From NCBI GenBank assembly GCA_018715805.1, contig DVKX01000019.1, positions 1 to 64,000 on the forward strand: a stretch of DNA of 64,000 nt, given 5' to 3'. The position numbers and the translations under genes are program-made. Each line of letters opens with the position of its first letter. The first letter of the stretch is position 1. The notes below the pieces were generated by a model that made no database searches, was not told the origin of the DNA, and saw nothing but the letters and a program-made list of their open reading frames with translations. The DNA comes from Candidatus Faecousia intestinigallinarum. GTDB lineage: Bacteria; Bacillota; Clostridia; Oscillospirales; Oscillospiraceae. Below are positions 1-64,000 of the stretch, piece after piece.

Positions 1-264
1 GAGCTTTAGATTTAGAGAATGTCCATAATTGGCTCTAATAAATTTTTCCCCATCCTTAAAACTGTACTCGCTGACAGTCTCTCGCATGATTTCATGGATA
101 TCAGCCATGGTTAAATTATATCCATCTGACAAAGATCGATTTAATAGCGCTTTTGTATCTACCCATCCTTCCTTAGACATATGTAGCTTTAACTGCTCGG
201 GATGCCTCCGGAGGATATACCTTAAATAATCTTCTTTTTGCTGCATTTCTGGGTTGCTGTACAT
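1..264 (-). CDS. kptA: RNA 2'-phosphotransferase (KptA/Tpt1), 3' part outside window
   Basis: KptA transfers the 2'-phosphate from RNA to NAD+. The 88 visible N-terminal codons match the family: a YLRYILRRHPEQLKL block (residues 14-28) like the family's 'LSxxLRHxPExxGL', then GWVD at 34-37, and RANYGHS at 77-83 corresponding to the family's RANQGHS NAD/RNA-binding motif. The start at 264 has GGATGAGGATG upstream. The gene runs off the left edge, so the C-terminal half is not seen. Bacteria lack the eukaryotic tRNA-splicing pathway, so the physiological role is uncertain. Lower GC than the genes to its right. Confidence 0.85.
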   Translation of the reverse strand, partial: MYSNPEMQQKEDYLRYILRRHPEQLKLHMSKEGWVDTKALLNRSLSDGYNLTMADIHEIMRETVSEYSFKDGEKFIRANYGHSLNLKL

Positions 265-357
265 GATTTTTCATCCTCATCCAAACTGGTACGCGAAGCG
301 GAGCCGGAGGTCAATCCTTAAGGTAACGAGATATAGGGAAAAGAGAAGAAAAGCGGC

Positions 358-736
358 TCACGAAGGAGCGGCAGAGATTAAGCCGCACTGGGAACATATC
401 CACCGCTCCGAGAAAGGAGCATCTAAGATCCACTCAGAATGGAATGTGTTTCCGCCGTGGTTTGCGGCGGCTTCTGGAGCGTCATAGCGCGCAACATGCG
501 CATCCCACTCGGCAGCAGTCTGAAATACTGCTCCACAGTAGCAGGTGACGCCATATTCAAAATGTCCTTCTTCGGAAGTAAAATGATACTGCCAGTCGTG
601 GGTGCATTCCGCAGGCGCTGACTGGGTAGGTGTAGCGGAATTCGGTTCCGTGGACTGGACACTGGGCCGGTGCGCATCCGGCCAGCATAGCGGCCGCCAG
701 CAGCGCCGTCAGCGGCAATGCAAGTCGCTTTTTCAT
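358..736 (-). pseudogene. small lipoprotein gene interrupted by a one-base frameshift
   Basis: The start at 736 (MKKRLALPL) follows a strong AAGGGGG ribosome site and encodes a clear lipoprotein signal peptide with lipobox LAGC. After about residue 25 the frame must slip by one base to stay coding. The shifted frame gives a Thr/Pro/Ser linker, then a Cys-containing domain with CTHDWQYHF, VTCYCGAVFQTAAEWDAHVA and WICSQCG, stopping at 358. The total is 379 nt, one base over 126 codons. CxCG...EWxxH patterns suggest a small metal-binding extracellular domain, but I do not recognise the family. The signal peptide core ALLAAAMLAGC is the same as in the lipoprotein at 5050. Either a recent pseudogene or a sequencing/assembly error near 665. 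Confidence 0.6.
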
Positions 737-786
737 GCTATTCGCCCCCTTCGTATCGTGCATTTTTGCGGTTTTCTATTTTTATT

Positions 787-815
787 ATGATAATATACCG
801 CCCGAGAATTGTCAA
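787..815 (-). promoter_or_regulatory. sigma-A promoter of the frameshifted lipoprotein gene
   Basis: On the minus strand TTGACA (810-815) is followed after 17 nt by TATCAT (787-792). It sits about 50 nt upstream of the lipoprotein start at 736, so the broken gene still has an intact promoter. Confidence 0.7.
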
Positions 816-865
816 GTTATTCCGATGCCCAATAAAGGGAGAATCCTTTCTCACGGTATTTTTAT

Positions 866-1069
866 CCCCTGGCGGGAATACGCCCCGCCGGGGAAAATCC
901 TCAAAGCAATTCGCCGTAGGGAATACGGAAATCATCTGGATTTTTGAACACGGACGGGGCTTTCGGCTGGATTTTCAGGCAAGAGGCGATGAGTTCTGCG
1001 GCGCTGCTGGCCGCAGGCTTTCCATAATTACGGCGTGTGCCGCTGCTCGGCTGCTTTGCAGCAATAAAT
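866..1069 (-). other. short coding-like fragment with a strong hairpin behind it
   Basis: On the minus strand an open frame from about 1069 to a stop at 901 reads like protein: it contains YGKPAASSAAELIASCLKIQ and ends KNPDDFRIPYGELL. It has no convincing start codon or ribosome site. Immediately downstream a GC-rich hairpin (866-876 with 884-893, one-base bulge) resembles a terminator. It could be the tail of a decayed gene or part of a dispersed repeat. No family recognised. The rest of 737-1105 shows nothing else I can support. Confidence 0.3.
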
Positions 1070-1105
1070 TAGTTTTCCCTATATATTTAATAGGATAATA
1101 TTACT

Positions 1106-1134
1106 TTACCGTATCAAGCGACAGATGCTATAAT
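1106..1134 (+). promoter_or_regulatory. sigma-A promoter of the sulfur operon
   Basis: TTACCG (1106-1111), 17-nt spacer, perfect TATAAT (1129-1134). The roughly 90-nt leader that follows carries a small hairpin (GCCCGT near 1157 pairing with ACGGGC near 1179), then AGAAAGGAG before the GTG start at 1230. Confidence 0.75.
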
Positions 1135-1229
1135 ATAAACGAATTATGAACACGCGCCCGTACTCTTTTAGATTTGGACGGGCATCCATTTAGGCAAAAA
1201 GGCTAGATATTAGAAAGGAGCGCTTTCCA

Positions 1230-2855
1230 GTGAAAATTCTCATTATCGGCGGCGTGGCGGCCGGTACCAAGGCTGCCGCCAAAATCATGCGCGAGGATCG
1301 CAACGCGGAGGTACTGATCCTGACCAAAGGCAAGGATATCTCTTACGCAGGCTGCGGTCTTCCTTACTATGTAAGCGGGGTCATTGCGAACCGGGAGCAG
1401 CTGATCGTCAATACTCCGGAGTCTTTCTCCAAGCTCACCGGCGCCAAGGTGCAGGTGGAGACGGAGGTCACCGGGGTGGACACTAAGGCCAAGACAGTCA
1501 CTGCCGTCTGTCATGGTGAAACTGCTACATATGACTACGACAAGCTGATCATCGCCTCCGGCGCGTCTCCTTTCCGCCCGCCCATTGAGGGCTTGGATCT
1601 TCAGAATGTTTTCTTCATGCGCACTCCCGATGACGCCATCGCCCTGCGGGAGGCGGTGGAAGCCGGTGGTATCCGGCGCGCCGTGGTAGCGGGCGCGGGC
1701 TTCATTGGCCTGGAGGTGGCCGAGAACCTGGCGGCCATGGGCGTCCGGGTGAATGTGCTGGATTTCGCGCCCCATGTACTGCCCAACTTCCTGGATCCGG
1801 AGCTCTCTGCCTATGTGGAGAATAAGATGGCCGACGCGGGCATCAACCCCATGACCGGCGTGGCCATTGAGGCCATCCTGGGCAATGGCAAGGTGGAGAA
1901 AGTGCAGACCAGCGGCCGCGCCGTTAAGGCCGACGCCGTGGTTATGGCCATCGGCATCCGTCCCAATACCGCGTTCCTGGCGGACAGCGGTATTGAGATG
2001 TTTAAGGGAACCATCCTCACCGATAAGGAACTGCGCACCAATGTGCCGGATGTCTACGCGGTGGGCGACTGCGCCATGGTGGCTAACCGGGAAACCGGAA
2101 AGCCTGCATGGTCCCCTATGGGCTCCACTGCCAATATTGCCGGCCGTGTGCTGGCGCAGAACCTCTACGGCGCGGGACTTGCCTATGAGGGCGTGTTGGG
2201 CACCGGTGTGGCTAAGCTGCCCGGCGGCATCAACACCGGCCGTACCGGCCTGACCGAAACTGCCGCCAAGGCCGAGGGTCACGACGTTATCACCGCCCTG
2301 TGCGTGGTGGACGATAAAGCCCACTACTATCCCGGCGCGGATAGCCTGATTATCAAAATGGTGGCCGACAAGACTACCCGGAAGTTCTTGGGCGTTCAGG
2401 TGCTGGGCGCCGGTGCGGTGGATAAGGTCACCGACATCGCTGTGACTGCTATTTCTCTGGGCGCCACTGTAGATCAGCTGGCCAACCTGGATTTTGCCTA
2501 CGCGCCTCCGTTCTCTACCGCCATCCATCCCTTTGCCCATGCCCTCAACGTACTGATGAATAAGATGAGCGGCAAGCTGGACAGCTTTACCCCCGCAGAA
2601 TATGCCGCCGGCGCAGCCGAGGGCTACCGCGTGGTGGACGCCTCCATTCAGCCCACCATCCATACTGCGCCCTACTTGGATCTGACCAAGATCGAAGGGC
2701 CTGTGGAGGGCTTTGGCAAGGATGAGAAGCTGCTGCTGGTGTGCGCAAAGGGCAAGCGGGCATACCTGACCCAGAACCGGTTGAAGGCTTATGGCTATAC
2801 CAATACCAAGGTACTGGAGGGCGGCCTTACATTTAATACTTTGGAAGAAGCGTAA
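1230..2855 (+). CDS. CoA-disulfide / persulfide reductase with C-terminal rhodanese domain
   Basis: A 541-residue FAD- and NAD(P)H-dependent pyridine-nucleotide-disulfide oxidoreductase. The N-terminal FAD fold is IIGGVAAGTKAAA. The single active-site Cys of the CoA-disulfide reductase/Npsr family is C42 in SYAGCGLPYYVSG. The NAD(P) fold is VVAGAGFIGLEVAE and the second FAD motif is VYAVGDCA. The last ~95 residues form a rhodanese-like domain with Cys at about 505 in VCAKGKRAY. Fusions of this kind reduce CoA disulfide, CoA persulfide or polysulfide in the cytoplasm. It starts with GTG after AGAAAGGAG. The next gene lies 27 nt downstream and encodes a sulfite reductase, which points to sulfane-sulfur or sulfite metabolism. 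Plain NADH oxidase activity cannot be excluded from sequence alone. Confidence 0.88.
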   Translation: MKILIIGGVAAGTKAAAKIMREDRNAEVLILTKGKDISYAGCGLPYYVSGVIANREQLIVNTPESFSKLTGAKVQVETEVTGVDTKAKTVTAVCHGETATYDYDKLIIASGASPFRPPIEGLDLQNVFFMRTPDDAIALREAVEAGGIRRAVVAGAGFIGLEVAENLAAMGVRVNVLDFAPHVLPNFLDPELSAYVENKMADAGINPMTGVAIEAILGNGKVEKVQTSGRAVKADAVVMAIGIRPNTAFLADSGIEMFKGTILTDKELRTNVPDVYAVGDCAMVANRETGKPAWSPMGSTANIAGRVLAQNLYGAGLAYEGVLGTGVAKLPGGINTGRTGLTETAAKAEGHDVITALCVVDDKAHYYPGADSLIIKMVADKTTRKFLGVQVLGAGAVDKVTDIAVTAISLGATVDQLANLDFAYAPPFSTAIHPFAHALNVLMNKMSGKLDSFTPAEYAAGAAEGYRVVDASIQPTIHTAPYLDLTKIEGPVEGFGKDEKLLLVCAKGKRAYLTQNRLKAYGYTNTKVLEGGLTFNTLEEA

Positions 2856-2882
2856 ACCACAAAAGAAAAGGAGATAAAAATC

Positions 2883-3836
2883 ATGGCAACATTAACCATC
2901 AGCGCGGAAGAGGAGAAGAGAGTCAAAAAAATGGGTTTCCTGAGCAACAAGGGAACCGACGATTTCTCCGCCCGGATCATTACCATCAACGGTAAGATGA
3001 ACGCCGACCAGCTGCGGGTCGTCTGCGACGCCGCCAAGAAGTTCGGCACCGGCGAAGTCACCTTCACTACCCGCCAGACCATCGAGGTTGTGGGCGTCCC
3101 CTTCGACCAGATCGATGCGTTCCAGGCCTATATCGGCGAGGCGGGACTGGTCACCGGCGGCACCGGCTCCAAGGTACGCCCTGTGGTGGCCTGCAAGGGC
3201 ACCACCTGCCAATACGGCCTGCTGGACGCCTACGCACTGTCCGAGGAGATTCACCATCGCTTCTATGAGGGCTATCGGGAGGTTCTTCTGCCCCACAAGT
3301 TTAAGATCGCTGTGGGCGGCTGCCCTAACAACTGTGTGAAGCCCGACCTGAACGACCTGGGCATCATTGGCCAGCGGATTCCCGCCTACGATCCCGATGA
3401 CTGCAACGGCTGCAAGAAGTGCGCCGTGGAGAAGGTCTGCCCCATTGGCGCTGCCAAAATGGTGGACGGCGTGATGGAGATTGACCCGGAAGTCTGCAAT
3501 AACTGCGGCCGCTGCGTGGGCGCCTGCCCCTTTGACTGCATTGAGGACGGCAAGTACGGCTTCAAGATCTACATTGGCGGACGCTGGGGCAAGAGCGTCG
3601 CACACGGCCGCGCGCTGTCCAAGGTATTCACCGATAAGGAAGAGGCGCTGTCCGTCATCGAAAAGGCGCTGCTGCTGTTCCGGGAGCAGGGACATACCGG
3701 CGAGCGCTTCGCCACCACCATCGAGCGCCTGGGCTTCGAAAATGTGGAGCGGCAGCTGCTCTCCGACGACATCCTGGCGCGCAAGCAGGAGATTCTGGAC
3801 GCCAAGCTGCACTTGGTGGGCGGCGCGACCTGCTAA
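2883..3836 (+). CDS. siroheme-[4Fe-4S] sulfite (nitrite) reductase, AsrC-like
   Basis: A 317-residue single-subunit-sized sulfite/nitrite reductase. It has an N-terminal ferredoxin-like half with TFTTRQTIEVVGV, then the siroheme-cluster cysteines C104-x4-C109 (ACKGTTC) and C147-x3-C151 (GGCPNNC). A two-cluster ferredoxin domain is inserted: C174, C177, C180, C186 and C205, C208, C211, C215. This architecture is that of the catalytic C subunit of anaerobic sulfite reductase, which reduces sulfite to sulfide in the cytoplasm. No AsrA or AsrB electron-transfer subunits lie nearby, so the donor is unknown. AAAGGAG precedes the ATG. It is the middle gene of a three-gene sulfur operon. Confidence 0.88.
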   Translation: MATLTISAEEEKRVKKMGFLSNKGTDDFSARIITINGKMNADQLRVVCDAAKKFGTGEVTFTTRQTIEVVGVPFDQIDAFQAYIGEAGLVTGGTGSKVRPVVACKGTTCQYGLLDAYALSEEIHHRFYEGYREVLLPHKFKIAVGGCPNNCVKPDLNDLGIIGQRIPAYDPDDCNGCKKCAVEKVCPIGAAKMVDGVMEIDPEVCNNCGRCVGACPFDCIEDGKYGFKIYIGGRWGKSVAHGRALSKVFTDKEEALSVIEKALLLFREQGHTGERFATTIERLGFENVERQLLSDDILARKQEILDAKLHLVGGATC

Positions 3837-3879
3837 GATGGCGCTCGGTTAGAAAGAAATAGAAAGAGGGAACAAACCC

Positions 3880-4959
3880 ATGAAAAAACTGTCCGTAAAC
3901 CCCAAAAAGCTGGGGGCAATCCTCCTGTGTCTGCTCATCGGCTGGGTGGCAACTCTGTCCACAGATTGGCAGACTACCTGGTTCAGCCGTACCGTGATGG
4001 GCGGCCCCATGGTGGCGCTGCTGTTTTCCATGATCGCCTGCAATCTGATCCCCTCCCTGAACAAGGACTTTAAGGCGGGCACCACTTTTGCCAGCAAGAA
4101 GTTCCTGAACTGGGGCATCGTTCTCACCGGCGCGACTTTGAGCTTCAAGGACATTCTGGGCACCGGCGTGAAGGCGCTGCCTTTGATCATCATCAACATT
4201 TGCCTGGCCTTTGCCGTGGCGCTGCTGGTGGGCAAGAAGCTGGGCGTTACCCGCAATACTTCCATCCTGGTGGGCGGCGGCACCTGCATCTGCGGCGGCA
4301 CGGCCATCGCCACTCTGGCGCGGATCATCAAGGCGATGGAGGAGGAGATCGCCTTTGCCATGGCTGCCATCTTCCTGTTCGACACCCTGGCCGCCTTTAC
4401 TTACCCCTATCTAAGCTCCTTGATGCACCTGACGGACAATCAGTTTGCTTTCCTGGCCGGTACCGCCATCAACGACACCTCCTCTGTGGCAGGGGCACAG
4501 GCCACCTATGCAGCCATGGGCAATCTGGGCGACTGGAACGGCGCGCTGAACGTGAAGCTGGTGCGTACCACCATGCTGATCTTTGTGGCGCTGGCCTGGA
4601 CGTTCATTATGGCCAGAGCTGCCCGCAGCAACGAGAACGCCAAGAACGAGTCCATGTGGAGCGTGGTGAAGAAGAGTTTCCCCATGTTCATCCTGTGGTT
4701 TGTGGTCATGGCCGGACTGAATACCTTTGGTGTGTTCCAGTTCAATGTTCCCGTTTTCAACGCCAGCGCCAGCAGCCTGCTGGGTAAGCTGTCCAAGTTC
4801 CTGTTTGCCTCCGCGCTGGCCGGTGTGGGCTTTAAGATCAAGTTCAAGGACGTGTTCTCCAAAGGTGTGAAGCCCATCGCCCTGGGCGGCATCACCTGGG
4901 CTTGCGTGGCGGCGTGCTCCCTGATCTTCATTCATCTGTTCGCCGGCTATATCGGCTAA
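3880..4959 (+). CDS. YeiH-family putative sulfate/sulfite exporter
   Basis: A 359-residue polytopic membrane protein of the UPF0324/YeiH family, with about ten hydrophobic segments. Family signatures are GGGTCICGGTAIATLARI (usual form GxSICGxSAIxA) and GTAINDTSSVAGAQATY. YeiH proteins are annotated as putative sulfate exporters, and enterobacterial yeiH is controlled by the sulfite-responsive LysR protein YeiE. Here it directly follows a sulfite reductase gene, so export or tolerance of a sulfur oxyanion is the sensible inference. The ribosome site is AGAGGG. A terminator follows at 4984. Confidence 0.85.
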   Translation: MKKLSVNPKKLGAILLCLLIGWVATLSTDWQTTWFSRTVMGGPMVALLFSMIACNLIPSLNKDFKAGTTFASKKFLNWGIVLTGATLSFKDILGTGVKALPLIIINICLAFAVALLVGKKLGVTRNTSILVGGGTCICGGTAIATLARIIKAMEEEIAFAMAAIFLFDTLAAFTYPYLSSLMHLTDNQFAFLAGTAINDTSSVAGAQATYAAMGNLGDWNGALNVKLVRTTMLIFVALAWTFIMARAARSNENAKNESMWSVVKKSFPMFILWFVVMAGLNTFGVFQFNVPVFNASASSLLGKLSKFLFASALAGVGFKIKFKDVFSKGVKPIALGGITWACVAACSLIFIHLFAGYIG

Positions 4960-4983
4960 TTCACGGCAACGGAATTCGATCGG

Positions 4984-5018
4984 CAGGCTCCGGCAGTTTG
5001 AATGTCGGAGCCTGTTTT
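4984..5018 (+). terminator. intrinsic terminator after the sulfur operon
   Basis: A 9-bp perfect stem CAGGCTCCG (4984-4992) pairs with CGGAGCCTG (5006-5014), followed by TTTT. It separates the sulfur operon from the metal-uptake ABC genes. Confidence 0.8.
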
Positions 5019-5049
5019 CCTGACAATTCGCGATAAGGAGAATCGTTTC

Positions 5050-6084
5050 ATGTTTTTTTCTGCACATAAATCCCTATCCAGGACTGTAATCCTGACGGTC
5101 ACTGCGCTGCTTGCCGCCGCAATGCTGGCTGGATGCGGCGCCCAAACCCCGGTTCAGACCGATGCTGCCACAGAGCCAGTTCCCACTGAAACCACCACCG
5201 CGCCGACCCAGACTGACGCGGCATTCTATACCTTTACCGACGATACCGGTCGGGAAATCGTCCTGGAAGCTGCGCCCGAGAGAGTGGCCGTTCTCTTCTC
5301 CTCCTTTGCCGATATTTGGAATACCGCGGGGGGCGAGATTGCCGTCACTGTAGGCGAAAGCGTGGAGCGCGGCTTCGCCGATGAGGACGCAGCGCTGGTG
5401 GACGCAGGAGCTGGAAAATCCATTGACAGGGAACTGCTGGTTTCCTTTGAGCCGGACTTTGTGATCTGCAGCGCGGACATTGCGGCGCAGGCGGAAGCCG
5501 CCGACTTTTTGAACGATGCGGGTATCCCCTGCGCCCAGTTCCATGTGGAATCCTTTGAGGAGTACCTGTCCATGCTGAAAATCTGCACTGATATCACCGG
5601 CAATCAGGAGGCCTACGACACTTACGGACTTCAGGTGCAGGAGCGGGTGGAGCAGATCCGTGCCGCCATCCAGGAGAAAAATGCCGACAGTCAACCCAAT
5701 ATTCTTTTCATTCGCGCTGGCTCTCAGTACAGCTCTACCAAAGCCAAAACTGCGGAGGATAACTTTGTATGCAGTATGCTCAAGGAAATGGGTACTTACA
5801 ACATTGCTGAAAACGCGCCTATTCTGCTGGACGGCCTGAGCTTCGAGGAGGTTCTGCTGTCCAATCCCGACTTTATCTTCATCTCCACCATGGGAGACGA
5901 GGAGGCGGCCAAAGCCTATATGGACAGCGTTTTGACGCAGGAGGAGTGGCAGCAGCTGGACGCCGTAAAGTCCGGGCGCTACGCCTATCTGCCCAAAGAA
6001 TTGTTCCAGTTCAAGCCCAATGCCCGGTGGGATGAAGCGTACGCCTATCTGGCAGACCTTCTGGAGGAGGGGAACCTTTCATGA
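5050..6084 (+). CDS. iron/cobalamin-type ABC transporter substrate-binding lipoprotein
   Basis: A 344-residue extracytoplasmic binding protein of the FecB/BtuF (PF01497) type. I chose the start at 5050 because AAGGAG lies 8 nt upstream; it yields a lipoprotein signal with lipobox LAGC, lipidated Cys at about 29. A Thr/Pro-rich linker follows, then a two-lobed domain with FTDDTGREIVLEAAPERVAV near its start. The ligand could be a ferri-siderophore, heme or corrinoid; the sequence does not decide this. It is the first gene of a three-gene importer, overlapping the permease by 4 nt. The signal-peptide core is shared with the broken lipoprotein at 358-736. Confidence 0.88.
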   Translation: MFFSAHKSLSRTVILTVTALLAAAMLAGCGAQTPVQTDAATEPVPTETTTAPTQTDAAFYTFTDDTGREIVLEAAPERVAVLFSSFADIWNTAGGEIAVTVGESVERGFADEDAALVDAGAGKSIDRELLVSFEPDFVICSADIAAQAEAADFLNDAGIPCAQFHVESFEEYLSMLKICTDITGNQEAYDTYGLQVQERVEQIRAAIQEKNADSQPNILFIRAGSQYSSTKAKTAEDNFVCSMLKEMGTYNIAENAPILLDGLSFEEVLLSNPDFIFISTMGDEEAAKAYMDSVLTQEEWQQLDAVKSGRYAYLPKELFQFKPNARWDEAYAYLADLLEEGNLS

Positions 6085-7067
6085 GCCGCCGCGCCTCCGG
6101 AAAGCTCTGGATTTTGGCGCTGCTGCTCCTGATTTCAGGGTATCTCTCCCTGCGCTTTGGCAGCTCGCATATGCGCACCGCCGATTTCTGGCAGGGGCTG
6201 CTGCGCGCGCCGGGCATGGAGACGTATTCTCTGATTCTGTATACCATCCGGCTTCCCCGGCTCCTGGCGGCGCTTCTGGCCGGCGCGGGACTGTCCATTT
6301 CCGGCGTGCTGCTCCAGTCCGTTACCGGCAACGAACTGGCAAGCCCGAACATCATCGGCGTGAACGCCGGCGCAGGCTTCTGCGTGATTCTGTTTCTCTG
6401 CTTTTTCCCCCAGGCGATTTATGCGCTGCCCTTTGCGGCATTTTTTGGAGCCTTTCTCACCACGCTGCTCATTATGTCCGTAGCCAACCGTATCGGCTCC
6501 GGAAAATCCACCATTATTCTGGCGGGCATTGCTTTTACCGCTGTACTGAACGCGGGCATTTCCTTCGTGTCCCTGCTGGATACGGATGTGCTCACCAGTT
6601 ATAACTACTTTTCCATTGGCGGCGTGGCGGGAGTGCGGAAAGAGAGTCTGCTGATTCCTGGCGTCATCATCGCCATGGCTTTTGCCGCCGCCATGGCCAT
6701 CTCCCGGAAGATCGACCTGCTGTGTCTGGGGGACAGTATGGCCATGTCCCTGGGCGTGCCGGTAAAAGCGGTGCGGATGGCTTGTCTGGTGTGCGCCAGC
6801 GCTTCTGCTGCTGCCGCTGTGAGCTTCGCAGGGCTGCTGGGCTTTGTGGGTCTGGTGGTGCCCCATATCGCCCGGAAGCTGGTGGGGATGGAGACAAAAT
6901 CCCTGCTCGCCGCCTCAGTACTCACCGGCGGTATTGTAGTGGTGCTGGCAGATCTGGCGGGGCGAGTGCTGTTCGCGCCTTCCGAGCTGCCGGTGGGGAT
7001 TATGATGTCCGTCATCGGAGCGCCGTTCTTCTTCGCGCTGCTGCTGCGCCGGAAAGGAGGCCGCTGA
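6081..7067 (+). CDS. FecCD-family ABC transporter permease
   Basis: A 328-residue inner-membrane permease of the BtuC/FecCD family, with about ten hydrophobic helices. Typical blocks are LYTIRLPRLLAALLAGAGLS, LLQSVTGNELASPNIIGVNAG and GLLGFVGLVVPHIARKLVG (the coupling-helix region contacting the ATPase). It translocates a siderophore, heme or corrinoid delivered by the upstream lipoprotein. The ATG overlaps the binding-protein stop (ATGA), so the two are translationally coupled. Confidence 0.92.
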   Translation: MSRRASGKLWILALLLLISGYLSLRFGSSHMRTADFWQGLLRAPGMETYSLILYTIRLPRLLAALLAGAGLSISGVLLQSVTGNELASPNIIGVNAGAGFCVILFLCFFPQAIYALPFAAFFGAFLTTLLIMSVANRIGSGKSTIILAGIAFTAVLNAGISFVSLLDTDVLTSYNYFSIGGVAGVRKESLLIPGVIIAMAFAAAMAISRKIDLLCLGDSMAMSLGVPVKAVRMACLVCASASAAAAVSFAGLLGFVGLVVPHIARKLVGMETKSLLAASVLTGGIVVVLADLAGRVLFAPSELPVGIMMSVIGAPFFFALLLRRKGGR

Positions 7068-7834
7068 TGCTGAAGATCGACAGTTTGACCGCCTCCTATC
7101 GAAATACGGAGGTGCTGAAAAATGTCAGCTTTTCCCTGACGCCCCACACGTTTACCGCAGTACTGGGCAAAAACGGCTGCGGAAAATCCACGCTGGTTTC
7201 CTGCATCAATCAGCAGCTGCGCTACACGGGCAAAATTTCCTTCGGCGATCACAATTTGGCGTTGATGCCGCTGCGGGAGCGCGCAAGAGCGGTGGCCATT
7301 CTGCCCCAGGTCATGGAAATTCCTCACGTGCCGGTGGAGGATTTGGTGATGTTCGGTAGGAATCCCTACCTGGATTTCGGCAGACGTCCTTCCAGTGAGG
7401 ATCGCGCCGCCGTGGAGAGCGCCATTGCGCAGATTGGTATTGAAGCGCTGCGGGAGAAGATGGTGGATCACCTGTCCGGCGGCGAGCGCCAGCGGGCATA
7501 CCTGGCCATGGTGCTGGCGCAGCAGACCCGGCTCATTGTGCTGGACGAGCCGACTACCTATATGGATATGGAAAACGAGGCTGCGTTCCTGCAAACCCTG
7601 ACCCAGCTGAAAAAAAGGAGCCGGAAAACCCTGCTGGTCATCATGCACAACCTGGCGCAGGCGGTTCGCTATGCCGACCATATTGTGGTGCTGGACGGCG
7701 GCAGAGTGGTATTTGACGGCGCCACTGCGGCGTGCCTGGAATCCGGCATCCTGGAACGGGTGTTTCACGTCCAAAAACATATTTTTTCAGAGGGCGGCCA
7801 GCAGTTTGTGGTGTTTACCGCTCAGAATGAATAG
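7067..7834 (+). CDS. iron/cobalamin-type ABC transporter ATP-binding protein
   Basis: A 255-residue ABC ATPase of the FecE/BtuD type. It has Walker A GKNGCGKST, Q-loop region AILPQVMEIPHVPVEDLVMF, signature LSGGERQRAYLA, Walker B LIVLDEPTTYMD, and a switch His in VIMHNLAQAV. It powers the FecCD permease encoded just upstream. The start at 7067 overlaps the permease stop by one base and follows GGAAAGGAGG. A terminator follows the stop. Confidence 0.92.
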   Translation: MLKIDSLTASYRNTEVLKNVSFSLTPHTFTAVLGKNGCGKSTLVSCINQQLRYTGKISFGDHNLALMPLRERARAVAILPQVMEIPHVPVEDLVMFGRNPYLDFGRRPSSEDRAAVESAIAQIGIEALREKMVDHLSGGERQRAYLAMVLAQQTRLIVLDEPTTYMDMENEAAFLQTLTQLKKRSRKTLLVIMHNLAQAVRYADHIVVLDGGRVVFDGATAACLESGILERVFHVQKHIFSEGGQQFVVFTAQNE

Positions 7835-7837
7835 CGT

Positions 7838-7870
7838 AAAACTCCCGCAAAATGTGGGAGTTTTCTCCTT
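7838..7870 (+). terminator. intrinsic terminator after the metal ABC operon
   Basis: AAAACTCCC (7838-7846) pairs with GGGAGTTTT (7856-7864), followed by a pyrimidine/T-rich tail. Confidence 0.8.
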
Positions 7871-7876
7871 TTTCTC

Positions 7877-7904
7877 TTGATTTTTGCAAATCATTCAGTA
7901 TAAT
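7877..7904 (+). promoter_or_regulatory. sigma-A promoter of the LysR gene
   Basis: TTGATT (7877-7882), 16-nt spacer, TATAAT (7899-7904), about 55 nt upstream of the LysR start. Confidence 0.7.
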
Positions 7905-7958
7905 AATATCGATAGTTTACGAGGCGTTTTCCAGCGCCGCGGAAGGGAGTCGCTGTAT

Positions 7959-8864
7959 ATGACCATCCGGCATCTAAAAATCTTTCTCGCCGTTGCGGAG
8001 ACAGGGAAAATGCGTCTGGCTGCGGAAAAACTCTACCTGTCCCAGCCTACGGTGAGCCTTGCCATCCGGGAACTGGAATCCCATTACCAGACCCAGCTTT
8101 TCCAGCGCCTTTCCAAGCACCTGTACATCACGGAGGCGGGGCGCTCCCTGCTGGCCATGGCGCGGGAGACGGTGGCCTCTTTTGACGCGCTGGAACTGGC
8201 CATGAAGCACCATTCCAAAAGTGAACACTTCTGTATTGGCGCTACGGTAACTGTTGGATCCTATTTGCTGCCGGATCTGCTGGAGAAGTTTACCCGGGAG
8301 TTGCCGCAGATGGATGTTTTTTCTTATGTGGGGAATACCCAGGCGGTGGAGGAGAAGCTGCTGCGGGCGGAGTTGGACGCGGGCATTGTGGAGGGCAGTA
8401 TTTCCAGTCCCGAATTGGTGGTACTGCCCATCATCGATGATTTTCTGGTGCTGGCTTGCGCCCACGACCATCCATTTGCGCAGAAGACTACTTTCAAGCC
8501 CGCAGATCTGGAAGGGCAGGATTTTGTCATCCGGGAGACTGGCAGCGGTACCCGCGCGCTTTTTGAGGAATATCTGCAGGAGAACAATGTGCATATCCAT
8601 CGCCGGATGGAGGTTCCGTTTCCAGAGGCCATGAAGCACGCGGTGCTCACCAACCACTGCATGGCGGTGATTTCCAACTGCCTTGTGGAGGACGAGGTCA
8701 GAAAGGGGACGATCCATGCGCTCCGCCACCCGGACGGCGCGTGGGATCGCACGTTTAAGCTGGTCTACCATAAAGATAAATTCGTTTCCGGCGCGATCCT
8801 GACGGTGAAACGTCTGATGGAGGCTTATGCCGAGGGCAGCCGTACATACGCCGCAGAAAAATAA
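7959..8864 (+). CDS. LysR-family transcriptional regulator
   Basis: A 301-residue LysR-type regulator. The N-terminal winged helix-turn-helix is typical (MTIRHLKIFLAVAETGKMR, LYLSQPTVSLAIRELE), followed by a two-lobed PBP-like effector domain with TGSGTRALFEEYL. The start at 7959 is set by GGAAGGGAG nine nt upstream. It has its own promoter and a terminator on each side. Because enterobacterial YeiH-type exporters are governed by LysR proteins, this regulator could control the sulfur operon, but it is 3 kb away and separated by the metal importer, so the target is open. Confidence 0.9.
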   Translation: MTIRHLKIFLAVAETGKMRLAAEKLYLSQPTVSLAIRELESHYQTQLFQRLSKHLYITEAGRSLLAMARETVASFDALELAMKHHSKSEHFCIGATVTVGSYLLPDLLEKFTRELPQMDVFSYVGNTQAVEEKLLRAELDAGIVEGSISSPELVVLPIIDDFLVLACAHDHPFAQKTTFKPADLEGQDFVIRETGSGTRALFEEYLQENNVHIHRRMEVPFPEAMKHAVLTNHCMAVISNCLVEDEVRKGTIHALRHPDGAWDRTFKLVYHKDKFVSGAILTVKRLMEAYAEGSRTYAAEK

Positions 8865-8897
8865 CGGGCGAGCCGCGCGGCGCACAGATAAGAAAAG

Positions 8898-8940
8898 CCA
8901 ACCCTCCAGGTTTTGTGGGAAGCCTGGAGAGTCGGTTTAT
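8898..8940. terminator. bidirectional terminator between LysR and MATE genes
   Basis: A 13-nt arm CCAACCCTCCAGG (8898-8910) pairs with CCTGGAGAGTCGG (8923-8935), with minor mismatch. Minus-strand RNA continues CTTTTCTT; plus-strand RNA continues TTTAT. It lies between two convergent genes. Confidence 0.75.
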
Positions 8941-9011
8941 AAAGCGAAATTTCAATGCCAATCCATTTGGATATAACGATATGGGACGGCGCTTTCACGA
9001 AATTTCCGTTC

Positions 9012-10409
9012 TTACATGCCTATACCCATCAGCCGTCCCTGGCCGCGCAGGTATTTCCGATATACTGCGAAAAACGCGAGGCTGGAGGTACAGAACCCAA
9101 TGGAGTCCGCCAGAGGCTCCGCATAAAACGCGGATTTTGCAGCAAAGAGCAGCGGCAGGAAGCAGGTGGCCAGAAAGTAGTTTGTTTTTCGGAAAAGGGA
9201 TAGAAGCAGAGACAGCTTGGCCATGCTCAGCGCCGTCAGTGCGTCCACAAAGACGTATTGAAAGCTCAGGGGAACGATGGCCAGGGTGAATACCCGGATG
9301 CCCCAGACGGAAAGCTCCATATGTTCCGGATCATCTGTGAAGATCCGCACAAAGGCCTGGGGCGCGAACCGGGATACCACAAACATGATGGTAGTAAAGA
9401 GCACGCACAGCGCCAGCACATAGAATATGGTTTTGCGGATACGATCCGGCTTGTTCGCCCCCAGATTGTAGCTGATCAGCGGCTGGGAGCCGCCGGTGAT
9501 GCCCAGCATCGGCGCGGTAATCAGCAGCATATAGCTTTGCACAATGGTGGCGCAGGTGATCAGAGTATCCCCATATTCCGCCCCGCCGTGGTATTGCAGC
9601 ACCGCGTTCAGAGCGATGATCACCACGCTGTCCGTGGCCAGGATCAAAAACGGAGAGAAGCCCGTCCGCAGAATATGCAGGGAAAGCCGCTTCTTGGGAA
9701 GTGCAAATGTCAGCGGAATGGGCATGGATTTGCGGTACAGCGTACAGAGCACAAAGGCGCAGGAGGCCATCTGCGCCAGTACCGTGGCCAGAGCGGCTCC
9801 GGCGATATTCATTCGAAAAAGAAAAATGAACACCGGATCCAGCACCACGTTGGCCAGCGCGCCGATGAGGGTGGTGGCCATACCCAGCAGGGGGAAGCCC
9901 TGGGCGGTGATGAAGTAGTTCATACCCATGCCCAGCAAGGCGAAAAAGGTGCCCAGGGTATAGATGGTCAGATAAGTATTGGCGTAGGGAAAGGTGACAT
10001 CGCTGGCGCCGAACCACCGGAGCAGCGTATCCTTGGCCAGCAGAAACGCCGCCGTCAGCACGGCGGAAAAAAAGACCAGCATGGCGTAGCTGCTGGATAG
10101 GATATCCTTGGCGTATTTCTGATCTCCCGCCCCAAGCTGCATAGAAAAGAGCACCGAGCCGCCGATGCCGATGAGCGTGGCGAAGGAGGAGAGAAGGGTG
10201 AGAATGGGGGAGCAGACTCCCGCGCCTGCCAGGGAGATGCCGCCGATCTCCGGGATGTTTCCGATATAAATGCGATCGACTATGCTGTAAAGAACGTTTA
10301 CAAACTGCGCGAACATAAAGGGGATGGAGATTTTCAGCACCAGAACAGGGATGGGGTCTGTGCCGAAATTGTCCACCCGGCGCACGCGCTTTGTGTGTTC
10401 GGATATCAT
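9012..10409 (-). CDS. MATE-family multidrug efflux transporter
   Basis: A 465-residue inner-membrane antiporter of the MATE family, with about twelve transmembrane helices in two homologous halves. Family features include LKISIPFMFAQFVNVLYSIV, VDRIYIGNI and GITGGSQPLISYNLGA. MATE proteins export cationic drugs or metabolites using Na+ or H+ gradients; the substrate cannot be inferred. The start at 10409 (MISEHTKRV) is preferred over a much earlier in-frame start because GAGGA and a promoter lie just upstream of it. It has no operon partner. Confidence 0.9.
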   Translation of the reverse strand: MISEHTKRVRRVDNFGTDPIPVLVLKISIPFMFAQFVNVLYSIVDRIYIGNIPEIGGISLAGAGVCSPILTLLSSFATLIGIGGSVLFSMQLGAGDQKYAKDILSSSYAMLVFFSAVLTAAFLLAKDTLLRWFGASDVTFPYANTYLTIYTLGTFFALLGMGMNYFITAQGFPLLGMATTLIGALANVVLDPVFIFLFRMNIAGAALATVLAQMASCAFVLCTLYRKSMPIPLTFALPKKRLSLHILRTGFSPFLILATDSVVIIALNAVLQYHGGAEYGDTLITCATIVQSYMLLITAPMLGITGGSQPLISYNLGANKPDRIRKTIFYVLALCVLFTTIMFVVSRFAPQAFVRIFTDDPEHMELSVWGIRVFTLAIVPLSFQYVFVDALTALSMAKLSLLLSLFRKTNYFLATCFLPLLFAAKSAFYAEPLADSIGFCTSSLAFFAVYRKYLRGQGRLMGIGM

Positions 10410-10448
10410 AAAAAGAAAATCCTCTTTTCCTATACCAGATTCCGCAAT

Positions 10449-10477
10449 ATTATATCCGAGCCGAAGAAAAAAAGCAA
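10449..10477 (-). promoter_or_regulatory. sigma-A promoter of the MATE gene
   Basis: On the minus strand TTGCTT (10472-10477), 17-nt spacer, TATAAT (10449-10454), about 40 nt before the start codon. Confidence 0.65.
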
Positions 10478-10521
10478 TGCGGAATAATCGGTTTTTGACA
10501 AGTTCTGCCGGAGGGGGAAAT

Positions 10522-10550
10522 AAAAATATCCCCCCATACGGAGGGATATT
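10522..10550 (-). terminator. intrinsic terminator after the c-di-AMP receptor gene
   Basis: Minus-strand AATATCCC pairs with GGGGATATT and is followed by TTTAT. It ends transcription of the gene at 10586-10954. Confidence 0.75.
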
Positions 10551-10585
10551 CTGAATTGAGAATAAGGCTGCCCTTATGGGTGCGG

Positions 10586-10954
10586 TCAATAGCGCTCGTG
10601 CCGCTCTACATCCAGTACAAACAGCACCACGCCGCCGCAGCGCACGGGAACCTGAACGGGGGGCATAGCGCCCAGCGCCTGATCTGTGATGCCGCCGTAA
10701 TTAAAAGCCGCCGCAGAACGGTACTGCATTTCCACACGGTCACCATAGCGCTTGAGGATGTCCAATACCTCCTCCAGATGGCTGTGGTTTACACCTACCA
10801 TGAGCGTCACGCTTTTTCTCCGCAGGAATCCGCCGCTTGAGTTCAGCACGGTGGCATAAAACCCCTTGGAGTTCAGATCTTCAATCGCGATTCGATAGTC
10901 CTCGCCCTGCAACACCGCAATGACCATTCTATCACAGTTTGTATGCTTTTCCAT
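10586..10954 (-). CDS. cyclic-di-AMP receptor (DarA/PstA-like)
   Basis: A 122-residue PII-like protein of the PF06153 family, the soluble c-di-AMP receptors known as DarA or PstA in Bacillus and Listeria. Diagnostic parts are the ligand-loop block GFYATVLNSSGGFLRRKSVT and LMVGVNHSHLEEVLDIL. It should form trimers in the cytoplasm. It is slightly longer than the usual ~109 residues because of its C-terminal tail (VRCGGVVLFVLDVERHERY). AAAGGAGG precedes the start. It is monocistronic with its own terminator. Confidence 0.85.
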   Translation of the reverse strand: MEKHTNCDRMVIAVLQGEDYRIAIEDLNSKGFYATVLNSSGGFLRRKSVTLMVGVNHSHLEEVLDILKRYGDRVEMQYRSAAAFNYGGITDQALGAMPPVQVPVRCGGVVLFVLDVERHERY

Positions 10955-11120
10955 GTTGCTTTCCTCCTTTTATGCAGACAAACCGGCACCCTCAATATTT
11001 TGAGAACAGCCGCCGCCCTGGTTTCTTTTGCGCTGCAAAAACCTAATATGCACAGCGAAACTTTCTATGCTCTCTTTATTTTTATAATATATCACGGACA
11101 ATATAAAGAAAATATTATTT

Positions 11121-11138
11121 TTTATACTATAGTATAAA
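11121..11138. promoter_or_regulatory. perfect 18-bp AT-rich palindrome, probable operator
   Basis: TTTATACTATAGTATAAA is a perfect inverted repeat inside a very AT-rich 60-bp stretch, in the gap between the lactonase terminator and the c-di-AMP receptor gene. It lies about 170 nt upstream of the receptor start. It looks like a protein-binding site, but the protein is unknown. The rest of 10955-11169 holds no gene I can support. Confidence 0.45.
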
Positions 11139-11169
11139 GAAAGTATAAGTATCAAGAACTGGGAAAAGG

Positions 11170-11196
11170 AAGCTCCCGCTAGAATAGCGGGAGCTT
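11170..11196 (-). terminator. terminator at the end of the sugar-oxidation operon
   Basis: A 12-bp perfect stem AAGCTCCCGCTA (11170-11181) pairs with TAGCGGGAGCTT (11185-11196) around a 3-nt loop. It lies just beyond the lactonase stop at 11250 and is followed on the minus strand by CCTTTTCCC. Confidence 0.85.
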
Positions 11197-11249
11197 TGGT
11201 GCGCCAGTTGTCCGTAAATTGTATACCAGTGAAAGGAAGAGAGTATGTT

Positions 11250-12329
11250 TTAGACAGGATTGAGGAGGAAACGGATACAGACTGGCGAGGGAAACGCGAC
11301 TTGGTCGCGGAGGAAGAGCTGTCCGTCGCGGCAGATCGCGAAAATAGAGATGGTATCGCTGTCCTGGTTGCCCACAAGCATATATTCGCCCCGGGGATCG
11401 ATGGCGAAATTCCGTGGGGTCTTTCCGCCGCAGGGCGTGCAATGCAGAAACTTCATACATCCATCGGGGGACAGCGAAAAGCAGCAGATGCTGTCGTGTC
11501 CTCGGTTGGAAGCGTACAGATATTTTCCGTTGGGAGTCAGATGCAGATCCGAGCAAATGTTGCCGTCTGCATACTCCGGCGGCAGAGTGGGCAGCGTCTC
11601 CTGCTCCGCCAATACGCTGCCTTGAAGAAAATAATGCGTAACGGAACAGCCTAGTTCGTTGACCAAGTAAAAATGCTGCCCATCGGTGGAAAATTCCCCG
11701 AAGCGTGGGCCGTTCCCAGGGGCGGTTTTGCAGCTGCCCGCCGGATCGGGAGTCACCTGGCCGCTTTGACAGCGGTAGGAAACCAGGGTATCCGTGCCCA
11801 GGTCGGGCACCAGTATCTGCTGACCCCCCGGCAGAAAGAGAACGCTGTGCGCGTGGGGGCAGCTCTGCCGCTGAGGATTCCGGCTCTTTCCGCTGTGCGG
11901 AAAAACCTGGCGCTTTTCCGGAAGAATCCCGCCCTCTGCGTCCAGAGGGAGAATGCTGAGAGAGCCGCCGGCAAAGTTGGCAATACCCAGAAATTCTCCG
12001 TTGGGCGCCATGGCTACATGGCAGGGGTCGGCGCCGCCAATGGCGGCGGTATGCAGAATCTGCATTCTGCCATCCGGCTGATAGGACAGCTCGGTGCAGC
12101 CGCCGCCGGGCTGCCCCAGATAGGTTTTCAGCTCATTGACGGCATAGATTCTGCGCCGGGATTCGTCTGCGCACAGATAGGAGGGATTCCGTGTCTCCAC
12201 GCTGTGGAGGCAGCGGAGCGCTCCTTCCGCAAAAGTACAGAAATAGATACCCTTGCCCTTGCCTGGAAAGACCTCCCCTGTGCCAAACAGGATGGGTTCA
12301 GTATAGGTGCCGATACAGACGTTCCACAT
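11250..12329 (-). CDS. lactonase family protein (6-phosphogluconolactonase-like beta-propeller)
   Basis: A 359-residue protein of the PF10282 lactonase family (YbhE/Pgl type), a predicted seven-bladed beta-propeller. Repeating blade motifs include NPSYLCADESRRRIYAVNE, DPCHVAMAPNGEFLGIANF, CPHAHSVLFLPGGQQILVPD and TPNGKYLYASNRGHDSI. It has no signal peptide, so it is cytoplasmic. It would open a sugar lactone made by one of the dehydrogenases upstream. It is the last gene of the operon, 2 nt after the preceding gene, with GGAG at the junction. The exact lactone is unknown. Confidence 0.85.
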   Translation of the reverse strand: MWNVCIGTYTEPILFGTGEVFPGKGKGIYFCTFAEGALRCLHSVETRNPSYLCADESRRRIYAVNELKTYLGQPGGGCTELSYQPDGRMQILHTAAIGGADPCHVAMAPNGEFLGIANFAGGSLSILPLDAEGGILPEKRQVFPHSGKSRNPQRQSCPHAHSVLFLPGGQQILVPDLGTDTLVSYRCQSGQVTPDPAGSCKTAPGNGPRFGEFSTDGQHFYLVNELGCSVTHYFLQGSVLAEQETLPTLPPEYADGNICSDLHLTPNGKYLYASNRGHDSICCFSLSPDGCMKFLHCTPCGGKTPRNFAIDPRGEYMLVGNQDSDTISIFAICRDGQLFLRDQVAFPSPVCIRFLLNPV

Positions 12330-12331
12330 GG

Positions 12332-13276
12332 TTATTCTCCGTCCAGCTGCGCCTTCAGCTTGACGGCGCCGATGATGAACTGATCCCGCTTGCGCATATC
12401 TTCGTCAATACTCCGGGCGCTCCAATCATAAAAGCCGCTGCCGCTGGAAACGCCCAGTTTGCCGTCTGCCACAAGCTGACGCAGATAGGTTCCAGCCTGT
12501 GCCTCCGCGCAAAGGTTGGGAAGCACACTGTCCTGCACGGACAGTCCCAGCTGCAGGCCGATGGCGTCCAGATGCTTCAGCGGTCCCCACTCCGGGAAGC
12601 GCATGGCCATACCGCAGCTGATAGCGGTATCCACATCCTCGGCAGATGCCAGACCAGAGGCGACAATATCCACCGCTTCCCGGATAATGGCCTGGAAAAT
12701 CCGATTGGCCAGCTGACCTGGCAGATCCCTGCGCACCAGAACCGGAGCCTTTTTCCAGCGTTTCAGTTCTTCTACCATGCGCTGCGCCATGGCCTCGCTG
12801 GTATGCTGCCCCATTACCACCTCTACCAGAGGCACCAAATGGGCGGGCAGCCAGAAATGGGTGGTCATGGTGCGCTCCGGGTGGGTACACAGGGCGCTGA
12901 TCTGTGTGATCTGCAGGCCGCTGGTATTGCTGCAAATGGGAATCTCCGGGGGGAGCAGCCCATCCAGCTGGGCAAATACGTTCTGCTTGGCCTCCAGATT
13001 TTCCACAATGGCTTCCACCACCATGGCGGCCTCCTGGACGGCGCTGGGGAGTTCTGCCGAGACTTCCAGCAAGGCTTCGGCCTGCTGCGCCTCTGCCTGG
13101 GTTGCCAAACCGTTTTCTTCCCGCAGACGAATGCAGTCCATGGCGCGTTCACGCCCCCGGCGGGCGCGGCTTTCCTCGGTATCCACCAGGATAACCCGGC
13201 GTCCGGCCAGGGCGGCCATAGCACCGATACCGCTGCCCATCATGCCGCTGCCTACAATTACCACCGCGTTTCTCAT
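12332..13276 (-). CDS. 3-hydroxyacyl-CoA dehydrogenase-like NAD-dependent oxidoreductase
   Basis: A 314-residue enzyme of the 3HCDH family (the group that also holds L-gulonate 3-dehydrogenase). It has an NAD fold VIVGSGMMGSGIGAMAALAG, an NTSGLQITQIS block, and the catalytic His-Glu dyad in THFWLPAHLVPLVEVV. The C-terminal 3HCDH domain spans about residues 185-300. In classical fatty-acid enzymes the segment reads HFFNP; the HFWLPAH form here, and the sugar-operon context, point to a 3-hydroxy sugar acid or similar polar substrate rather than acyl-CoA. It overlaps the upstream dehydrogenase gene by 4 nt. Confidence 0.8.
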   Translation of the reverse strand: MRNAVVIVGSGMMGSGIGAMAALAGRRVILVDTEESRARRGRERAMDCIRLREENGLATQAEAQQAEALLEVSAELPSAVQEAAMVVEAIVENLEAKQNVFAQLDGLLPPEIPICSNTSGLQITQISALCTHPERTMTTHFWLPAHLVPLVEVVMGQHTSEAMAQRMVEELKRWKKAPVLVRRDLPGQLANRIFQAIIREAVDIVASGLASAEDVDTAISCGMAMRFPEWGPLKHLDAIGLQLGLSVQDSVLPNLCAEAQAGTYLRQLVADGKLGVSSGSGFYDWSARSIDEDMRKRDQFIIGAVKLKAQLDGE

Positions 13277-14367
13277 TTGCAGTTCTCCTCCATTTCGTTG
13301 GGGTGTATCACGACTTTAATGGCGTTATCCCGCCGGTGTACAAAGGTATCCAGCGCTTCCGGAAAGCGCTCCAGGGGGAAGTGATGCGTGATGAAGTCCC
13401 GCACATCCACCTGCCGGGTGGCCATCAGCGCCAAAGCGGCTTTGGAGGCGTTGGGGTTGGCTTTGGAGCCGGTGATCAGGATTTCGTTGTAAGCTATGTA
13501 CTTGAAGGGAACAGACTCCCGTACCTCATCCTTGGCAACGCCGATGAGGCTGACCTTGCCGCCCCGACGCGCCATGTAGATGGCTTGCACCAGGGTGCCG
13601 GGAGCGCCGGAACATTCCAGCACTGTGTCCGCGCCCAACTCCTGGGTGATCCGGCGCACTGCCTGAACCGGATCCTCCTGCTGGATGTCTACCGTGATGT
13701 CCGCGCCAAATTGCGCGGCGGCTTTCAGCCGCGCCCCACGACCCACCACGATGAGTCTGGCCGCACCCTTGGCCTTGGCGATGCGCATGGCGCAAAGACC
13801 GATGGGACCCGGTCCAATAACCACCACAGTGCTGCCCGGCTGGATGCCCACCAGCTCTACCCCGTGGAGAGAGACACCCAGAGTGTCGTTCATAGAGCCT
13901 TCTGAGAAGGTGAGATTTTCCGGCATTTTGGTCACCGCCTGGGGCTTGTATACCTGATATTGGGCGTAAGCGCCCGGGGTGATGAAGCCATAGTGCCGAT
14001 GGCCGCTGGCGGCGTCGCCGTAGTTCAGACAGAGGTTGTAGCTGCCCTTCAGGCAGTTTTCGCAGTGGCCGCAGCCGCAGTGCGCTTCTCCGGCCACCCG
14101 GTCGCCCACCTGAAGGCCGGTAACGCGGCTGCCCACTTTTACCACTTCGCCGGCCCATTCATGCCCGGCAATGAAGGGGTAAGCAGGCGGCCACTGCCCG
14201 GCCAGTTTTCCGCTGAAGATTTCCGGGTCGCTGCCGCAGATGGCCACTGCCTGGATTTTGCAGAGGACTTCGTCCTCCGCAGGTTCCGGAAGGGCTACGG
14301 TCTGTACCGTGAAAGCGCCTGGAGCGGTCATCACGACCGCGCGCATTGTTTCGAGCTTTTCTTCCAT
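13273..14367 (-). CDS. zinc-dependent medium-chain alcohol/polyol dehydrogenase
   Basis: A 364-residue MDR-superfamily dehydrogenase resembling sorbitol, threonine or galactitol-phosphate dehydrogenases. Catalytic-zinc ligands lie in AICGSD and AGHEWAGEV. The structural-zinc cysteines are in CGCGHCENCLKGSYNLC. The NAD-binding fold is VVVIGPGPIGLCAMRIAKA. Expected role: oxidation of a secondary hydroxyl of a sugar or polyol to a ketone with NAD(P)+. It is the first of two zinc dehydrogenases in this operon. The start at 14367 has AAGGAG seven nt upstream. Confidence 0.87.
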   Translation of the reverse strand: MEEKLETMRAVVMTAPGAFTVQTVALPEPAEDEVLCKIQAVAICGSDPEIFSGKLAGQWPPAYPFIAGHEWAGEVVKVGSRVTGLQVGDRVAGEAHCGCGHCENCLKGSYNLCLNYGDAASGHRHYGFITPGAYAQYQVYKPQAVTKMPENLTFSEGSMNDTLGVSLHGVELVGIQPGSTVVVIGPGPIGLCAMRIAKAKGAARLIVVGRGARLKAAAQFGADITVDIQQEDPVQAVRRITQELGADTVLECSGAPGTLVQAIYMARRGGKVSLIGVAKDEVRESVPFKYIAYNEILITGSKANPNASKAALALMATRQVDVRDFITHHFPLERFPEALDTFVHRRDNAIKVVIHPNEMEENCK

Positions 14368-14372
14368 GTTCC

Positions 14373-15413
14373 TTACTCCTTTCCGGAATCCTGCTCCGCA
14401 TTGGGCAGTACCACAGTTCTTCCCAGGGTTTTGCCGGTACGAAGGTCGTCCAGCGCTTCCACGATCTGGGTTAGAGGATAGGTTTTATAGATATAGGGTC
14501 GGATGGCGCCGCTTTCCACCATTTGGATGACCTCCCGCAATTCCTCCCGGGTGGAACCGCGGATGCCGATAATCTCCTTTTCATTAATTACCAAATCCAT
14601 ATAATTGGCTGTCAGCGTGGGTTCGTTGTAGCCCACGACAATGACTTTTCCGCCCCGGCACAGCAGTCCCAGCGCTTGATTCACCGATTCTGCCGAACCA
14701 ATGTTGTCGAATACCACGTCGCACAGCGCTCCGCCGGTGATCCGGGAAATCTCTTCTTGCAGGGAAGCGCAGCGGGTATTCACTGTATAGTCCGCACCGA
14801 AAGAACGCGCCAGAGCCAGCTTTTCCTCCGTCCGGCTGGTGGCGATGACGGTAGCGCCCAGATGCTTTGCGATCTGGATTCCCTGCATACCCAGCCCCCC
14901 GATGCCGGTAATGCAGATGACGGAACCCGCGCCCACCTGCCCCTGGCGCATGGCGTGATACATACACGCCACGGCGTCCGGGACAACGGCGGCCATCTCC
15001 GGGGGTACGCTGGGGGAGATGGGGAACACGCACTCTGCCGGGATGCGGCAATACTGTGCCTGTCCGCCGTCCCGCTCAAAACCCAGCCGAATGCGGTTGA
15101 CGCAGAGATTTCCCCGACCACTGCGGCAGTGGCGGCAGGTGCCGCAGAGAATATCGATTCCCGCCACAAACCGGGTGCCGATGGGAAATTCTGTCACGCC
15201 CTCGCCCAGCGCCACGATCTCACCGCAGATCTCATGTCCGGGTGTGTAGGGGAGATGAACGGTGTCGATCATACCGTCTCCAATGTGCAGATCGGAGGCG
15301 CACAGGCCGCAGGCCAGCACCTTTGCCAGCACCTCCCCAGGCTGAGGCTGAGGAATGGGCACCTCCTCGATGGAAAGGGGTTGATGAAACGCCCGCAAAA
15401 CCGCTGCTTTCAT
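14373..15413 (-). CDS. zinc-dependent medium-chain alcohol dehydrogenase
   Basis: A 346-residue MDR dehydrogenase, distinct from its neighbour. Catalytic zinc ligands are in GLCASDLH and PGHEICGEI; structural-zinc cysteines are in CGTCRHCRSGRGNLC; the NAD fold is ITGIGGLGMQGIQIAKHLG. It resembles AdhP/arabinose- or propanol-preferring dehydrogenases. Two MDR enzymes next to an SDR, a 3HCDH-like enzyme and a lactonase suggest sequential oxidation of several carbons of one substrate. GGAG of its ribosome site overlaps the stop of the upstream cyclase gene. Confidence 0.87.
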   Translation of the reverse strand: MKAAVLRAFHQPLSIEEVPIPQPQPGEVLAKVLACGLCASDLHIGDGMIDTVHLPYTPGHEICGEIVALGEGVTEFPIGTRFVAGIDILCGTCRHCRSGRGNLCVNRIRLGFERDGGQAQYCRIPAECVFPISPSVPPEMAAVVPDAVACMYHAMRQGQVGAGSVICITGIGGLGMQGIQIAKHLGATVIATSRTEEKLALARSFGADYTVNTRCASLQEEISRITGGALCDVVFDNIGSAESVNQALGLLCRGGKVIVVGYNEPTLTANYMDLVINEKEIIGIRGSTREELREVIQMVESGAIRPYIYKTYPLTQIVEALDDLRTGKTLGRTVVLPNAEQDSGKE

Positions 15414-15420
15414 AGCTCGG

Positions 15421-16110
15421 TTACTCCTTCAGCAGCGCCACCACCCGGGTGGGGGAGCCTTCCGCGCCCACCAGGCGCAGGGGCAGGGCGATGATGTCAA
15501 ATTCCTTGCCCAGCACCGCACCCAGATTGGTCAGATGCTCGATGTTCAGGCAGCCGTTGCCTAAGAGAATTTTATGCACCATAAATTCCGCAGGCTTCAC
15601 ATGGTCGCATTTGGCGGCAATTTCCTGGAAGAAATCGTACCCGGCCATTTTTGCCCCGTGATCCACCAGCCACTGAGCGGCGTCTTCGCCCAGATAGGGG
15701 GAGTCGAACCAATATTCCCGGGTGCCGAACATCCGGTCAGACCAGCCGGTGTAAAGAAGAACGATCATGCCTTTTTCCACCTTGTCCGCGTAAGGCTCCA
15801 ACATCTGGGCGGTCACCGGCTCGTTGGGCTTCACGGCGCTGCAGTCGATGCAGATTGCCTTTCCCATAAAGTAGTCCAGCGGCAGATTTTCAATGGTTTC
15901 TCCATCGGGGATTAAATGCCGCGGCGCGTCCAGATGGGTGCCGCTGTGGATGCCCTCCTGGAAGAAACCCACCTGGATGCCGTCTACCTTGGCGTCCTTG
16001 TAGAGCCGGAATTCCACCGGGGGCAACATATTGACATTGGCAGGGGGGATGGACATATGGGAGGTGATGGGCAGGGTCAGATCGACAAGAGAGTGATACG
16101 TAATAGACAT
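15421..16110 (-). CDS. cyclase-family (kynurenine formamidase-like) metal hydrolase
   Basis: A 229-residue PF04199 protein. The metal-binding signature is GIHSGTHLDAPRHL (family HxGTHxDxPxH), with a second block MAGYDFFQEIAAKCDH. Family members hydrolyse amides, lactones or cyclic ketones using Mn or Zn, for example N-formylkynurenine. In this operon it could open a ring of an oxidised sugar or inosose-like intermediate. I chose the start at 16110 (MSITYHS) because AAAGGA is 9 nt upstream; the preceding ATG at 16119 abuts the SD. It lies 16 nt after the permease gene. Confidence 0.85.
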   Translation of the reverse strand: MSITYHSLVDLTLPITSHMSIPPANVNMLPPVEFRLYKDAKVDGIQVGFFQEGIHSGTHLDAPRHLIPDGETIENLPLDYFMGKAICIDCSAVKPNEPVTAQMLEPYADKVEKGMIVLLYTGWSDRMFGTREYWFDSPYLGEDAAQWLVDHGAKMAGYDFFQEIAAKCDHVKPAEFMVHKILLGNGCLNIEHLTNLGAVLGKEFDIIALPLRLVGAEGSPTRVVALLKE

Positions 16111-16126
16111 AACAGACATCCTTTCT

Positions 16127-17155
16127 TTATTTCTTCGCGACATATTTTTGGGTATCAATGGACACGGCCAGCAGAATGATGGCGCCCTTGATGATGTACT
16201 GCAGGTAGGGATTCACGCTCAGGTAAACCAAGCCGTAGCTGATGAGCTGGAAGATGAGCACGCCGATGACTACGCCGCCTACGGTGCCCACGCCGCCGCG
16301 CATGGAGACGCCGCCCGCCACACAGGCGGCAATGGCGTCGCACTCATAGCCGGAGCCTAACGTATTGGCGGCGCTGCCAGTCCGCGCGGCCTCCAAAGAG
16401 CCGCCCAGGCCATAGAGCAGCCCGGCGATCATATAGATCAGCATCATATTCCGGGTGATGTTGATGCCGGAGACGGCGGAGGCCTCAGAGTTGCCGCCGA
16501 TGGCAAACATATTCCGCCCCAGCACCGTTTTGTTCCAGATAAACCAAATCACCGCCACAGCGATCACCGCATAAACGATCAGGTAGGGAAGTTCAAAGCT
16601 CCCGATAATAATGCGCCCCTGCGCCAATTCCTTGTAGGCTTCGGACAGACCGCCGATGGGGGAGGAGTTGTTTACCACATCAAAGTAGATGGACTGTACG
16701 CCGAAGAGCACCAGCTGGAATGCCAGAGAGGCAATGAACGGCGCGACTTTCAGCTTGGATACGAAGAAGCACTGCACCATAGAGAAGACGGCGCACAGGA
16801 TCATGGAAGCCAGGATGGGCAGCCATACGGGAAGCTCCGGCATACTGGTAAAAATCCGACGGGAATAGTCTCCGGCCTGGAGCAGAGAGGCTGCCAAAAT
16901 ACCGGCCATACCCACGGCGCGCCCCAGGGAGAGATCTGTGTTGCCTAGGACGATGATGCCGGCGACGCCCAGGGCGAGAATGATACGGGTGGATGCCTGA
17001 CTGAGAATGAAAGTCAGGTTTTTCATGGTCAAAAGGGAGGGGTCAATGACCACCATGATCACAAAGATACAAACAAGAACGATATAGATCGCATAATCCA
17101 TGGAATACTGGGCGATTTTTCTCCCGGATATTCTTCTGTCAGATAACCGATTCAT
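16127..17155 (-). CDS. sugar ABC transporter permease (RbsC/MglC type)
   Basis: A 342-residue polytopic permease of the BPD_transp_2 family. Typical motifs are ILALGVAGIIVLGNTDLSLG and AIAACVAGGVSMRGGVGTVG, the latter near the ATPase-coupling region. With the ATPase and MglB-like binding protein upstream it forms a CUT2-class monosaccharide importer. The start at 17155 (MNRLSDRR) follows AAGAGG; the earlier in-frame codon at 17185 lies inside the ATPase gene. Confidence 0.9.
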   Translation of the reverse strand: MNRLSDRRISGRKIAQYSMDYAIYIVLVCIFVIMVVIDPSLLTMKNLTFILSQASTRIILALGVAGIIVLGNTDLSLGRAVGMAGILAASLLQAGDYSRRIFTSMPELPVWLPILASMILCAVFSMVQCFFVSKLKVAPFIASLAFQLVLFGVQSIYFDVVNNSSPIGGLSEAYKELAQGRIIIGSFELPYLIVYAVIAVAVIWFIWNKTVLGRNMFAIGGNSEASAVSGINITRNMMLIYMIAGLLYGLGGSLEAARTGSAANTLGSGYECDAIAACVAGGVSMRGGVGTVGGVVIGVLIFQLISYGLVYLSVNPYLQYIIKGAIILLAVSIDTQKYVAKK

Positions 17156-17166
17156 AGTGATACCTC

Positions 17167-18675
17167 TTAAACAAATTTTGCGCACAGCCGCATGATCTCT
17201 TCCTGGCTGGCAGTTTTGGCGTCCACAATTCCGGCCACACGGCCGTTGCTCATGACCAGAATCCGGTCGGATACGCCCAGCAGCTCCGGCATCTCCGAAG
17301 AGATAAAGAGCACGGCATGCCCTTCGCTGGCCAGGGCGTTGATCTTCTGATAGATCTCATATTTGGAACCCACGTCGATGCCCCGGGTGGGCTCGTCCAT
17401 CATCAGAATATCGGGATTTTCCAGAAGCCAGCGGCCGATAATGACCTTTTGCTGGTTGCCGCCCGAAAGGGTACCGATGCGTGTTTTCTGCGACGGGGTT
17501 TTTACATTCATGCTGGCGATTACCTGGTCGGTGGTCTGCTTGATCCGCTTGTTCTGCAGGATGCCCAAGCGGCTGCGGAAAGAGCGGAGAGACACCACGA
17601 CAGTATTGAAAGAAACGGAAAGCCCCGCAAAAATGCCGGTTTTCCGGCGTTCCTCCGTAATCAGTGCAAGTCCGCTTTGAATGGCGCTGTGGGGCGTATG
17701 CTTCAGCAGAGGCTTGCCGTTTTTCAGAATAGTGCCGCTGCCGAAGCGGCGAATGCCGAAGATGGTTTCCACGATCTCCGTCCGGCGGGAACCCACCAGT
17801 CCGGCAATTCCCAGAATCTCGCCGCGGTGCAGATCAAAGGACACATCCTGGCAGGAAGGCTGATAATAGCCGGTAAGATGCTCTACCCGCAGCACCACAT
17901 CCAGCGTGGGGCGGTTTGTTTTGGGAGGGAAGCGGTCTGTCAGTTCCCGGCCCACCATCATGCGGATAATTTCGTCAATAGTCAGCTCTGCGGCAGGCTT
18001 TGTGCCGATGAGGTGACCGTCCCGCATCACGGTAACATAGTCGGAGATTTGCAGAATTTCCTCCATTTTGTGGGAGATGTAGACAATGCCGCAGCCCCTG
18101 GAGGTCAGCTTTCCCAGAATGCGGAACAGATGCGCAACCTCCCGTTCCGTCAGAGACGATGTCGGCTCGTCCAGGACGATGATCCTGGCATTGCAGGAAA
18201 CGGCCTTGGCGATCTCAATCATCTGGCACTCCGAGACGGAAAGCCGTCCGATCCGCTCCCGGGGATCCAGATGAATGTCCAGATCTTCAAACAAAGCCAA
18301 GGTGTCCTTATACATTTTTGCTTTGTCCACCATCAGCTTTGCGGTTCTGGGGAACCGCCCCAGCCATATGTTTTCCATGATGCTCAGACCCTGCACTTGG
18401 TTCAGCTCCTGGTGCACCATAGATACGCCGCCGTCCAGAGCCTGCCGGGGGTTGGCAAAATTAACCGGCTCCCCGTCGATCAGAATCTCTCCGGCGTCTT
18501 TTTTATATATGCCGAACAGGCACTTCATCAAGGTGGATTTTCCAGCGCCGTTTTCGCCCATCAGCGCGTGAATCTTACCCTCTTGCACGGTGAAATCGAT
18601 TTCACTGAGCGCCTGTACGCCGGGAAATGCTTTGCTGATGCCCCGCATCTCCAGTAAAACCTTTTCGCTTGGCAT
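17167..18675 (-). CDS. sugar ABC transporter ATP-binding protein (MglA/RbsA type)
   Basis: A 502-residue protein with two fused ABC domains, as is usual for CUT2 sugar importers. The first domain has Walker [10 protein letters not shown], the degenerate signature [14 protein letters not shown] and Walker [12 protein letters not shown]. The second domain has [16 protein letters not shown] in place of a canonical Walker A, signature [15 protein letters not shown] and Walker [13 protein letters not shown]. It energises the permease encoded immediately downstream. Confidence 0.93.
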
Positions 18676-18704
18676 AGAAACCTCCGTTTTTGTTGCATTT
18701 GGTT

Positions 18705-18737
18705 AAAATGGCGCCGCCAAATAGCGGCGCCATTTTT
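18705..18737 (-). terminator. hairpin between binding-protein and ATPase genes (attenuator-like)
   Basis: AAAATGGCGCCGC (18705-18717) pairs with GCGGCGCCATTTT (18724-18736), a 13-bp perfect stem in the 73-nt gap within the operon. The minus-strand sequence after it lacks a long T run, so it is more likely a partial terminator or mRNA-stabilising stem. It would give more binding protein than ATPase. Confidence 0.65.
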
Positions 18738-18748
18738 GGGTCGGATGG

Positions 18749-19840
18749 TTAGTTCAGAATGCTGGCGTAAATATCCTCGGCAACCTGGAGGTTGCTGCTG
18801 TCGATGGGAATGTAGGGAACCCGGATATCCCGCATGGTGCCGAATTCACCTTCCACATTGGTGAGCACATCCGCGCCGGTGGCCAGATTGTAGCACATCC
18901 GGAAAATGCAGCGACCCTCCTGGGCGGCATCGGAAAGGATAGAGCCGATGATGTCTCCGCTCTCAATCAGCGGCAGAACTTCGGGCAGGGCGTTGATACC
19001 CACGATGCCGCACTCCATGTTGGCGGCGGAGAGAGCTTCGTAAGCGCCCAGGGTCATGGCGTCGCTATTGGTGAGCACCATTTCCACACCGTCGCCATAC
19101 TTGCCGATCCAAGCGTCCATGACTTCCTTGGCTTCCACCGTCTTAAACTGGCCGGTCTGAATGTCCAGCAGTTCCACGTTGGCTCCCAGGCTGGCAAGGG
19201 TGTCCTGGTTGGCCTGAGTGCGGGCTTCCGCGTCGGGGTGGCCGGGAGTGCCCTTAATGATTACATACTGCATGATGCCGTCGCCGTTCTTGTCCAGGGA
19301 AGGATCATTCTGGAAAGCCTCCCAGGCCATTTGCGCCTGCATCTCGCCGGACTCCTCGGGGGTGGTGCCTACATAGTAGCAATCATCGTAGCTCATCAGA
19401 TCCTCTTCAGAGGGGCAGCGGTTGAAGAACACCACCGGGATGCCCGCGTCCCGCACCTTTTCGATGAGGATGCTGGCGGACTCGGTGGCCACGGCGTTGA
19501 TGGCGATAACGTCAACGCCCTGCTGGATCAGGTTGTCCAACTGCTCCACCTGCTTGGACTGGTCGTTCTGGGCGTCCACCATGAGCAGCTCGGCGCTGTC
19601 GCCGCACTCATTGGTGATGCTGTTGCGGATGTAAGTAACGTAGGCGTTGGTGTAGTCGAAGATCATAACGCCGATCTTCGGCTTTTCCGCAGTGTCTGTA
19701 GCTTCCGGCTCCGTGCTGGCTGCGGGGGTAGCAGGGGGCTCGGTGTTCGGGTTGGTTGCGGCCGGCTCCTTTGTGCTGCATCCTGCAAATACGCAGATGA
19801 CGAGCGCAAAGACCAACAGCATGCTGATCAGCTTTTTCAT
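18749..19840 (-). CDS. MglB-like sugar ABC transporter substrate-binding lipoprotein
   Basis: A 363-residue periplasmic-binding-protein-like lipoprotein (peripla_BP_4). The signal MKKLISMLLVFALVICVFAGC has its lipidated Cys at 21, then a Thr/Pro-rich linker. The mature domain begins KPKIGVMIFDYTNAYVTYIR and contains DKNGDGIMQYVI, matching the calcium loop of galactose-binding protein MglB. The ligand is a monosaccharide or related polyol; galactose itself is not assured. The start at 19840 follows GGAGG. It is the second gene of the operon, after the SDR. Confidence 0.9.
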   Translation of the reverse strand: MKKLISMLLVFALVICVFAGCSTKEPAATNPNTEPPATPAASTEPEATDTAEKPKIGVMIFDYTNAYVTYIRNSITNECGDSAELLMVDAQNDQSKQVEQLDNLIQQGVDVIAINAVATESASILIEKVRDAGIPVVFFNRCPSEEDLMSYDDCYYVGTTPEESGEMQAQMAWEAFQNDPSLDKNGDGIMQYVIIKGTPGHPDAEARTQANQDTLASLGANVELLDIQTGQFKTVEAKEVMDAWIGKYGDGVEMVLTNSDAMTLGAYEALSAANMECGIVGINALPEVLPLIESGDIIGSILSDAAQEGRCIFRMCYNLATGADVLTNVEGEFGTMRDIRVPYIPIDSSNLQVAEDIYASILN

Positions 19841-19897
19841 GCGATGTTCCTCCAATTTTTTGTATTTGAAAATAGGCAAACCCATTTTCTTACGGTT

Positions 19898-20653
19898 TTA
19901 TACAGTCATGCCGCCGTCCACCACAATATTGGCGCCGGTCATGAAGCCCACTTCCGCGCCGGCGGCGAATACAATGGCCTTTGCCACCTCCTGAGCGGTG
20001 CCCAGCCGCCCCATGGGCTGCCGTGCGATAAACTGCCGCATAGCCAGCTCTGGGTCGGGGGAAGCGTCTACTCTGCGCTGGAAGGAGGGGGAATAGACGG
20101 TGCCGGGGCTGACGCAGTTGACGCGGATGCCTTCGGAAACGTACTCTGCGGCCATGGAGCGGCTGAGAGAGAGCACGGCGCCTTTGGTGGCGCTGTAAAT
20201 AGCGCGGTTGGCCACGCCCTTGATGGCTACGGTGGAGGCGATGTTCACGATAGAACCCTTAGTCTGCCGGAGATGCGGCATTGCCAGACGGCACATCAGG
20301 AATACGCCTTTTACATTGGTATCCATGGCGGCGTCCCAGTCCTCCAAAGAAGCGGTTTCCACGCTCCCGCCGGGAACCACCCCCGCCGCATTCACCAGGA
20401 TGTCGATTTGGCCGAAAGTCTCCACCGCCGCTTGTATGATTCGCTGGCAATCGGCTTCCCTGCCTACGTCGCCCTGCACAAAGATCGCGCTGCCGCCGGA
20501 GCGCCGGATCTCCTGGCAGGTTTTTTGCGCGGAGGCGGAAAGAGAATTGACGACTACGTTGGCGCCCTCCGAGGCGAAGAGAAAAGCGGCCTCCTGCCCC
20601 ATCCCAGCGCCGGCGCCGGTGAGAATGACTGTCTTATTTTGACACGGTTTCGT
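19898..20653 (-). CDS. SDR-family oxidoreductase, probably starting at ACG
   Basis: A ~251-residue classical short-chain dehydrogenase. It has a TGAGAGMGQEAA cofactor motif, NAAG, the catalytic Ser in NIASTVAI, the YSATK Tyr-Lys pair (Y and K catalytic) and SPGTVYSP. It is the first gene of the nine-gene operon and probably oxidises a sugar or polyol hydroxyl. Start choice is unusual. GTG at 20689 lies upstream of the likely transcription start, and GTG at 20662 overlaps the SD sequence AAGGGGG. ACG at 20653 sits exactly 8 nt after that SD and gives the family-like N terminus (M)KPCQNKTVILTGAG. Confidence 0.85.
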   Translation of the reverse strand, partial: TKPCQNKTVILTGAGAGMGQEAAFLFASEGANVVVNSLSASAQKTCQEIRRSGGSAIFVQGDVGREADCQRIIQAAVETFGQIDILVNAAGVVPGGSVETASLEDWDAAMDTNVKGVFLMCRLAMPHLRQTKGSIVNIASTVAIKGVANRAIYSATKGAVLSLSRSMAAEYVSEGIRVNCVSPGTVYSPSFQRRVDASPDPELAMRQFIARQPMGRLGTAQEVAKAIVFAAGAEVGFMTGANIVVDGGMTV

Positions 20654-20679
20654 GGGAAACACCCCCTTGTGTTTTCTAT

Positions 20680-20708
20680 AGGATACCACGTTCTAACCAA
20701 ATTTGCAA
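20680..20708 (-). promoter_or_regulatory. sigma-A promoter of the nine-gene sugar-oxidation operon
   Basis: On the minus strand TTGCAA (20703-20708), 17-nt spacer, TATCCT (20680-20685). Transcription should start near 20673, just upstream of the SD at 20662-20668. Confidence 0.65.
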
Positions 20709-20714
20709 CTGTCT

Positions 20715-20733
20715 TGCGAGATTTTTTGTCGCA
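20715..20733. promoter_or_regulatory. inverted repeat TGCGA-N9-TCGCA, candidate operator
   Basis: TGCGA (20715-20719) and TCGCA (20729-20733) form a 5+5 inverted repeat with a 9-nt centre. It lies directly upstream of the operon promoter and about 140 nt before the divergent PrpR-like regulator gene. The position suits a binding site for that regulator. Confidence 0.45.
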
Positions 20734-20868
20734 TTTTGAAACACTATTCGAAAAATGCCGTTTTTTGAGAAAAGTGGTGGATTTTTCTGTGCTGCTATAC
20801 TATAATTATTTATTGAAAATGAGCACAGAAATTCAATATAAAAATTCAGGGATGGAGGGCGACAAGGA

Positions 20869-22662
20869 ATGAAAATGAACGTGCTGGCGTTTGCGCCCTA
20901 TGAGGCCATGCGCACAACGATCCGCGAAGCACAGAAAAACTACCCGGAGTTGTCGGTGGATATTGTAGTGGGCACATATGACGACTATTTGGAAAAAAGC
21001 GACAGCATCGACCTGTCTCAATATGACTGCGTGTTTGCACGGGGCTATACGGCGCAGATGCTGAAAAAGACGTCGGTGGTTCCGGTGTCGGAAATCAAGG
21101 TTTCACTGTATGATATGCTCCGGGTGATCACCACCGCGCGGCTCCGCAGCGTTCCGTTTGCCATTCTGGCATCCGCCAATATATTAGAGACGGCGCATCA
21201 AATAGTGGATATTCTGCAATACCAGGACATCTTCACCTATGCCATTGAAAGTGAAGAAGAGGCTGCGTCCCATTTGGCAGAGCTGACCCAAATGGGCGTC
21301 CAGCTGATTATTGGAGATGTTTATGCCGTCAACGCTGCGCAGCGATCCAATATCCCCACCATATTGATTACATCCAGCCGGATGAGTATTGAGGACACCA
21401 TCCAGGATGCCATTAACAACCGGCAGCAGCACCTGCTGGTTTACGAGAAGCTGAGCCTTGCCTCCGAGGTGATTCGCAATGCGGCTGACTCCGTAGTGGT
21501 TTATGACCAAAATGAGAAGATCGTGCTTTCCAACCTGACTGGACTGCAAATTACCTATCGGCAGCTGGAGAAACAGCTGCGAAAGATGCTGGAAAAGCTG
21601 ATGGATACCCGAGAGGATTCTTATTGCGTCAGCCGAATCAGCGGCAGTGTCCTGCGAATCCACGGCCGTGTGCTCAATCTCTCCGCGCCGTATTATGCTT
21701 TCTATATCCAGACCGCCCTCACCCCCGCCCCGGCAGTGAATCAGGGAATCCAGATCACCTATCCCTCGGAGGAAACGCTCCAGAGCATTACCGACCGGGT
21801 TTATGAACTGCCCCAGAAGCTTCTGAATCCCCAGGCGGCTACCCTGTCCGCCAAATTCCCCACGGTAATCATCGGCGGTATCGGCTCGGGCAAAGAGCTG
21901 CTGGCCAAGTACCTCTGGTGCACCAGCGCTTATCAGAATGTACCCTTGATTACGATTGACTGTACTACGCTGAGCCAGAAGGCGCTGGAAGCCTGTATCG
22001 CCAACCCGGATTCTCCCCTGTACGACGAGCAGGTGGTGCTGCTGGTAAAAAATCTGCACCTGCTGAACATGGAATGCCAGCAGATTCTGTGCCAGTTTCT
22101 GGAGGACTCCTCTTTCTCCTCCCGCTATCCCCTGATGGTCACCATGGCAGAGAATCCCCATGCCCTGCTCTCTCAGCACAAGCTGCTGTTCCGGCTGTGC
22201 GATTATTTGGTGGGCAGCTATCTGTACATCGAAGATCTGAACCACCGGCCGGAGGATGTGGCCTCCGCTGTGGGCACGCTGGTCAATAAGTACAATATGG
22301 AATTCGGGAAAGAAGTCATCGGACTGCTGCCCGACGCGCTGAAAGCGCTGCAAAACTTTCACTGGAACTCCAACATGAATCAGCTGAAATCGGTGATCCG
22401 GCAGCTGGTGACTACCGCTACCCAGCACTATATCACCTTGGAGCAGGTCAGCGCTGTGCTGGATACGTTTCAGTCCCCTTATGCGTCTTCTTCGGGACTG
22501 GATACCAACGGCACCATAGAGGAGATCGAACAGCGGATTCTTTTTGCGGTACTGCAGGAGGAGGATATGAACTATTCTGCTGCCGCCAAACGTCTGGGAA
22601 TTTCCCGCTCCACCATCTACCGGAGGATGAGGGAGGCGAAGCTGCCCTGCAGCCCGGGATAG
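20869..22662 (+). CDS. PrpR-N-domain regulator with degenerate AAA+ domain and Fis-type HTH
   Basis: A 597-residue regulator. Residues ~1-185 match the PrpR N-terminal sensor domain. Residues ~195-320 are a PAS-like region, residues ~325-535 an AAA+ domain of sigma-54-activator ancestry, and ~560-595 a Fis-type helix-turn-helix (YSAAAKRLGISRSTIYRRM). Walker A survives as GGIGSGKELLAKYL (336-349). The GAFTGA loop is absent, and the Walker B acidic pair is replaced (VVLLVKNLHLL where LFLDEI is expected). It is therefore unlikely to remodel sigma-54 polymerase. It probably acts as a ligand-sensing activator or repressor of the divergent operon. Confidence 0.85.
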   Translation: MKMNVLAFAPYEAMRTTIREAQKNYPELSVDIVVGTYDDYLEKSDSIDLSQYDCVFARGYTAQMLKKTSVVPVSEIKVSLYDMLRVITTARLRSVPFAILASANILETAHQIVDILQYQDIFTYAIESEEEAASHLAELTQMGVQLIIGDVYAVNAAQRSNIPTILITSSRMSIEDTIQDAINNRQQHLLVYEKLSLASEVIRNAADSVVVYDQNEKIVLSNLTGLQITYRQLEKQLRKMLEKLMDTREDSYCVSRISGSVLRIHGRVLNLSAPYYAFYIQTALTPAPAVNQGIQITYPSEETLQSITDRVYELPQKLLNPQAATLSAKFPTVIIGGIGSGKELLAKYLWCTSAYQNVPLITIDCTTLSQKALEACIANPDSPLYDEQVVLLVKNLHLLNMECQQILCQFLEDSSFSSRYPLMVTMAENPHALLSQHKLLFRLCDYLVGSYLYIEDLNHRPEDVASAVGTLVNKYNMEFGKEVIGLLPDALKALQNFHWNSNMNQLKSVIRQLVTTATQHYITLEQVSAVLDTFQSPYASSSGLDTNGTIEEIEQRILFAVLQEEDMNYSAAAKRLGISRSTIYRRMREAKLPCSPG

Positions 22663-22697
22663 TGAATTTCCGGAGAAACCCTGATTTGCCAAAGAAC

Positions 22698-22738
22698 AAA
22701 GCCCGTCGTGGGAGGTGAAGCCTCCCACGGCGGGCTTT
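22698..22738 (+). terminator. intrinsic terminator after the PrpR-like gene
   Basis: AAAGCCCGTCGTGGGAGG pairs with CCTCCCACGGCGGGCTTT (one mismatch), followed by CTTCAATTT. It stands between convergent genes and may serve both. Confidence 0.8.
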
Positions 22739-22786
22739 CTTCAATTTCTTGGGGGCTGCCCCGTGCAGCGGAGCGGAGAACTCCGT

Positions 22787-23101
22787 TTAATCTGCGTCGT
22801 CCTTCAGCGCTTCTATGTAAAAGCTCACTGGGCGGAAGCCATCGTTGCAGCTGATCATGGCGGAGCGCTGGTTTTTCATCCAGCCGTCATAAAAGTTGCT
22901 TCCGCCGCAGGACAGCGCCAGCACAAAGGGGGACATACTCTCCCACGCGCTTTGGCACAGTCCCTCCGGTTTTTGCCAGCCCTCGGCCACCCAGCTCTGC
23001 CCTTCCTGAATGTGGCAGGCGTGCGCGATAGGATTTTCATATTGCGCCATCAGATCGGGATAGCAGGCTTTCCGCATGGCGGTGATTCTGACTTTTTTCA
23101 T
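22787..23101 (-). CDS. TIGR04076 family protein
   Basis: A 104-residue cytoplasmic protein of unknown function matching the TIGR04076 pattern: an N-terminal KKVRITAMRKACYPDL, a central EGQSWVAEGWQKPEGLCQSAW, and a C-terminal block AMISCNDGFRPVSFYIEAL. The conserved cysteines (residues 13, 29, 49, 65 and 85) suggest metal or redox chemistry. The start at 23101 is chosen because only this C-terminal part of the longer open frame is protein-like. It lies 17 nt downstream of a Cys-rich gene and is probably co-transcribed with it. Confidence 0.75.
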   Translation of the reverse strand: MKKVRITAMRKACYPDLMAQYENPIAHACHIQEGQSWVAEGWQKPEGLCQSAWESMSPFVLALSCGGSNFYDGWMKNQRSAMISCNDGFRPVSFYIEALKDDAD

Positions 23102-23118
23102 GGCGAAACCTCCGGTTG

Positions 23119-23496
23119 TTATGAGGTGAACCCCTGGATTTGCAGCAGTTCGATTACTGTTTGCCCCCGCTGGGTAAGGGCGATGCTGCCATGAATGGGA
23201 AAGCCCTGGTAAGCCTGATAGGAGCATCCCTTCAGGGGGGCGGTATAGTCGATGGAGATCAGATTTTTCTTTTCCAGGCACTGTAAAATGCGGCTGTATT
23301 CCTCTGGGGAATGATCCTGGCTCTCCAGAAAAACCGGCTGCTCTGCGTCCGCTTTCCGGGCGACAGGCAGAAAGGGAAACTGCCCTAAAAGCTCCAGAAT
23401 GTCTATCTCTCCTTGGGTCAACTCCAGCACAGCGGCACAGCCGCTGCAGCCGCCGCAGCGTCCGGCGCAGCTTTTGCCGCAATCGTCAGGACACAT
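23119..23496 (-). CDS. Cys-rich N-terminal hypothetical protein
   Basis: A 125-residue protein of unknown function. The first 20 residues hold six Cys (CPDDCGKSCAGRCGGCSGC), which could bind a metal or an Fe-S cluster. The remainder (residues 25-125) looks like a winged-helix fold, with LTQGEIDILELLGQ and a final IALTQRGQTVIELLQ. A sensor or small DNA-binding protein is possible, unproven. GGAAGGAG precedes the start. It is the first gene of a two-gene unit with the TIGR04076 protein. Confidence 0.65.
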   Translation of the reverse strand: MCPDDCGKSCAGRCGGCSGCAAVLELTQGEIDILELLGQFPFLPVARKADAEQPVFLESQDHSPEEYSRILQCLEKKNLISIDYTAPLKGCSYQAYQGFPIHGSIALTQRGQTVIELLQIQGFTS

Positions 23497-23564
23497 AAGA
23501 ACGCTCCTTCCATTTTCCTACAATTATAGCAAATATAAAAATGCTGTCAAGACGGCATCGAATC

Positions 23565-23593
23565 TTGTGTTTTGCGAAATTCTGTGGTATACT
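23565..23593 (+). promoter_or_regulatory. sigma-A promoter of rubrerythrin
   Basis: TTGTGT (23565-23570), 17-nt spacer, TATACT (23588-23593). The ~105-nt leader ends in ACAGGAGGAATCACT before the ATG. Confidence 0.65.
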
Positions 23594-23705
23594 GACAGCA
23601 AAGGCAGGGAAGACCGTCCCGGTGGAGATATCCCAACGCAAAGCGGGAGGCGCCGTGTCACATAGCTTGCGCAGGACGCAGGCAATTATTACAGGAGGAA
23701 TCACT

Positions 23706-24245
23706 ATGGCAAACAAATACGCAGGTACCCAGACGGAGAAGAATCTGAGGGCCGCTTTCTCCGGCGAGTCCGAGGCCCGCAATAAATACACCTACTTCGC
23801 CTCCAAGGCCAAGAAAGAGGGCTTTGAGCAGATCGCGGCGCTGTTCCTGAAAACGGCGGACAACGAGAAGGAGCACGCCAAGATGTGGTTCAAAGAGCTG
23901 AACGGCATCGGCGACACCGCCGAGAACCTGGCCAACGCTGCCGCTGGTGAGAACTACGAGTGGACGGATATGTACGATGGCTTTGCCAAGACCGCCGACG
24001 AGGAGGGCTTCCACGAGCTGGCGGAGAAGTTCCGCTTGGTGGCGGCCATTGAGAAGCACCATGAGGAGCGCTACCGCGCGCTGCTGAAGAATGTGGAGAC
24101 CGCCCAGGTCTTTGCCAAGAGCGAGGTGAAGGTTTGGGAGTGCCGGAACTGCGGTCACATTGTGGTGGGCGTAGAGGCTCCCGCAATCTGCCCCACCTGC
24201 GCCCATCCGCAGGCCTATTTTGAGCTTCACGCAGAGAATTATTGA
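23706..24245 (+). CDS. rubrerythrin
   Basis: A 179-residue cytoplasmic non-heme diiron peroxidase that reduces hydrogen peroxide in anaerobes. The ferritin-like four-helix domain has diiron ligands in [41 protein letters not shown] and [12 protein letters not shown]. The C-terminal rubredoxin-like domain carries CRNCGH (C-x2-C) and CPTCAHP (C-x2-C) for the FeS4 site. The length is normal. The start at 23706 is fixed by AGGAGG. It is monocistronic, between its own promoter and terminator. Confidence 0.95.
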
Positions 24246-24249
24246 GATT

Positions 24250-24276
24250 TACCCGGGCGAATGCCCGGGTATTTTC
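24250..24276 (+). terminator. intrinsic terminator after rubrerythrin
   Basis: ACCCGGGC (24251-24258) pairs with GCCCGGGT (24263-24270), then ATTTTCTT. Confidence 0.8.
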
Positions 24277-24305
24277 TTGTAATTTTGGGCGGACTATGCT
24301 ATGAT
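24277..24305 (+). promoter_or_regulatory. sigma-A promoter of the lipoprotein gene at 24340
   Basis: TTGTAA (24277-24282), 17-nt spacer, TATGAT (24300-24305), immediately after the rubrerythrin terminator. Confidence 0.65.
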
Positions 24306-24339
24306 ACAGGTATCGATCCAGACGGAAAGGAGCAGAAAT

Positions 24340-25020
24340 ATGAAGAGAATCTTAGCGGGAGTCCTGTGCTTGCTGATGGTGTTGGCGCTGTCCGCCTGTG
24401 CGGTGCAGATTGCGTTTCAGCCGAAGAACACTCAGCCTCCCTCCGCCGCCGCAGAGACGACAGCGCCGCTGGAGCAGGAGGACATGGCGGAGATTCAGGG
24501 CAGCTTCGCCGACGGCGTGTACACCAATACCTGCCTGGGAATTCAAGGGGTTTTCGATGAAAGCTGGTACATCGCTTCCGATGAAGAGCGGATGGAGCTG
24601 ATGGGGATTCTGGCAGAGGAGGTCAATGAGGAAGCCCTGGCGGAACAGTTCCGCAGCGCAGGGAACATCATTGTATTCTACGCCCAGGATTCCAACGGCA
24701 GCAGTGTGAATATGACGATAGAGGATTTGGGTCTGCGGAGCGCGTTTATCACAGAGGAGATCTATGTGGCGGCTTCCCTGGAGCAGATCCCGGAGGTGCT
24801 GGAATCCATGGGCGTCAGCTTTGTGCGCGTGGATCAGACAACCTATTCCATCAGCGGTGTGGAGCACGCTGCGGTGGATGTGCACGGCTATGTGAACGGC
24901 GTGGATTTTCATGAAAAGATCGTCTGTATCCAGGCTGGAAATTATATGGGTGCCATTACCGCCGCCTGCTATGGAAACAATCTCACAGCAAAGATGCTGC
25001 GGGCATTCTCCGCCATCTGA
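24340..25020 (+). CDS. hypothetical lipoprotein
   Basis: A 226-residue exported protein. The signal MKRILAGVLCLLMVLALSAC ends in a lipobox (LSAC), lipidated Cys at 20, and is followed by a Pro/Thr linker. The mature part begins DGVYTNTCLGIQGVFDESW, a layout common in Clostridia lipoproteins with a PsbP/MOG1-like alpha-beta domain. No catalytic motif is visible. The start at 24340 follows AAAGGAG. Function unknown; monocistronic. Confidence 0.75.
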   Translation: MKRILAGVLCLLMVLALSACAVQIAFQPKNTQPPSAAAETTAPLEQEDMAEIQGSFADGVYTNTCLGIQGVFDESWYIASDEERMELMGILAEEVNEEALAEQFRSAGNIIVFYAQDSNGSSVNMTIEDLGLRSAFITEEIYVAASLEQIPEVLESMGVSFVRVDQTTYSISGVEHAAVDVHGYVNGVDFHEKIVCIQAGNYMGAITAACYGNNLTAKMLRAFSAI

Positions 25021-25036
25021 GATGCGCAGAGTATTG

Positions 25037-25067
25037 GGGCTGCCGCTTCAGCGGCAGCCCGGTTTTT
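25037..25067 (+). terminator. intrinsic terminator after the lipoprotein gene
   Basis: An 11-bp stem GGGCTGCCGCT / AGCGGCAGCCC (25037-25060), then GGTTTTT. The remaining 25070-25255 shows no gene I can support. Confidence 0.85.
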
Positions 25068-25258
25068 ATCCGAAAACCAAGCAAAAGTCAGATTATCCTT
25101 TGAAAACACTGTGGCTGCAGGCATTTCAGCCGGGTGGGAAGCGTGGAATTTGCTGTGCATTTACTGCTGTTCTTCCGGCAGTGAAATATAGATTGAACAG
25201 CGGATGCGCATGGGGAAATTTTACAGGATACCTTGTCTGGGGATGGAAACGGCGGGTA

Positions 25259-25287
25259 TTGCATTTTGCGGGGAATTGCGGTAGGAT
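25259..25287 (+). promoter_or_regulatory. sigma-A promoter of the Nudix gene
   Basis: TTGCAT (25259-25264), 17-nt spacer, TAGGAT (25282-25287), about 30 nt before the start at 25317. Confidence 0.55.
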
Positions 25288-25316
25288 GATAGCACAGACA
25301 AGGAGGTAAGCAGACG

Positions 25317-25847
25317 ATGGAATACAATGATATTTACGATCGGAGCAGACGGAAAACAGGACGCGTCCATCTGCGCGGCACGCCCTGGAAGCCGGGAGAA
25401 TACGGCTTGGTGGTCTGCGCTTGGATATATGATGGACAGGGAAGGCTGCTGCTCACCCGACGCGCCTCGGGAAAAACCTACGCCGGTACTTGGGAGAATT
25501 CCGGCGGGGCTGCTCTGGCGGGGGAAACCAGCCGGCAGGCCATTGCCCGGGAGGTCTACGAGGAGACTGGTATTCAGGCAGGAGAGGCGGATTTTGAATA
25601 CCTTGGCTCGGGGCAGGACGAGGTAACGCTCTACGATTATTACTGCCTTAAAAGCCAAACGCCGCTGGAGCAGGTGGTGCTGCGCCCCGGAGAAACGGAT
25701 GCTGCCCAGTGGGTCAGCTTTGAAACGGTGCATACCATGATCGAGAGGCGAGAGATATGCGATGTGATCGGACGGCAGTTTTTGCTGCAGGAGCAGGATC
25801 TGAGGATTCGGCAGGATGCACAAAACTCGGCGGCGAATTTTAGGTAG
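25317..25847 (+). CDS. Nudix hydrolase
   Basis: A 176-residue Nudix hydrolase. The Nudix box is complete: GAALAGETSRQAIAREVYEETGI (given in two parts: GAALAGETSRQA, then IAREVYEETGI), matching Gx5Ex7REUxEExGU. The N-terminal part (DRSRRKTGRVHLRGTPWKPG) resembles the isopentenyl-diphosphate isomerase-like/YfcD subgroup. It hydrolyses a nucleoside-diphosphate-linked or similar substrate; specificity is not predictable. ACAAGGAGG precedes the start. No operon partner. Confidence 0.9.
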   Translation: MEYNDIYDRSRRKTGRVHLRGTPWKPGEYGLVVCAWIYDGQGRLLLTRRASGKTYAGTWENSGGAALAGETSRQAIAREVYEETGIQAGEADFEYLGSGQDEVTLYDYYCLKSQTPLEQVVLRPGETDAAQWVSFETVHTMIERREICDVIGRQFLLQEQDLRIRQDAQNSAANFR

Positions 25848-25866
25848 GTTGACGATAGGTTATCCC

Positions 25867-25895
25867 TTGCAAATTTTTCCAGCCCGGGTTATAAT
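25867..25895 (+). promoter_or_regulatory. sigma-A promoter of the phosphoribosyltransferase gene
   Basis: TTGCAA (25867-25872), 17-nt spacer, perfect TATAAT (25890-25895). Transcription should begin near 25902, at the base of the structured leader. Confidence 0.7.
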
Positions 25896-25899
25896 AAAA

Positions 25900-25978
25900 G
25901 AAAGCGTTTTTGTAGTTTCCGGCAAAACGCTTCTGCCGGAAGCTGGAAAGGCGCTTTCTTTTATAGAAACTATTTTTC
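25900..25978 (+). promoter_or_regulatory. candidate switch-like structured leader
   Basis: The leader can adopt competing folds. AAGCGTTTT (25902-25910) pairs perfectly with AAAACGCTT (25924-25932). Alternatively TTCCGGCA (25917-25924) pairs with TGCCGGAA (25934-25941), enclosed by AAAGCG (25901-25906) with CGCTTT (25952-25957). A third pairing, TAGTTTC (25913-25919) with GAAACTA (25966-25972), is followed by TTTTT and would be terminator-like. Mutually exclusive helices before a metabolic gene suggest an attenuator or riboswitch. It matches no class I recognise. Confidence 0.5.
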
Positions 25979-25993
25979 AAGGAGGAACCATCT

Positions 25994-26629
25994 ATGATCG
26001 AAATTACCAGCCTGCCAGTGACGCGTGGAAATGTGCCTCTGCGGGTGGCAAGAGGCCACTTTGCGACCAATCACAGCCACATCAATTATTATATCGATAT
26101 CACCCAGCAAAAAACGAAGCTCAGTGAAGCGAAAGACATTGCCCGGCAGCTGGTGACCCACTTTAAGACGGGGACGATCATTGATACCATCCTTTGCCTG
26201 GATGGTATGAGCGTCATTGGCACCTGCCTGGCGGAGGAGCTGACCAGCCATGGCTTCCGCAACGTGAACAACCAGTCGGAGATCTTTGTGGTGGAGCCGG
26301 AGTTCAACGCCAACAGCCAGATGATCTTCCGGGATAATATTCAGCCGATGCTGCGCAACCGCCGGGTACTGGTGCTGATGGCGTCCGTTACCACCGGCTT
26401 TACCGCAAAGCGCAGCCTGGAAGCCATCGGCTACTATGGCGGCGAGGTGGCGGGCATCGCGGCGCTGTACTCTGCCGTGGAGAAGGTGGGCGATTACGAG
26501 ATCCGCTCGGTGTATAACCTCAGTGATCTGCCGGACTATGCCAGTTATGACTCCTGGGACTGCCCCTACTGCAAGAAAGGACGCCGCCTGGATGCCCTGG
26601 TGAACAGCTACGGCTATTCCTGGCTATAA
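25994..26629 (+). CDS. phosphoribosyltransferase-like protein (orotate PRTase-type)
   Basis: A 211-residue type I phosphoribosyltransferase fold. The PRPP-loop region reads RRVLVLMASVTTGFTAKRSL, where the usual acidic pair of the PRPP motif (DDxxTTG) is replaced by MASVTTG. It has an N-terminal HFATNHSHINYYIDIT and a C-terminal CPYCKKGRRLDALVNSYGYSWL with a CxxC pair. Clostridial proteins of this shape are usually labelled orotate phosphoribosyltransferase. Loss of the acidic residues raises the chance of a PRPP-sensing or regulatory role. CAAGGAGG precedes the start. Confidence 0.7.
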   Translation: MIEITSLPVTRGNVPLRVARGHFATNHSHINYYIDITQQKTKLSEAKDIARQLVTHFKTGTIIDTILCLDGMSVIGTCLAEELTSHGFRNVNNQSEIFVVEPEFNANSQMIFRDNIQPMLRNRRVLVLMASVTTGFTAKRSLEAIGYYGGEVAGIAALYSAVEKVGDYEIRSVYNLSDLPDYASYDSWDCPYCKKGRRLDALVNSYGYSWL

Positions 26630-26635
26630 ACGCAG

Positions 26636-26662
26636 AAAGCCGCCCCGGCCTGGGGCGGCTTT
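26636..26662. terminator. bidirectional terminator between convergent genes
   Basis: AAAGCCGCCCC pairs with GGGGCGGCTTT around a 5-nt loop. It lies between the phosphoribosyltransferase gene and the convergent Spo0A-like gene. Confidence 0.8.
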
Positions 26663-26665
26663 GGC

Positions 26666-27373
26666 CTAAAAGGATTCGGAAAGCAAAAGCTGCGCCAGAC
26701 GGGAAATAAACGCTTTGTTGCTGGGGCATTTGCCGGTGTGCCTGGGAAAGTAGGCCGCCCAGACGATCTCGTCCCGCTCCTTCCAGGCGGCGCCGATGGC
26801 GCTGCGGATAGAACGCTCCACCTGCTTTTGATTGTCCTGCCCGCAGGACGCGGCGATGGAGGGGTACAGCTCTTTGCTGAGGCTTTGATGGCAGTCCTGG
26901 GCAAAAAGAGGAATGCCGATGCGCAGCTGGTGGTAGCCGTCTCGCTTGGTGGAGAAGCCCAGATTCTGGAGATAACCGGCGATATACGCCTGCGGTTCGC
27001 GGATAGCCTCCGCTGCGTCCGCGTGACGGAGCATATCCCGCATTCTTGTGACAATGGTGTGTACCGGACAAGGTTTCAGCAGCATATAGTCCACGCCCAG
27101 GTCTTTCAGCGTTTGCTGCACATAAGGGCTGCAAAAGCTGGTGACAGCCAGAATATTTTTGGGTAGTTGGCCGGCGCAGGACTGGAGCAGGGAAAGCCCG
27201 TCCAGTTCCGGCAGCATCAAGTCCAGGAGCAGGCCGTCAAATCTTTGGGAAGTTAGCAGTTTGGAGGCGGTAGCGCCGTCTTGACAGGCGACTACCTGAT
27301 ATTCGCTCTGTAGCGTGTCGGAAAGGGGAGCGCGATATTCTTCAGATGCCTCCGCGATCAGGATCCGTTGCAT
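26666..27373 (-). CDS. Spo0A-like response regulator (paralogue)
   Basis: A 235-residue protein with a receiver domain (1-~120) and a Spo0A-type C-terminal DNA-binding domain (~130-235). The phosphoacceptor is probably D51 in LLLDLMLPELDG and the switch Lys is in LLKPC. The acidic pocket, DD in Bacillus Spo0A, is EA here (IAEASEE). The recognition segment reads DNQKQVERSIRSAIGAAW, where the true Spo0A at 41280 has [18 protein letters not shown]. So the fold is kept, but phosphorylation and DNA specificity have probably diverged. It has its own promoter; AAAAGGTGG precedes the start. Confidence 0.85.
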   Translation of the reverse strand: MQRILIAEASEEYRAPLSDTLQSEYQVVACQDGATASKLLTSQRFDGLLLDLMLPELDGLSLLQSCAGQLPKNILAVTSFCSPYVQQTLKDLGVDYMLLKPCPVHTIVTRMRDMLRHADAAEAIREPQAYIAGYLQNLGFSTKRDGYHQLRIGIPLFAQDCHQSLSKELYPSIAASCGQDNQKQVERSIRSAIGAAWKERDEIVWAAYFPRHTGKCPSNKAFISRLAQLLLSESF

Positions 27374-27415
27374 ATGTTTGCCACCTTTTAGGACAGTTAT
27401 TTATTTTATATTATT

Positions 27416-27444
27416 AGAATAGCACGTTGCCGCAGGATGCGCAA
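27416..27444 (-). promoter_or_regulatory. sigma-A promoter of the Spo0A-like gene
   Basis: On the minus strand TTGCGC (27439-27444), 17-nt spacer, TATTCT (27416-27421). A sequence one base from a 0A box (AGTCGAA, minus strand, about 27465-27471) lies just upstream. Confidence 0.6.
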
Positions 27445-27533
27445 TCCATCTATTTCGATTTTTTTCGACTCTTTGGAATCTTTTTTGCGTGGAGATGATA
27501 AAACCGGCGAAAATGCCCATATTGGTATAGAAG

Positions 27534-28301
27534 CTATCTATATGTTTCCATTTCCAGTTTGATTTCTTTGAGCATCATACTTGCGAACTGCTTTGCAAGC
27601 CTTTTATCGGCCTGCATAGTTTGATGGGAGCAATCGCGATCCGTCGCCTGTGCAATAAGAGACTGGTATTTTCTGCCCAAATGCAGCAATGCCCACTTGC
27701 CGCCTTCTTCTTTGGAAAGAATCCGATTATCTTTTAGATATGCCAGCACCCTGCACAGGTTCAGGATGACATATACAGGATCGTCCCAGATGTCTTCCTG
27801 CGCGTTTTTAATATCGCACCAGATACTGTCAATATAATCTTTTTGAGGCACAGTATTGAAAACTTCAGAAATTTCCTTGCCGTATATTTTTATTCCATAC
27901 TGATTGAGAACTGTAAAATGCGCAGCCAAGTCTTTGTCGGTTCCCTGCATTTTCTCCACGTAATCCTGTGGGTCATCCTGAAACCATTGCAAGTGTGCCG
28001 GTGAAAAATGCAGTTCAAACGGAGTTGGATAAAGGAAGGGCTTGCAGTATTCCCGCCTTACAAAGCTGACTTCCAGCCCTTTTGCCGGGGCGCGCTGGTT
28101 TAATCGTATGATCTGCTCCATCAGGCGCATTTTCTGTGCGTCTGTAATGCGGTTTTCAACGACTACAATAATATCCAAATCGCTTTTGTCGGCATTGAAG
28201 CAGCCCATGGCCATGGAGCCGTGCAAATAGACGCCGGTCAGCTGATTTGCGAGTATCGCTTGGCAGACAGCCGCAAATTCCTCGATCAATTCTTGATACA
28301 C
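27534..28301 (-). CDS. AadA-like aminoglycoside adenylyltransferase-family protein
   Basis: A 255-residue nucleotidyltransferase resembling ANT(3'')/ANT(9) enzymes. It has the N-terminal GVYLHGSMAMGCFNADKSDL signature and DLDIIVVV (GS-x10-DxD, metal and nucleotide binding). The helical C-terminal part matches the DUF4111/AadA C-terminal domain (DPVYVILNLCRVLAYLKDNR, EEGGKWALLHL). It starts with GTG at 28301 after AAAGGAG. The sequence is visibly richer in A/T than its neighbours, a sign of acquisition. It may modify streptomycin- or spectinomycin-type drugs, but a chromosomal housekeeping role cannot be excluded. Confidence 0.82.
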   Translation of the reverse strand: MYQELIEEFAAVCQAILANQLTGVYLHGSMAMGCFNADKSDLDIIVVVENRITDAQKMRLMEQIIRLNQRAPAKGLEVSFVRREYCKPFLYPTPFELHFSPAHLQWFQDDPQDYVEKMQGTDKDLAAHFTVLNQYGIKIYGKEISEVFNTVPQKDYIDSIWCDIKNAQEDIWDDPVYVILNLCRVLAYLKDNRILSKEEGGKWALLHLGRKYQSLIAQATDRDCSHQTMQADKRLAKQFASMMLKEIKLEMETYR

Positions 28302-28445
28302 AATATGTCTCCTTTTACTCTGCAGTTCCAGCCAGAAGATAGATATGCCCTAGTCCGGGCTGAAAATTCTTTCTGTTAGGGGTGTATAGGTATTCTTACC
28401 GTATTTATCCGTGCAAACTATGGAAAACTAGCCATGGGATAGAAA

Positions 28446-28459
28446 TTTAAGCGCTTAAA
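28446..28459. promoter_or_regulatory. LacI-type operator palindrome
   Basis: TTTAAGCGCTTAAA is a perfect 14-bp palindrome with the central AAGCGCTT typical of LacI/GalR-family operators. It overlaps a weak -35 (TTAAAG 28455-28460, 16-nt spacer, TAGAAT 28477-28482) upstream of the SDR gene. No LacI-family gene lies in the window. Confidence 0.5.
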
Positions 28460-28588
28460 GCATTTTGTGATGCTTATAGAATGACTGCGGATGATCGCTG
28501 CCGTCTGCGGAGCGGTTGGCTGTGCGCGGGCAGTTATCAAATATTTTTGCCTGTTTGTTGGGATCATATTTTTTAGGAGGTTGATAAT

Positions 28589-29335
28589 ATGCGTTTGAAG
28601 AACAAAGTTGCCATTGTCACCGGCGGCAGTCGGGGCATTGGACTGGCCATTGTGGAGGCGTTTTTGCGGGAGGGCGCCAACGTGGTGCTGGCTGCCAGCC
28701 GGGAGGAGACTGCCTCGAAGGCGGTGGCATCCCTGCGGGAAAAGTATCCCCAGGCAACGGTAGAAGGCATCTGGCCCGATCTGGGCAAGCTGGACTCGGT
28801 GCGGGAGGCTTTTGAACAGGTAATTGCTAAGTATGGCCGGGTGGATATCTTGGTGAACAACGCGGGTATGTCTGAAAGCACCCCCTTTACGGCCTACACA
28901 GAGGAGACTTTTGACAAAGTGATGACGCTGAATGTAAAAGGCGTGTTCACCGCTACCCGTGCCATTGTGGAGCACATGATCGCTCAGGGGGGCGGCGTGA
29001 TTCTAAATACCTCCTCCATGGTCAGCTTTTACGGCCAGCCCAGCGGCGTAGCCTATCCTACCTCCAAGTTTGCGGTAAACGGCTTCACGCTGTCCATGGC
29101 GCGAGAACTGGCGCCCAAGGGTATTCGGGTGAACGCGGTGGCGCCGGGCATCACGGAGACAGACATGGTAAAAGCGCTGCCAAAAGAGATGATTGCGCCC
29201 CTGATCGCACAGATTCCGCTGCGGCGGATCGGAAAGCCGGAGGATGTGGCCAACGCCTTTGTGTTCCTAGCCTCGGACGAGGCTTCTTATATCACCGGGG
29301 AAGTGCTCCGGGTGGACGGCCTGGCAAGAACCTAA
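28589..29335 (+). CDS. SDR-family NAD(P)-dependent oxidoreductase
   Basis: A 248-residue classical short-chain dehydrogenase close to FabG/glucose dehydrogenase types. Cofactor motif TGGSRGIGLA, NNAG, catalytic Ser in LNTSSMVSF, YPTSK (catalytic Tyr and Lys) and the SDR end motif ITGEVLRVDGL. AGGAGG precedes the start. The likely role is oxidation or reduction of a sugar or small hydroxy compound, given the operator upstream and the convergent Gfo/Idh/MocA gene; a lipid role (FabG) is less likely outside a fab cluster. Confidence 0.88.
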   Translation: MRLKNKVAIVTGGSRGIGLAIVEAFLREGANVVLAASREETASKAVASLREKYPQATVEGIWPDLGKLDSVREAFEQVIAKYGRVDILVNNAGMSESTPFTAYTEETFDKVMTLNVKGVFTATRAIVEHMIAQGGGVILNTSSMVSFYGQPSGVAYPTSKFAVNGFTLSMARELAPKGIRVNAVAPGITETDMVKALPKEMIAPLIAQIPLRRIGKPEDVANAFVFLASDEASYITGEVLRVDGLART

Positions 29336-29340
29336 AAATG

Positions 29341-29377
29341 GGTGCTCCGGCGGCTGCTTACGCGGCCGCTGGAGCAT
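29341..29377. terminator. GC-rich hairpin between convergent oxidoreductase genes
   Basis: TGCTCCGGCGGC pairs with GCCGCTGGAGCA with one bulge. There is no strong T run on either side, so it may be a weak or Rho-assisted terminator. Confidence 0.5.
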
Positions 29378-29381
29378 TGCG

Positions 29382-30662
29382 CTATATTCTGCGGAAATCG
29401 GACAAGGAAATAACGGCGCCGCCCTGCAACCGGGATTCCTCGGCGGCCAGGGCGATGAAGTGGCTTTCCATGGACGCTTCCAGGGTGGTGATGCTGGGAG
29501 GCGTTTTGCCTTCCAGATAGTCCAGAAAATCCCCCACCAGCACGCTGTCGCCTCCGGCATGACCGGACATCCGTTCATTGGAAAGGTTGAAATCGAACAC
29601 CTCCGGCACGCCGCCGAAAGGGGTGACGGTGACGGTATTGGCCGCCATGTCCGCGATCATGTTGCCCAGAGTGCCCATAAAATTGGTGTACCTGCCGCCG
29701 CCGGCGGTGAAGGCGGACATGGTAAAGTTCACAGTGAGGCCGTTCTCCATTTCCAGGTTCACCACCTGATGGTCTACCACATCGTTGTCGCAATGGTATA
29801 CGCAGCGGCCATAGGGGCCGCTTTCGATGGCCTCCCGGATGGTTTCCACGCTGGGGTGCAGCGCCAGCACATCGTTGGGCCAGCCGGTGTTGCCCTGCGC
29901 CACACCGGTCTTGGGGTTGGTGATGTAGATCTTTTCCGCGTCATAAGGGCAGCGTTCTTTGGCTTTGCAGCCGTCCATGCAGCGCTTGGCAGCGCCGACG
30001 GGGGCATTTTCCGGCGTAAAGTGGGAAAGAGAACCAAAAGAGGACAGCCGAAGGCACTTTTTCCCAGTGAGCCAGACCATTAGATCCATGTCGTGACAGC
30101 ACTTTTGCAGGAACATGGGAGAAGTGGTGTCGCTTCTGCGCCAGTTGCCCCGGACAAAGCTGTGCGCCTGATGCCAGTAGCCTACATTCTCAATGGCTTG
30201 GATGGACATCAGCTGCCCCAGCGCCCCGGAATCCAGGATCTCTTTGATTTTTCGGTAGAAGGGGGCATAGCGCAGCACATGGCACACCACTACCTTGCGG
30301 CCGGTTTCCTGCGCTGCTGCCAAAATCTCCCTGCAGGCGGCCAGATCCGGGGAAATAGGCTTCTCCATAAGAAGATCATACCCTTTCCGCAGGGCGGGGA
30401 TGGCCTGGGGCACGTGCTGCCGATCCTGGGTGCACAGCACCAGCGCGTCTGCCAGCCTGGGCTGTTCCAGCAGGGCTTCTGCGCTGGCGTAGCAGGCGCT
30501 CTCCGGCAGGTGGAACAACTTGGCGACTTCCCGGGTCTTGGCTTCGTCTGGGTCGGCAATGGCGACGACCCTCGCCCGCTCCGGCATTTGGGAAATCGCC
30601 TGGGCGTAAGCGTCTTTGCCGCGGCTGCCCAGACCGGCAATGGCAATGGTTATGGTTGACAT
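29382..30662 (-). CDS. Gfo/Idh/MocA-family oxidoreductase
   Basis: A 426-residue NAD(P)-dependent enzyme of the glucose-fructose/inositol dehydrogenase family. It has an N-terminal Rossmann fold IAIAGLGSRGKDAYAQA, the conserved LLMEKPISPDL motif (catalytic Lys of EKP) and a long C-terminal beta-sheet domain. A Cys-bearing insertion, CMDGCKAKERCPYDAEKIYI (about residues 228-247), is seen in a subset of gut-bacterial members. Probable role: oxidation or isomerisation of a sugar or inositol derivative, or one step of 3-keto-glycoside chemistry. GGGAGG precedes the start. Confidence 0.88.
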   Translation of the reverse strand: MSTITIAIAGLGSRGKDAYAQAISQMPERARVVAIADPDEAKTREVAKLFHLPESACYASAEALLEQPRLADALVLCTQDRQHVPQAIPALRKGYDLLMEKPISPDLAACREILAAAQETGRKVVVCHVLRYAPFYRKIKEILDSGALGQLMSIQAIENVGYWHQAHSFVRGNWRRSDTTSPMFLQKCCHDMDLMVWLTGKKCLRLSSFGSLSHFTPENAPVGAAKRCMDGCKAKERCPYDAEKIYITNPKTGVAQGNTGWPNDVLALHPSVETIREAIESGPYGRCVYHCDNDVVDHQVVNLEMENGLTVNFTMSAFTAGGGRYTNFMGTLGNMIADMAANTVTVTPFGGVPEVFDFNLSNERMSGHAGGDSVLVGDFLDYLEGKTPPSITTLEASMESHFIALAAEESRLQGGAVISLSDFRRI

Positions 30663-30726
30663 AATTTTGCCTCCCTGTAGTTTTTTTGCATATTATAGCA
30701 GAAGCAGGGGAAAAATACAATTAAGA

Positions 30727-31152
30727 TTATGCTGCGCCATCGCTGGGGAGCTTGCGCAGCAGCCGCGCCATCATATCGGCTCGCTGCTCGTCCAGTTTTT
30801 TCCAGCCATCTGTCTCCCGGCGCAGGTAAAAGCCTCCTTGCTGTCGGTAACGGCGCTGGCTGCCATCGGATAGGGTGAGCAGGAAGTCTACTTCCTGACC
30901 GCTGGGAACAGCGGCGCCCTGGGGCAGGGGATAGATGGGCGCTTGACGCAGGTAGTTCAGCACGGCGTCCATCTTTTCCGGGGAAGTATATTGGCGGTGA
31001 AGTTCCGCAGAGGTAATATCCACCTGGGTGACGAACCTTTGCGGCGGTGTTTCCAGCGGCGTATTCCCCGCCCAGAGCAGCAGGCTGAGCATTGCCGCCA
31101 GCAGGCATATACTCAAGCCGATTTTTAGAAAAAAGATCCGTTTTTCCTCCAT
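30727..31152 (-). CDS. membrane-anchored hypothetical protein
   Basis: A 141-residue protein with one N-terminal membrane segment (about residues 7-26, FFLKIGLSICLLAAMLSLLL) and an extracytoplasmic domain. The soluble part has VDFLLTLSDGSQRRYRQQGG, which looks like a small beta-rich domain. No family recognised. The start at 31152 (MEEKRIFF) is supported by GGAGG; the longer open frame upstream is not protein-like. Confidence 0.6.
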   Translation of the reverse strand: MEEKRIFFLKIGLSICLLAAMLSLLLWAGNTPLETPPQRFVTQVDITSAELHRQYTSPEKMDAVLNYLRQAPIYPLPQGAAVPSGQEVDFLLTLSDGSQRRYRQQGGFYLRRETDGWKKLDEQRADMMARLLRKLPSDGAA

Positions 31153-31276
31153 ATTTTCGCCTCCTCTTGTTTCTAGGATAAGCGAAAGCGCTGGGATTAT
31201 TGCCGGAAAAAAGGAGCAGAAATGGCTGGGCATCATTTCCGCTCCCAAAATTTAAGGAAATATCATCAGGCGGACG

Positions 31277-31765
31277 TTATGAGAAAAAATCCTTTACGTG
31301 TGCGTCCAGTTCTTCCCGATCCATTCGTTTGGTTTCTTTTCCTGTACATAATGCTTCAAAATTCTGGCAGATGTGTTTGCATAATAACTGTTCCATCGGT
31401 TTTAACAATAGGGCGCTAACAACTTTCGCAATAAAATGGATTCCAGTATTAATATCCACTTCGATCATGAGCTTCACCTCTGCGGAAGAAATCTCCTCCA
31501 ATGTCAAATAGATGAAGTCTGGCTCTCTTTTTGCATCACTGGTGCTCTTAATAGTTACTCGCTTCTTTTCGTTGTCAAAGGTTGCAATATAATAAGTAGT
31601 TGCCGATGTATTTTCTTCGGAATCCGCAGGGTGAGTCGTCCATTCTGCGTCGGAAATAACGGTTACTATGTTTCCCGGCGCCACATCCAGGCTGCTTGTT
31701 TTATGCAGCGCTTCCCATGCCGTATCCATAGTAAAGGGAAAAGTCTGTTCATGCTTGAATCCCAT
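31277..31765 (-). CDS. SRPBCC/START-like domain protein
   Basis: A 162-residue cytoplasmic protein. An N-terminal FPFTMDTAWEALHKTSSL, strands YYIATFDNEKKRVTIKS and VKLMIEVDINTGIHF, then a long C-terminal helix (KPMEQLLCKHICQNFEALC) give the order expected of an SRPBCC (polyketide-cyclase-like) fold that binds a hydrophobic ligand. Function unknown. The gene and the next one are A/T-richer than most of the window. Confidence 0.55.
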   Translation of the reverse strand: MGFKHEQTFPFTMDTAWEALHKTSSLDVAPGNIVTVISDAEWTTHPADSEENTSATTYYIATFDNEKKRVTIKSTSDAKREPDFIYLTLEEISSAEVKLMIEVDINTGIHFIAKVVSALLLKPMEQLLCKHICQNFEALCTGKETKRMDREELDAHVKDFFS

Positions 31766-31875
31766 TGCATTTGCTCCTATTCGTATTGTATTTGTTTTTA
31801 TATTAGCAGAAGTTTCGCGTCATTTCAACCAAATTCATCAAAATTCTCCAATATTGCTATTTTCAAAATTTTTCC

Positions 31876-31904
31876 TTGACACCTATCTCGTTTTTTAGTA
31901 GTAT
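31876..31904 (+). promoter_or_regulatory. sigma-A promoter of the small membrane protein gene
   Basis: TTGACA (31876-31881), 17-nt spacer, TAGTAT (31899-31904), 35 nt before the start at 31940. Confidence 0.75.
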
Positions 31905-31939
31905 TTAGAGGATCTCACAGATTAGGAGGAAGAGAATTT

Positions 31940-32317
31940 ATGAAAAAAACAAATCTAACTGCGCTTAAATTCACGGGAATCATCATGATTGTTTTTGCGC
32001 TCATTTATGCAATTGTAGGTACGCTTGCATTGATGGGGACGATCAATGGAGCGCTCCCGGGGCATGAGAGCCAGGAAGTATTGGTTGTTGTTCTTGCTTA
32101 TGCAGTTGCGCTGTTCGCATTTATCTGCGGCGTTGTTTGCATAAAGGGCAAAACAGGCTTGGCAAAGGTTTTCGGTGCAATCTTCGCCATCGTCGGCTTT
32201 GGCTCTTTGGTATACTTGCAGGTGGCGCAGAATACCTTTAACATTGTGGATTGCATGGCAGCTTGCTTTGGCGTTTCCATTTTCTGCATTTCTTCCAAAG
32301 TAGAAAAGGCCGAATAA
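31940..32317 (+). CDS. four-helix hypothetical membrane protein
   Basis: A 125-residue protein with four hydrophobic segments (about residues 9-32, 47-66, 73-90 and 97-118). It is Lys-rich at both termini, with a short loop GTINGALPGHESQE between helices 1 and 2. It resembles small DUF4064-like integral membrane proteins of Firmicutes, but assignment is not secure. It has a strong promoter, AGGAGG and a strong terminator of its own. Confidence 0.65.
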   Translation: MKKTNLTALKFTGIIMIVFALIYAIVGTLALMGTINGALPGHESQEVLVVVLAYAVALFAFICGVVCIKGKTGLAKVFGAIFAIVGFGSLVYLQVAQNTFNIVDCMAACFGVSIFCISSKVEKAE

Positions 32318-32342
32318 GCCAAAAAGCAAATCTGTAAAAGGA

Positions 32343-32382
32343 TCCTCCTAAGCTTGGACAGTCAAGCTTAGGAGGACTTTCT
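32343..32382 (+). terminator. strong intrinsic terminator
   Basis: A 14-bp perfect stem TCCTCCTAAGCTTG (32343-32356) pairs with CAAGCTTAGGAGGA (32363-32376), followed by CTTTCT. Confidence 0.8.
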
Positions 32383-32598
32383 GCTTTGCAGGGTCAGTAT
32401 TTATGTGGCGCTGCCAGCGCAGGCGACTGGAACCAGTTGCTTTTTCAAAGCAACCCGGAAAAAGCTGAATTGGCGCTCTACTGCCGCATTGTCACAGGGA
32501 GGATGTCGCGGACACACGGAAAGACTGGATAATGTGCGGTTTAGGAATGGTTCACTGGAAATCGCATTTAGGCGCGGAAACAGGAAAATCCCGGGAAA
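32378..32598 (+). other. gene-free stretch with a coding-like relic
   Basis: One plus-strand frame from about 32390 to a stop near 32532 reads GDWNQLLFQSNPEKAELAL and RIVTGRMSRTHGKTG. It has no start codon or ribosome site and no recognised family. It could be a decayed gene end; nothing else is visible here. Confidence 0.2.
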
Positions 32599-33990
<1,392 letters not shown>

Positions 33991-34078
33991 AGGAAATTCC
34001 TCTCTTGCTGAAAATATACGAGAAATTATACGCCAATTCCTGGGAATTTACAAGGGGCAACTTTGCTTTTTCGCTTTT

Positions 34079-34771
34079 TCAGCGAAAAAATATGGCCAGG
34101 ACGGCCAGATGCGCCGGATAGAACAGGTAGAAGCACCATTGCAGAGTGCGGCTGTGGCATTTCTTTTCCCCCGAATAGCGGGATATAGGCAGCAGCGCCG
34201 CCAAGGCAAAGAGTTCAATTGGGATGGTGAAAGTACCCAAGGAAACGGGGATGCCGCCCAGACACCAGCACAGGCACAATAGTCCTACGGCCTGAAGGGC
34301 AGTCCGCATGGGCAAATCCCGGCTGAGGAAAAAGAGCGCAGCCATCATCACGCCAAAGCCGCCGTAGTCGGTTCGCAGCAGTTCCGCCGCCAAAGAAAAG
34401 GGGAGGATCCACAGCAGCCGCACAAGCAGAGAAGGCGTGCGCTGCATACACCGGCACAGGAGAAACGAGAGAAACAGCGTGGCCATGGCGCTCTGCCCAG
34501 CCCAGGAGAAGCGGCCGCTGGAGTACAGATCGAAAGGAAACTCCGATAGGAGCATACACACAAAAAGCCGCATACCGTAGCGGAGAGGAGATTTCGTGTA
34601 AACCACGCCTTCAGCAAGCAGGAAGCAGAAAATAGGGAAAGCCAGCCGCCCGACTATCCGCAGACCTATCCAGGGAAGAATGGATGCGCCCAGGTGATCC
34701 AAAAGCATGGCGGCGCAGGCCAATATTTTCAGCCCCTCCTGGGAGAACTGTCTCTTTTCCACCTTTCCCAC
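34079..34771 (-). CDS. TraX family protein
   Basis: A 230-residue polytopic membrane protein of the TraX family (PF05857). Matches include LKILACAAMLLDHLGA, LRIVGRLAFPIFCFLLAEGV and LLSEFPFDLYSSG. The founding TraX acetylates F-pilin, but chromosomal Firmicutes homologues have no pilin partner and probably act as membrane acyltransferases on another substrate. About eight membrane segments. Monocistronic. Confidence 0.85.
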   Translation of the reverse strand: MGKVEKRQFSQEGLKILACAAMLLDHLGASILPWIGLRIVGRLAFPIFCFLLAEGVVYTKSPLRYGMRLFVCMLLSEFPFDLYSSGRFSWAGQSAMATLFLSFLLCRCMQRTPSLLVRLLWILPFSLAAELLRTDYGGFGVMMAALFFLSRDLPMRTALQAVGLLCLCWCLGGIPVSLGTFTIPIELFALAALLPISRYSGEKKCHSRTLQWCFYLFYPAHLAVLAIFFR

Positions 34772-34965
34772 TCCCTTTCGCTGTCATTTTAGCACAGCTT
34801 CCCAGAATTGCCAAGAAAAAATATCGGGGCACGGAAGCGGATTGCTTTTCCACGAGCCTGCAGGCATCCTAAAAAACTAAGGAAACATTAAGAGTTATGT
34901 TACAATTTCGTAATATTTACCGAGTATTGTAAAATCCATATTAAGAGTATGGGAGGATGTTCGGG

Positions 34966-36894
34966 ATGTCCTGCGATGCGGCTCCGCAGACGGCGGAGAA
35001 AAAACGGGTATTTTGGAAAAGCTGGACGGTTCTAGGGATTCCGGTTTCTTTTTTTCTGGTGGAGGTCTTTGCCTTCTGCTTCCTGTCACTGGGGCAGACG
35101 GGCGAAGGGGAGACAGGGATGAGCTTTTGGCCGCTGCTTTTTGGCTTGGTGTGGGCGGTGCTGCTCACCGGTGTTGTGATGCTGCTGCCGGGGCTTGCCC
35201 GGCGGATCGCCTATGGAGCGGCGTATTTTTTAGGCGTGGTATATGCAGGCGTGCAGACCGGGTATTTCCTTATGTTCCGGGAGATGGTGTGGCTGTCGGA
35301 TTTCCGCTATGCTTCGGAGGGAGCAGACTATGCCGACGTACTGCTCTCCTTTCCGGTGGGCTGGTATCTGGGGCTGTTGGGCTTGATCGGACTGGGCGTT
35401 CTGCTGCTGTGGAAGTTTCCCAGGATCCGCTGGAACTGGCGGCGGGGCTTGGCGGCGGCCGGCGTGACAAGTGTGGCTGTGGCAGCGGCGGCATTGCTGC
35501 CGAACCTGGTGTTTTTGCAGGATCGTGAGATCCAATATGCCGGCTCGGATTATGGCCGCGCCCAGTCGGCGCAGGCGGCATATGAGAATATGTTCAACGC
35601 CCATCGGCTGTATCAGGTTTGCGGCTTGTATCAATGCGGTGCAAAAGATTTCTATGCCAACGTGGTCTTTCCGCTGACTCCCGGCTATGCTGCCGCCCAG
35701 GAGACCGCGCACGATACCATTGATGATTATTTTGCCCAGCGTCAGCCCAGCGGCGATAATGCCATGACCGGGAAGCTGGCAGGGAAAAACGTGGTTCTGG
35801 TGCTGATGGAATCCATGGACGATTGGATGATCGGAGAGCATACCCCCACTTTGAAGCGCCTGATGGCGGAGGGGATCAATTTTACCAGTTTTTACACCCC
35901 GGGCTTCAGCAGCACCCGGACTTTCAATACGGAGTTTTGCATCAATACCGGCTCGTTCCTGTCCAGTCAGGGGGGCTATGCGTTCGACTATGTGAACAAC
36001 AATTTCCAGCAGTCCCTGGCCAGTCAGCTGACAGCGCTGGGCTACAGCGCGAAAGAGTTCCACTATAACAGTCCGGCGTTTTACAGCCGCGGGGTATTTG
36101 CTCCGGCGCTGGGGTATGAGGAATATGTGAGTTATGAGGATTACGTAACGGAGGAAACCGAGAAAAACCTTTACGACGACCAATTTGTCTTTGATAACGA
36201 AGATCTGTCTGCGGATTTCTTCCGGAATGGACGGAAGCTCAACTTCTTAGTGACTCGTTCAGCGCATCTGAGCTATGTGTACAACGAGGTGCTGAGCTAT
36301 TGGGGACTGCAAAAATACCCGGAATACCGTGGGATGACCGGCAACGAGGAAGAGGACTGTGCATACCTGAAAGCCCGGCTGGTGGACGATCTGTTCGCCC
36401 GGCTGCTGGAGGAACTGGAAGCCCATGGAGAGCTGGAAAACACGGTGATCGTGGCGGTGACGGATCACTATACTTATGGCGTACAGGACCAAGATCTGGT
36501 GCTGGAACGCTCCGGGGTGACGGACAGCCTGCTGCTGGAAAAGACCCCCTGCTTCATTTGGAGCGCGGATATGGAGCCGCTGGAGGTGGATAAGATTTTG
36601 AATACCACCGACCTGCTGCCCACGCTGCTGAATCTGCTGGGCGTTGACAGTGCATACAATTACCTGGGGCATGACGCTTTTGACCCTGAATACGAGGGCT
36701 GCGCCATTTTCTCCAACGGCAGCTGGATTGCCCAGGGAGTGGCCTATAACGCCAATACCAAGCAAACCTTTTTCCTTACGGAAGGCGCGGAGCTGACCGC
36801 TGAGCTTCAGGAAGAGATGGGGGAGGCCGTCAACGACTTCATCCGGGTGAACAACCTGATCCTGCAATCGGATTATTATTCCCGGAGCGGCTGA
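34966..36894 (+). CDS. LTA-synthase-like sulfatase-family membrane phosphotransferase
   Basis: A 642-residue protein with an N-terminal membrane domain (about five helices, residues 18-185) and an extracellular sulfatase-type domain (about 265-610). Metal and nucleophile motifs of LtaS are present: VLVLMESMDDW (Glu), FYTPGFSSTRTFNTEF (catalytic Thr within the S/T-rich loop) and VTDHYTYG (Asp-His). LtaS polymerises glycerol-phosphate from phosphatidylglycerol into lipoteichoic acid; related enzymes decorate glycans. The start at 34966 is preferred because GGGAGG is 9 nt upstream, whereas the ATG at 34957 abuts it. A promoter (TTAAGA, 17 nt, TAATAT) lies near 34890-34918. Confidence 0.88.
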   Translation: MSCDAAPQTAEKKRVFWKSWTVLGIPVSFFLVEVFAFCFLSLGQTGEGETGMSFWPLLFGLVWAVLLTGVVMLLPGLARRIAYGAAYFLGVVYAGVQTGYFLMFREMVWLSDFRYASEGADYADVLLSFPVGWYLGLLGLIGLGVLLLWKFPRIRWNWRRGLAAAGVTSVAVAAAALLPNLVFLQDREIQYAGSDYGRAQSAQAAYENMFNAHRLYQVCGLYQCGAKDFYANVVFPLTPGYAAAQETAHDTIDDYFAQRQPSGDNAMTGKLAGKNVVLVLMESMDDWMIGEHTPTLKRLMAEGINFTSFYTPGFSSTRTFNTEFCINTGSFLSSQGGYAFDYVNNNFQQSLASQLTALGYSAKEFHYNSPAFYSRGVFAPALGYEEYVSYEDYVTEETEKNLYDDQFVFDNEDLSADFFRNGRKLNFLVTRSAHLSYVYNEVLSYWGLQKYPEYRGMTGNEEEDCAYLKARLVDDLFARLLEELEAHGELENTVIVAVTDHYTYGVQDQDLVLERSGVTDSLLLEKTPCFIWSADMEPLEVDKILNTTDLLPTLLNLLGVDSAYNYLGHDAFDPEYEGCAIFSNGSWIAQGVAYNANTKQTFFLTEGAELTAELQEEMGEAVNDFIRVNNLILQSDYYSRSG

Positions 36895-37098
36895 GAAATT
36901 CTGAGAGCTTCCGCTGAAAATATTGACGAAAAAGAGGGGCAGGACGATTATACAGGGATTTCAGCCCCTTTCCCCAAGCTCCCGGCGATTGGGTGCGCCA
37001 GCAACTTGCTCAATGCGGACGGCGGCACCCTGCCCCGCGTCGGCGAACGTCCGCCCATGAAAAACGCGGAATCGCTCCTTGACCGCGCCATTTTTGCG
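36895..37098. other. gene-free stretch with a coding-like, GC-structured segment
   Basis: Between the LtaS-like gene and cysK a minus-strand frame (about 37090 down to 36948) reads SDSAFFMGGRSPTRGRVPPS and SKLLAHPIAGSLGKGAEIPV without start or ribosome site. GGGTGCGCC (near 36991) and GGCGGCACCC (near 37022) can pair. It may be a relic or a dispersed repeat unit; only one copy is visible here. Confidence 0.25.
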
Positions 37099-38019
37099 TT
37101 ATCGGAATAAGCCTGTGGACAGATACCGTTCCCCGGAGTCGGGGAAAAGGGTGACGATGGTCTTTCCTTGGTTTTCCGGGTGCCTTGCCAGCGCCATGGC
37201 GGCGTGCAGCGCCGCCCCGCTGGAGATGCCTGCCAGCAGTCCTTCCGCCCTTGCCAGCTGGCGGCAGGCGGCATAGGCATCCTCCTCCGTCACAGGGATC
37301 ACCTGGTCATAGATTGTGGTATCCAGCACCTCCGGCAGAAAATTTGCTCCAATGCCCTGCAGGCCGTGGCTTCCCCAGCGCCCCTGGCTCAACAGGGGAG
37401 AGGCGGCAGGCTCTACGGCCACCACCTGGATTTTGGGATTTTGTGCTTTCAAGAATCCGCCCACGCCGGAGATCGTTCCCCCGGTGCCCACACCGGCCAC
37501 AAAGATGTCCACATTTCCCTCCGTATCCGCCCAGATCTCCGGTCCGGTGGTGGAAAAATGGGCAGCGGGATTGGCGGGATTGGTGAACTGCCCTGCCAGC
37601 ACGCTGCCGGGGATCTCTGCCAGCAGCGCCTGGGCGGTTTCCACTGCCCCCTGCATTCCCAGCTTCCCCGGGGTCAGGCGCACCTCTGCGCCGTAGGCCT
37701 CCATCAGCAGCCGCCGTTCCCGGCTCATGGTATCCGGCATACAGATGATGACCCGGTAGCCCCGGGCGGCGCCCACGCAGGCCAGACCGATGCCGGTGTT
37801 GCCGGAAGTTGGCTCAATGATCACGCCTCCGGGCTTCAAAAGCCCCCGCGCCTCCGCGTCATCCAGAATGGCCAGAGCCACGCGATCCTTGGCGGAGCCG
37901 CCGGGATTGCAGAACTCCAGCTTGGCCAGCAGCCGGACAGGCAGCCCCCGGGTCAGGCGCTCCAGAGAATATAGCGGCGTTCCGCCGACAAGCGCTTCCA
38001 CAGATGAATAGATCGGCAT
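37099..38019 (-). CDS. cysK: cysteine synthase A (O-acetylserine sulfhydrylase)
   Basis: A 306-residue PLP enzyme that makes cysteine from O-acetylserine and sulfide. The PLP Lys lies in NPGGSAKDRVAL. The substrate loop is EPTSGNTGIGLA, the phosphate-binding loop is GVGTGGTISGVGGFL, and GISSGAALHAA closes the fold. Start 38019 (MPIYSS) follows AGGAGG; the upstream extension is not protein-like. It is divergent from the serine acetyltransferase gene, with back-to-back promoters. Sulfide from the sulfite reductase at 2883 would feed it. Confidence 0.95.
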   Translation of the reverse strand: MPIYSSVEALVGGTPLYSLERLTRGLPVRLLAKLEFCNPGGSAKDRVALAILDDAEARGLLKPGGVIIEPTSGNTGIGLACVGAARGYRVIICMPDTMSRERRLLMEAYGAEVRLTPGKLGMQGAVETAQALLAEIPGSVLAGQFTNPANPAAHFSTTGPEIWADTEGNVDIFVAGVGTGGTISGVGGFLKAQNPKIQVVAVEPAASPLLSQGRWGSHGLQGIGANFLPEVLDTTIYDQVIPVTEEDAYAACRQLARAEGLLAGISSGAALHAAMALARHPENQGKTIVTLFPDSGERYLSTGLFR

Positions 38020-38038
38020 AACAGCACCTCCTGCTGGG

Positions 38039-38067
38039 ATTATAGTCCGTCGCCGGGAAAAAATCAA
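38039..38067 (-). promoter_or_regulatory. sigma-A promoter of cysK
   Basis: On the minus strand TTGATT (38062-38067), 17-nt spacer, perfect TATAAT (38039-38044). Confidence 0.75.
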
Positions 38068-38073
38068 TGGCAG

Positions 38074-38102
38074 TTGACAGACCGGGCAGAATAGAATAGT
38101 AT
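38074..38102 (+). promoter_or_regulatory. sigma-A promoter of the serine acetyltransferase gene
   Basis: TTGACA (38074-38079), 17-nt spacer, TAGTAT (38097-38102). It is back to back with the cysK promoter only 7 nt away, so one regulator could control both. Confidence 0.75.
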
Positions 38103-38129
38103 AACCAAAAGCAGAAGGAGGCGAAGGCC

Positions 38130-39032
38130 ATGACATTGGAAACGCAGATGGAGCAGGTGGTGGAGCAGATATTGGAGGATTACCGCCACGGCCGGGAGAT
38201 CGACCAGATGGATCTGTTCCGCCACCCAGATCGGGAGGTGGTGGTGGAGATATTGGGGAAGCTCCGCCGGATCCTCTTCCCCGGCTATTTTCGGGACAAG
38301 AGCTTTCGATTTTATAATGTAAAGCACAATCTCTCCGTACTTATTGAGGATGTGATGTTCCACCTGACCCGGCAGGTGACCCTGGCCTACCAGGGCGTGG
38401 GGGAAGCGCAGGCGCAGGCGGAGCAGCACGCCCAGCAGGCGTGCTTGGCGTTTTTGCGGGGTATCCCGGAGATCCGGGCTCTGGTGCAGACGGATCTGCT
38501 GGCCACCTATGATGGCGACCCCGCCGCCGCCGGAATGGACGAGATCATCTTCTCCTATCCAGGGCTGTACGCCATCGCCGTATACCGCCTGGCTCACGCG
38601 CTATATACCCTGGGCGTGCCCATGATCCCCCGGATGATGACGGAGTACGCCCACAATCTGACGGGTATCGACATCCACCCAGGCGCCGCCATCGGGCGTT
38701 ATTTCTTCATCGACCACGGCACGGGAATCGTGGTGGGGGAAACCACTGTGATTGGGGATAATGTAAAGCTCTATCAGGGGGTGACTCTGGGTGCGCTGTC
38801 TACCAGAGGAGGACAGCGGCTGCGGGGTCAGCGCCGCCACCCCACCATTGAGGACGATGTGACCATCTATGCCGGCGCGTCCATCCTGGGAGGAGAAACG
38901 GTAATTGGAAAGGGGGCGGTGATCGGCTCCAATGTGTTCATCACCAGTTCCGTAGCGCCGGGGATGACGGTGACGGTAAAGACCCAGCAGCTCCAGTACC
39001 GCCCCCAGCTGGAGAAGAAAAGCGAAGAATAA
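38130..39032 (+). CDS. cysE: serine O-acetyltransferase (CysE/EpsC type)
   Basis: A 300-residue enzyme acetylating serine with acetyl-CoA, the committed step of cysteine synthesis. The N-terminal helical part (1-~165) is the long EpsC type. The C-terminal left-handed beta-helix of hexapeptide repeats contains GIDIHPGAAIGRYFFIDHGT, VVGETTVIGDNVKLYQGVTL and GASILGGETVIGKGAVIGSN. His in DHGTG is the expected catalytic residue. GGAGGCGAAGGCC precedes the start. It pairs with the divergent cysK. Confidence 0.93.
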   Translation: MTLETQMEQVVEQILEDYRHGREIDQMDLFRHPDREVVVEILGKLRRILFPGYFRDKSFRFYNVKHNLSVLIEDVMFHLTRQVTLAYQGVGEAQAQAEQHAQQACLAFLRGIPEIRALVQTDLLATYDGDPAAAGMDEIIFSYPGLYAIAVYRLAHALYTLGVPMIPRMMTEYAHNLTGIDIHPGAAIGRYFFIDHGTGIVVGETTVIGDNVKLYQGVTLGALSTRGGQRLRGQRRHPTIEDDVTIYAGASILGGETVIGKGAVIGSNVFITSSVAPGMTVTVKTQQLQYRPQLEKKSEE

Positions 39033-39040
39033 ATATGGAG

Positions 39041-39068
39041 AAGCCCCGCCGCGTATGCGGTGGGGCTT
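39041..39068. terminator. bidirectional terminator between cysE and the DUF1292 gene
   Basis: AAGCCCCGCCGC (39041-39052) pairs with GCGGTGGGGCTT (39057-39068) around GTAT. It lies between convergent genes. Confidence 0.75.
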
Positions 39069-39071
39069 AAA

Positions 39072-39359
39072 TCAATCTTCAAAAGTCAGGATATCCTTGT
39101 AGCGTTCCTTGAACAGGGCGTATACCCCGTCCAAGATGGCCGAATCCTCCACGGCCAGATAATTTTCGTTTTCCTCGTCCACCGGCTGAATCTCCAGGAT
39201 GACGATTTGGGTTTCCTCCTGGTCGGCAGGCATCAGCACCAGATATTCCTTGCCCTGGTACTCCATGCAGTCCAGATATTCAAAGGTAGCGTCGTTCCCG
39301 TTCTCATCGGTGAGGGTGATCCGGCTCTCTTCCTCCGGAATGTTTTCCAAATGCTCCAT
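39072..39359 (-). CDS. DUF1292 family protein
   Basis: A 95-residue acidic cytoplasmic protein of the DUF1292 family (YrzB-like), function unknown. It reads ITLTDENGNDATFEYLDCME, YQGKEYLVLMPADQEET and IVILEIQPVDEENENYLAVE, the usual layout. The start at 39359 follows GAGGTG. It begins 13 nt after the KDG kinase stop, so it is probably the last gene of that operon. Confidence 0.8.
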   Translation of the reverse strand: MEHLENIPEEESRITLTDENGNDATFEYLDCMEYQGKEYLVLMPADQEETQIVILEIQPVDEENENYLAVEDSAILDGVYALFKERYKDILTFED

Positions 39360-39372
39360 AGATAGCACCTCG

Positions 39373-40401
39373 TTATCGTTGAATACGGCCGGAGCCATCG
39401 CCGCCTGCCAGCTTTTCTACCTCCGCCACGGTGACCATATTGTAGTCCCCCTCGATGGAATGCTTCAGGGCGGAAGCGGCCACCGCAAATTCCACCGCCT
39501 GCTGGGTGGTCTTGCCGGCGAGCAGGGAGTAAATCAGACCGCCGCCGAAACTATCGCCGCCGCCTACACGGTCAATGATGTGCAGATTGTATTTCTTGGA
39601 GAAGCAATATTCGCCGGAAGCTGCATCATAGAGCATGGCGCTCCAGCCGTTGTCGAAGGCGGAGTGGCTCTCCCGCAGGGTGATGGCTACTTTTTCAAAG
39701 CCAAATTTGTCCGCCAGCTGCTTGGCCACGGATTTGTAGCCGTCGTGGTTCAGGCTGCCGCCGTAGATGTCGGTGGCCTCAGCCTCAATGCCAAATACAT
39801 CCTTGGCGTCCTCCTCGTTGGAGATGCATACGTCCACATATTGACACAGGTCGGTCATAGCAGCGCGCGCCTGTTCCCGGGTCCACAGCTTTCCCCGGTA
39901 GTTCAAGTCGCAGGAAATCTTCACGCCCCGCGCCTTGGCGGCCTGGCAGGCCTGGCGGCAGATCTCCACCAGGTTTTCTCCCAGCGCAGGGGTAATGCCG
40001 GTGAAGTGGAACCAATCCGCTCCGCTGAAAATCTTATCCCAATGGAAATCAGTGGGGGAGGAACACTGGACGGCGGAATTGGCGCGGTCGTAGATGCATA
40101 CGCTGCCCCGCTGGGACGCGCCCTTTTCGTTGAAGTAGATGCCTACACGGTCGCCGCCCCGGACGATCAGGGAGGTGTCCACCCCGTAGCGGCGCAGGCT
40201 GTTCACAGCGGCCTGGCCGATGGCGTGGGCGGGCAGCTTGGTGACGAACGCCGCGTCTACGCCATAATTGGCCAGGGACACGGCTACGTTGGCCTCGCCG
40301 CCGCCAAAGGTAAATTCCACATGGTCGCATTGGATGAAGCGTTCGTAATTGTAGGGCTGCAGGCGAAGCATCAGCTCGCCGAAAGTGATAACGCGGCTCA
40401 T
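39373..40401 (-). CDS. kdgK: 2-dehydro-3-deoxygluconate kinase (PfkB family)
   Basis: A 342-residue ribokinase-family sugar kinase. It starts MSRVITFGELMLRLQPYN and has the N-terminal PfkB block FTFGGGEANVAVSLANYG. The C-terminal signature is DRVGGGDSFGGGLIYSLL, with the catalytic Asp and anion hole in GGGDSFGGG. Its partner, a KDPG aldolase gene, overlaps it by 4 nt, which fixes the role: phosphorylation of 2-keto-3-deoxygluconate to KDPG. Substrate probably derives from uronates or sugar acids. Confidence 0.9.
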   Translation of the reverse strand: MSRVITFGELMLRLQPYNYERFIQCDHVEFTFGGGEANVAVSLANYGVDAAFVTKLPAHAIGQAAVNSLRRYGVDTSLIVRGGDRVGIYFNEKGASQRGSVCIYDRANSAVQCSSPTDFHWDKIFSGADWFHFTGITPALGENLVEICRQACQAAKARGVKISCDLNYRGKLWTREQARAAMTDLCQYVDVCISNEEDAKDVFGIEAEATDIYGGSLNHDGYKSVAKQLADKFGFEKVAITLRESHSAFDNGWSAMLYDAASGEYCFSKKYNLHIIDRVGGGDSFGGGLIYSLLAGKTTQQAVEFAVAASALKHSIEGDYNMVTVAEVEKLAGGDGSGRIQR

Positions 40402-41042
40402 TTCTTTCTTGCCTCCTTCACGATTTCCACGGATTTTCTGCACAGCGCGGTGATCTCTTCCCATTTGCCGTTGTCGATCAGATCGGCGGTGACCATGTAG
40501 CTGCCGCCGCAGGCGCAAATTACCGGGCAGGCGGCGTAATCCGCCAGATTCTTCAGGCTAACGCCTCCGGTGGGCATGATCTTAAACATGGGGAAGGGGG
40601 CTGCCATGGCCTTGATCTTTGCCAGACCGCCGGATTGCTCCGCCGGGAAGAACTTCAGCACTTCCAGACCCAGGCGGTAGGCGGCGTGGTAATCGGTGGG
40701 GGTGGTGCAGCCGGGAAACACGGTGATGCCCTTGCTTTGGCAGTATTTTACAATGTCAATATCCAGGCCGGGAGTGACCACGAACTTGCCTCCGGCGGCG
40801 ATGGTTTCGTCCACCTGAGCCTCGGTCATGACGGTGCCCGCGCCCACCAGCATATCGGGGTGCCGCTGGGTCATGATACGGATAGCGTCTGCCGCGCCGG
40901 CCGCCCGGAAAGTAACCTCCGCCACGCGGATGCCGCCGGCGCAAAGAGCGTCGGACAGGGGCGCCGCATCCTGCAGAGGATGATTCAGCTTGATGACGGG
41001 GACGATGCCAATGGCGGTGATTTTCTGCTGCAGTTCGTTCAT
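40398..41042 (-). CDS. eda: KDPG / KHG aldolase
   Basis: A 214-residue class I aldolase cleaving 2-keto-3-deoxy-6-phosphogluconate to pyruvate and glyceraldehyde-3-phosphate. Family motifs are IVPVIKLNHP, GGIRVAEVTFRA (catalytic Glu), VGAGTVMTEAQ, FPGCTTPTD and LKFFPAEQSGG (Schiff-base Lys), followed by FKIMPTGGVSLKNL. The start at 41042 follows AGGAGG. It is the first gene of the eda-kdgK-DUF1292 operon behind a consensus promoter. Confidence 0.94.
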   Translation of the reverse strand: MNELQQKITAIGIVPVIKLNHPLQDAAPLSDALCAGGIRVAEVTFRAAGAADAIRIMTQRHPDMLVGAGTVMTEAQVDETIAAGGKFVVTPGLDIDIVKYCQSKGITVFPGCTTPTDYHAAYRLGLEVLKFFPAEQSGGLAKIKAMAAPFPMFKIMPTGGVSLKNLADYAACPVICACGGSYMVTADLIDNGKWEEITALCRKSVEIVKEARKK

Positions 41043-41114
41043 GTGTTTACCTCCTGGGCTGAAAGACCAGCCAAAAATTTGGAAACAGCAGGCGATGCCT
41101 GATATTACAGAATA

Positions 41115-41143
41115 ATTATAAACCACATCGTTGGCACTGTCAA
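41115..41143 (-). promoter_or_regulatory. consensus sigma-A promoter of the eda-kdgK operon
   Basis: On the minus strand perfect TTGACA (41138-41143), 17-nt spacer, perfect TATAAT (41115-41120). Such a strong promoter implies repressor control or high constitutive expression. Confidence 0.85.
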
Positions 41144-41244
41144 TGTGAAATCCGGGGAAAAGTGGGTGTTTTCCGCAAAAGCGGGCAAAGAAAAAGGCTT
41201 TTGGGCATCAAAAAAGTAAGAAATTGTGTACAAAAGGAAATGAG

Positions 41245-41277
41245 AACCGCCGTCCCAATTTTGGGCGGCGGTTTTCT
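41245..41277 (-). terminator. terminator after spo0A
   Basis: AACCGCCGTCCC (41245-41256) pairs with GGGCGGCGGTT (41263-41273), with a T/C-rich tail on the minus strand. Confidence 0.7.
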
Positions 41278-41279
41278 CT

Positions 41280-42059
41280 TCAAATATGCGCGGCGTCCGC
41301 GCCCTTGAGCTGGAGCTGCAGCTTGTCGGCGATGAGGGCGATGAACTCGGAATTGGTAGGCTTGCCTTTGGTATTGGATACGGTGTAGCCGAAAAACCGC
41401 TGAAGCGTATCCAGATCGCCCCGATCCCAGGCCACCTCGATGGCATGGCGGATGGCGCGCTCCACCCGGGAGGGGGTGGTGGAAAAGGTCTTGGCTACCT
41501 GCGGATAGAGTACTTTCGTAATGGCGTTGATCACATCCATGTCGTTCACGGCGATGATAATGGCCTCCCGGAGATACTGGTACCCTTTGATGTGGGCGGG
41601 CACGCCGATTTCGTGAATGATGCTGGTGACCAAAGCCTCGATGCTGGCCTTGTCGTTGTGCCGGGGCGGCGCCTGACGGCTGCCGCTGCCACCCCGGATC
41701 TCCTCCAGCCGCTCCACCAGGGCGGTCATATCGCAGGGTTTGAGCATTAGGTAACGGACGCCCAGGTTTGCAGCTGCGGAGGCCACATACTCTGTGACAA
41801 AGCCGGAGGTGGCCAGCGTAATGGGCTTGTGCTCCATATTGGCGATGGCCTTCAAGACGCTGATGCCGTCCCGTTTGGACAGCATCATATCCAGCACCAG
41901 AATATCTGGCTTCCGCTCGGTAATCATGCGCACAGCCTGCTCCCCATCACTGGCTGTGCCCAATACCTGAAATCCCTCCGCCGCCTGCAGCGCGGCACTT
42001 AAGCTGGAACAAAATTCCTCGGTGTTATCCGCTATGATAACGGTCGTACAATGATCCAT
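41280..42059 (-). CDS. spo0A: sporulation master regulator Spo0A
   Basis: A 259-residue response regulator. Receiver domain 1-~120 has the phosphoacceptor Asp in [13 protein letters not shown] and the switch Lys in LMLKPCDM. The Spo0A C-terminal domain (~140-259) contains the near-invariant recognition block [18 protein letters not shown], followed by [20 protein letters not shown]. Phosphorylated Spo0A binds 0A boxes and starts sporulation. The start at 42059 follows GGAGAGG. Its upstream region carries several 0A boxes, consistent with autoregulation. Its presence marks the organism as a spore former by ancestry. Confidence 0.95.
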
Positions 42060-42129
42060 AACTTCCTCTCCTGACTTTTGAAGATTTCTTTCCCCGGCAG
42101 CGAAGCAGCCACTTTGCTGCGACAACTAT

Positions 42130-42158
42130 AATTTAGCATAATGCCTGGGCTTTTGCAA
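42130..42158 (-). promoter_or_regulatory. sigma-A-type promoter of spo0A
   Basis: On the minus strand TTGCAA (42153-42158), 17-nt spacer, TAAATT (42130-42135), about 70 nt before the start. Confidence 0.6.
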
Positions 42159-42177
42159 GAATAATCCCGAACAATCG

Positions 42178-42289
42178 CTCGTCAAAAAGCGGAATAAATC
42201 GACATACTTTGGTGAAATTCGAAACAATTCGACAATATTTACGGAGAAGCTGACGAAATTTTGCCCCCTGCGGCACGGCAGTTGACGAA
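42178..42289. promoter_or_regulatory. cluster of Spo0A-binding (0A) boxes
   Basis: Three perfect TGNCGAA boxes lie at 42228-42234 (minus), 42251-42257 (plus) and 42283-42289 (plus). Two one-mismatch boxes lie at 42178-42184 and 42198-42204 (both minus). All sit between spo0A and the divergent pepF gene. The box at 42283 overlaps the pepF -35. Confidence 0.7.
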
Positions 42290-42310
42290 TGGGAATTGCT
42301 GATGTAAAAT
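42282..42310 (+). promoter_or_regulatory. sigma-A promoter of the pepF operon
   Basis: TTGACG (42282-42287), 17-nt spacer, TAAAAT (42305-42310). A perfect 0A box (42283-42289) overlaps the -35, so binding of Spo0A should repress or reprogram this promoter. Confidence 0.7.
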
Positions 42311-42346
42311 AAACTTTAATACAAAGTTCAAAAGGAGTTACTGGAT

Positions 42347-44107
42347 ATGAACGAGAGATGGAATCTGGAGCCGATCTATCGTGGCTTTGACGACCCGGCC
42401 TTTCAAGCGGATCTGGAGGCGCTGAAAGCCTGCGTCGGGGAGATGACGGCGCTGGCTGAGATACTGGAGACGCTGGAACCGCTGGAGGGGCTGCAGCGGG
42501 GCATCGCCTTAAAGGAACAGGCGGAGAAGGTAGGGGGAAAACTGGCGCTTTACGCCTCCCTGCGGCAGTCTGCGGATACGAAAGACTCCGAACCAAGCTC
42601 CCAGATGGGGCGGATCATGGCGGTGTACAGCGGCTTGGCAGCACCCGACGCAGCCTTCGAAGCCTGGGCGGCCAAGCTGCCCGACCTGCTGGAAATAGTG
42701 GCGGCGGACGAGCAGCTGCGGGATTACCAGTTCCTGTTCCGGAACATGCTGGAGGACAGCCGTCATCTCCTGCCGGGCAAGTGCGAGGAAGTTGTGGCAA
42801 AAATGAAATTGTCCGGCGGGGATGCCTGGAGCGACTTGCAGCAGTATCTGACCTCCACGGTACCCGTGTCCTATCGAGGGAAGATCACCAACCTTTCCTC
42901 TATCCGCAACCTGGCCTATGATCCAGACCCGCAGGTACGCAAGGACGCCTATGCGGCGGAGCTTGCCTGCTACGAGCGCATTGCCGACGCGGTGGCCTTC
43001 AGCCTGAATTCCATCAAGCTGGAAACCATTTCGAACTGCCAGCTCCGGGGATATGCCTCCCCGTTGGAGCGGACACTGAAGCAGTCCAATATGAAGCGGG
43101 AAACGCTGGACGCCATGCTGGGCGCCATGGATGAGTATCTGCCAAAGTTCTGGCAGTACCTGAAAGCCAAGGGCAAGGCTCTGGGGCATAAAAACGGACT
43201 GCCCTGGTACGATCTGTTTGCGCCCATGGGAAAGGCGGGGAAAAAATATACCGCCCAGGACGCCCGGGATTATCTGGTACGGCTGTTTGCGGGATTTGAC
43301 GGCGAGCTTTCTCAGATGGTGGCCGATGCCTTCGACAACGCGTGGATCGATTTCTATCCCCGGGACGGCAAAGCCGGCGGCGCGTTCTGCGCCGGCGTGG
43401 AGTGCCTGGGGGAGAGCCGCATCCTCACCAATTTTGACGGTATGTTCACCGATGTGGTGACATTGGCGCATGAGCTTGGGCACGCTTTCCACAATCAATG
43501 CCTGAAAGGCCACCGCCCCCTGAACCGGGACTACTCCATGCCGCTGGCGGAGACGGCCTCTACGTTCAACGAGTGCGTGGTCATGGCTGCGGCCATTGAT
43601 GCCGCGGAGCCTCAAGAGAGGCTGGCGCTGCTGGAGTCTCAGCTCCAAGATACCACCCAGGTGATCTGCGATATTTATTCCCGCTATCGCTTTGAGACCA
43701 TGGTTTTTGAAAACCGGGAAGAGCAGTTCATGAACACTGCCGCCCTGTGCGAGATGATGAAAACCGCTCAGCGGCAGTCCTATGGAGACGGCCTGGACGA
43801 AAGCTGCCTGCATCCCTATATGTGGGTGTGCAAGAGCCATTACTATGGCCCCACCTTCTATAACTTCCCCTATGCCTTCGGCGCGCTGTTTGCCCGAGGC
43901 TTGTACGCCCAGTACCAGCAGGAGGGGGCGAGTTTCGTGCCTAAGTATAAGCAGCTGCTGCGTACCACTTCTGTGGCAAGTGCCGAGGATACCGCCGCTG
44001 TGGCGGGCATCGACCTGACGGACAAGGGCTTCTGGCGCGGCGCGCTGGCTGGCGTCGCCCGGCAGATCGACGAATTCTGCGCGCTGGTGGAGGGGGAAAA
44101 TGGATAA
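42347..44107 (+). CDS. pepF: oligoendopeptidase F (M3 metallopeptidase)
   Basis: A 586-residue cytoplasmic zinc peptidase of family M3B that cleaves short peptides. The zinc site is VTLAHELGHAFHNQ (HExxH, Glu catalytic), with the downstream third ligand in AETASTFNECVV. The N-terminal half is the usual helical PepF lobe, and the C-terminal part has SHYYGPTFYNFPYAFGALFA. Length is typical. AAAGGAG precedes the ATG. The stop overlaps the next peptidase gene by 8 nt. The promoter is overlapped by a 0A box. Confidence 0.95.
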   Translation: MNERWNLEPIYRGFDDPAFQADLEALKACVGEMTALAEILETLEPLEGLQRGIALKEQAEKVGGKLALYASLRQSADTKDSEPSSQMGRIMAVYSGLAAPDAAFEAWAAKLPDLLEIVAADEQLRDYQFLFRNMLEDSRHLLPGKCEEVVAKMKLSGGDAWSDLQQYLTSTVPVSYRGKITNLSSIRNLAYDPDPQVRKDAYAAELACYERIADAVAFSLNSIKLETISNCQLRGYASPLERTLKQSNMKRETLDAMLGAMDEYLPKFWQYLKAKGKALGHKNGLPWYDLFAPMGKAGKKYTAQDARDYLVRLFAGFDGELSQMVADAFDNAWIDFYPRDGKAGGAFCAGVECLGESRILTNFDGMFTDVVTLAHELGHAFHNQCLKGHRPLNRDYSMPLAETASTFNECVVMAAAIDAAEPQERLALLESQLQDTTQVICDIYSRYRFETMVFENREEQFMNTAALCEMMKTAQRQSYGDGLDESCLHPYMWVCKSHYYGPTFYNFPYAFGALFARGLYAQYQQEGASFVPKYKQLLRTTSVASAEDTAAVAGIDLTDKGFWRGALAGVARQIDEFCALVEGENG

Positions 44108-45380
44108 ACGCATCCAGGAACTGGCCGCGTTTCTGGACGGCTCCCACAGCTGCTATCATGCTGTGGCCAACATATCGGAGCAGCTGGAGCGCGCGGGCTT
44201 TGTGAAATTACAGGAACGGGATGCGTGGAAGCTGACGGCCGGAGGGAACTATTATCTGACCCGGGGCGGCAGCTCTCTGCTGGCGTTCCGCATCCCGCAG
44301 GAGACGCCCCGAGGTTTCCTGATGGCGGCAACCCACAGCGACCGGCCTGCTTTCAAAATCAAGGAGAACCCGGAACTGACAGGCAGCTATACATGCCTGC
44401 GCACGGAAAAATACGGGGGGATGCTCATTGCCCCCTGGCTGGATCGCCCCTTATCTGTGGCCGGACGGGTGCAGGTGGAGACAGAGCAGGGGGCGGAGAG
44501 CCGCCTGATTGACATCGACCGGGATTTGCTGCTGATTCCTAATGTGGCCATCCATCTGAACCGTCAGGCCAACGACGGCTACCATTGGGATGTGAAGTCG
44601 GATACCATCCCCCTGCTGGGGGGCAAGGACGCCGCCGGCAAATTTGAAGCGCTTTTGGAGCGGACTGCCGGCGGGAAGATCCTGGGGCATGATCTGTACC
44701 TCTATCCCCGGCAGAAGGCCGCGGTGTGGGGACTGGAGGAGGAGTTTCTATCCAGCGCCGCCCTGGACAATCTGCAGTGCACCTGGTGCTGCGCCCAGGG
44801 CTTCCTGCGTGGGCAAAGCCGGGGAAGCGTCCCGGTGCTGTGCGTGTTTGACAGCGAGGAGGTTGGTTCCTCCTCTGTCCAGGGGGCGGCCTCCACGATT
44901 CTGGAGCGGCTGCTCCAGCGCCTGTGCCGCTGCTTAGGGCTGGACTATGACCGTATGCTGGCAGATTCTTTCATGATTTCTGCGGACAATGCGCATGCGC
45001 TGCACCCTAACCATCCGGAGCTGCATGACGGAGGCCATGCGCCGCTGCTGAACGGCGGTCCGGTGCTGAAATTCCAGGCGGGTCTGCGCTATACCACCGA
45101 CGGCCTGGCGGCGGCGGTTTTCCGGCAGATCTGCCGGAAAGCGGATATACCGGTGCAGACCTTCTATAATCGGGCGGACATGGCGGGAGGCTCCACCCTG
45201 GGGCACATCTCCCTGAGCCACGTGTCTGTACCTACGGCGGATATCGGGCTTCCCCAGCTGGCCATGCATTCCTGCTACGAAACGGCGGGTACCCGGGACG
45301 CACTGTACCTGCTGGCGGCCATGGAAGCCTATTTCAGCGCCGCGCTGGAGCGGAATGAGGACGGTTTTTCCATAAAATAA
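44100..45380 (+). CDS. M18 family aminopeptidase
   Basis: A 426-residue dinuclear-metal aminopeptidase (aspartyl aminopeptidase family, M18). Metal and catalytic regions are ATHSDRPAFK (H79, D81), DSEEVGSSSVQG (Glu pair), MISADNAHALHPNHPELHDG and LSHVSVPTADIGLPQLAMHS. It trims N-terminal residues from peptides and forms large cytoplasmic assemblies. It overlaps pepF by 8 nt, so endo- and exopeptidase are made together for peptide use or recycling. No clear intrinsic terminator follows. Confidence 0.93.
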   Translation: MDKRIQELAAFLDGSHSCYHAVANISEQLERAGFVKLQERDAWKLTAGGNYYLTRGGSSLLAFRIPQETPRGFLMAATHSDRPAFKIKENPELTGSYTCLRTEKYGGMLIAPWLDRPLSVAGRVQVETEQGAESRLIDIDRDLLLIPNVAIHLNRQANDGYHWDVKSDTIPLLGGKDAAGKFEALLERTAGGKILGHDLYLYPRQKAAVWGLEEEFLSSAALDNLQCTWCCAQGFLRGQSRGSVPVLCVFDSEEVGSSSVQGAASTILERLLQRLCRCLGLDYDRMLADSFMISADNAHALHPNHPELHDGGHAPLLNGGPVLKFQAGLRYTTDGLAAAVFRQICRKADIPVQTFYNRADMAGGSTLGHISLSHVSVPTADIGLPQLAMHSCYETAGTRDALYLLAAMEAYFSAALERNEDGFSIK

Positions 45381-45447
45381 ACCGAGACTGGCCGGAGATT
45401 AGTAAAAGTGCCCAAAAATCGCCGGGAAAAATTGTATACAACGACAG

Positions 45448-45476
45448 TTGCATATATTGTAAAGATATGGTATCAT
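45448..45476 (+). promoter_or_regulatory. sigma-A promoter of msmK
   Basis: TTGCAT (45448-45453), 17-nt spacer, TATCAT (45471-45476). It implies a 5' leader of about 180 nt before the start codon at 45663. Confidence 0.7.
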
Positions 45477-45531
45477 ATGTCTATCCAGGTGGATTGCGTC
45501 TACTCCACAACAATAGGCGCCGTTCATCCCA

Positions 45532-45662
45532 AAAGGAGGAAATATCAACCCCGCAAGACTCGCGGTGCGGCAGTGTGGAGACCTGTCGTAATGCGGCCGC
45601 TACATTTCCGAGCGGCTGCGAGAATACAGGCGAGGATTCCCTGTGTTTAGAGTCGGTACAGT
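45532..45662 (+). promoter_or_regulatory. structured leader element between Shine-Dalgarno and start codon
   Basis: A perfect SD AAAGGAGG (45532-45539) lies 123 nt before the msmK ATG, and no SD sits next to the ATG. The intervening RNA folds into three successive hairpins, each with a 9-nt loop: 45567-45573 with 45583-45589 (7 bp); 45592-45601 with 45611-45620 (10 bp); 45623-45630 with 45640-45647 (8 bp). GACTC (45557-45561) can pair with GAGTC (45650-45654), closing them into one unit or forming a pseudoknot with the CCGC/GCGG hairpin loop. The fold could bring the SD to the start codon or gate translation. Removing it would leave AAAGGAGGAAATATC directly before ATG. Confidence 0.55.
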
Positions 45663-46856
45663 ATGGCAGCTTTAAGCCTGAGAAACATCAAGAAAATCTA
45701 CCCGTTCAGCGGCGACGACACCAAGAAGAAGAAAAAGAAAAAGGGTGATTCCGAGCCTGAGAAGAAGAGCAATCTGCAGATCACTGAGCAGGGCGTCGTG
45801 GCGGTTCAGGAATTCAGCCTGGACATCAAGGACAAGGAATTTATCGTTCTGGTCGGACCTTCCGGCTGCGGTAAGTCTACCACTCTGCGTATGATCGCCG
45901 GCCTGGAAGAGATTACCGAGGGCGAGCTGTACATCGGCGACCGCCTGGTGAACGATGTGGCTCCTAAGGATCGCGACATCGCCATGGTCTTCCAGAACTA
46001 CGCGCTGTATCCCCACATGACCGTGTACGAGAATATGGCTTTCGCTTTGAAGCTGCGCCATGCTCCCAAGGAAGAGATCGACCGCAAGGTAAAGGAAGCG
46101 GCGGAGATCCTGGACATTACCCAGTACCTGGGTCGTAAGCCCAAGGCTCTGTCCGGCGGTCAGCGTCAGCGTGTGGCCATCGGCCGCGCCATCGTCCGCG
46201 ATCCTAAGGTCATGCTGATGGACGAGCCTCTGTCCAACCTGGATGCTAAGCTGCGTAACCAGATGCGTGCGGAGATCATCAAGCTGCGTGAACGGATCAA
46301 TACTACCTTTATTTACGTTACCCACGACCAGACCGAGGCTATGACTCTGGGCGACCGGATCGTCATCATGAAGGACGGCTTCATCCAGCAGATCGGCACG
46401 CCGCAGGAAGTGTTCAATCATCCCTACAACCTGTTCGTTGCCGGCTTTATCGGCACTCCTCAGATGAACCTGTTCGATGCAAAGCTGGTGAAGAAGAACG
46501 GCAAGTATGCTGTGGAAGTCGGCGGCTACACTGTGGAGCTGTCCGATGAGAAGCAGGCGAAGCTGAGCAAGAACAATGTGGCTGAGCAGGAGATTGTTCT
46601 GGGCGTCCGTCCTGAGCACATTACCCTGGAGGACAACGGCATCAACGCCAAGGTGGATGTGTCCGAAATGATGGGTTCCACTGTCCACCTGCACGTGACC
46701 GCCATGGGTCGCGACGTGGTGCTGGTGGTTTCCACCATGAACATGACCGGTGCGGAAGTTGCTGCTCTGACCGGCGGCGCTGCTGTGAAGTTCGGCTTCG
46801 GCGGTCATGTGTGCCATGTGTTCAACAAGGAGACCGGCATCAACCTGGAGGCTTAA
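45663..46856 (+). CDS. msmK: MsmK/UgpC-type carbohydrate ABC importer ATPase
   Basis: A 397-residue CUT1-class sugar-importer ATPase. Walker [11 protein letters not shown]-loop [14 protein letters not shown], signature [14 protein letters not shown], Walker [15 protein letters not shown], switch His in [14 protein letters not shown], then a C-terminal regulatory OB domain with [11 protein letters not shown]. Residues ~16-44 are an extra charged segment ([17 protein letters not shown]) between the first strand and VVAVQEF. No permease or binding-protein genes are adjacent, which fits a shared ATPase serving several oligosaccharide importers. Its start has no adjacent SD; see the leader element. 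Confidence 0.92.
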
Positions 46857-46869
46857 TTTCTCATTTTTG

Positions 46870-46901
46870 CAGACCCGCCCTTTTGGGCGGGTCTGTTTTT
46901 T
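46870..46901 (+). terminator. strong intrinsic terminator after msmK
   Basis: An 11-bp perfect stem CAGACCCGCCC (46870-46880) pairs with GGGCGGGTCTG (46885-46895) around TTTT, followed by six T. Confidence 0.92.
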
Positions 46902-46974
46902 GCCCCAAGGAATTTGATGCCCTTGGAAAATTTACAGAATATTGGAAAATCCCCGTTCTTTTGCCGCTTTTTTC

Positions 46975-47003
46975 TTGACAAATGGGGGGAAATGTATTAT
47001 CCT
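46975..47003 (+). promoter_or_regulatory. sigma-A promoter of malQ-glgP
   Basis: Perfect TTGACA (46975-46980), 17-nt spacer, TATCCT (46998-47003). It leaves a ~145-nt leader in which I see no gene; a second weak -10 (TATACT near 47077) is possible. Confidence 0.75.
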
Positions 47004-47157
47004 AATCAAGATACGGCTCAAAATAGCCCTGTTTTTCTTTCGCGGACGTTTGCGGCTGGGCGTTATCGGGTATACTGGTGAGTATTTCCGTCACCTTTGT
47101 GGGATCCCGGCATAAACTGTTGTATCGCCAAATGAGAATTATCTGGTGGAGGAAGCA

Positions 47158-48648
47158 ATGCGGGAAAGCGGAATTTTGATGCACATTACCTCTTTGCCCG
47201 GCCCGTACGGTATTGGCAGCATGGGGCGGGAGGCATTTCGCTTTGTGGATTTTTTAAGCCGGGCGGGTCAAAGCTATTGGCAGATACTGCCCATCAATCC
47301 CACGGGCTACGGGGATTCCCCTTATCAGTCCTGCTCGATTTTCGCGGGCAACCACTATCTTATTGATTTGCAGGCGCTTCTGGCTCAGGGGCTTCTCCGG
47401 GAAGAGGAACTGGAGGCGGTGGCTTGGTGCCGCCGGGAAGAAAAGGTGGACTTTGGCATCCTCTATGAGAACCGCCTGCGGATTCTGCGGTTGGCCTATA
47501 GCCGCTTTGCAGACTGGGAGCGGCTGAAAGCGTTCTGCGAGGAGAACCGGGCATGGCTTTTGGACTTTTCCCTTTTTATGGCGCTGAAAGAGCGCTACCA
47601 GGGGAAGCCCTGGTACGAATGGCCTCGGGAACTGAAATTCCGGGATAAGGCCGCGCTGGCGGAGGCTCGCAGATCGCTCTCCCAGTCAGTCCGTTTCTTT
47701 TCCTTTGTACAGTATCTGTTCTATACCCAGTGGCAAGCCCTGCGGGATTATGCCCACGGAAAGGGAATCCGGATCATCGGCGACGTACCCATCTATGTCC
47801 CCCGGGACAGCGTGGAGGTATGGTGCGCCCCGCAGCTTTTCCAGTTGGACGAGGAATTGATGCCCACAGTGGTAGCAGGCGTTCCGCCGGACGGCTTCAC
47901 CGCCGACGGCCAGCTCTGGGGAAATCCAGTGTACCGCTGGGAGGCTCATAAAAAGTCTGGTTATCGCTGGTGGCTGCGCCGGCTGGCCTTTGCCGGGACG
48001 CTGTACGATGTTATCCGGCTGGATCATTTCCGGGGCTTTGAGGCGTACTGGGCGGTGCCCTATGGGGAGGCTACCGCAAAGGGCGGCGTATGGATGCCCG
48101 GCCCCGGTATGGATTTTTTCCGCGCCATTCAGCGGGAACTGCCCCGGCTTTCCATGATTGCGGAGGATCTGGGTTTCCTCACAGAAGAGGTGCTGGAGCT
48201 GCGGGACAATACCGGGTATCCGGGGATGAAGGTATTGGAATTTGCCTTCGATTCCCGGGAGCCGTCCGATTATCTGCCCCATACCTACATCCCCAATACG
48301 GTCTGCTATGTTGGCACACATGACAATATGACCATGCGACAATGGTTTGAGACTTCCAGCCAGGAATCTGTGGCCTATGCCACGGAATATCTGGCGCTGA
48401 CGAAAAAGGAAGGGCTTGTTTGGGGCGCCATCCGCGCCGCTATGGCCTCTGTATCCAATTTATGCGTGGTGCAGATGCAGGATTATTTGAATCTGGGCGC
48501 GGAGGCGAGGATGAACTTTCCCGGCACCACGTCCGACGCCAACTGGACATGGCGGATGCATTCCGGCGCTGCTAACCGGCGGCTTGCCAAGAAGATATAT
48601 GCTTTGACCCGGCTCTATGATCGCCTGGGCACACAAAAAGAAAGTTGA
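47158..48648 (+). CDS. malQ: 4-alpha-glucanotransferase (GH77)
   Basis: A 496-residue cytoplasmic amylomaltase that disproportionates maltodextrins. GH77 motifs: LPGPYGIGSMGREAFRFVDF, DVPIYVPRDSVEVW, RLDHFRGFEAYWAVPYGE (nucleophile Asp in RLDHFRG), MIAEDLGFLTEEV (acid/base Glu in AEDLG) and VGTHDNMTMRQW (stabiliser Asp in HDN). The start at 47158 follows GGAGG; an in-frame GTG at 47146 precedes the SD. It lies 36 nt upstream of glycogen phosphorylase and is probably co-transcribed. Confidence 0.95.
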   Translation: MRESGILMHITSLPGPYGIGSMGREAFRFVDFLSRAGQSYWQILPINPTGYGDSPYQSCSIFAGNHYLIDLQALLAQGLLREEELEAVAWCRREEKVDFGILYENRLRILRLAYSRFADWERLKAFCEENRAWLLDFSLFMALKERYQGKPWYEWPRELKFRDKAALAEARRSLSQSVRFFSFVQYLFYTQWQALRDYAHGKGIRIIGDVPIYVPRDSVEVWCAPQLFQLDEELMPTVVAGVPPDGFTADGQLWGNPVYRWEAHKKSGYRWWLRRLAFAGTLYDVIRLDHFRGFEAYWAVPYGEATAKGGVWMPGPGMDFFRAIQRELPRLSMIAEDLGFLTEEVLELRDNTGYPGMKVLEFAFDSREPSDYLPHTYIPNTVCYVGTHDNMTMRQWFETSSQESVAYATEYLALTKKEGLVWGAIRAAMASVSNLCVVQMQDYLNLGAEARMNFPGTTSDANWTWRMHSGAANRRLAKKIYALTRLYDRLGTQKES

Positions 48649-48684
48649 TCGGTGTACCGCTACCGATAGATAGGAGTAATGAAA

Positions 48685-51018
48685 ATGAGCTACAATTGTC
48701 TGAACATTCTGAAATGGACAGAGGCACAGCTAAAGTATACCTATGACGTCTCTTTGAAGGAGGCGACGCCCCAGGAGCTTCATGAGGCTTTGGGCGAGGC
48801 TGTGATGATGGCCATTTCCGATAACTGGAACCGCAGCAAGCACACCCGGATGCACCAGCGGAAGGCCTATTACTTCTCTGCAGAGTATCTCATTGGCCGC
48901 TTGGTGTACAGCAATCTGTATAATCTGGGCATCTTGGATGAGATGAAGCAGCTTTTTGCGGAGCGGGGCGTGGATCTGGCCGTCCTGGAGGACGTGGAGG
49001 ATGCGGCGCTGGGCAACGGCGGCCTGGGGCGGCTTGCAGCCTGCTTCCTGGACTCTGCTGCCAGCCATGATCTGCCGCTTTCCGGCTACGGACTGCGCTA
49101 TAAGTTCGGTTTGTTCAAGCAGAGCTTTGACGAGAACGGCAGCCAGCGGGAGAATGCAGACGATTGGTCTAAGTATGGAGATCCCTGGTCCTACCGCCGC
49201 TACAACCACACGGTGAAGGTGTCTTTCCCGGATCATACGGTGCTGGCGGTTCCCTACGATGTTCCCATCATCGGCTACGGTACGGACAATATCAATACTC
49301 TGCGCCTGTGGCAGTGCGAAGCGGAAGAGGAATTGGACTTTAACGCTTTCAACGATCAGGATTACCTGCGGGCGCTGAACCAGAAGAATAAGGCGGAGGA
49401 CATTACCCGCGTCCTCTACCCCAATGACTCCACTTGGGAAGGAAAGCGCCTGCGTATTAAGCAGCAGTATGTGCTCTCCTCCGCATCTCTGCAGGATATG
49501 CTGCGTACCTACAAAGCGGCGCATGGCAGCGATCTCAGCCACTTCGCGGACTTCTACGCGGTGCAGCTGAACGATACCCATCCCGCCATGTCCATCCCGG
49601 AACTGATCCGGCTGCTGATGGTGGAGGGGATGGACTTTGACCAGAGTTTTGCCGTGGCGCAGAAGACTTTCTCCTACACCAACCATACGGTTATGGGGGA
49701 GGCGCTGGAGAAATGGAATCTGGATCTGATGCGCAGCGTCGTGCCGGAGATCGTGGACATTATTCTGCGCATTGATCACAAGCTGCGCTGCGAGCATCCC
49801 GGACTGTTTATTGTCCAGGACAATACGGCGCATATGGCCAACCTGTCCGTATATGTCAGCTCTTATGTGAACGGCGTGGCGGAAATCCACAGCCAGATCC
49901 TGAAGGACGACCTGTTCCGGGATTGGTATCGGGCATTCCCCGAGCGGTTCCAGAACAAAACCAACGGCGTGACGCCCCGCCGATGGATGGGTCTGTGCAA
50001 CCCGGAGCTGACCCAGCTGATTAAGTACCGCATTGGCGGCGATTTTCTGGGCAACCTGGATCAGATCAGCAAGCTGAAAGAAATGATCGACGATGATATG
50101 GTGAACCATTTCAACGCGGTGAAGCGAAAGAAGAAGGAACAGCTCTGCGCCATCATCCAGCAGAAGGAGGGCGTGAAGCTGAACCCGGACTTCCTGTTCG
50201 ATGTGCAGGTCAAGCGGCTGCATGAGTATAAGCGGCAGCTTCTGAACGCCCTGTCCATTGTGGATATCTATTTCCGCCTGAAAGAAGGCAGCTTGACGGA
50301 CTTCTATCCCACGGTATATTTGTTCGGCGCAAAATCCGCCCCTGGGTATGCTCGTGCCAAGGCGATCATCCGCTATATCAATCGGGTGGCCAAAATGGTG
50401 AACAACGACCCCGCTGTGAACGACAAGCTGAAGGTGGTCTTTGTCCAGAACTACAACTGCTCCTATGCCGAGCATATTATCCCTGCCGCAGACATCTCCG
50501 AGCAGATTTCCCCCGCCGGCACCGAGGCTTCCGGCACCGGCAACATGAAGCTGATGCTCAACGGCGCGGTGACTTTGGGTACTCTGGACGGCGCCAACGT
50601 GGAGATTGTGCAGGAGGCCGGTATGGAGAATAACTATATCTTCGGCGCTACGGTGGAACAGATCAACGCCTGCCGGGATAATTACTATGCCCGGGGCATT
50701 TACGAGTCCAATCCCTGCTTGCAGCGGGCGGTCAATACCCTGGTGGACGGCACAGTGCCCACGGATGATGATCAGCGGGAATTGTTCCACGCTCTGGTGG
50801 ACGGCGCTTCTTGGCATCGGGCAGATCACTACTTCCTGCTGCTGGATTACGCACCTTATCTGGAGGCGAAGCTCCGGGCCAACCGGGACTATCGGGATCG
50901 TATGGCTTTTGGCCGTAAGTGTCTCATCAACGTGGCCAGCGGCGCCAAGTTCTCCTCCGACCGTACTATCCGTCAGTACGCCGAGGAAATCTGGCATATC
51001 AAGCCCACCCAATACTAA
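48685..51018 (+). CDS. glgP: glycogen/starch/alpha-glucan phosphorylase
   Basis: A GT35 phosphorylase of about 777 residues releasing glucose-1-phosphate from alpha-1,4-glucans. The PLP site is TEASGTGNMKLMLNGAVTLG (Schiff-base Lys in NMKLM), followed by TLDGANVEI. LGNGGLGRLAACFLDS and YAVQLNDTHPAMSIPELIRL are also diagnostic. Two starts are possible: ATG 48679 is 2 nt from GGAG, ATG 48685 is 8 nt away; I prefer the latter. With MalQ it degrades glycogen or imported maltodextrin. Confidence 0.95.
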   Translation: MSYNCLNILKWTEAQLKYTYDVSLKEATPQELHEALGEAVMMAISDNWNRSKHTRMHQRKAYYFSAEYLIGRLVYSNLYNLGILDEMKQLFAERGVDLAVLEDVEDAALGNGGLGRLAACFLDSAASHDLPLSGYGLRYKFGLFKQSFDENGSQRENADDWSKYGDPWSYRRYNHTVKVSFPDHTVLAVPYDVPIIGYGTDNINTLRLWQCEAEEELDFNAFNDQDYLRALNQKNKAEDITRVLYPNDSTWEGKRLRIKQQYVLSSASLQDMLRTYKAAHGSDLSHFADFYAVQLNDTHPAMSIPELIRLLMVEGMDFDQSFAVAQKTFSYTNHTVMGEALEKWNLDLMRSVVPEIVDIILRIDHKLRCEHPGLFIVQDNTAHMANLSVYVSSYVNGVAEIHSQILKDDLFRDWYRAFPERFQNKTNGVTPRRWMGLCNPELTQLIKYRIGGDFLGNLDQISKLKEMIDDDMVNHFNAVKRKKKEQLCAIIQQKEGVKLNPDFLFDVQVKRLHEYKRQLLNALSIVDIYFRLKEGSLTDFYPTVYLFGAKSAPGYARAKAIIRYINRVAKMVNNDPAVNDKLKVVFVQNYNCSYAEHIIPAADISEQISPAGTEASGTGNMKLMLNGAVTLGTLDGANVEIVQEAGMENNYIFGATVEQINACRDNYYARGIYESNPCLQRAVNTLVDGTVPTDDDQRELFHALVDGASWHRADHYFLLLDYAPYLEAKLRANRDYRDRMAFGRKCLINVASGAKFSSDRTIRQYAEEIWHIKPTQY

Positions 51019-51026
51019 TTGGCGAA

Positions 51027-51065
51027 GCCCCCTGTGCAGAATGGCTGCACAGGGGGCGGCTTTTC
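51027..51065 (+). terminator. intrinsic terminator after glgP
   Basis: A 13-bp stem GCCCCCTGTGCAG (51027-51039) pairs with CTGCACAGGGGGC (51045-51057), then GGCTTTTCT. Confidence 0.88.
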
Positions 51066-51103
51066 TGTGTTCCGGACGAGGGTCGGCGGAATGGCATAGA
51101 AAC

Positions 51104-51131
51104 TCCCCCTGAGCAAGTGCGCTCAGGGGGA
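51104..51131. terminator. second hairpin terminator, serving the minus-strand glycosyltransferase gene
   Basis: TCCCCCTGAGC (51104-51114) pairs with GCTCAGGGGGA (51121-51131). Plus-strand RNA continues TGCTTTTATTTTTT, minus-strand GTTTCT, so it can act both ways. Confidence 0.75.
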
Positions 51132-51136
51132 TGCTT

Positions 51137-52396
51137 TTATTTTTTCAGCTGCTCCGTGGAGATGGCCACGGTGTGGGGAATCGGCTCCCACTGGAACTTG
51201 CGGAATACCGCTGTAATGGCGATGGGTACGAAGCTCATCATAAAGATGGGGAAGGCGAACAGGCCGCGGATCTTCTGAGCAGTGGTGGCATAAATGCGGT
51301 TCCGCTCGGTGAGAAGAATCAGCCCGCCGATGAGCAGCATAGAAAGATATGCGCTGACGAGAGCGAAAGCCATGGCCAACAGCAGACCCAGCCAGCGCTC
51401 GGCCAGGAACGTCACCAGCAGGGTGCTCAGAGAGCTAAGCCCCGCCATGCTATAGCCCCACAGAGAAAGGGTGGAATTTTCAAAGCTGGCATAGGAGGTT
51501 CGTCCTCCCTGGAACAATCCCCGAATCAGATCCGTCACATACAGGAAGGAAACCTGCAGGCCGCCCTGTGCCCAACGGGAACGCTGTTTCCAGGACTGGC
51601 GGAAATGGGTGGGCTGCTCGTCAAAGAGGATGGCGTCGTGGCAGTAGCCGATGCAGATGCCGTGGGTGGCGCAGTAGGTGGTGAACTCCACATCCTCCGT
51701 CAAGGTGAAGAAATTCCAGCCGCCCATTTTTTGCAGCAGATTGCGGGTAAAGCCGAAGCCAGTACCATTGACCACGCAGGTGGTGCCCAGGAGCATCCGG
51801 GACTGATTCATATGAGCGGACTCGTGGAGATACCAGATGCCGTAGCCGGAGGAAAGCCAGTTGTCGCCAAAATTTTTGGAGTTGCGGTAACCGCAGAATG
51901 CCTCGTAGCCATCAGAGCAGGTGCGATTGATCTGGGTTATGTAGTCGCTCTGCAGCAGATTGTCTGCGTCGAAAATCAGAAAGGCGTCAAACTGATCCAA
52001 ACCCACGCTGGACTGGATATTCTCCAGCAGATCGTGGATGGCATAGCCCTTGCCCACCTGCAAGGTGTTGAATCGGGTAAAGACGGTAGCGCCGTGCTCC
52101 CTGGCAACCTGGGCGGTGTTGTCGGTACAGTTGTCTGCTACCACGAATGTGGAAATCAGTTCGGCGGGATAATCCTGCGCCTGAATGGAGTCCAGAAGGT
52201 GGGGCAGGACGGCCTCCTCGTTCCGGGCAGCGATGAGAATGGCGTATCGATTTCTCTTTGGCTCTTTATGGGGCTTGCGTTTGAGGAAAAAAGGCAACAC
52301 CAGGTATACGGCCTGATAGAGATAACAGAGAGTGGTCAGCGTTACAAGCACAATACTGACGGCTTTCAGAATTTTCAGCAGTTGGAATCCATCCAT
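51137..52396 (-). CDS. family 2 glycosyltransferase, membrane-bound
   Basis: A 419-residue GT2 enzyme with one N-terminal and about three or four C-terminal membrane helices, as in processive cellulose/hyaluronan-synthase-like proteins. The GT-A core has ILIAARNEEAVLPHLLDS, the DxD motif FLIFDADN, the acceptor motif TLTEDVEF and QRSRWAQGG (QxxRW). It would polymerise or transfer a nucleotide sugar at the membrane to a cell-surface glycan; the sugar is unknown. The start at 52396 follows AAGGAGGGGG. It stands alone. Confidence 0.88.
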   Translation of the reverse strand: MDGFQLLKILKAVSIVLVTLTTLCYLYQAVYLVLPFFLKRKPHKEPKRNRYAILIAARNEEAVLPHLLDSIQAQDYPAELISTFVVADNCTDNTAQVAREHGATVFTRFNTLQVGKGYAIHDLLENIQSSVGLDQFDAFLIFDADNLLQSDYITQINRTCSDGYEAFCGYRNSKNFGDNWLSSGYGIWYLHESAHMNQSRMLLGTTCVVNGTGFGFTRNLLQKMGGWNFFTLTEDVEFTTYCATHGICIGYCHDAILFDEQPTHFRQSWKQRSRWAQGGLQVSFLYVTDLIRGLFQGGRTSYASFENSTLSLWGYSMAGLSSLSTLLVTFLAERWLGLLLAMAFALVSAYLSMLLIGGLILLTERNRIYATTAQKIRGLFAFPIFMMSFVPIAITAVFRKFQWEPIPHTVAISTEQLKK

Positions 52397-52530
52397 GGAA
52401 TCCCCCTCCTTCAAATGTTTGTTACTGTGCCCATTATAGCGCTTTTTTTCGTTTTGTCTAGCGGATGAATGTCCAAAAATCTTTAAGAATTTCTTAATCT
52501 TTAAGGCAAAATGGGAAAACTTGCAGAATA

Positions 52531-52560
52531 TTGGCTCCCGGGTATTTTCCCGGGAGCCAA
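52531..52560 (-). terminator. intrinsic terminator after prfC
   Basis: A 12-bp perfect stem TTGGCTCCCGGG / CCCGGGAGCCAA, just downstream of the prfC stop on the minus strand. Confidence 0.8.
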
Positions 52561-52564
52561 TCGA

Positions 52565-54157
52565 TTATCCCTCAGAGACTACGATCTCAGAAAGTTGTAA
52601 GCCTGGATTTCGGCGGCAGGTAAAATCAATGGCCCAGTAGCTGGAAAATACCAGCAGGCTGCGCTCCCGGTAGTCCTCCAGCAGCTCCGCATCGGAGCCA
52701 AGGTTCAGATCGGAGAGATCGCCGGGATAGCTGTCGATGAGGCGGATCTCCTCATAGGGGAGGTTTTCCATCCGCAGTTCCACGCCATATTCGTTTTTCA
52801 TCCGGTATACAAAGACATCGAATTGCAGCGTGCCCACCACGCCTACGATGACTTCCTCCATGCCGGAGTTGGGCACCTTGAAGATTTGGATGGCGCCCTC
52901 CTGGGCGATCTGCTCCGTCCCCTTCACAAACTGCTTCCGCTTCATGGAATCCCTGGCGGATACCCGGGCGAAGTGCTCGGGGGCGAAAGTGGGGATGCCG
53001 GAGAAACGGAATTTTTTACCGGGGGTAGTAATAGTGTCGCCAATGGAGAAAATGCCCGGGTCGAACACGCCGATCACATCCCCGGCATAGGCTTCCTCCA
53101 CAATTTCCCGCTCTGCGGCCATCAGCTGCTGAGGCTGGCTCAGGCGCATTTTCTTATTCCCCTGCACATAGTAGTATTCCTGATCCCGCTGGAATCTGCC
53201 GGAACAGATGCGCATAAAGGCCAGGCGATCCCGGTGCGCCTTGTTCATGTTGGCCTGGATTTTGAATACGAAAGCCGAAAAATCCGGGCTGAAGGTATCA
53301 ATCAGGCCGCAGTCGGATTCCCGCGCCAGAGGGGGCGGCGTCATGCGGAGAAATTCCTCCAGGAACGGCTCTACGCCGAAATTGGTCAGGGCGGAGCCAA
53401 AGAATACCGGGCTGAGTCTGCCACGGCGAACCTCCTCCAGATCCAATTCCCGTCCGGCGGAGAGCAGCTCCACATCATCGATAAGCTGACGGTGTTTGTC
53501 CGGACTGCCCAGCAGGGACGCTACCTGGGCGTCGTACAGATCCACTGCCTGCGTATCCGCCCGCTTCTTGCCGGAGACGCCGGAGAAGAACAGAAGCTGG
53601 CTGTTGCCCCGGTCGTAAACCCCCTGGAAATCCTTGCCGGAACCAATGGGCCAGTTCATGGCGTAGGTTTCGATGCCCAGCTCCCGCTCCAGCTCATCCA
53701 GCAGGTCAAAGGGGTCTTTGCTCTCGCGATCCATTTTGTTGATGAAAGTGAAGATAGGGATATGGCGCATGGCGCAGACCTTAAACAGCTTCCGCGTCTG
53801 CGCTTCCACGCCCTTGCTGCCGTCAATGACCATCACGGCGGAGTCCGCCGCCATCAGCGTGCGGTAGGTGTCCTCGGAGAAGTCCTGGTGACCGGGGGTA
53901 TCCAAAATGTTGATGCAAAAGCCCCCATACTGAAACTGCAGCACCGAAGAGGTGACGGAGATGCCCCGCTGCTTCTCAATTTCCATCCAGTCAGAGGTGG
54001 CGGCGCGAGCGTTCTTCTTGCCCTTGACCACGCCTGCCTGGGCGATGGCGCCGCCGTAGAGCAGGAATTTTTCGGTTAAAGTGGTTTTTCCGGCGTCCGG
54101 GTGGGAGATGATGGCAAAGGTTCGGCGTCGGCTGATCTCTTCTTGTAAAGTTGACAT
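52565..54157 (-). CDS. prfC: peptide chain release factor 3
   Basis: A 530-residue translational GTPase that recycles RF1/RF2 from terminating ribosomes. G1 is SHPDAGKTTLTEK, G3 is DTPGHQDF, and G4 is NKMDRE; the switch-I region is KQRGISVTSSVL. Domain II and RF3-specific C-terminal domain follow (GTLQFDVFVYRMKNEYGVEL). The start at 54157 (MSTLQEE) follows GGAGGG. Monocistronic. Confidence 0.96.
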   Translation of the reverse strand: MSTLQEEISRRRTFAIISHPDAGKTTLTEKFLLYGGAIAQAGVVKGKKNARAATSDWMEIEKQRGISVTSSVLQFQYGGFCINILDTPGHQDFSEDTYRTLMAADSAVMVIDGSKGVEAQTRKLFKVCAMRHIPIFTFINKMDRESKDPFDLLDELERELGIETYAMNWPIGSGKDFQGVYDRGNSQLLFFSGVSGKKRADTQAVDLYDAQVASLLGSPDKHRQLIDDVELLSAGRELDLEEVRRGRLSPVFFGSALTNFGVEPFLEEFLRMTPPPLARESDCGLIDTFSPDFSAFVFKIQANMNKAHRDRLAFMRICSGRFQRDQEYYYVQGNKKMRLSQPQQLMAAEREIVEEAYAGDVIGVFDPGIFSIGDTITTPGKKFRFSGIPTFAPEHFARVSARDSMKRKQFVKGTEQIAQEGAIQIFKVPNSGMEEVIVGVVGTLQFDVFVYRMKNEYGVELRMENLPYEEIRLIDSYPGDLSDLNLGSDAELLEDYRERSLLVFSSYWAIDFTCRRNPGLQLSEIVVSEG

Positions 54158-54310
54158 AATATTCCCTCCAAAATGTTGATAATAATCAAGCAAAGAGGGG
54201 CGCTATGGCTTGATGTGAAACATGGCGGCCTCCTAACGGGCGTATTTTTACAAAACCAATTTAGTTTATCACATTTTTCCCTTATTTACAAGGGGGAAAT
54301 GGGCAAAAAA

Positions 54311-54334
54311 AGAGGCTTCCCGGAGGAAGCCTCT
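54311..54334 (-). terminator. intrinsic terminator after fba
   Basis: AGAGGCTTCC pairs with GGAAGCCTCT around four nt; the minus-strand RNA continues with seven U. It ends the aldolase transcript. Confidence 0.9.
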
Positions 54335-54351
54335 TTCTGGGTTCAAATTGC

Positions 54352-55290
54352 TCAGGCCTTGCCGGCGCAGCCCAGGACGTTCACCAGCTTGTGGCGAACC
54401 AGTTCCTTAATGTTGGCGCGGGCGGGCTTCAGGTACTCGCGGGGGTCAAACTTGTCCGGATGCTCGGCAAAGAACTTCCGAATGGTACCGGTCATGGCCA
54501 GACGCAGGTCGGAGTCGATGTTGATCTTGCACACGGCCAGTTCCGCAGCGTGGCGCAGCTGATCCTCGGGCACGCCGATGGCGCCGGGCATAGCGCCGCC
54601 GTAGGCGTTCACCATCTCCACATAGTCCTGGGGCACGGAAGAAGAGCCGTGCAGCACGATGGGGAAGCCGGGCAGCTTACGGATGACTTCCTCCAGGATG
54701 TCAAAGCGCAGCTGGGGCTTGGTGCCGGGCTTGAACTTGTAAGCGCCGTGGCTGGTACCGATGGCGATGGCCAGGGAATCGCAGCCGGTCTTGGCCACGA
54801 ACTCCTCCACCTCCTCGGGACGGGTATAGTGGGAGTTTTCAGCGGAGACGTTCACTTCGTCCTCTACGCCGGCCAGCGCGCCCAGCTCGGCCTCTACCAC
54901 CACGCCATGGTCATGGGCGTACTCCACCACCTTGCGGGTGATCTCAATGTTCTCCGCAAAAGGCTTGGAGGAAGCGTCGATCATTACGGAGGTGAAACCG
55001 CCGTCGATGCAGGACTTGCAGGTTTCAAAGCTGTCGCCGTGATCCAGGTGCAGCGCGATGGGGATCTCGGGGCACTCAATGACGGCAGCCTCCACCAGCT
55101 TCACCAGATAGGTGTGGTTGGCGTAAGCCCGGGCGCCCTTGGACACCTGCAGGATGACGGGAGCCTTCTCCTCCCGGCAGGCCTCAGTGATGGCCTGGAC
55201 GATCTCCATGTTGTTGACGTTGAAAGCGCCGATGGCGTAACCGCCGTCATAAGCCTTCTTGAACATCTCGGTAGTAGTAACGAGAGCCAT
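54352..55290 (-). CDS. fba: class II fructose-1,6-bisphosphate aldolase
   Basis: A 312-residue zinc aldolase of glycolysis. Zinc and substrate motifs: IPIALHLDHGDSFETC (zinc His and catalytic Asp), VVVEAELGALAGVEDE, AIGTSHGAYKF and FPIVLHGSSSVP. The C-terminal KINIDSDLRLAMTGTIRKFF is typical. The start at 55290 (MALVTTTEM) follows AAAGGA; an in-frame ATT further up is not needed. It is divergent from the phosphofructokinase gene, coupling two consecutive glycolytic steps from one intergenic region. Confidence 0.96.
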   Translation of the reverse strand: MALVTTTEMFKKAYDGGYAIGAFNVNNMEIVQAITEACREEKAPVILQVSKGARAYANHTYLVKLVEAAVIECPEIPIALHLDHGDSFETCKSCIDGGFTSVMIDASSKPFAENIEITRKVVEYAHDHGVVVEAELGALAGVEDEVNVSAENSHYTRPEEVEEFVAKTGCDSLAIAIGTSHGAYKFKPGTKPQLRFDILEEVIRKLPGFPIVLHGSSSVPQDYVEMVNAYGGAMPGAIGVPEDQLRHAAELAVCKINIDSDLRLAMTGTIRKFFAEHPDKFDPREYLKPARANIKELVRHKLVNVLGCAGKA

Positions 55291-55341
55291 TGGAATCAAT
55301 CCTTTCTAAATACAGCGGCGACGCCGCTTTTTTACCCTTTC

Positions 55342-55369
55342 ATTATACCACATTTTTCCGGCATTTCAA
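55342..55369 (-). promoter_or_regulatory. sigma-A promoter of fba
   Basis: On the minus strand TTGAAA (55364-55369), 16-nt spacer, perfect TATAAT (55342-55347). A small hairpin AGCGGCG/CGCCGCT lies in the leader. Confidence 0.75.
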
Positions 55370-55378
55370 TAATAATAT

Positions 55379-55407
55379 TTGCTATTTCCCGACGAGCGTG
55401 GTATAAT
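55379..55407 (+). promoter_or_regulatory. sigma-A promoter of the phosphofructokinase gene
   Basis: TTGCTA (55379-55384), 17-nt spacer, perfect TATAAT (55402-55407). It is 9 nt from the fba -35, back to back. Confidence 0.75.
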
Positions 55408-55469
55408 CCTTATGCATGGGGAAATTTCCCCCGACAATTCTGTAATATCTTTATTTGGAGGTATCCGAT

Positions 55470-56714
55470 ATGTCTGAAAAAACCCTCGTCGGCTCCGTGA
55501 TTATCGGCCAGTCCGGCGGCCCCTCTTCCGTTATTAACTGCTCTGCCTACGGCGTCATCAAGACCGCCCTGGAAAACCCCAACATTACTAAGGTGTACGG
55601 CGCGTTCCACGGTATCAAGGGCGTGCTCAACGATCAGCTGATGATTATGGACGAAGAGGATCCTGCGGAACTGGAGCATATGCTCCACACGCCCTCCTCT
55701 GCGCTCGGCTCCTGCCGCTATAAGATTGCCGACCCCGATGTGGACGATACTGACTATAAGCGGATTCTGGAGATCTTTAAGAAGTATAATGTCCGCTACT
55801 TCTTCTACAACGGCGGCAACGACTCCATGGACACCTGCAACAAAATTTCCAAGTATATGAGCCGCGTGGGCTATGAGTGCCGGGTCATGGGCGTGCCGAA
55901 GACCATCGACAACGACTTGGCGGGCACCGATCACTGCCCTGGCTTTGCTTCCGCCGCCAAGTACATTGCCACCTCCGTAATGGAAGTCTCTCGGGACTGC
56001 CAGGTGTATGACACCGGCATGGTGACTATCATCGAGTGCATGGGTCGTCACGCCGGTTGGCTGACCGCCGCTGCTGCCCTGGCGGGGGTGAAGGGCGACG
56101 GCCCCGACCTCATTTACCTCCCCGAGCGGGATTTTGATATGGACGCTTTCCTGGCAGACGTGAAGCGCATCTATAACAAAAAGAAAAACTGCATCGTGGC
56201 CGTGTCCGAAGGCGTGCACTATGCCGACGGTACGTTTGTTTCCGAGGCCAAGACCTCCGGCACCGACGGTTTCGGTCACGCTCAGCTGGGCGGACTGGCT
56301 GCCCGTCTGGCTGAGGTAGTCAAGGCTGCCACCGGCGCCAAGGTGCGTCCCATTGAGTTGAGCCTGCTCCAGCGCTGCGCCGCTCACTGCGCCTCCGGCA
56401 CCGATATTGCGGAATCCTTTATGTCTGGTAAGGTGGCGGTGGAATCCGCAGTGGCAGGCATTACCGATAAGATGGTGGGCTTCAAGTGCACCCGGGACGA
56501 AAACGGCTACAAGTGCGAACCGGAGCTGTTTGATCTGAGCGTGGTGGCCAACACCGAAAAGAAAGTGCCGCTGGAGTGGATCAATGAGGCTGGAAACGGC
56601 GTCACGCAGGGCTTCATTGACTATTGCCTGCCTCTGATCCAGGGGGAGACCGGCATGGTCAAGGAGGACGGCCTGCCCCGGTTTGTGAACCTGAAGCGGG
56701 TCTTTGCCAAGTAA
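55470..56714 (+). CDS. 6-phosphofructokinase, PPi-dependent type
   Basis: A 414-residue phosphofructokinase. The start is IIGQSGGPSSVINCSAYGVI; the active-site loop is FYNGGNDSMDTCNKIS and the next motif is MGVPKTIDNDLAGTDHCPGF. PKTIDND with an Asp rather than Gly in the GG(N/D)(D)S loop is characteristic of the pyrophosphate-using enzymes, whereas ATP enzymes read GGDGS and PGTIDND. The length also exceeds the ~320 of ATP-PFK. It phosphorylates fructose-6-phosphate reversibly. The start at 55470 (MSEKTLVG) follows GGAGG. Confidence 0.9.
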   Translation: MSEKTLVGSVIIGQSGGPSSVINCSAYGVIKTALENPNITKVYGAFHGIKGVLNDQLMIMDEEDPAELEHMLHTPSSALGSCRYKIADPDVDDTDYKRILEIFKKYNVRYFFYNGGNDSMDTCNKISKYMSRVGYECRVMGVPKTIDNDLAGTDHCPGFASAAKYIATSVMEVSRDCQVYDTGMVTIIECMGRHAGWLTAAAALAGVKGDGPDLIYLPERDFDMDAFLADVKRIYNKKKNCIVAVSEGVHYADGTFVSEAKTSGTDGFGHAQLGGLAARLAEVVKAATGAKVRPIELSLLQRCAAHCASGTDIAESFMSGKVAVESAVAGITDKMVGFKCTRDENGYKCEPELFDLSVVANTEKKVPLEWINEAGNGVTQGFIDYCLPLIQGETGMVKEDGLPRFVNLKRVFAK

Positions 56715-56728
56715 AAAACGTAAATTTT

Positions 56729-56756
56729 GACCGCCCCATCTGGGGCGGTCATTTTT
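56729..56756 (+). terminator. intrinsic terminator after the phosphofructokinase gene
   Basis: GACCGCCCC (56729-56737) pairs with GGGGCGGTC (56742-56750), then ATTTTT. It lies at the end of the convergent rmuC as well. Confidence 0.88.
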
Positions 56757-58128
56757 ACTCTCCCTCCAGAAGCTGCTGGGCAGTGGATTCGTCCAGCTGG
56801 TGCACTTCCCGGAGCTTGCGGTTGATAGCGCGGGTGCGCGTGCCCATTAGGGCTTCCAAATCGTCGCTGGTCTGGCGCAGATGCCCCTGCATTTTTACCA
56901 TTACATCCTCAAATTTACCGAATTCCGTTTTTACAGCCCCCAAAATTTGCCAGACCTCGCTGCTGCGCTTCTGAATGGCCAGGGTATGGAAGCCCATTTG
57001 CAGCGCGTTCAGCAAGGCGGCCATGGTGCTGGGACCGGCGACGTTCACGCTGTACTCCCGCTGAAGCACTTCAATCAGCCCCATGTTCACCACTTCCGCA
57101 TACAGCCCCTCAAAGGGCAGGAACAGGATGCCGAAGGTGGTGGTATAGGGAGGCTCCACATACTTGGTGCAGATATCTTTGGCGCTGCGCTTCAGCACTG
57201 CAGTGAGGTTTTTTCGCGCCTCCTCCAAAGCGGCGGCGTCGCCGGAAAGCTGGGCGTCCTGTAAATGCATAAAGGTATCGCCGGGGAATTTGGAGTCGAT
57301 GGGGAGATATACCGGCTTTCCATCGCTGCCTGGCAGACGGATGGCAAACTCCACCCGCTCATGGCTGCCGGGAATGGTGGCCACGTTTTCTTCGTATTGC
57401 TCCGGGGAGAGGATCTCCTCCAGGATGGCCTTCAGCTGTATTTCCCCCAGAATACCCCGGGTCTTTACCCCGGAGAGCACCTGCTTCAGCCCACCCACAT
57501 CTGAGGCCAGATGCTGCATTTCTCCCAAACCCTTATAGACCTGCTCCAGCTGCGTGGAAACAGTCTGAAAGGACTCCGTAATTCGTTTTTGCAGGGTGTC
57601 TTGAAGCTTTTCGTCCACAATGCCCTGGATCTGCTCCAATTTCTGGGTATTCTCCCGGCGCATGGCGTCCATGGCGTCCTGCATGGTTTTGCGCAGAGCC
57701 TCCAGTTTCTCTTCGCTGCCGCTTTCCATTTTAGAAAGCTGCAGCGCCATGGCCTGCATCTGCTTGTCCACGGTTTGATTCATGGCCTCCTGCCGGGAGA
57801 TCACATGGCGGTCGATAGACTCCAGCCGCTCCGCCTGCAAGGCGGCGCTGCTGGCCTGATTTTCCGTAAGCGCCGCCCTCATGGCGGAGATACTCCCGGT
57901 CAAGCTCTCGGAAAGGCTGGTGATATTGCCGTTTACCCCTTGCCCGAAGGCGCCGATGGCCTGAATCACCCCCTGTTGAGCGGTGCCGGCAGCCTCCTGA
58001 GACTGCTTTAATAGCGCGTCCTGAAGCGCGCGGTGCTCCGCCTCTTTCTTTTTGGGAGCCAAGCGCAGAAGCAGCAGACCCAGCCCGATCAAATTCAGCG
58101 CCAGCAGTGCGAGAATGATAAATTCCAT
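56755..58128 (-). CDS. rmuC: DNA recombination protein RmuC
   Basis: A 457-residue protein of the RmuC family, a putative nuclease-fold protein that limits DNA inversions. It has an N-terminal membrane anchor (residues ~2-21, FIILALLALNLIGLGLLLL), a long coiled coil (about 25-215), then the RmuC core with GILGEIQLKAILEEILSPEQ, VEFAIRLPG and PIDSKFPGDTF, and GPSTMAALLNALQMGF. It is followed upstream by ymdB at 13 nt, so the order is ymdB-rmuC in transcription. Confidence 0.92.
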   Translation of the reverse strand: MEFIILALLALNLIGLGLLLLRLAPKKKEAEHRALQDALLKQSQEAAGTAQQGVIQAIGAFGQGVNGNITSLSESLTGSISAMRAALTENQASSAALQAERLESIDRHVISRQEAMNQTVDKQMQAMALQLSKMESGSEEKLEALRKTMQDAMDAMRRENTQKLEQIQGIVDEKLQDTLQKRITESFQTVSTQLEQVYKGLGEMQHLASDVGGLKQVLSGVKTRGILGEIQLKAILEEILSPEQYEENVATIPGSHERVEFAIRLPGSDGKPVYLPIDSKFPGDTFMHLQDAQLSGDAAALEEARKNLTAVLKRSAKDICTKYVEPPYTTTFGILFLPFEGLYAEVVNMGLIEVLQREYSVNVAGPSTMAALLNALQMGFHTLAIQKRSSEVWQILGAVKTEFGKFEDVMVKMQGHLRQTSDDLEALMGTRTRAINRKLREVHQLDESTAQQLLEGE

Positions 58129-58141
58129 GGTAACCTCCTGA

Positions 58142-58951
58142 TTATCTGCGGGGATTGGTCTGGGCGGGTTCGCTGTAGTCCACCAGATCCACCCGCTGGA
58201 CGCTCCGGCATTTTCCAGTATCTGTGTCGATGGTGAAGAGTACGGCTTCCATTTTGGTGGGACCGTCCGCCCAACGGTAGCGCTCCTGCAAGTCGCCCCG
58301 GAAATTGGCGATGGAGAGGCGGGGCTGAATGCCCAGCACGGAATCCCGTGGGCCGGTCATGCCCAAATCGGTGACATAGCCCGTGCCATCCGGCAGAATC
58401 CGGCAATCGGCTGTGGGTACATGGGTGTGGGTGCCCCACACAGCGCTGACCCGGCCGTCCAGATAGTACCCCATGGCCAGCTTTTCCGAGGTGGCTTCTG
58501 CATGAAGCTCCACCAGGATCAATTTGGCCTCCGCCTCCTTCAGCAGCTTATCCGCCAGCAGAAACGGATTGTCCGGACCGTAGTCCATATTGCATCGGCC
58601 GATCAGATCAATGACGGCCACATTGCCAATTTTTGTTTCGTATACCCCCATGCCCCGGCCGGGGAGTTGGGGCGCTAAGTTGGCGGGACGCAGAATTCGG
58701 GGGCATTCGTCCAAATAGGGAACGATTTCCCGCTTTTTGAAAGTATGGTTGCCCATGGTGATCACGTCGGCGCCGCAGTTTAGGATTTCCTCCCCCTGCT
58801 CCGGGGTCATGCCCACTACGCTGGCGTTCTCTCCATTGACCACCACGAAGTCTGCGCCATATTTTTTCTTCCAGCGGTACAGGGAGCGGCGGATGCGCTC
58901 CATACCGGGATTTCCCACCACATCGCCCACTGCGAGTACGGTAAAGTCCAT
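58142..58951 (-). CDS. ymdB: YmdB-family metallophosphoesterase (TIGR00282)
   Basis: A 269-residue calcineurin-like phosphodiesterase of the YmdB family, which hydrolyses 2',3'-cyclic nucleotides and affects biofilm and sporulation decisions in Bacillus. Metal ligands: AVGDVVGNPGMERI, VVNGENASVV, ITMGNHTFKKRE and WGTHTHVPTADC, followed by GYVTDLGMTGP. It lies between the AraC regulator gene (10 nt upstream) and rmuC (13 nt downstream), so all three may be one transcript. Confidence 0.93.
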   Translation of the reverse strand: MDFTVLAVGDVVGNPGMERIRRSLYRWKKKYGADFVVVNGENASVVGMTPEQGEEILNCGADVITMGNHTFKKREIVPYLDECPRILRPANLAPQLPGRGMGVYETKIGNVAVIDLIGRCNMDYGPDNPFLLADKLLKEAEAKLILVELHAEATSEKLAMGYYLDGRVSAVWGTHTHVPTADCRILPDGTGYVTDLGMTGPRDSVLGIQPRLSIANFRGDLQERYRWADGPTKMEAVLFTIDTDTGKCRSVQRVDLVDYSEPAQTNPRR

Positions 58952-58961
58952 GGTTTTCCTC

Positions 58962-60119
58962 CTATCCCCGCACGGAGCGGGCGTATTCCGTCGGGGTAAT
59001 GCCGAACTTCTCCTTAAACTGCCGGGAGAAATGGTGCACCGTGGAGTATTGCAGTGCAGCGGCGATCTCCGTGAAGTTCAAGTTGTTTTCCCGGATCATT
59101 TGCTTGCTCTCCTGGAGCTTCATCCGGCGGATGTATTCTCCCGGGGAAATTTGCAGGTTCTTCCGGAACAGGGCGGTGAGGTAGCTGGCGCTGACGTCTA
59201 CCTGACCGGCGACCTGCGGGACGGTGAGCTTTTGGCGGATGTTCGCCAGGATATACTGCTGCGCCCGGCGGATGATCTCATTTTCGTTGTGGAGGGAACG
59301 GACGCTCCCGGCCTTTTCAGCAGGGGCTGCCGTTTCCCGCAGCAGAGTAAGCAGCAGGATAGACAGCAGGTGGAGCAGCATATCATTGGTACGGCTGTCG
59401 GGATGCTCCTGCTCCAAAAGCATTTGCTGCAGCAATGGCGCCGCTTTGGGCGGGATCTTCCATTTGCGGCGGTAAAGCTGTTCCAACCCCTGACCGTCTG
59501 CGTCGAAGGAAATGGTGACGAACTGCGGAGCAACGGCTGTATCCGCGTATTGCATATGCCATTGATTGGGCGCATAAAGCACCAGATCCCCCTGCTCCAG
59601 AAGAAGATCCTGCCCATCCGCCACGGAGTGCAGAGAACCTTGATCTACATAGGTCAGCTCCACCATGGGATGCGCTTCCCCAGGGAAAAGAAAGCCCCGC
59701 TCCTTTTCCTGATAAAAGAAGGTATACAGCGCTGTGACCTGCAAATTGTGTTCCACCCGGAAATTCTGCTGGGAATCCCACTGCCCCGCTTCCAGGGGAG
59801 GGAGTTTCGCGGCGATTTCTGCTGTGGATTTGCCTAGAAAAGGAGAAAGACAAAAGTAGATGCCTGCGTGTACATAGACAGGCTTATCCAAGTAATAGTG
59901 GGTAAAGCGATTTCCGTCCTGGGAGACGGAGAGAACTGTGGCGCCTTCCTGGCAGCGGAGCCAGGTATCTGACTGGGCACGGTATATGGCCGCAGATTCG
60001 GCGGAAAGAGGCAAGACCCGGCGGCTGCCCAAGGCGTCGGCGTGCTGTGCGGCGCTGATGCGCTCCGGGGGAATGACGCCGAAGCCTTGGAAATTTACCT
60101 GGTTTAAGTTATGGATCAT
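58962..60119 (-). CDS. AraC-family transcriptional regulator
   Basis: A 385-residue regulator with a cupin-like ligand domain in the middle (about 120-230; EAHPMVELTYVDQGSLHSVA, LLEQGDLVLYAPNQWHM) and a C-terminal AraC double helix-turn-helix (about 285-383; LTVPQVAGQVDVSASYLTAL, SPGEYIRRMKLQESKQMI, FSRQFKEKFGITPTEYARS). Such proteins usually sense sugars. No carbohydrate gene is adjacent, so the target is unknown. AGGAGG precedes the start. Confidence 0.88.
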   Translation of the reverse strand: MIHNLNQVNFQGFGVIPPERISAAQHADALGSRRVLPLSAESAAIYRAQSDTWLRCQEGATVLSVSQDGNRFTHYYLDKPVYVHAGIYFCLSPFLGKSTAEIAAKLPPLEAGQWDSQQNFRVEHNLQVTALYTFFYQEKERGFLFPGEAHPMVELTYVDQGSLHSVADGQDLLLEQGDLVLYAPNQWHMQYADTAVAPQFVTISFDADGQGLEQLYRRKWKIPPKAAPLLQQMLLEQEHPDSRTNDMLLHLLSILLLTLLRETAAPAEKAGSVRSLHNENEIIRRAQQYILANIRQKLTVPQVAGQVDVSASYLTALFRKNLQISPGEYIRRMKLQESKQMIRENNLNFTEIAAALQYSTVHHFSRQFKEKFGITPTEYARSVRG

Positions 60120-60342
60120 ATGGCCGCCTCCTAAAAATGCAAAGATAAAACAGGGTCAGAAAGCCTGCTTCTGTTATTATACCATGGCGATTGAAAATGG
60201 GAAAGAGGGAATTGCTTCTGTGCATAGAGTAATTTTGCTGCACCAGCGCTGCCTGGAGATCCATGGCATAGTCTGCCAGGCCGTAGAGCGCCCGGTGATG
60301 GGAAGCGACGATCAATTTCAGGAAATCAATCGTATCCATAAA
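60120..60342. other. gap between the AraC gene and the obg terminator
   Basis: About 220 nt without a gene I can support. It holds a minus-strand -10 TATAAT near 60175-60180 suitable for the AraC gene. Short open frames on both strands overlap each other here; none has a convincing start or family. Confidence 0.4.
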
Positions 60343-60369
60343 AAGATCCTGCGAATTTCGCAGGATCTT
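60343..60369 (-). terminator. intrinsic terminator after obg
   Basis: An 11-bp perfect stem AAGATCCTGCG / CGCAGGATCTT with a 5-nt loop; the minus-strand RNA continues TTTAT. Confidence 0.88.
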
Positions 60370-60379
60370 GATTGTAAGA

Positions 60380-61654
60380 CTATTTTTGGTACTCAAATTC
60401 CAGTTCGTAAATGCTTACGGTATCGCCATCCTGGATGCCCATCTCCTCCAGCCGGTCAAATAGACCGCATTTGCGCAGCTGCTGGTCGAAATAGTTCCGG
60501 GACTCGTAATCGTCAAAATTGATGCTGCCCAGCAGCCGCTCCAGCCACAAACCGCTGACCACCCAGGTGCTGCCCAGGTGCTCGATTTCCAGCTGAGAGG
60601 AGTCTCCGGTGGGGGGCAGCGGCTCCACATACTCCGGTTCATAGACGGTTACCGGAGGCAGGGTGCGCAGCTTCTCCGCCGTTACCCGCATGAGGGCTTT
60701 AACGCCCTGGGTGGTGCCTGCGGAGATTTCGTATAGGGGGCACCCGGCGGCCTCCACATGCTGGCGCAGCCGCTCCAGATTGTCGGAATCCGGGGGAAGC
60801 AGGTCGCATTTATTGGCGGCTACGATCATGGGACGGTCGGAAAGATCCACGCTGTAGTTTTTCAGCTCTGCGCAGATAGCGTCGAAATCCGCCACAGGAT
60901 CCCGCCCCTCACTGCCGGATACATCCACCACATGGAGCAGCAACCGGCAGCGGTCAATGTGCCGCAGGAAGTCGTGCCCCAGGCCGGCGCCCGCCGCCGC
61001 GCCCTCAATAATGCCGGGGATGTCCGCCATGACGAAGGACACGCCCTCGTCCACATAGATGACGCCCAGATTGGGGAAGAGCGTGGTGAAGTGATAGTTG
61101 GCGATCTTGGGGCGGGCGTTGGAAGTAACAGAGAGCAGGGTGGATTTGCCCACATTGGGGAAGCCCACCAGCCCCACGTCTGCCAGCAGCTTCAGCTCCA
61201 GGACGATATCCCTTGCCTGGCCGGGGAGCCCAGCCTTGGCGAAGCGGGGTACCTGCCGGGTGGCGGTGGCGAAGTGGCCGTTGCCCCAACCGCCCCGTCC
61301 TCCCTTGGCGATGACAAAATCCTCGCCGGTGGACATATCGACAATGATTTGGTTGGATTCGGCGTCCCGAACCACCGTTCCTCTGGGAACCTGAATAATC
61401 AGGTTTTCCCCCCGCTTGCCGCTCATGTTCCGTCCCTGACCGTTGGCGCCTGCTTGCGCAGAATACTTGCGCTTATAACGGAAGTCCAGCAGGGTGGACA
61501 GATGGTCGCTGATCCGGAGGATCACACTGCCGCCGTGGCCGCCGTCGCCCCCGTCGGGGCCGCCTGCCGCCACATATTTTTCCCGGTGGAAGGCTACCGC
61601 GCCATCGCCGCCCCGTCCGCCGGATACGCTGATGCGCACTTTATCTACAAACAT
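60380..61654 (-). CDS. obgE: GTPase ObgE/CgtA
   Basis: A 424-residue essential ribosome-associated GTPase. The glycine-rich Obg domain (1-~158) has GGRGGDGAVAFHREKYV and GGPDGGDGGHGGSVIL. The G domain has G1 GFPNVGKST, G3 DIPGIIEGAAAGAGLGHDFL and G4 NKCD. The C-terminal OCT domain (about 340-424) is present. AGGAGG precedes the start. It follows the L21-Prp-L27 genes as in most Firmicutes, although a terminator intervenes. Confidence 0.96.
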   Translation of the reverse strand: MFVDKVRISVSGGRGGDGAVAFHREKYVAAGGPDGGDGGHGGSVILRISDHLSTLLDFRYKRKYSAQAGANGQGRNMSGKRGENLIIQVPRGTVVRDAESNQIIVDMSTGEDFVIAKGGRGGWGNGHFATATRQVPRFAKAGLPGQARDIVLELKLLADVGLVGFPNVGKSTLLSVTSNARPKIANYHFTTLFPNLGVIYVDEGVSFVMADIPGIIEGAAAGAGLGHDFLRHIDRCRLLLHVVDVSGSEGRDPVADFDAICAELKNYSVDLSDRPMIVAANKCDLLPPDSDNLERLRQHVEAAGCPLYEISAGTTQGVKALMRVTAEKLRTLPPVTVYEPEYVEPLPPTGDSSQLEIEHLGSTWVVSGLWLERLLGSINFDDYESRNYFDQQLRKCGLFDRLEEMGIQDGDTVSIYELEFEYQK

Positions 61655-61710
61655 ACTCGATCCTCCTGAAGAAGTGAATAACGCTCCGGGTCAGACGCGA
61701 CAGGAGCGGT

Positions 61711-61745
61711 AAAAAACGGCTGCCGCAAAGAAGTATGCGGCAGCC
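61711..61745 (-). terminator. intrinsic terminator between rpmA and obg
   Basis: A 10-bp perfect stem GGCTGCCGCA (61718-61727) pairs with TGCGGCAGCC (61736-61745); the minus-strand RNA then runs GTTTTTT. It should limit ribosomal-operon transcripts entering obg. Confidence 0.85.
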
Positions 61746-61765
61746 CGTAGGACACTATGCGCTTC

Positions 61766-62047
61766 TTACTGCTCGGCGTACACAGAGCACTGCCGGCGAT
61801 CCTTGCCCTTGCGCTCGAACTTGACGGTGCCGTCAACCAGAGCGAACAGGGTGTCATCGCTGCCAATGCCCACATTGACGCCGGGATGGATGTGGGTGCC
61901 TCTCTGGCGAACCAGAATATTGCCAGCCAGCACAAACTGACCGTCGGCACGCTTCACGCCCAGGCGCTTAGCCTCGGAGTCACGACCGTTCTTGGTAGAA
62001 CCGCCGCCCTTGTGGTGAGCGAAGAACTGAATACCGATCTTCATCAT
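61766..62047 (-). CDS. rpmA: 50S ribosomal protein L27 with Prp-cleaved presequence
   Basis: A 93-residue ribosomal protein. The N terminus [20 protein letters not shown] carries the Firmicutes extension ending QFFA, which Prp protease removes (expected cut after A10) so that the mature N terminus reaches the peptidyl-transferase centre. The core [20 protein letters not shown] and [18 protein letters not shown] is standard. The start at 62047 is 9 nt from GGAGG. The gene begins 4 nt after the prp stop. Confidence 0.96.
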
Positions 62048-62051
62048 GGTG

Positions 62052-62375
62052 TTACACCTCCAAAACTTCAATATAATCAGGGTACTCGTCCCGCAGGGAA
62101 CAGAGGTAGAGCAGCATTCCAGCCAGCACGGCCTGCACGCTGTCCTCCTCATCACAGGACGCGGGGAGGGTCAAGGTGACGCGGGTCTCCGCTTCCTTCA
62201 CCCGAACCTTGGCTTTGGCGCCGCATACATCATTGATGGTGGCCTCCGCCATGGCAACAACAGCGGAAATGGCGGCGCAGACAATATCCGCTCCTGCTTC
62301 CGCGTAACCGCTGTGACCGGAGATGGAGAATCCTGTGATTCGCTCATCCTCGGTAAAAAATTCGCATTTCGTCAT
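62052..62375 (-). CDS. prp: ribosomal-processing cysteine protease Prp
   Basis: A 107-residue cysteine protease that trims the L27 N terminus. The catalytic pair is H21 in [13 protein letters not shown] and C33 in [11 protein letters not shown]. Position between L21 and L27 is diagnostic. Only 2 nt separate it from the L21 stop, and its own SD is weak, suggesting translational coupling. Confidence 0.95.
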
Positions 62376-62377
62376 AA

Positions 62378-62689
62378 TTACAGGGCAATCTTCGTGATTT
62401 CCACCTTGGTGTAGGGCTGACGGTGACCCATCTTCCGCTTTTCGTTCTTCTTGGGCTTGTACTTGAACACGGTCAGCTTCTTGCCCTTGCCGTTCTTCAC
62501 GACCTTGGCCTCCACAGCGGCGCCTTCCACGGTGGGCGCGCCGATCTTGGAATCATTGCCGTTCAGCACGGCCAGAACCTGGTCGAACTTCACGGTAGCA
62601 TCGGCTTCGGCGTTCAGCTTTTCAATGTAGAGAACATCGCCCTCTGCAACGGTGTACTGCTTGCCGCCGGTAACGATCACAGCTTTCAT
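62378..62689 (-). CDS. rplU: 50S ribosomal protein L21
   Basis: A 103-residue ribosomal protein. It reads [40 protein letters not shown], then [20 protein letters not shown], the basic rRNA-binding loop. It is the first gene of the rplU-prp-rpmA operon, behind a strong promoter and a folded leader. Confidence 0.97.
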
Positions 62690-62699
62690 TTTGTTTCAC

Positions 62700-62772
62700 C
62701 TACTTCATATTGTGTAGTCTCGCTTTTGGGGCGCCGCAGGCATACGGACTTCAGCCCCTTCAATGCGGCTGA
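62700..62772 (-). promoter_or_regulatory. candidate L21 leader (ribosomal-protein autoregulatory RNA)
   Basis: The ~85-nt minus-strand leader contains GCCGC and GCGGC, which pair, enclosing GGGGC with a matching GCCCC, followed by AAAAGCGAG. Position and composition fit the L21 leader known in Firmicutes, through which the operon is fed back. Confidence 0.6.
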
Positions 62773-62775
62773 GAT

Positions 62776-62804
62776 ATTCTATCATTTTCCACAGGAAAAG
62801 TCAA
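62776..62804 (-). promoter_or_regulatory. sigma-A promoter of rplU-prp-rpmA
   Basis: On the minus strand TTGACT (62799-62804), 17-nt spacer, TAGAAT (62776-62781). Confidence 0.78.
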
Positions 62805-62824
62805 GGACTATTTTGGAGTTTTCC

Positions 62825-62853
62825 TTGCCTTTCGCGGTGTTTTTTGCTATACT
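62825..62853 (+). promoter_or_regulatory. sigma-A promoter of the NusG-II gene
   Basis: TTGCCT (62825-62830), 17-nt spacer, TATACT (62848-62853). It lies 20 nt from the divergent rplU -35. Confidence 0.65.
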
Positions 62854-62879
62854 TACCGTGGATTTGAGGTGAGACGCAA

Positions 62880-63233
62880 ATGAAAACCAGAACATGGATT
62901 TTTCTGCTGGCGCTGCTGCTGGCGGTGTGTGCGGCACTGAGTCTGCCGCTCTTTTCCCAGCAGGCGGCGGAGCGGGCGGAAATCTGGTCGGACGGCGTGC
63001 TGCTGGCCACATGGGATCTGGCGGTAGACCAGGAGATGACCGTGAAAAGCCCTTATGGAGAGAATGTGGTTACAGTATCCCATGGAAAGATTGCCGTTAC
63101 CCAAGCCACCTGTCCGGATCATTACTGCATGGCCAGGGGCTTCTGTGCCGGCGGCGCAGAGATCGTGTGTCTGCCAAACCGGCTGGTGATCCGCTTTCTG
63201 GGAGAAAGCGATGTGGACGTGGCCATTGGGTAA
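62880..63233 (+). CDS. NusG domain II-containing protein
   Basis: A 117-residue exported or membrane-anchored protein. The N-terminal hydrophobic segment (about 5-26) is a signal anchor. The rest is a NusG_II domain: AEIWSDGVLLATWDL, VVTVSHGKIAVTQATCPDHY and GGAEIVCLPNRLVIRF. Extracellular NusG_II proteins are common beside FMN-transfer or RnfG-type redox genes in Firmicutes, but none is adjacent here. GAGGTGAG precedes the start. Function unknown. Confidence 0.8.
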   Translation: MKTRTWIFLLALLLAVCAALSLPLFSQQAAERAEIWSDGVLLATWDLAVDQEMTVKSPYGENVVTVSHGKIAVTQATCPDHYCMARGFCAGGAEIVCLPNRLVIRFLGESDVDVAIG

Positions 63234-63261
63234 GAATTTCGGAAAAATAGGGAAAAGGTGC

Positions 63262-63290
63262 TTGACAAACCAGGAAAAACAATGTATAAT
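63262..63290 (+). promoter_or_regulatory. consensus sigma-A promoter of tRNA-Val
   Basis: Perfect TTGACA (63262-63267), 17-nt spacer, perfect TATAAT (63285-63290), 12 nt before the mature tRNA 5' end. Confidence 0.9.
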
Positions 63291-63302
63291 GCACCTTGCT
63301 TT

Positions 63303-63378
63303 GGACGATTAGCTCAGCTGGTAGAGCATGCGCTTGACGTGCGCAGGGTCAGCGGTTCGAGTCCGTTATCGTCCACCA
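63303..63378 (+). tRNA. tRNA-Val (anticodon GAC), CCA encoded
   Basis: A complete 76-nt cloverleaf. Acceptor stem GGACGAT/ATCGTCC, D arm GCTC-AGCTGGTA-GAGC, anticodon arm TGCGC-TTGACGT-GCGCA with anticodon GAC, variable loop GGGTC, T arm AGCGG-TTCGAGT-CCGTT. The discriminator A is followed by genomically encoded CCA. It reads GUC and GUU valine codons. Confidence 0.93.
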
Positions 63379-63380
63379 TA

Positions 63381-63418
63381 AGACCCAGTTACCAATCGGT
63401 TTCTGGGTTTCTTTTTTT
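63381..63418 (+). terminator. intrinsic terminator after tRNA-Val
   Basis: AAGACCCAG pairs with CTGGGTTTC (G-U allowed), followed by TTTTTTT. From 63419 to 63570 I see no supportable gene. Confidence 0.8.
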
Positions 63419-63570
63419 GCCGCCGCCGAAAGAGATGTGCTTGCCTTATCGATATTTTCTCCCGTATTCAGCTGGAGGATATGCTGCTGCGCCGTCGGCC
63501 TGCGCGATTGTTTGTGGAACACGACGCCTGCTTCCGGGAAAGTGACCACCCAAGAAATTTGACTATAAAA

Positions 63571-63594
63571 CAGCGCACCCAACTGGGTGCGCTG
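63571..63594. terminator. terminator after the MacB/FtsX permease gene
   Basis: An 11-bp stem CAGCGCACCCA (63571-63581) pairs with TGGGTGCGCTG (63584-63594). The minus-strand RNA continues TTTTATAG; plus-strand continues CTTTTTT. Confidence 0.8.
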
Positions 63595-63607
63595 CTTTTT
63601 CATAAGT

Positions 63608-64000
63608 TTAATCCCGCCGCAGAGCTTCAATGGGATTCAGATTGGCCGCTTTTACAGCGGGCAGCAGGCCGAAAACCACACCGATGAGCATGGAGAAGAC
63701 TACGGCGATCAAGATCGCCGGGATACTGATGGATACCGGAATGTCCATCATACTGGAGATCAATTCCGCCATACCCACGCCGGTGAGGACGCCGATAATA
63801 CCGCCCAAGCTGGTGAGAACGGCTGCTTCGGTGAGAAATTGCAGCCGAATACGCCGTTTTTTGGCGCCGATGGCTTTTTTCAGGCCGATCTCACTGGTGC
63901 GCTCGGTGACGGACACCAGCATAATGTTCATAACGCCGATGCCGCCTACCAGCAGGGAGATACTGGCGATCCAGATGAGCTGGGTATTGGTGGATTGGCT
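63608..64000 (-). CDS. MacB/FtsX-family ABC transporter permease, 5' part outside window
   Basis: The visible 130 C-terminal residues hold the last three or four helices of an FtsX-domain permease: SLLVGGIGVMNIMLVSVTER, TSEIGLKKAIGAKKRRIRLQ, FLTEAAVLTSLGGIIGVLTG and LLPAVKAANLNPIEALRRD. TER-(T/S)-EIGLKKAIGA and the final PIEALR(R) are diagnostic of the MacB/YknZ group, which moves peptides or drugs across the envelope with an ATPase partner. The gene continues past the right edge. Confidence 0.93.
   Translation of the reverse strand, partial: SQSTNTQLIWIASISLLVGGIGVMNIMLVSVTERTSEIGLKKAIGAKKRRIRLQFLTEAAVLTSLGGIIGVLTGVGMAELISSMMDIPVSISIPAILIAVVFSMLIGVVFGLLPAVKAANLNPIEALRRD

Follow-up and report, generated by a model that had tools for sequence, protein, structure and literature searches.

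The window, as we call the whole 64-kb stretch of DNA analysed here, encodes a 597-aa protein with a PrpR_N sensor domain, a remnant AAA+ core and a Fis-type helix-turn-helix (HTH) domain. Its open reading frame has exactly the coordinates given in an earlier note on this DNA. It faces a minus-strand operon that begins with an SDR oxidoreductase gene. The genes and protein features, in order of position, are:

11250–12329, minus strand: seven-bladed lactonase (6-phosphogluconolactonase-like)
12332–13276, minus strand: 3-hydroxyacyl-CoA-dehydrogenase-like protein
13273–14367, minus strand: zinc-dependent dehydrogenase (Tdh / inosose-dehydrogenase-like)
14373–15413, minus strand: zinc-dependent dehydrogenase
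15421–16158, minus strand: cyclase / arylformamidase-like protein
16127–17185, minus strand: ABC permease BPD_transp_2
17167–18675, minus strand: sugar ABC transporter ATPase
18749–19885, minus strand: sugar-binding protein (Peripla_BP_4, MglB-like)
19898–20689, minus strand: SDR oxidoreductase, first gene of the facing operon (ORF list, profiles)
20869–22662, plus strand: S-group regulator (group defined below), PrpR_N / AAA+ remnant / Fis-type HTH, 597 aa (ORF list, Pfam)
20947–21417, plus strand: PrpR_N sensor domain, residues 27–183 (PF06506, E 1.2e-33 to 1.1e-32)
21832–22233, plus strand: AAA+ core remnant, about residues 322–455 (partial PF00158/PF14532 matches)
21874–21894, plus strand: retained P-loop GGIGSGK, residues 336–342 (alignment, column conservation)
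22006–22011, plus strand: place of the missing GAFTGA loop-1 stretch, between residues 380 and 381 (alignments)
22048–22053, plus strand: Walker B acidic pair replaced by K394-N395 (alignment)
22120–22125, plus strand: place of the missing loop-2 / pre-sensor-I stretch of about 9 aa, between residues 418 and 419 (alignments)
22243–22467, plus strand: AAA_lid_14, residues 459–533 (Pfam)
22513–22635, plus strand: HTH_8 Fis-type DNA-binding domain, residues 549–589 (Pfam)

No prp (methylcitrate) gene was found among the nine facing genes scanned. Downstream of the regulator lie two overlapping minus-strand ORFs (22787–23496); 22787–23482 was scanned and matched no Pfam family.

The earlier note had described a PrpR-like activator in which the sensor, the HTH and Walker A remain while the GAFTGA loop is missing and Walker B is replaced. 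This description was borne out. The P-loop is present as GGIGSGK, the GAFTGA loop is absent, VVLLVKNLH occupies the Walker B strand with K-N where D-E is needed, and Pfam matched both PrpR_N and HTH_8. Losses in the window protein extend beyond that list to loop 2, sensor I, both arginine fingers and the sensor II arginine; the sensor I, finger and sensor II columns hold A, L and Y, and N, respectively. The sigma-54 interaction domain PF00158 gave only a weak, partial match around the P-loop (residues 322–375). The protein reached the NCBIfam cut-off of no named activator, PrpR included; its best score was 87.9 bits, to the PrpR model, against a cut-off of 499.2. Single-sequence structure prediction of residues 301–596 returned a mean pLDDT of 46, too low to be of use.

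The window protein falls into a group of 37 full-length proteins, here termed S, from the window's own family and six other families of Clostridia. Members were collected from 200 and 400 family genomes, 61 genus genomes and 391 class genomes. By definition an S protein branches with the group in the tree, has lost loop 1, loop 2 and Walker B, and keeps the P-loop; the window protein shows all of these. Quick trees, with support by SH-aLRT only, placed S on one side of a branch for the whole protein (support 100; 30 S rows and 23 other PrpR_N proteins), for PrpR_N only (97; 37 S rows) and for the lid and HTH only (100). Since the grouping appears on PrpR_N alone and on lid plus HTH alone, the damaged AAA+ domain is not its source. 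The window protein is a long branch, with at most 32% whole-protein identity to any other row and 34% over PrpR_N. Rows left out were fragments (L088, L089 and L090, from genomes G218 and G229), truncated proteins (L016, L023, L035), a 179-aa protein with a weak match (L030) and duplicates (L015, L020, L027); L146 comes from a stretch with one in-frame TAG, and L106 and L086 have over-long starts. The search for related loci also returned a single distant Mariprofundaceae locus. Compared with solved structures, the S profile aligned to the AAA+ domains of ZraR and NtrC1, and VpsR was among the structures recovered.

By alignment, 37/37 S proteins, the window protein included, have lost the loop-1 stretch with GAFTGA, about nine loop-2 residues and the Walker B D-E pair, which is more than chance. 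A recent loss in the window genome was rejected because the same losses occur in all 37 proteins and seven families; as judged from this distribution, the departure from sigma-54 is old and common to the whole group. The sensor I asparagine and arginine finger 1 are kept in none of the 37 proteins, finger 2 in five and the sensor II arginine in one. At the P-loop, the lysine position is K in 33/37 and R in 3/37, the first glycine is G in 36/37 (with one X) and the second in 35/37. These glycines are among the most conserved AAA+ columns of the S alignment, the P-loop is maintained among members less than 60% identical, and full length is maintained across the class. Its retention is not automatic, since three degenerate non-S proteins (L028, L029, L033) have lost the P-loop lysine instead. 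In nine S pairs, which exclude the window protein as it has no near relative, dN/dS over the AAA core was 0.09–0.27, near the values of the other domains, and by this measure the AAA+ domain of the group is under purifying selection. Mean identity between members was 25% for the AAA core, 37% for PrpR_N and 51% for the HTH. The earlier description of a dead engine is too simple for a domain whose P-loop is kept under selection although its other catalytic residues have been lost. We infer that the S domain binds nucleotide without hydrolysing it, in which case natural selection would have parted ATP binding from hydrolysis in this group. Some S members have, by eye, a D or E two residues past the Walker B place, where the window protein has H; this residue could replace the acidic pair in those members. 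Outside S, GAFTGA or the Walker B pair is missing from nine more PrpR_N proteins (L017, L018, L022, L024, L028, L029, L033, L077, L078). Their damage is of a different kind, and sigma-54 independence may have evolved several times among PrpR_N proteins.

The earlier note had also raised the question of a genome-encoded RpoN. Neither its DNA-binding domain (PF04552) nor its core-binding domain (PF04963) was matched in the window genome (2.09 Mb, 98.8% complete, 99 contigs). PF00158 gave five matches there: the window protein, L005, and three in open frames of 795–895 aa; PrpR_N was absent from the other four proteins. We take L005 to be a Mg-chelatase/ComM-like protein. A strong RpoN match was lacking in 59 of the 61 genus genomes, G203 being counted as negative on one weak PF04552 match (1.3e-4), and was present in two. 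In these two, RpoN lies within ~1.3 kb of an ordinary activator-like match (G254:C5:7494-9724 and G218:C32:2029-4253), as if sigma-54 and one activator had been gained together.

Across the S group, RpoN is present in the genomes of 18/37 proteins, and its state changes at least 14 times within the S tree. A coupling of the S change to RpoN loss was rejected on these two counts; with 18 members in RpoN genomes, the conversion was not driven by that loss. Some RpoN-negative genomes are 78–87% complete, and the conclusion is independent of incomplete genomes because the S-bearing genomes at least 90% complete divide into 9 without and 16 with RpoN (hand count). Among non-S Clostridiales PrpR_N proteins, 14 of the 23 examined keep a GAFTGA-type loop (hand count). 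PrpR_N proteins with such a loop occurred in an RpoN genome in 12/13 cases (also a hand count), the exception (G019) being 80% complete. Strict -24/-12 sites were found in 0/36 S upstream regions (0.33 expected) and in 4/20 control regions (0.43 expected). Such a promoter on the facing operon, which the earlier note had named as evidence against its reading, was not found in the window intergenic region, where the best candidate scored 8/10 and lacked the GG. With no GAFTGA, no hydrolysis residues, no RpoN domain and no -24/-12 site, it is most unlikely that the window protein works as a sigma-54 activator. Proteins with PrpR_N, AAA+ and Fis-type HTH domains in gut genomes readily receive the labels "sigma-54-dependent" or "PrpR", and the S group illustrates how these can mislabel a whole group, even where RpoN exists.

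S loci share a 17-bp palindrome, TGTTT(N7)AAACA, which frequently comes right behind a sigma-A -10 box. At ≥9/10 positions, the 36 S upstream regions contain 21 copies where 1.1 would be expected (L080 had too little upstream sequence), and the 20 controls contain one where 0.5 would be expected. A motif matrix found 40 sites at ≥12 bits versus 0.4 expected, having been trained on sites from the same regions it scored. The held-out scan differed in this respect. Its matrix comprised 14 S sites of the window's family with the window left out, and was applied to seven other-family loci and the window. At 12 bits it gave 4.17 sites/kb in 300-bp junctions and 0.103/kb elsewhere, an enrichment of about 40-fold. 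No site at ≥8/10 was seen in S members L095, L099, L106, L108, L109, L086 and L111. The following features were noted around the window's divergent junction:

20630–20646, no strand assigned: second, weaker putative S-type operator TGTCTTATTTTGACACG, inside the 5' end of the SDR gene (10.4 bits)
20727–20743, no strand assigned: putative S-type operator TGTCGCATTTTGAAACA (16.2 bits, held-out 16.6 bits, 8/10 positions)
20784–20831, no strand assigned: inverted repeat TTTCTGTGCT / AGCACAGAAA, 28 bp apart, bracketing the candidate -10 (arms search)
20793–20801, plus strand: candidate extended -10 TGCTATACT for the regulator (read by eye; missed by the consensus scan)

The site at 20727–20743, 38 bp upstream of the SDR start, is the top matrix site in the 64 kb, within which only three sites reach 9 bits. 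It lies at the edge of the 20700–20740 region singled out by the earlier note for footprinting. Arms of ≥10 bp, as in the inverted repeat at 20784–20831, arose in 6/1000 Markov shuffles; as an operator this repeat was set aside, no such repeat being seen in relatives.

Evidence for sigma-A/70 promoters comes from relatives: of 12 with a proximal operator, 7 have a -10 at it. The window's own promoters are weak by consensus or unclear. In those seven relatives, a TAnnnT box ends 0–2 bp before the proximal operator (background 10.5%, p 7e-5), and the strongest also show a -35 at a 17-bp spacing (e.g. TTGACA-17-TATGCT). The sigma-A promoter that the earlier note assigned to the facing operon was not recovered. 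Neither strand of 20640–20900 gave a hit in a scan at ≥9/12, and next to the window operator the best candidate on the minus strand was poor. These motif and promoter data derive mostly from relatives ~23–32% identical to the window protein. In nine loci the proximal and distal operators are 60–62, 70–71 or 93 bp apart. This spacing is phased to one helix face (p 0.002 over six lineages, a small and chosen sample). A site lies 67–104 bp upstream of the divergent gene start in at least 9 of 23 loci (L091, L092, L096, L098, L104, L144, L146, L083, L084). Extra S-type operator pairs were seen away from the regulator start at L143 (-4418 and -4358, 60 bp apart), L148 (+1785 and +1839) and L149 (-2375/-2292 and +1778/+1881), and may mark further target operons.

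An acid-sugar kinase was found in 30/37 S loci versus 0/20 loci of non-S PrpR_N proteins, and PdxA in 24/37 versus 1/20, using models built from S neighbours and loci of 9.6–26 kb (S) and 10.9–18.5 kb (controls). Both are usually divergent from the S regulator. The kinase has SBD_N/NBD_C domains, and its nearest NCBIfam model is D-threonate kinase, below the cut-off of that model. DUF1537 kinases were reportedly defined by earlier work. Kinase and PdxA are frequent, not defining, traits of S, and both are absent from the window operon, one of seven S loci without the kinase. GntP, TRAP or TctC-type transport genes or a transketolase-like protein lie near four of the seven (L093, L143, L111, and L102, which shares gene clusters c33/c34 with L093). 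L110 has AsnA and a tRNA synthetase nearby, and L095 has no recognised neighbours. Because the window operon is without the kinase and PdxA common at S loci, the ligand of its regulator may differ from that of other members. The S group is a candidate regulator for the use of four-carbon acid sugars in Clostridia, for which it supplies a predicted operator and regulon.

With a probability of roughly 0.8, we consider that the window protein controls a sugar or sugar-acid operon as a one-component regulator, and that its old group descends from sigma-54 activators and has given up sigma-54. The best reading from sequence is an ATP-binding, non-hydrolysing, sigma-A-type regulator. The conversion to a sigma-A-type regulator proposed in the earlier note is partly supported, relatives showing sigma-A promoters, and is amended in being group-wide and untied to RpoN loss. 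In the proposed mechanism PrpR_N would sense a metabolite, as its family and the neighbouring genes suggest. The AAA+ domain, judging by its missing residues, would neither hydrolyse ATP nor contact sigma-54, and its P-loop probably binds nucleotide, holding or switching an oligomer. The Fis-type HTH would bind the TGTTT-N7-AAACA palindromes identified by comparison. In relatives, one operator immediately follows the -10 box of the sigma-A promoter that serves the regulator itself, and would give autorepression; a second operator, 60–62 or 70–71 bp off on the same helix face, lies closer to the divergent operon. The best window operator would fit control of the facing operon. Its place 38 bp before the SDR start makes repression, released by the metabolite, the simplest reading there. 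The word "activator" in the earlier note needs qualification: the operators that immediately follow -10 boxes in relatives point to a repressing role, at the very least at the promoter of the regulator itself. At a distal operator near the divergent gene, activation could occur as well as repression.

How far the P-loop shapes this regulation is a more tentative matter. It may alone have been kept as a sensor of ATP, or of a phosphorylated metabolite, controlling an oligomer that bridges two operators on one DNA face, in a class-wide pseudo-AAA+ group; we place this somewhat short of even odds. If true, PrpR_N would tie acid-sugar genes to their substrate, and a silent ATPase would tie them to the energy or phosphate state. 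A comparable standing, plausible yet not favoured, is given to a sigma-A activator that binds upstream and recruits ordinary RNA polymerase with ligand and ATP, like R. capsulatus NtrC or VpsR. The sites 67–104 bp upstream of divergent genes are suited to activation, VpsR is among the structures found by the S profile, and R. capsulatus NtrC is reported to need ATP binding and not hydrolysis (available sections of PMC10274813). Against this reading, the proximal operators overlap the region where transcription from the regulator's promoter would begin, and no more than 38 bp separate the best window site from the SDR start.

Two further explanations are less likely. A decaying activator, with the AAA+ domain a passive leftover of no role, would account for the loss of every catalytic residue outside the P-loop and for a core more variable than PrpR_N or the HTH. 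It appears improbable given a core dN/dS like that of other domains, a P-loop kept between divergent members and full length kept across the class. Far less credible still is a real sigma-54 activator whose RpoN was missed in a 99-contig assembly of 98.8% completeness. That 18/37 S proteins do have RpoN in their genomes speaks for it, but both RpoN domains are absent here, 59/61 genus genomes lack a strong match, and GAFTGA, Walker B and -24/-12 sites are all missing; this explanation is near refuted. The preferred reading remains the non-hydrolysing sigma-A-type regulator.

Among known systems, E. coli PrpR (propionate, sigma-54) has the same PrpR_N, AAA+ and Fis-type HTH order as the window protein. 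In the alignment with PrpR and sigma-54 activators that the earlier note had suggested, the GAFTG loop, Walker B D-E and both arginine fingers were present in PrpR and not in the window protein. The PrpR_N-type sigma-54 activators of Clostridiales share the sensor domain with S and differ in the GAFTGA-type loop kept by 14/23. E. coli TyrR, a sigma-70 regulator related to sigma-54 activators, is like S in its deleted GAFTGA loop and retained Fis-type HTH, and the window protein shares this loss of GAFTGA with the HTH kept. TyrR acts at ordinary promoters, as S proteins probably do. In the same alignment, TyrR differs in keeping Walker B D-E, both arginine fingers, the sensor II arginine and loop 2. 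Its operator has TGT...ACA arms, as in the S motif, and its sensor is ACT/PAS, not PrpR_N. VpsR, DhaR, HupR, YplP and the NtrC proteins of R. capsulatus and Caulobacter likewise have sensors other than PrpR_N.

PrpR_N is listed among the sensor domains of activators (PMC6615313, in the part available). As far as the accessible text of the two papers goes, TyrR, DhaR and HupR are known to have lost GAFTGA and moved to sigma-70, the same was proposed for VpsR and YplP (PMC3162934), and the NtrC proteins of R. capsulatus and Caulobacter are reported as further cases (PMC10274813). VpsR, DhaR, HupR, YplP and these NtrC proteins resemble S as relatives of sigma-54 activators with GAFTGA defective or deleted (same portions of PMC3162934 and PMC10274813). 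Caulobacter NtrC, unlike S, needs a Walker B residue in vivo (PMC10274813, same portion). Those portions of PMC3162934 and PMC10274813 describe no protein in which loop 1, loop 2, Walker B, sensor I and fingers are lost together, and no description of the S group itself was found in the literature searched, mostly abstracts. Set beside these systems, S adds a more extreme, class-wide case of GAFTGA loss, with its own sensor, predicted operator and predicted regulon.
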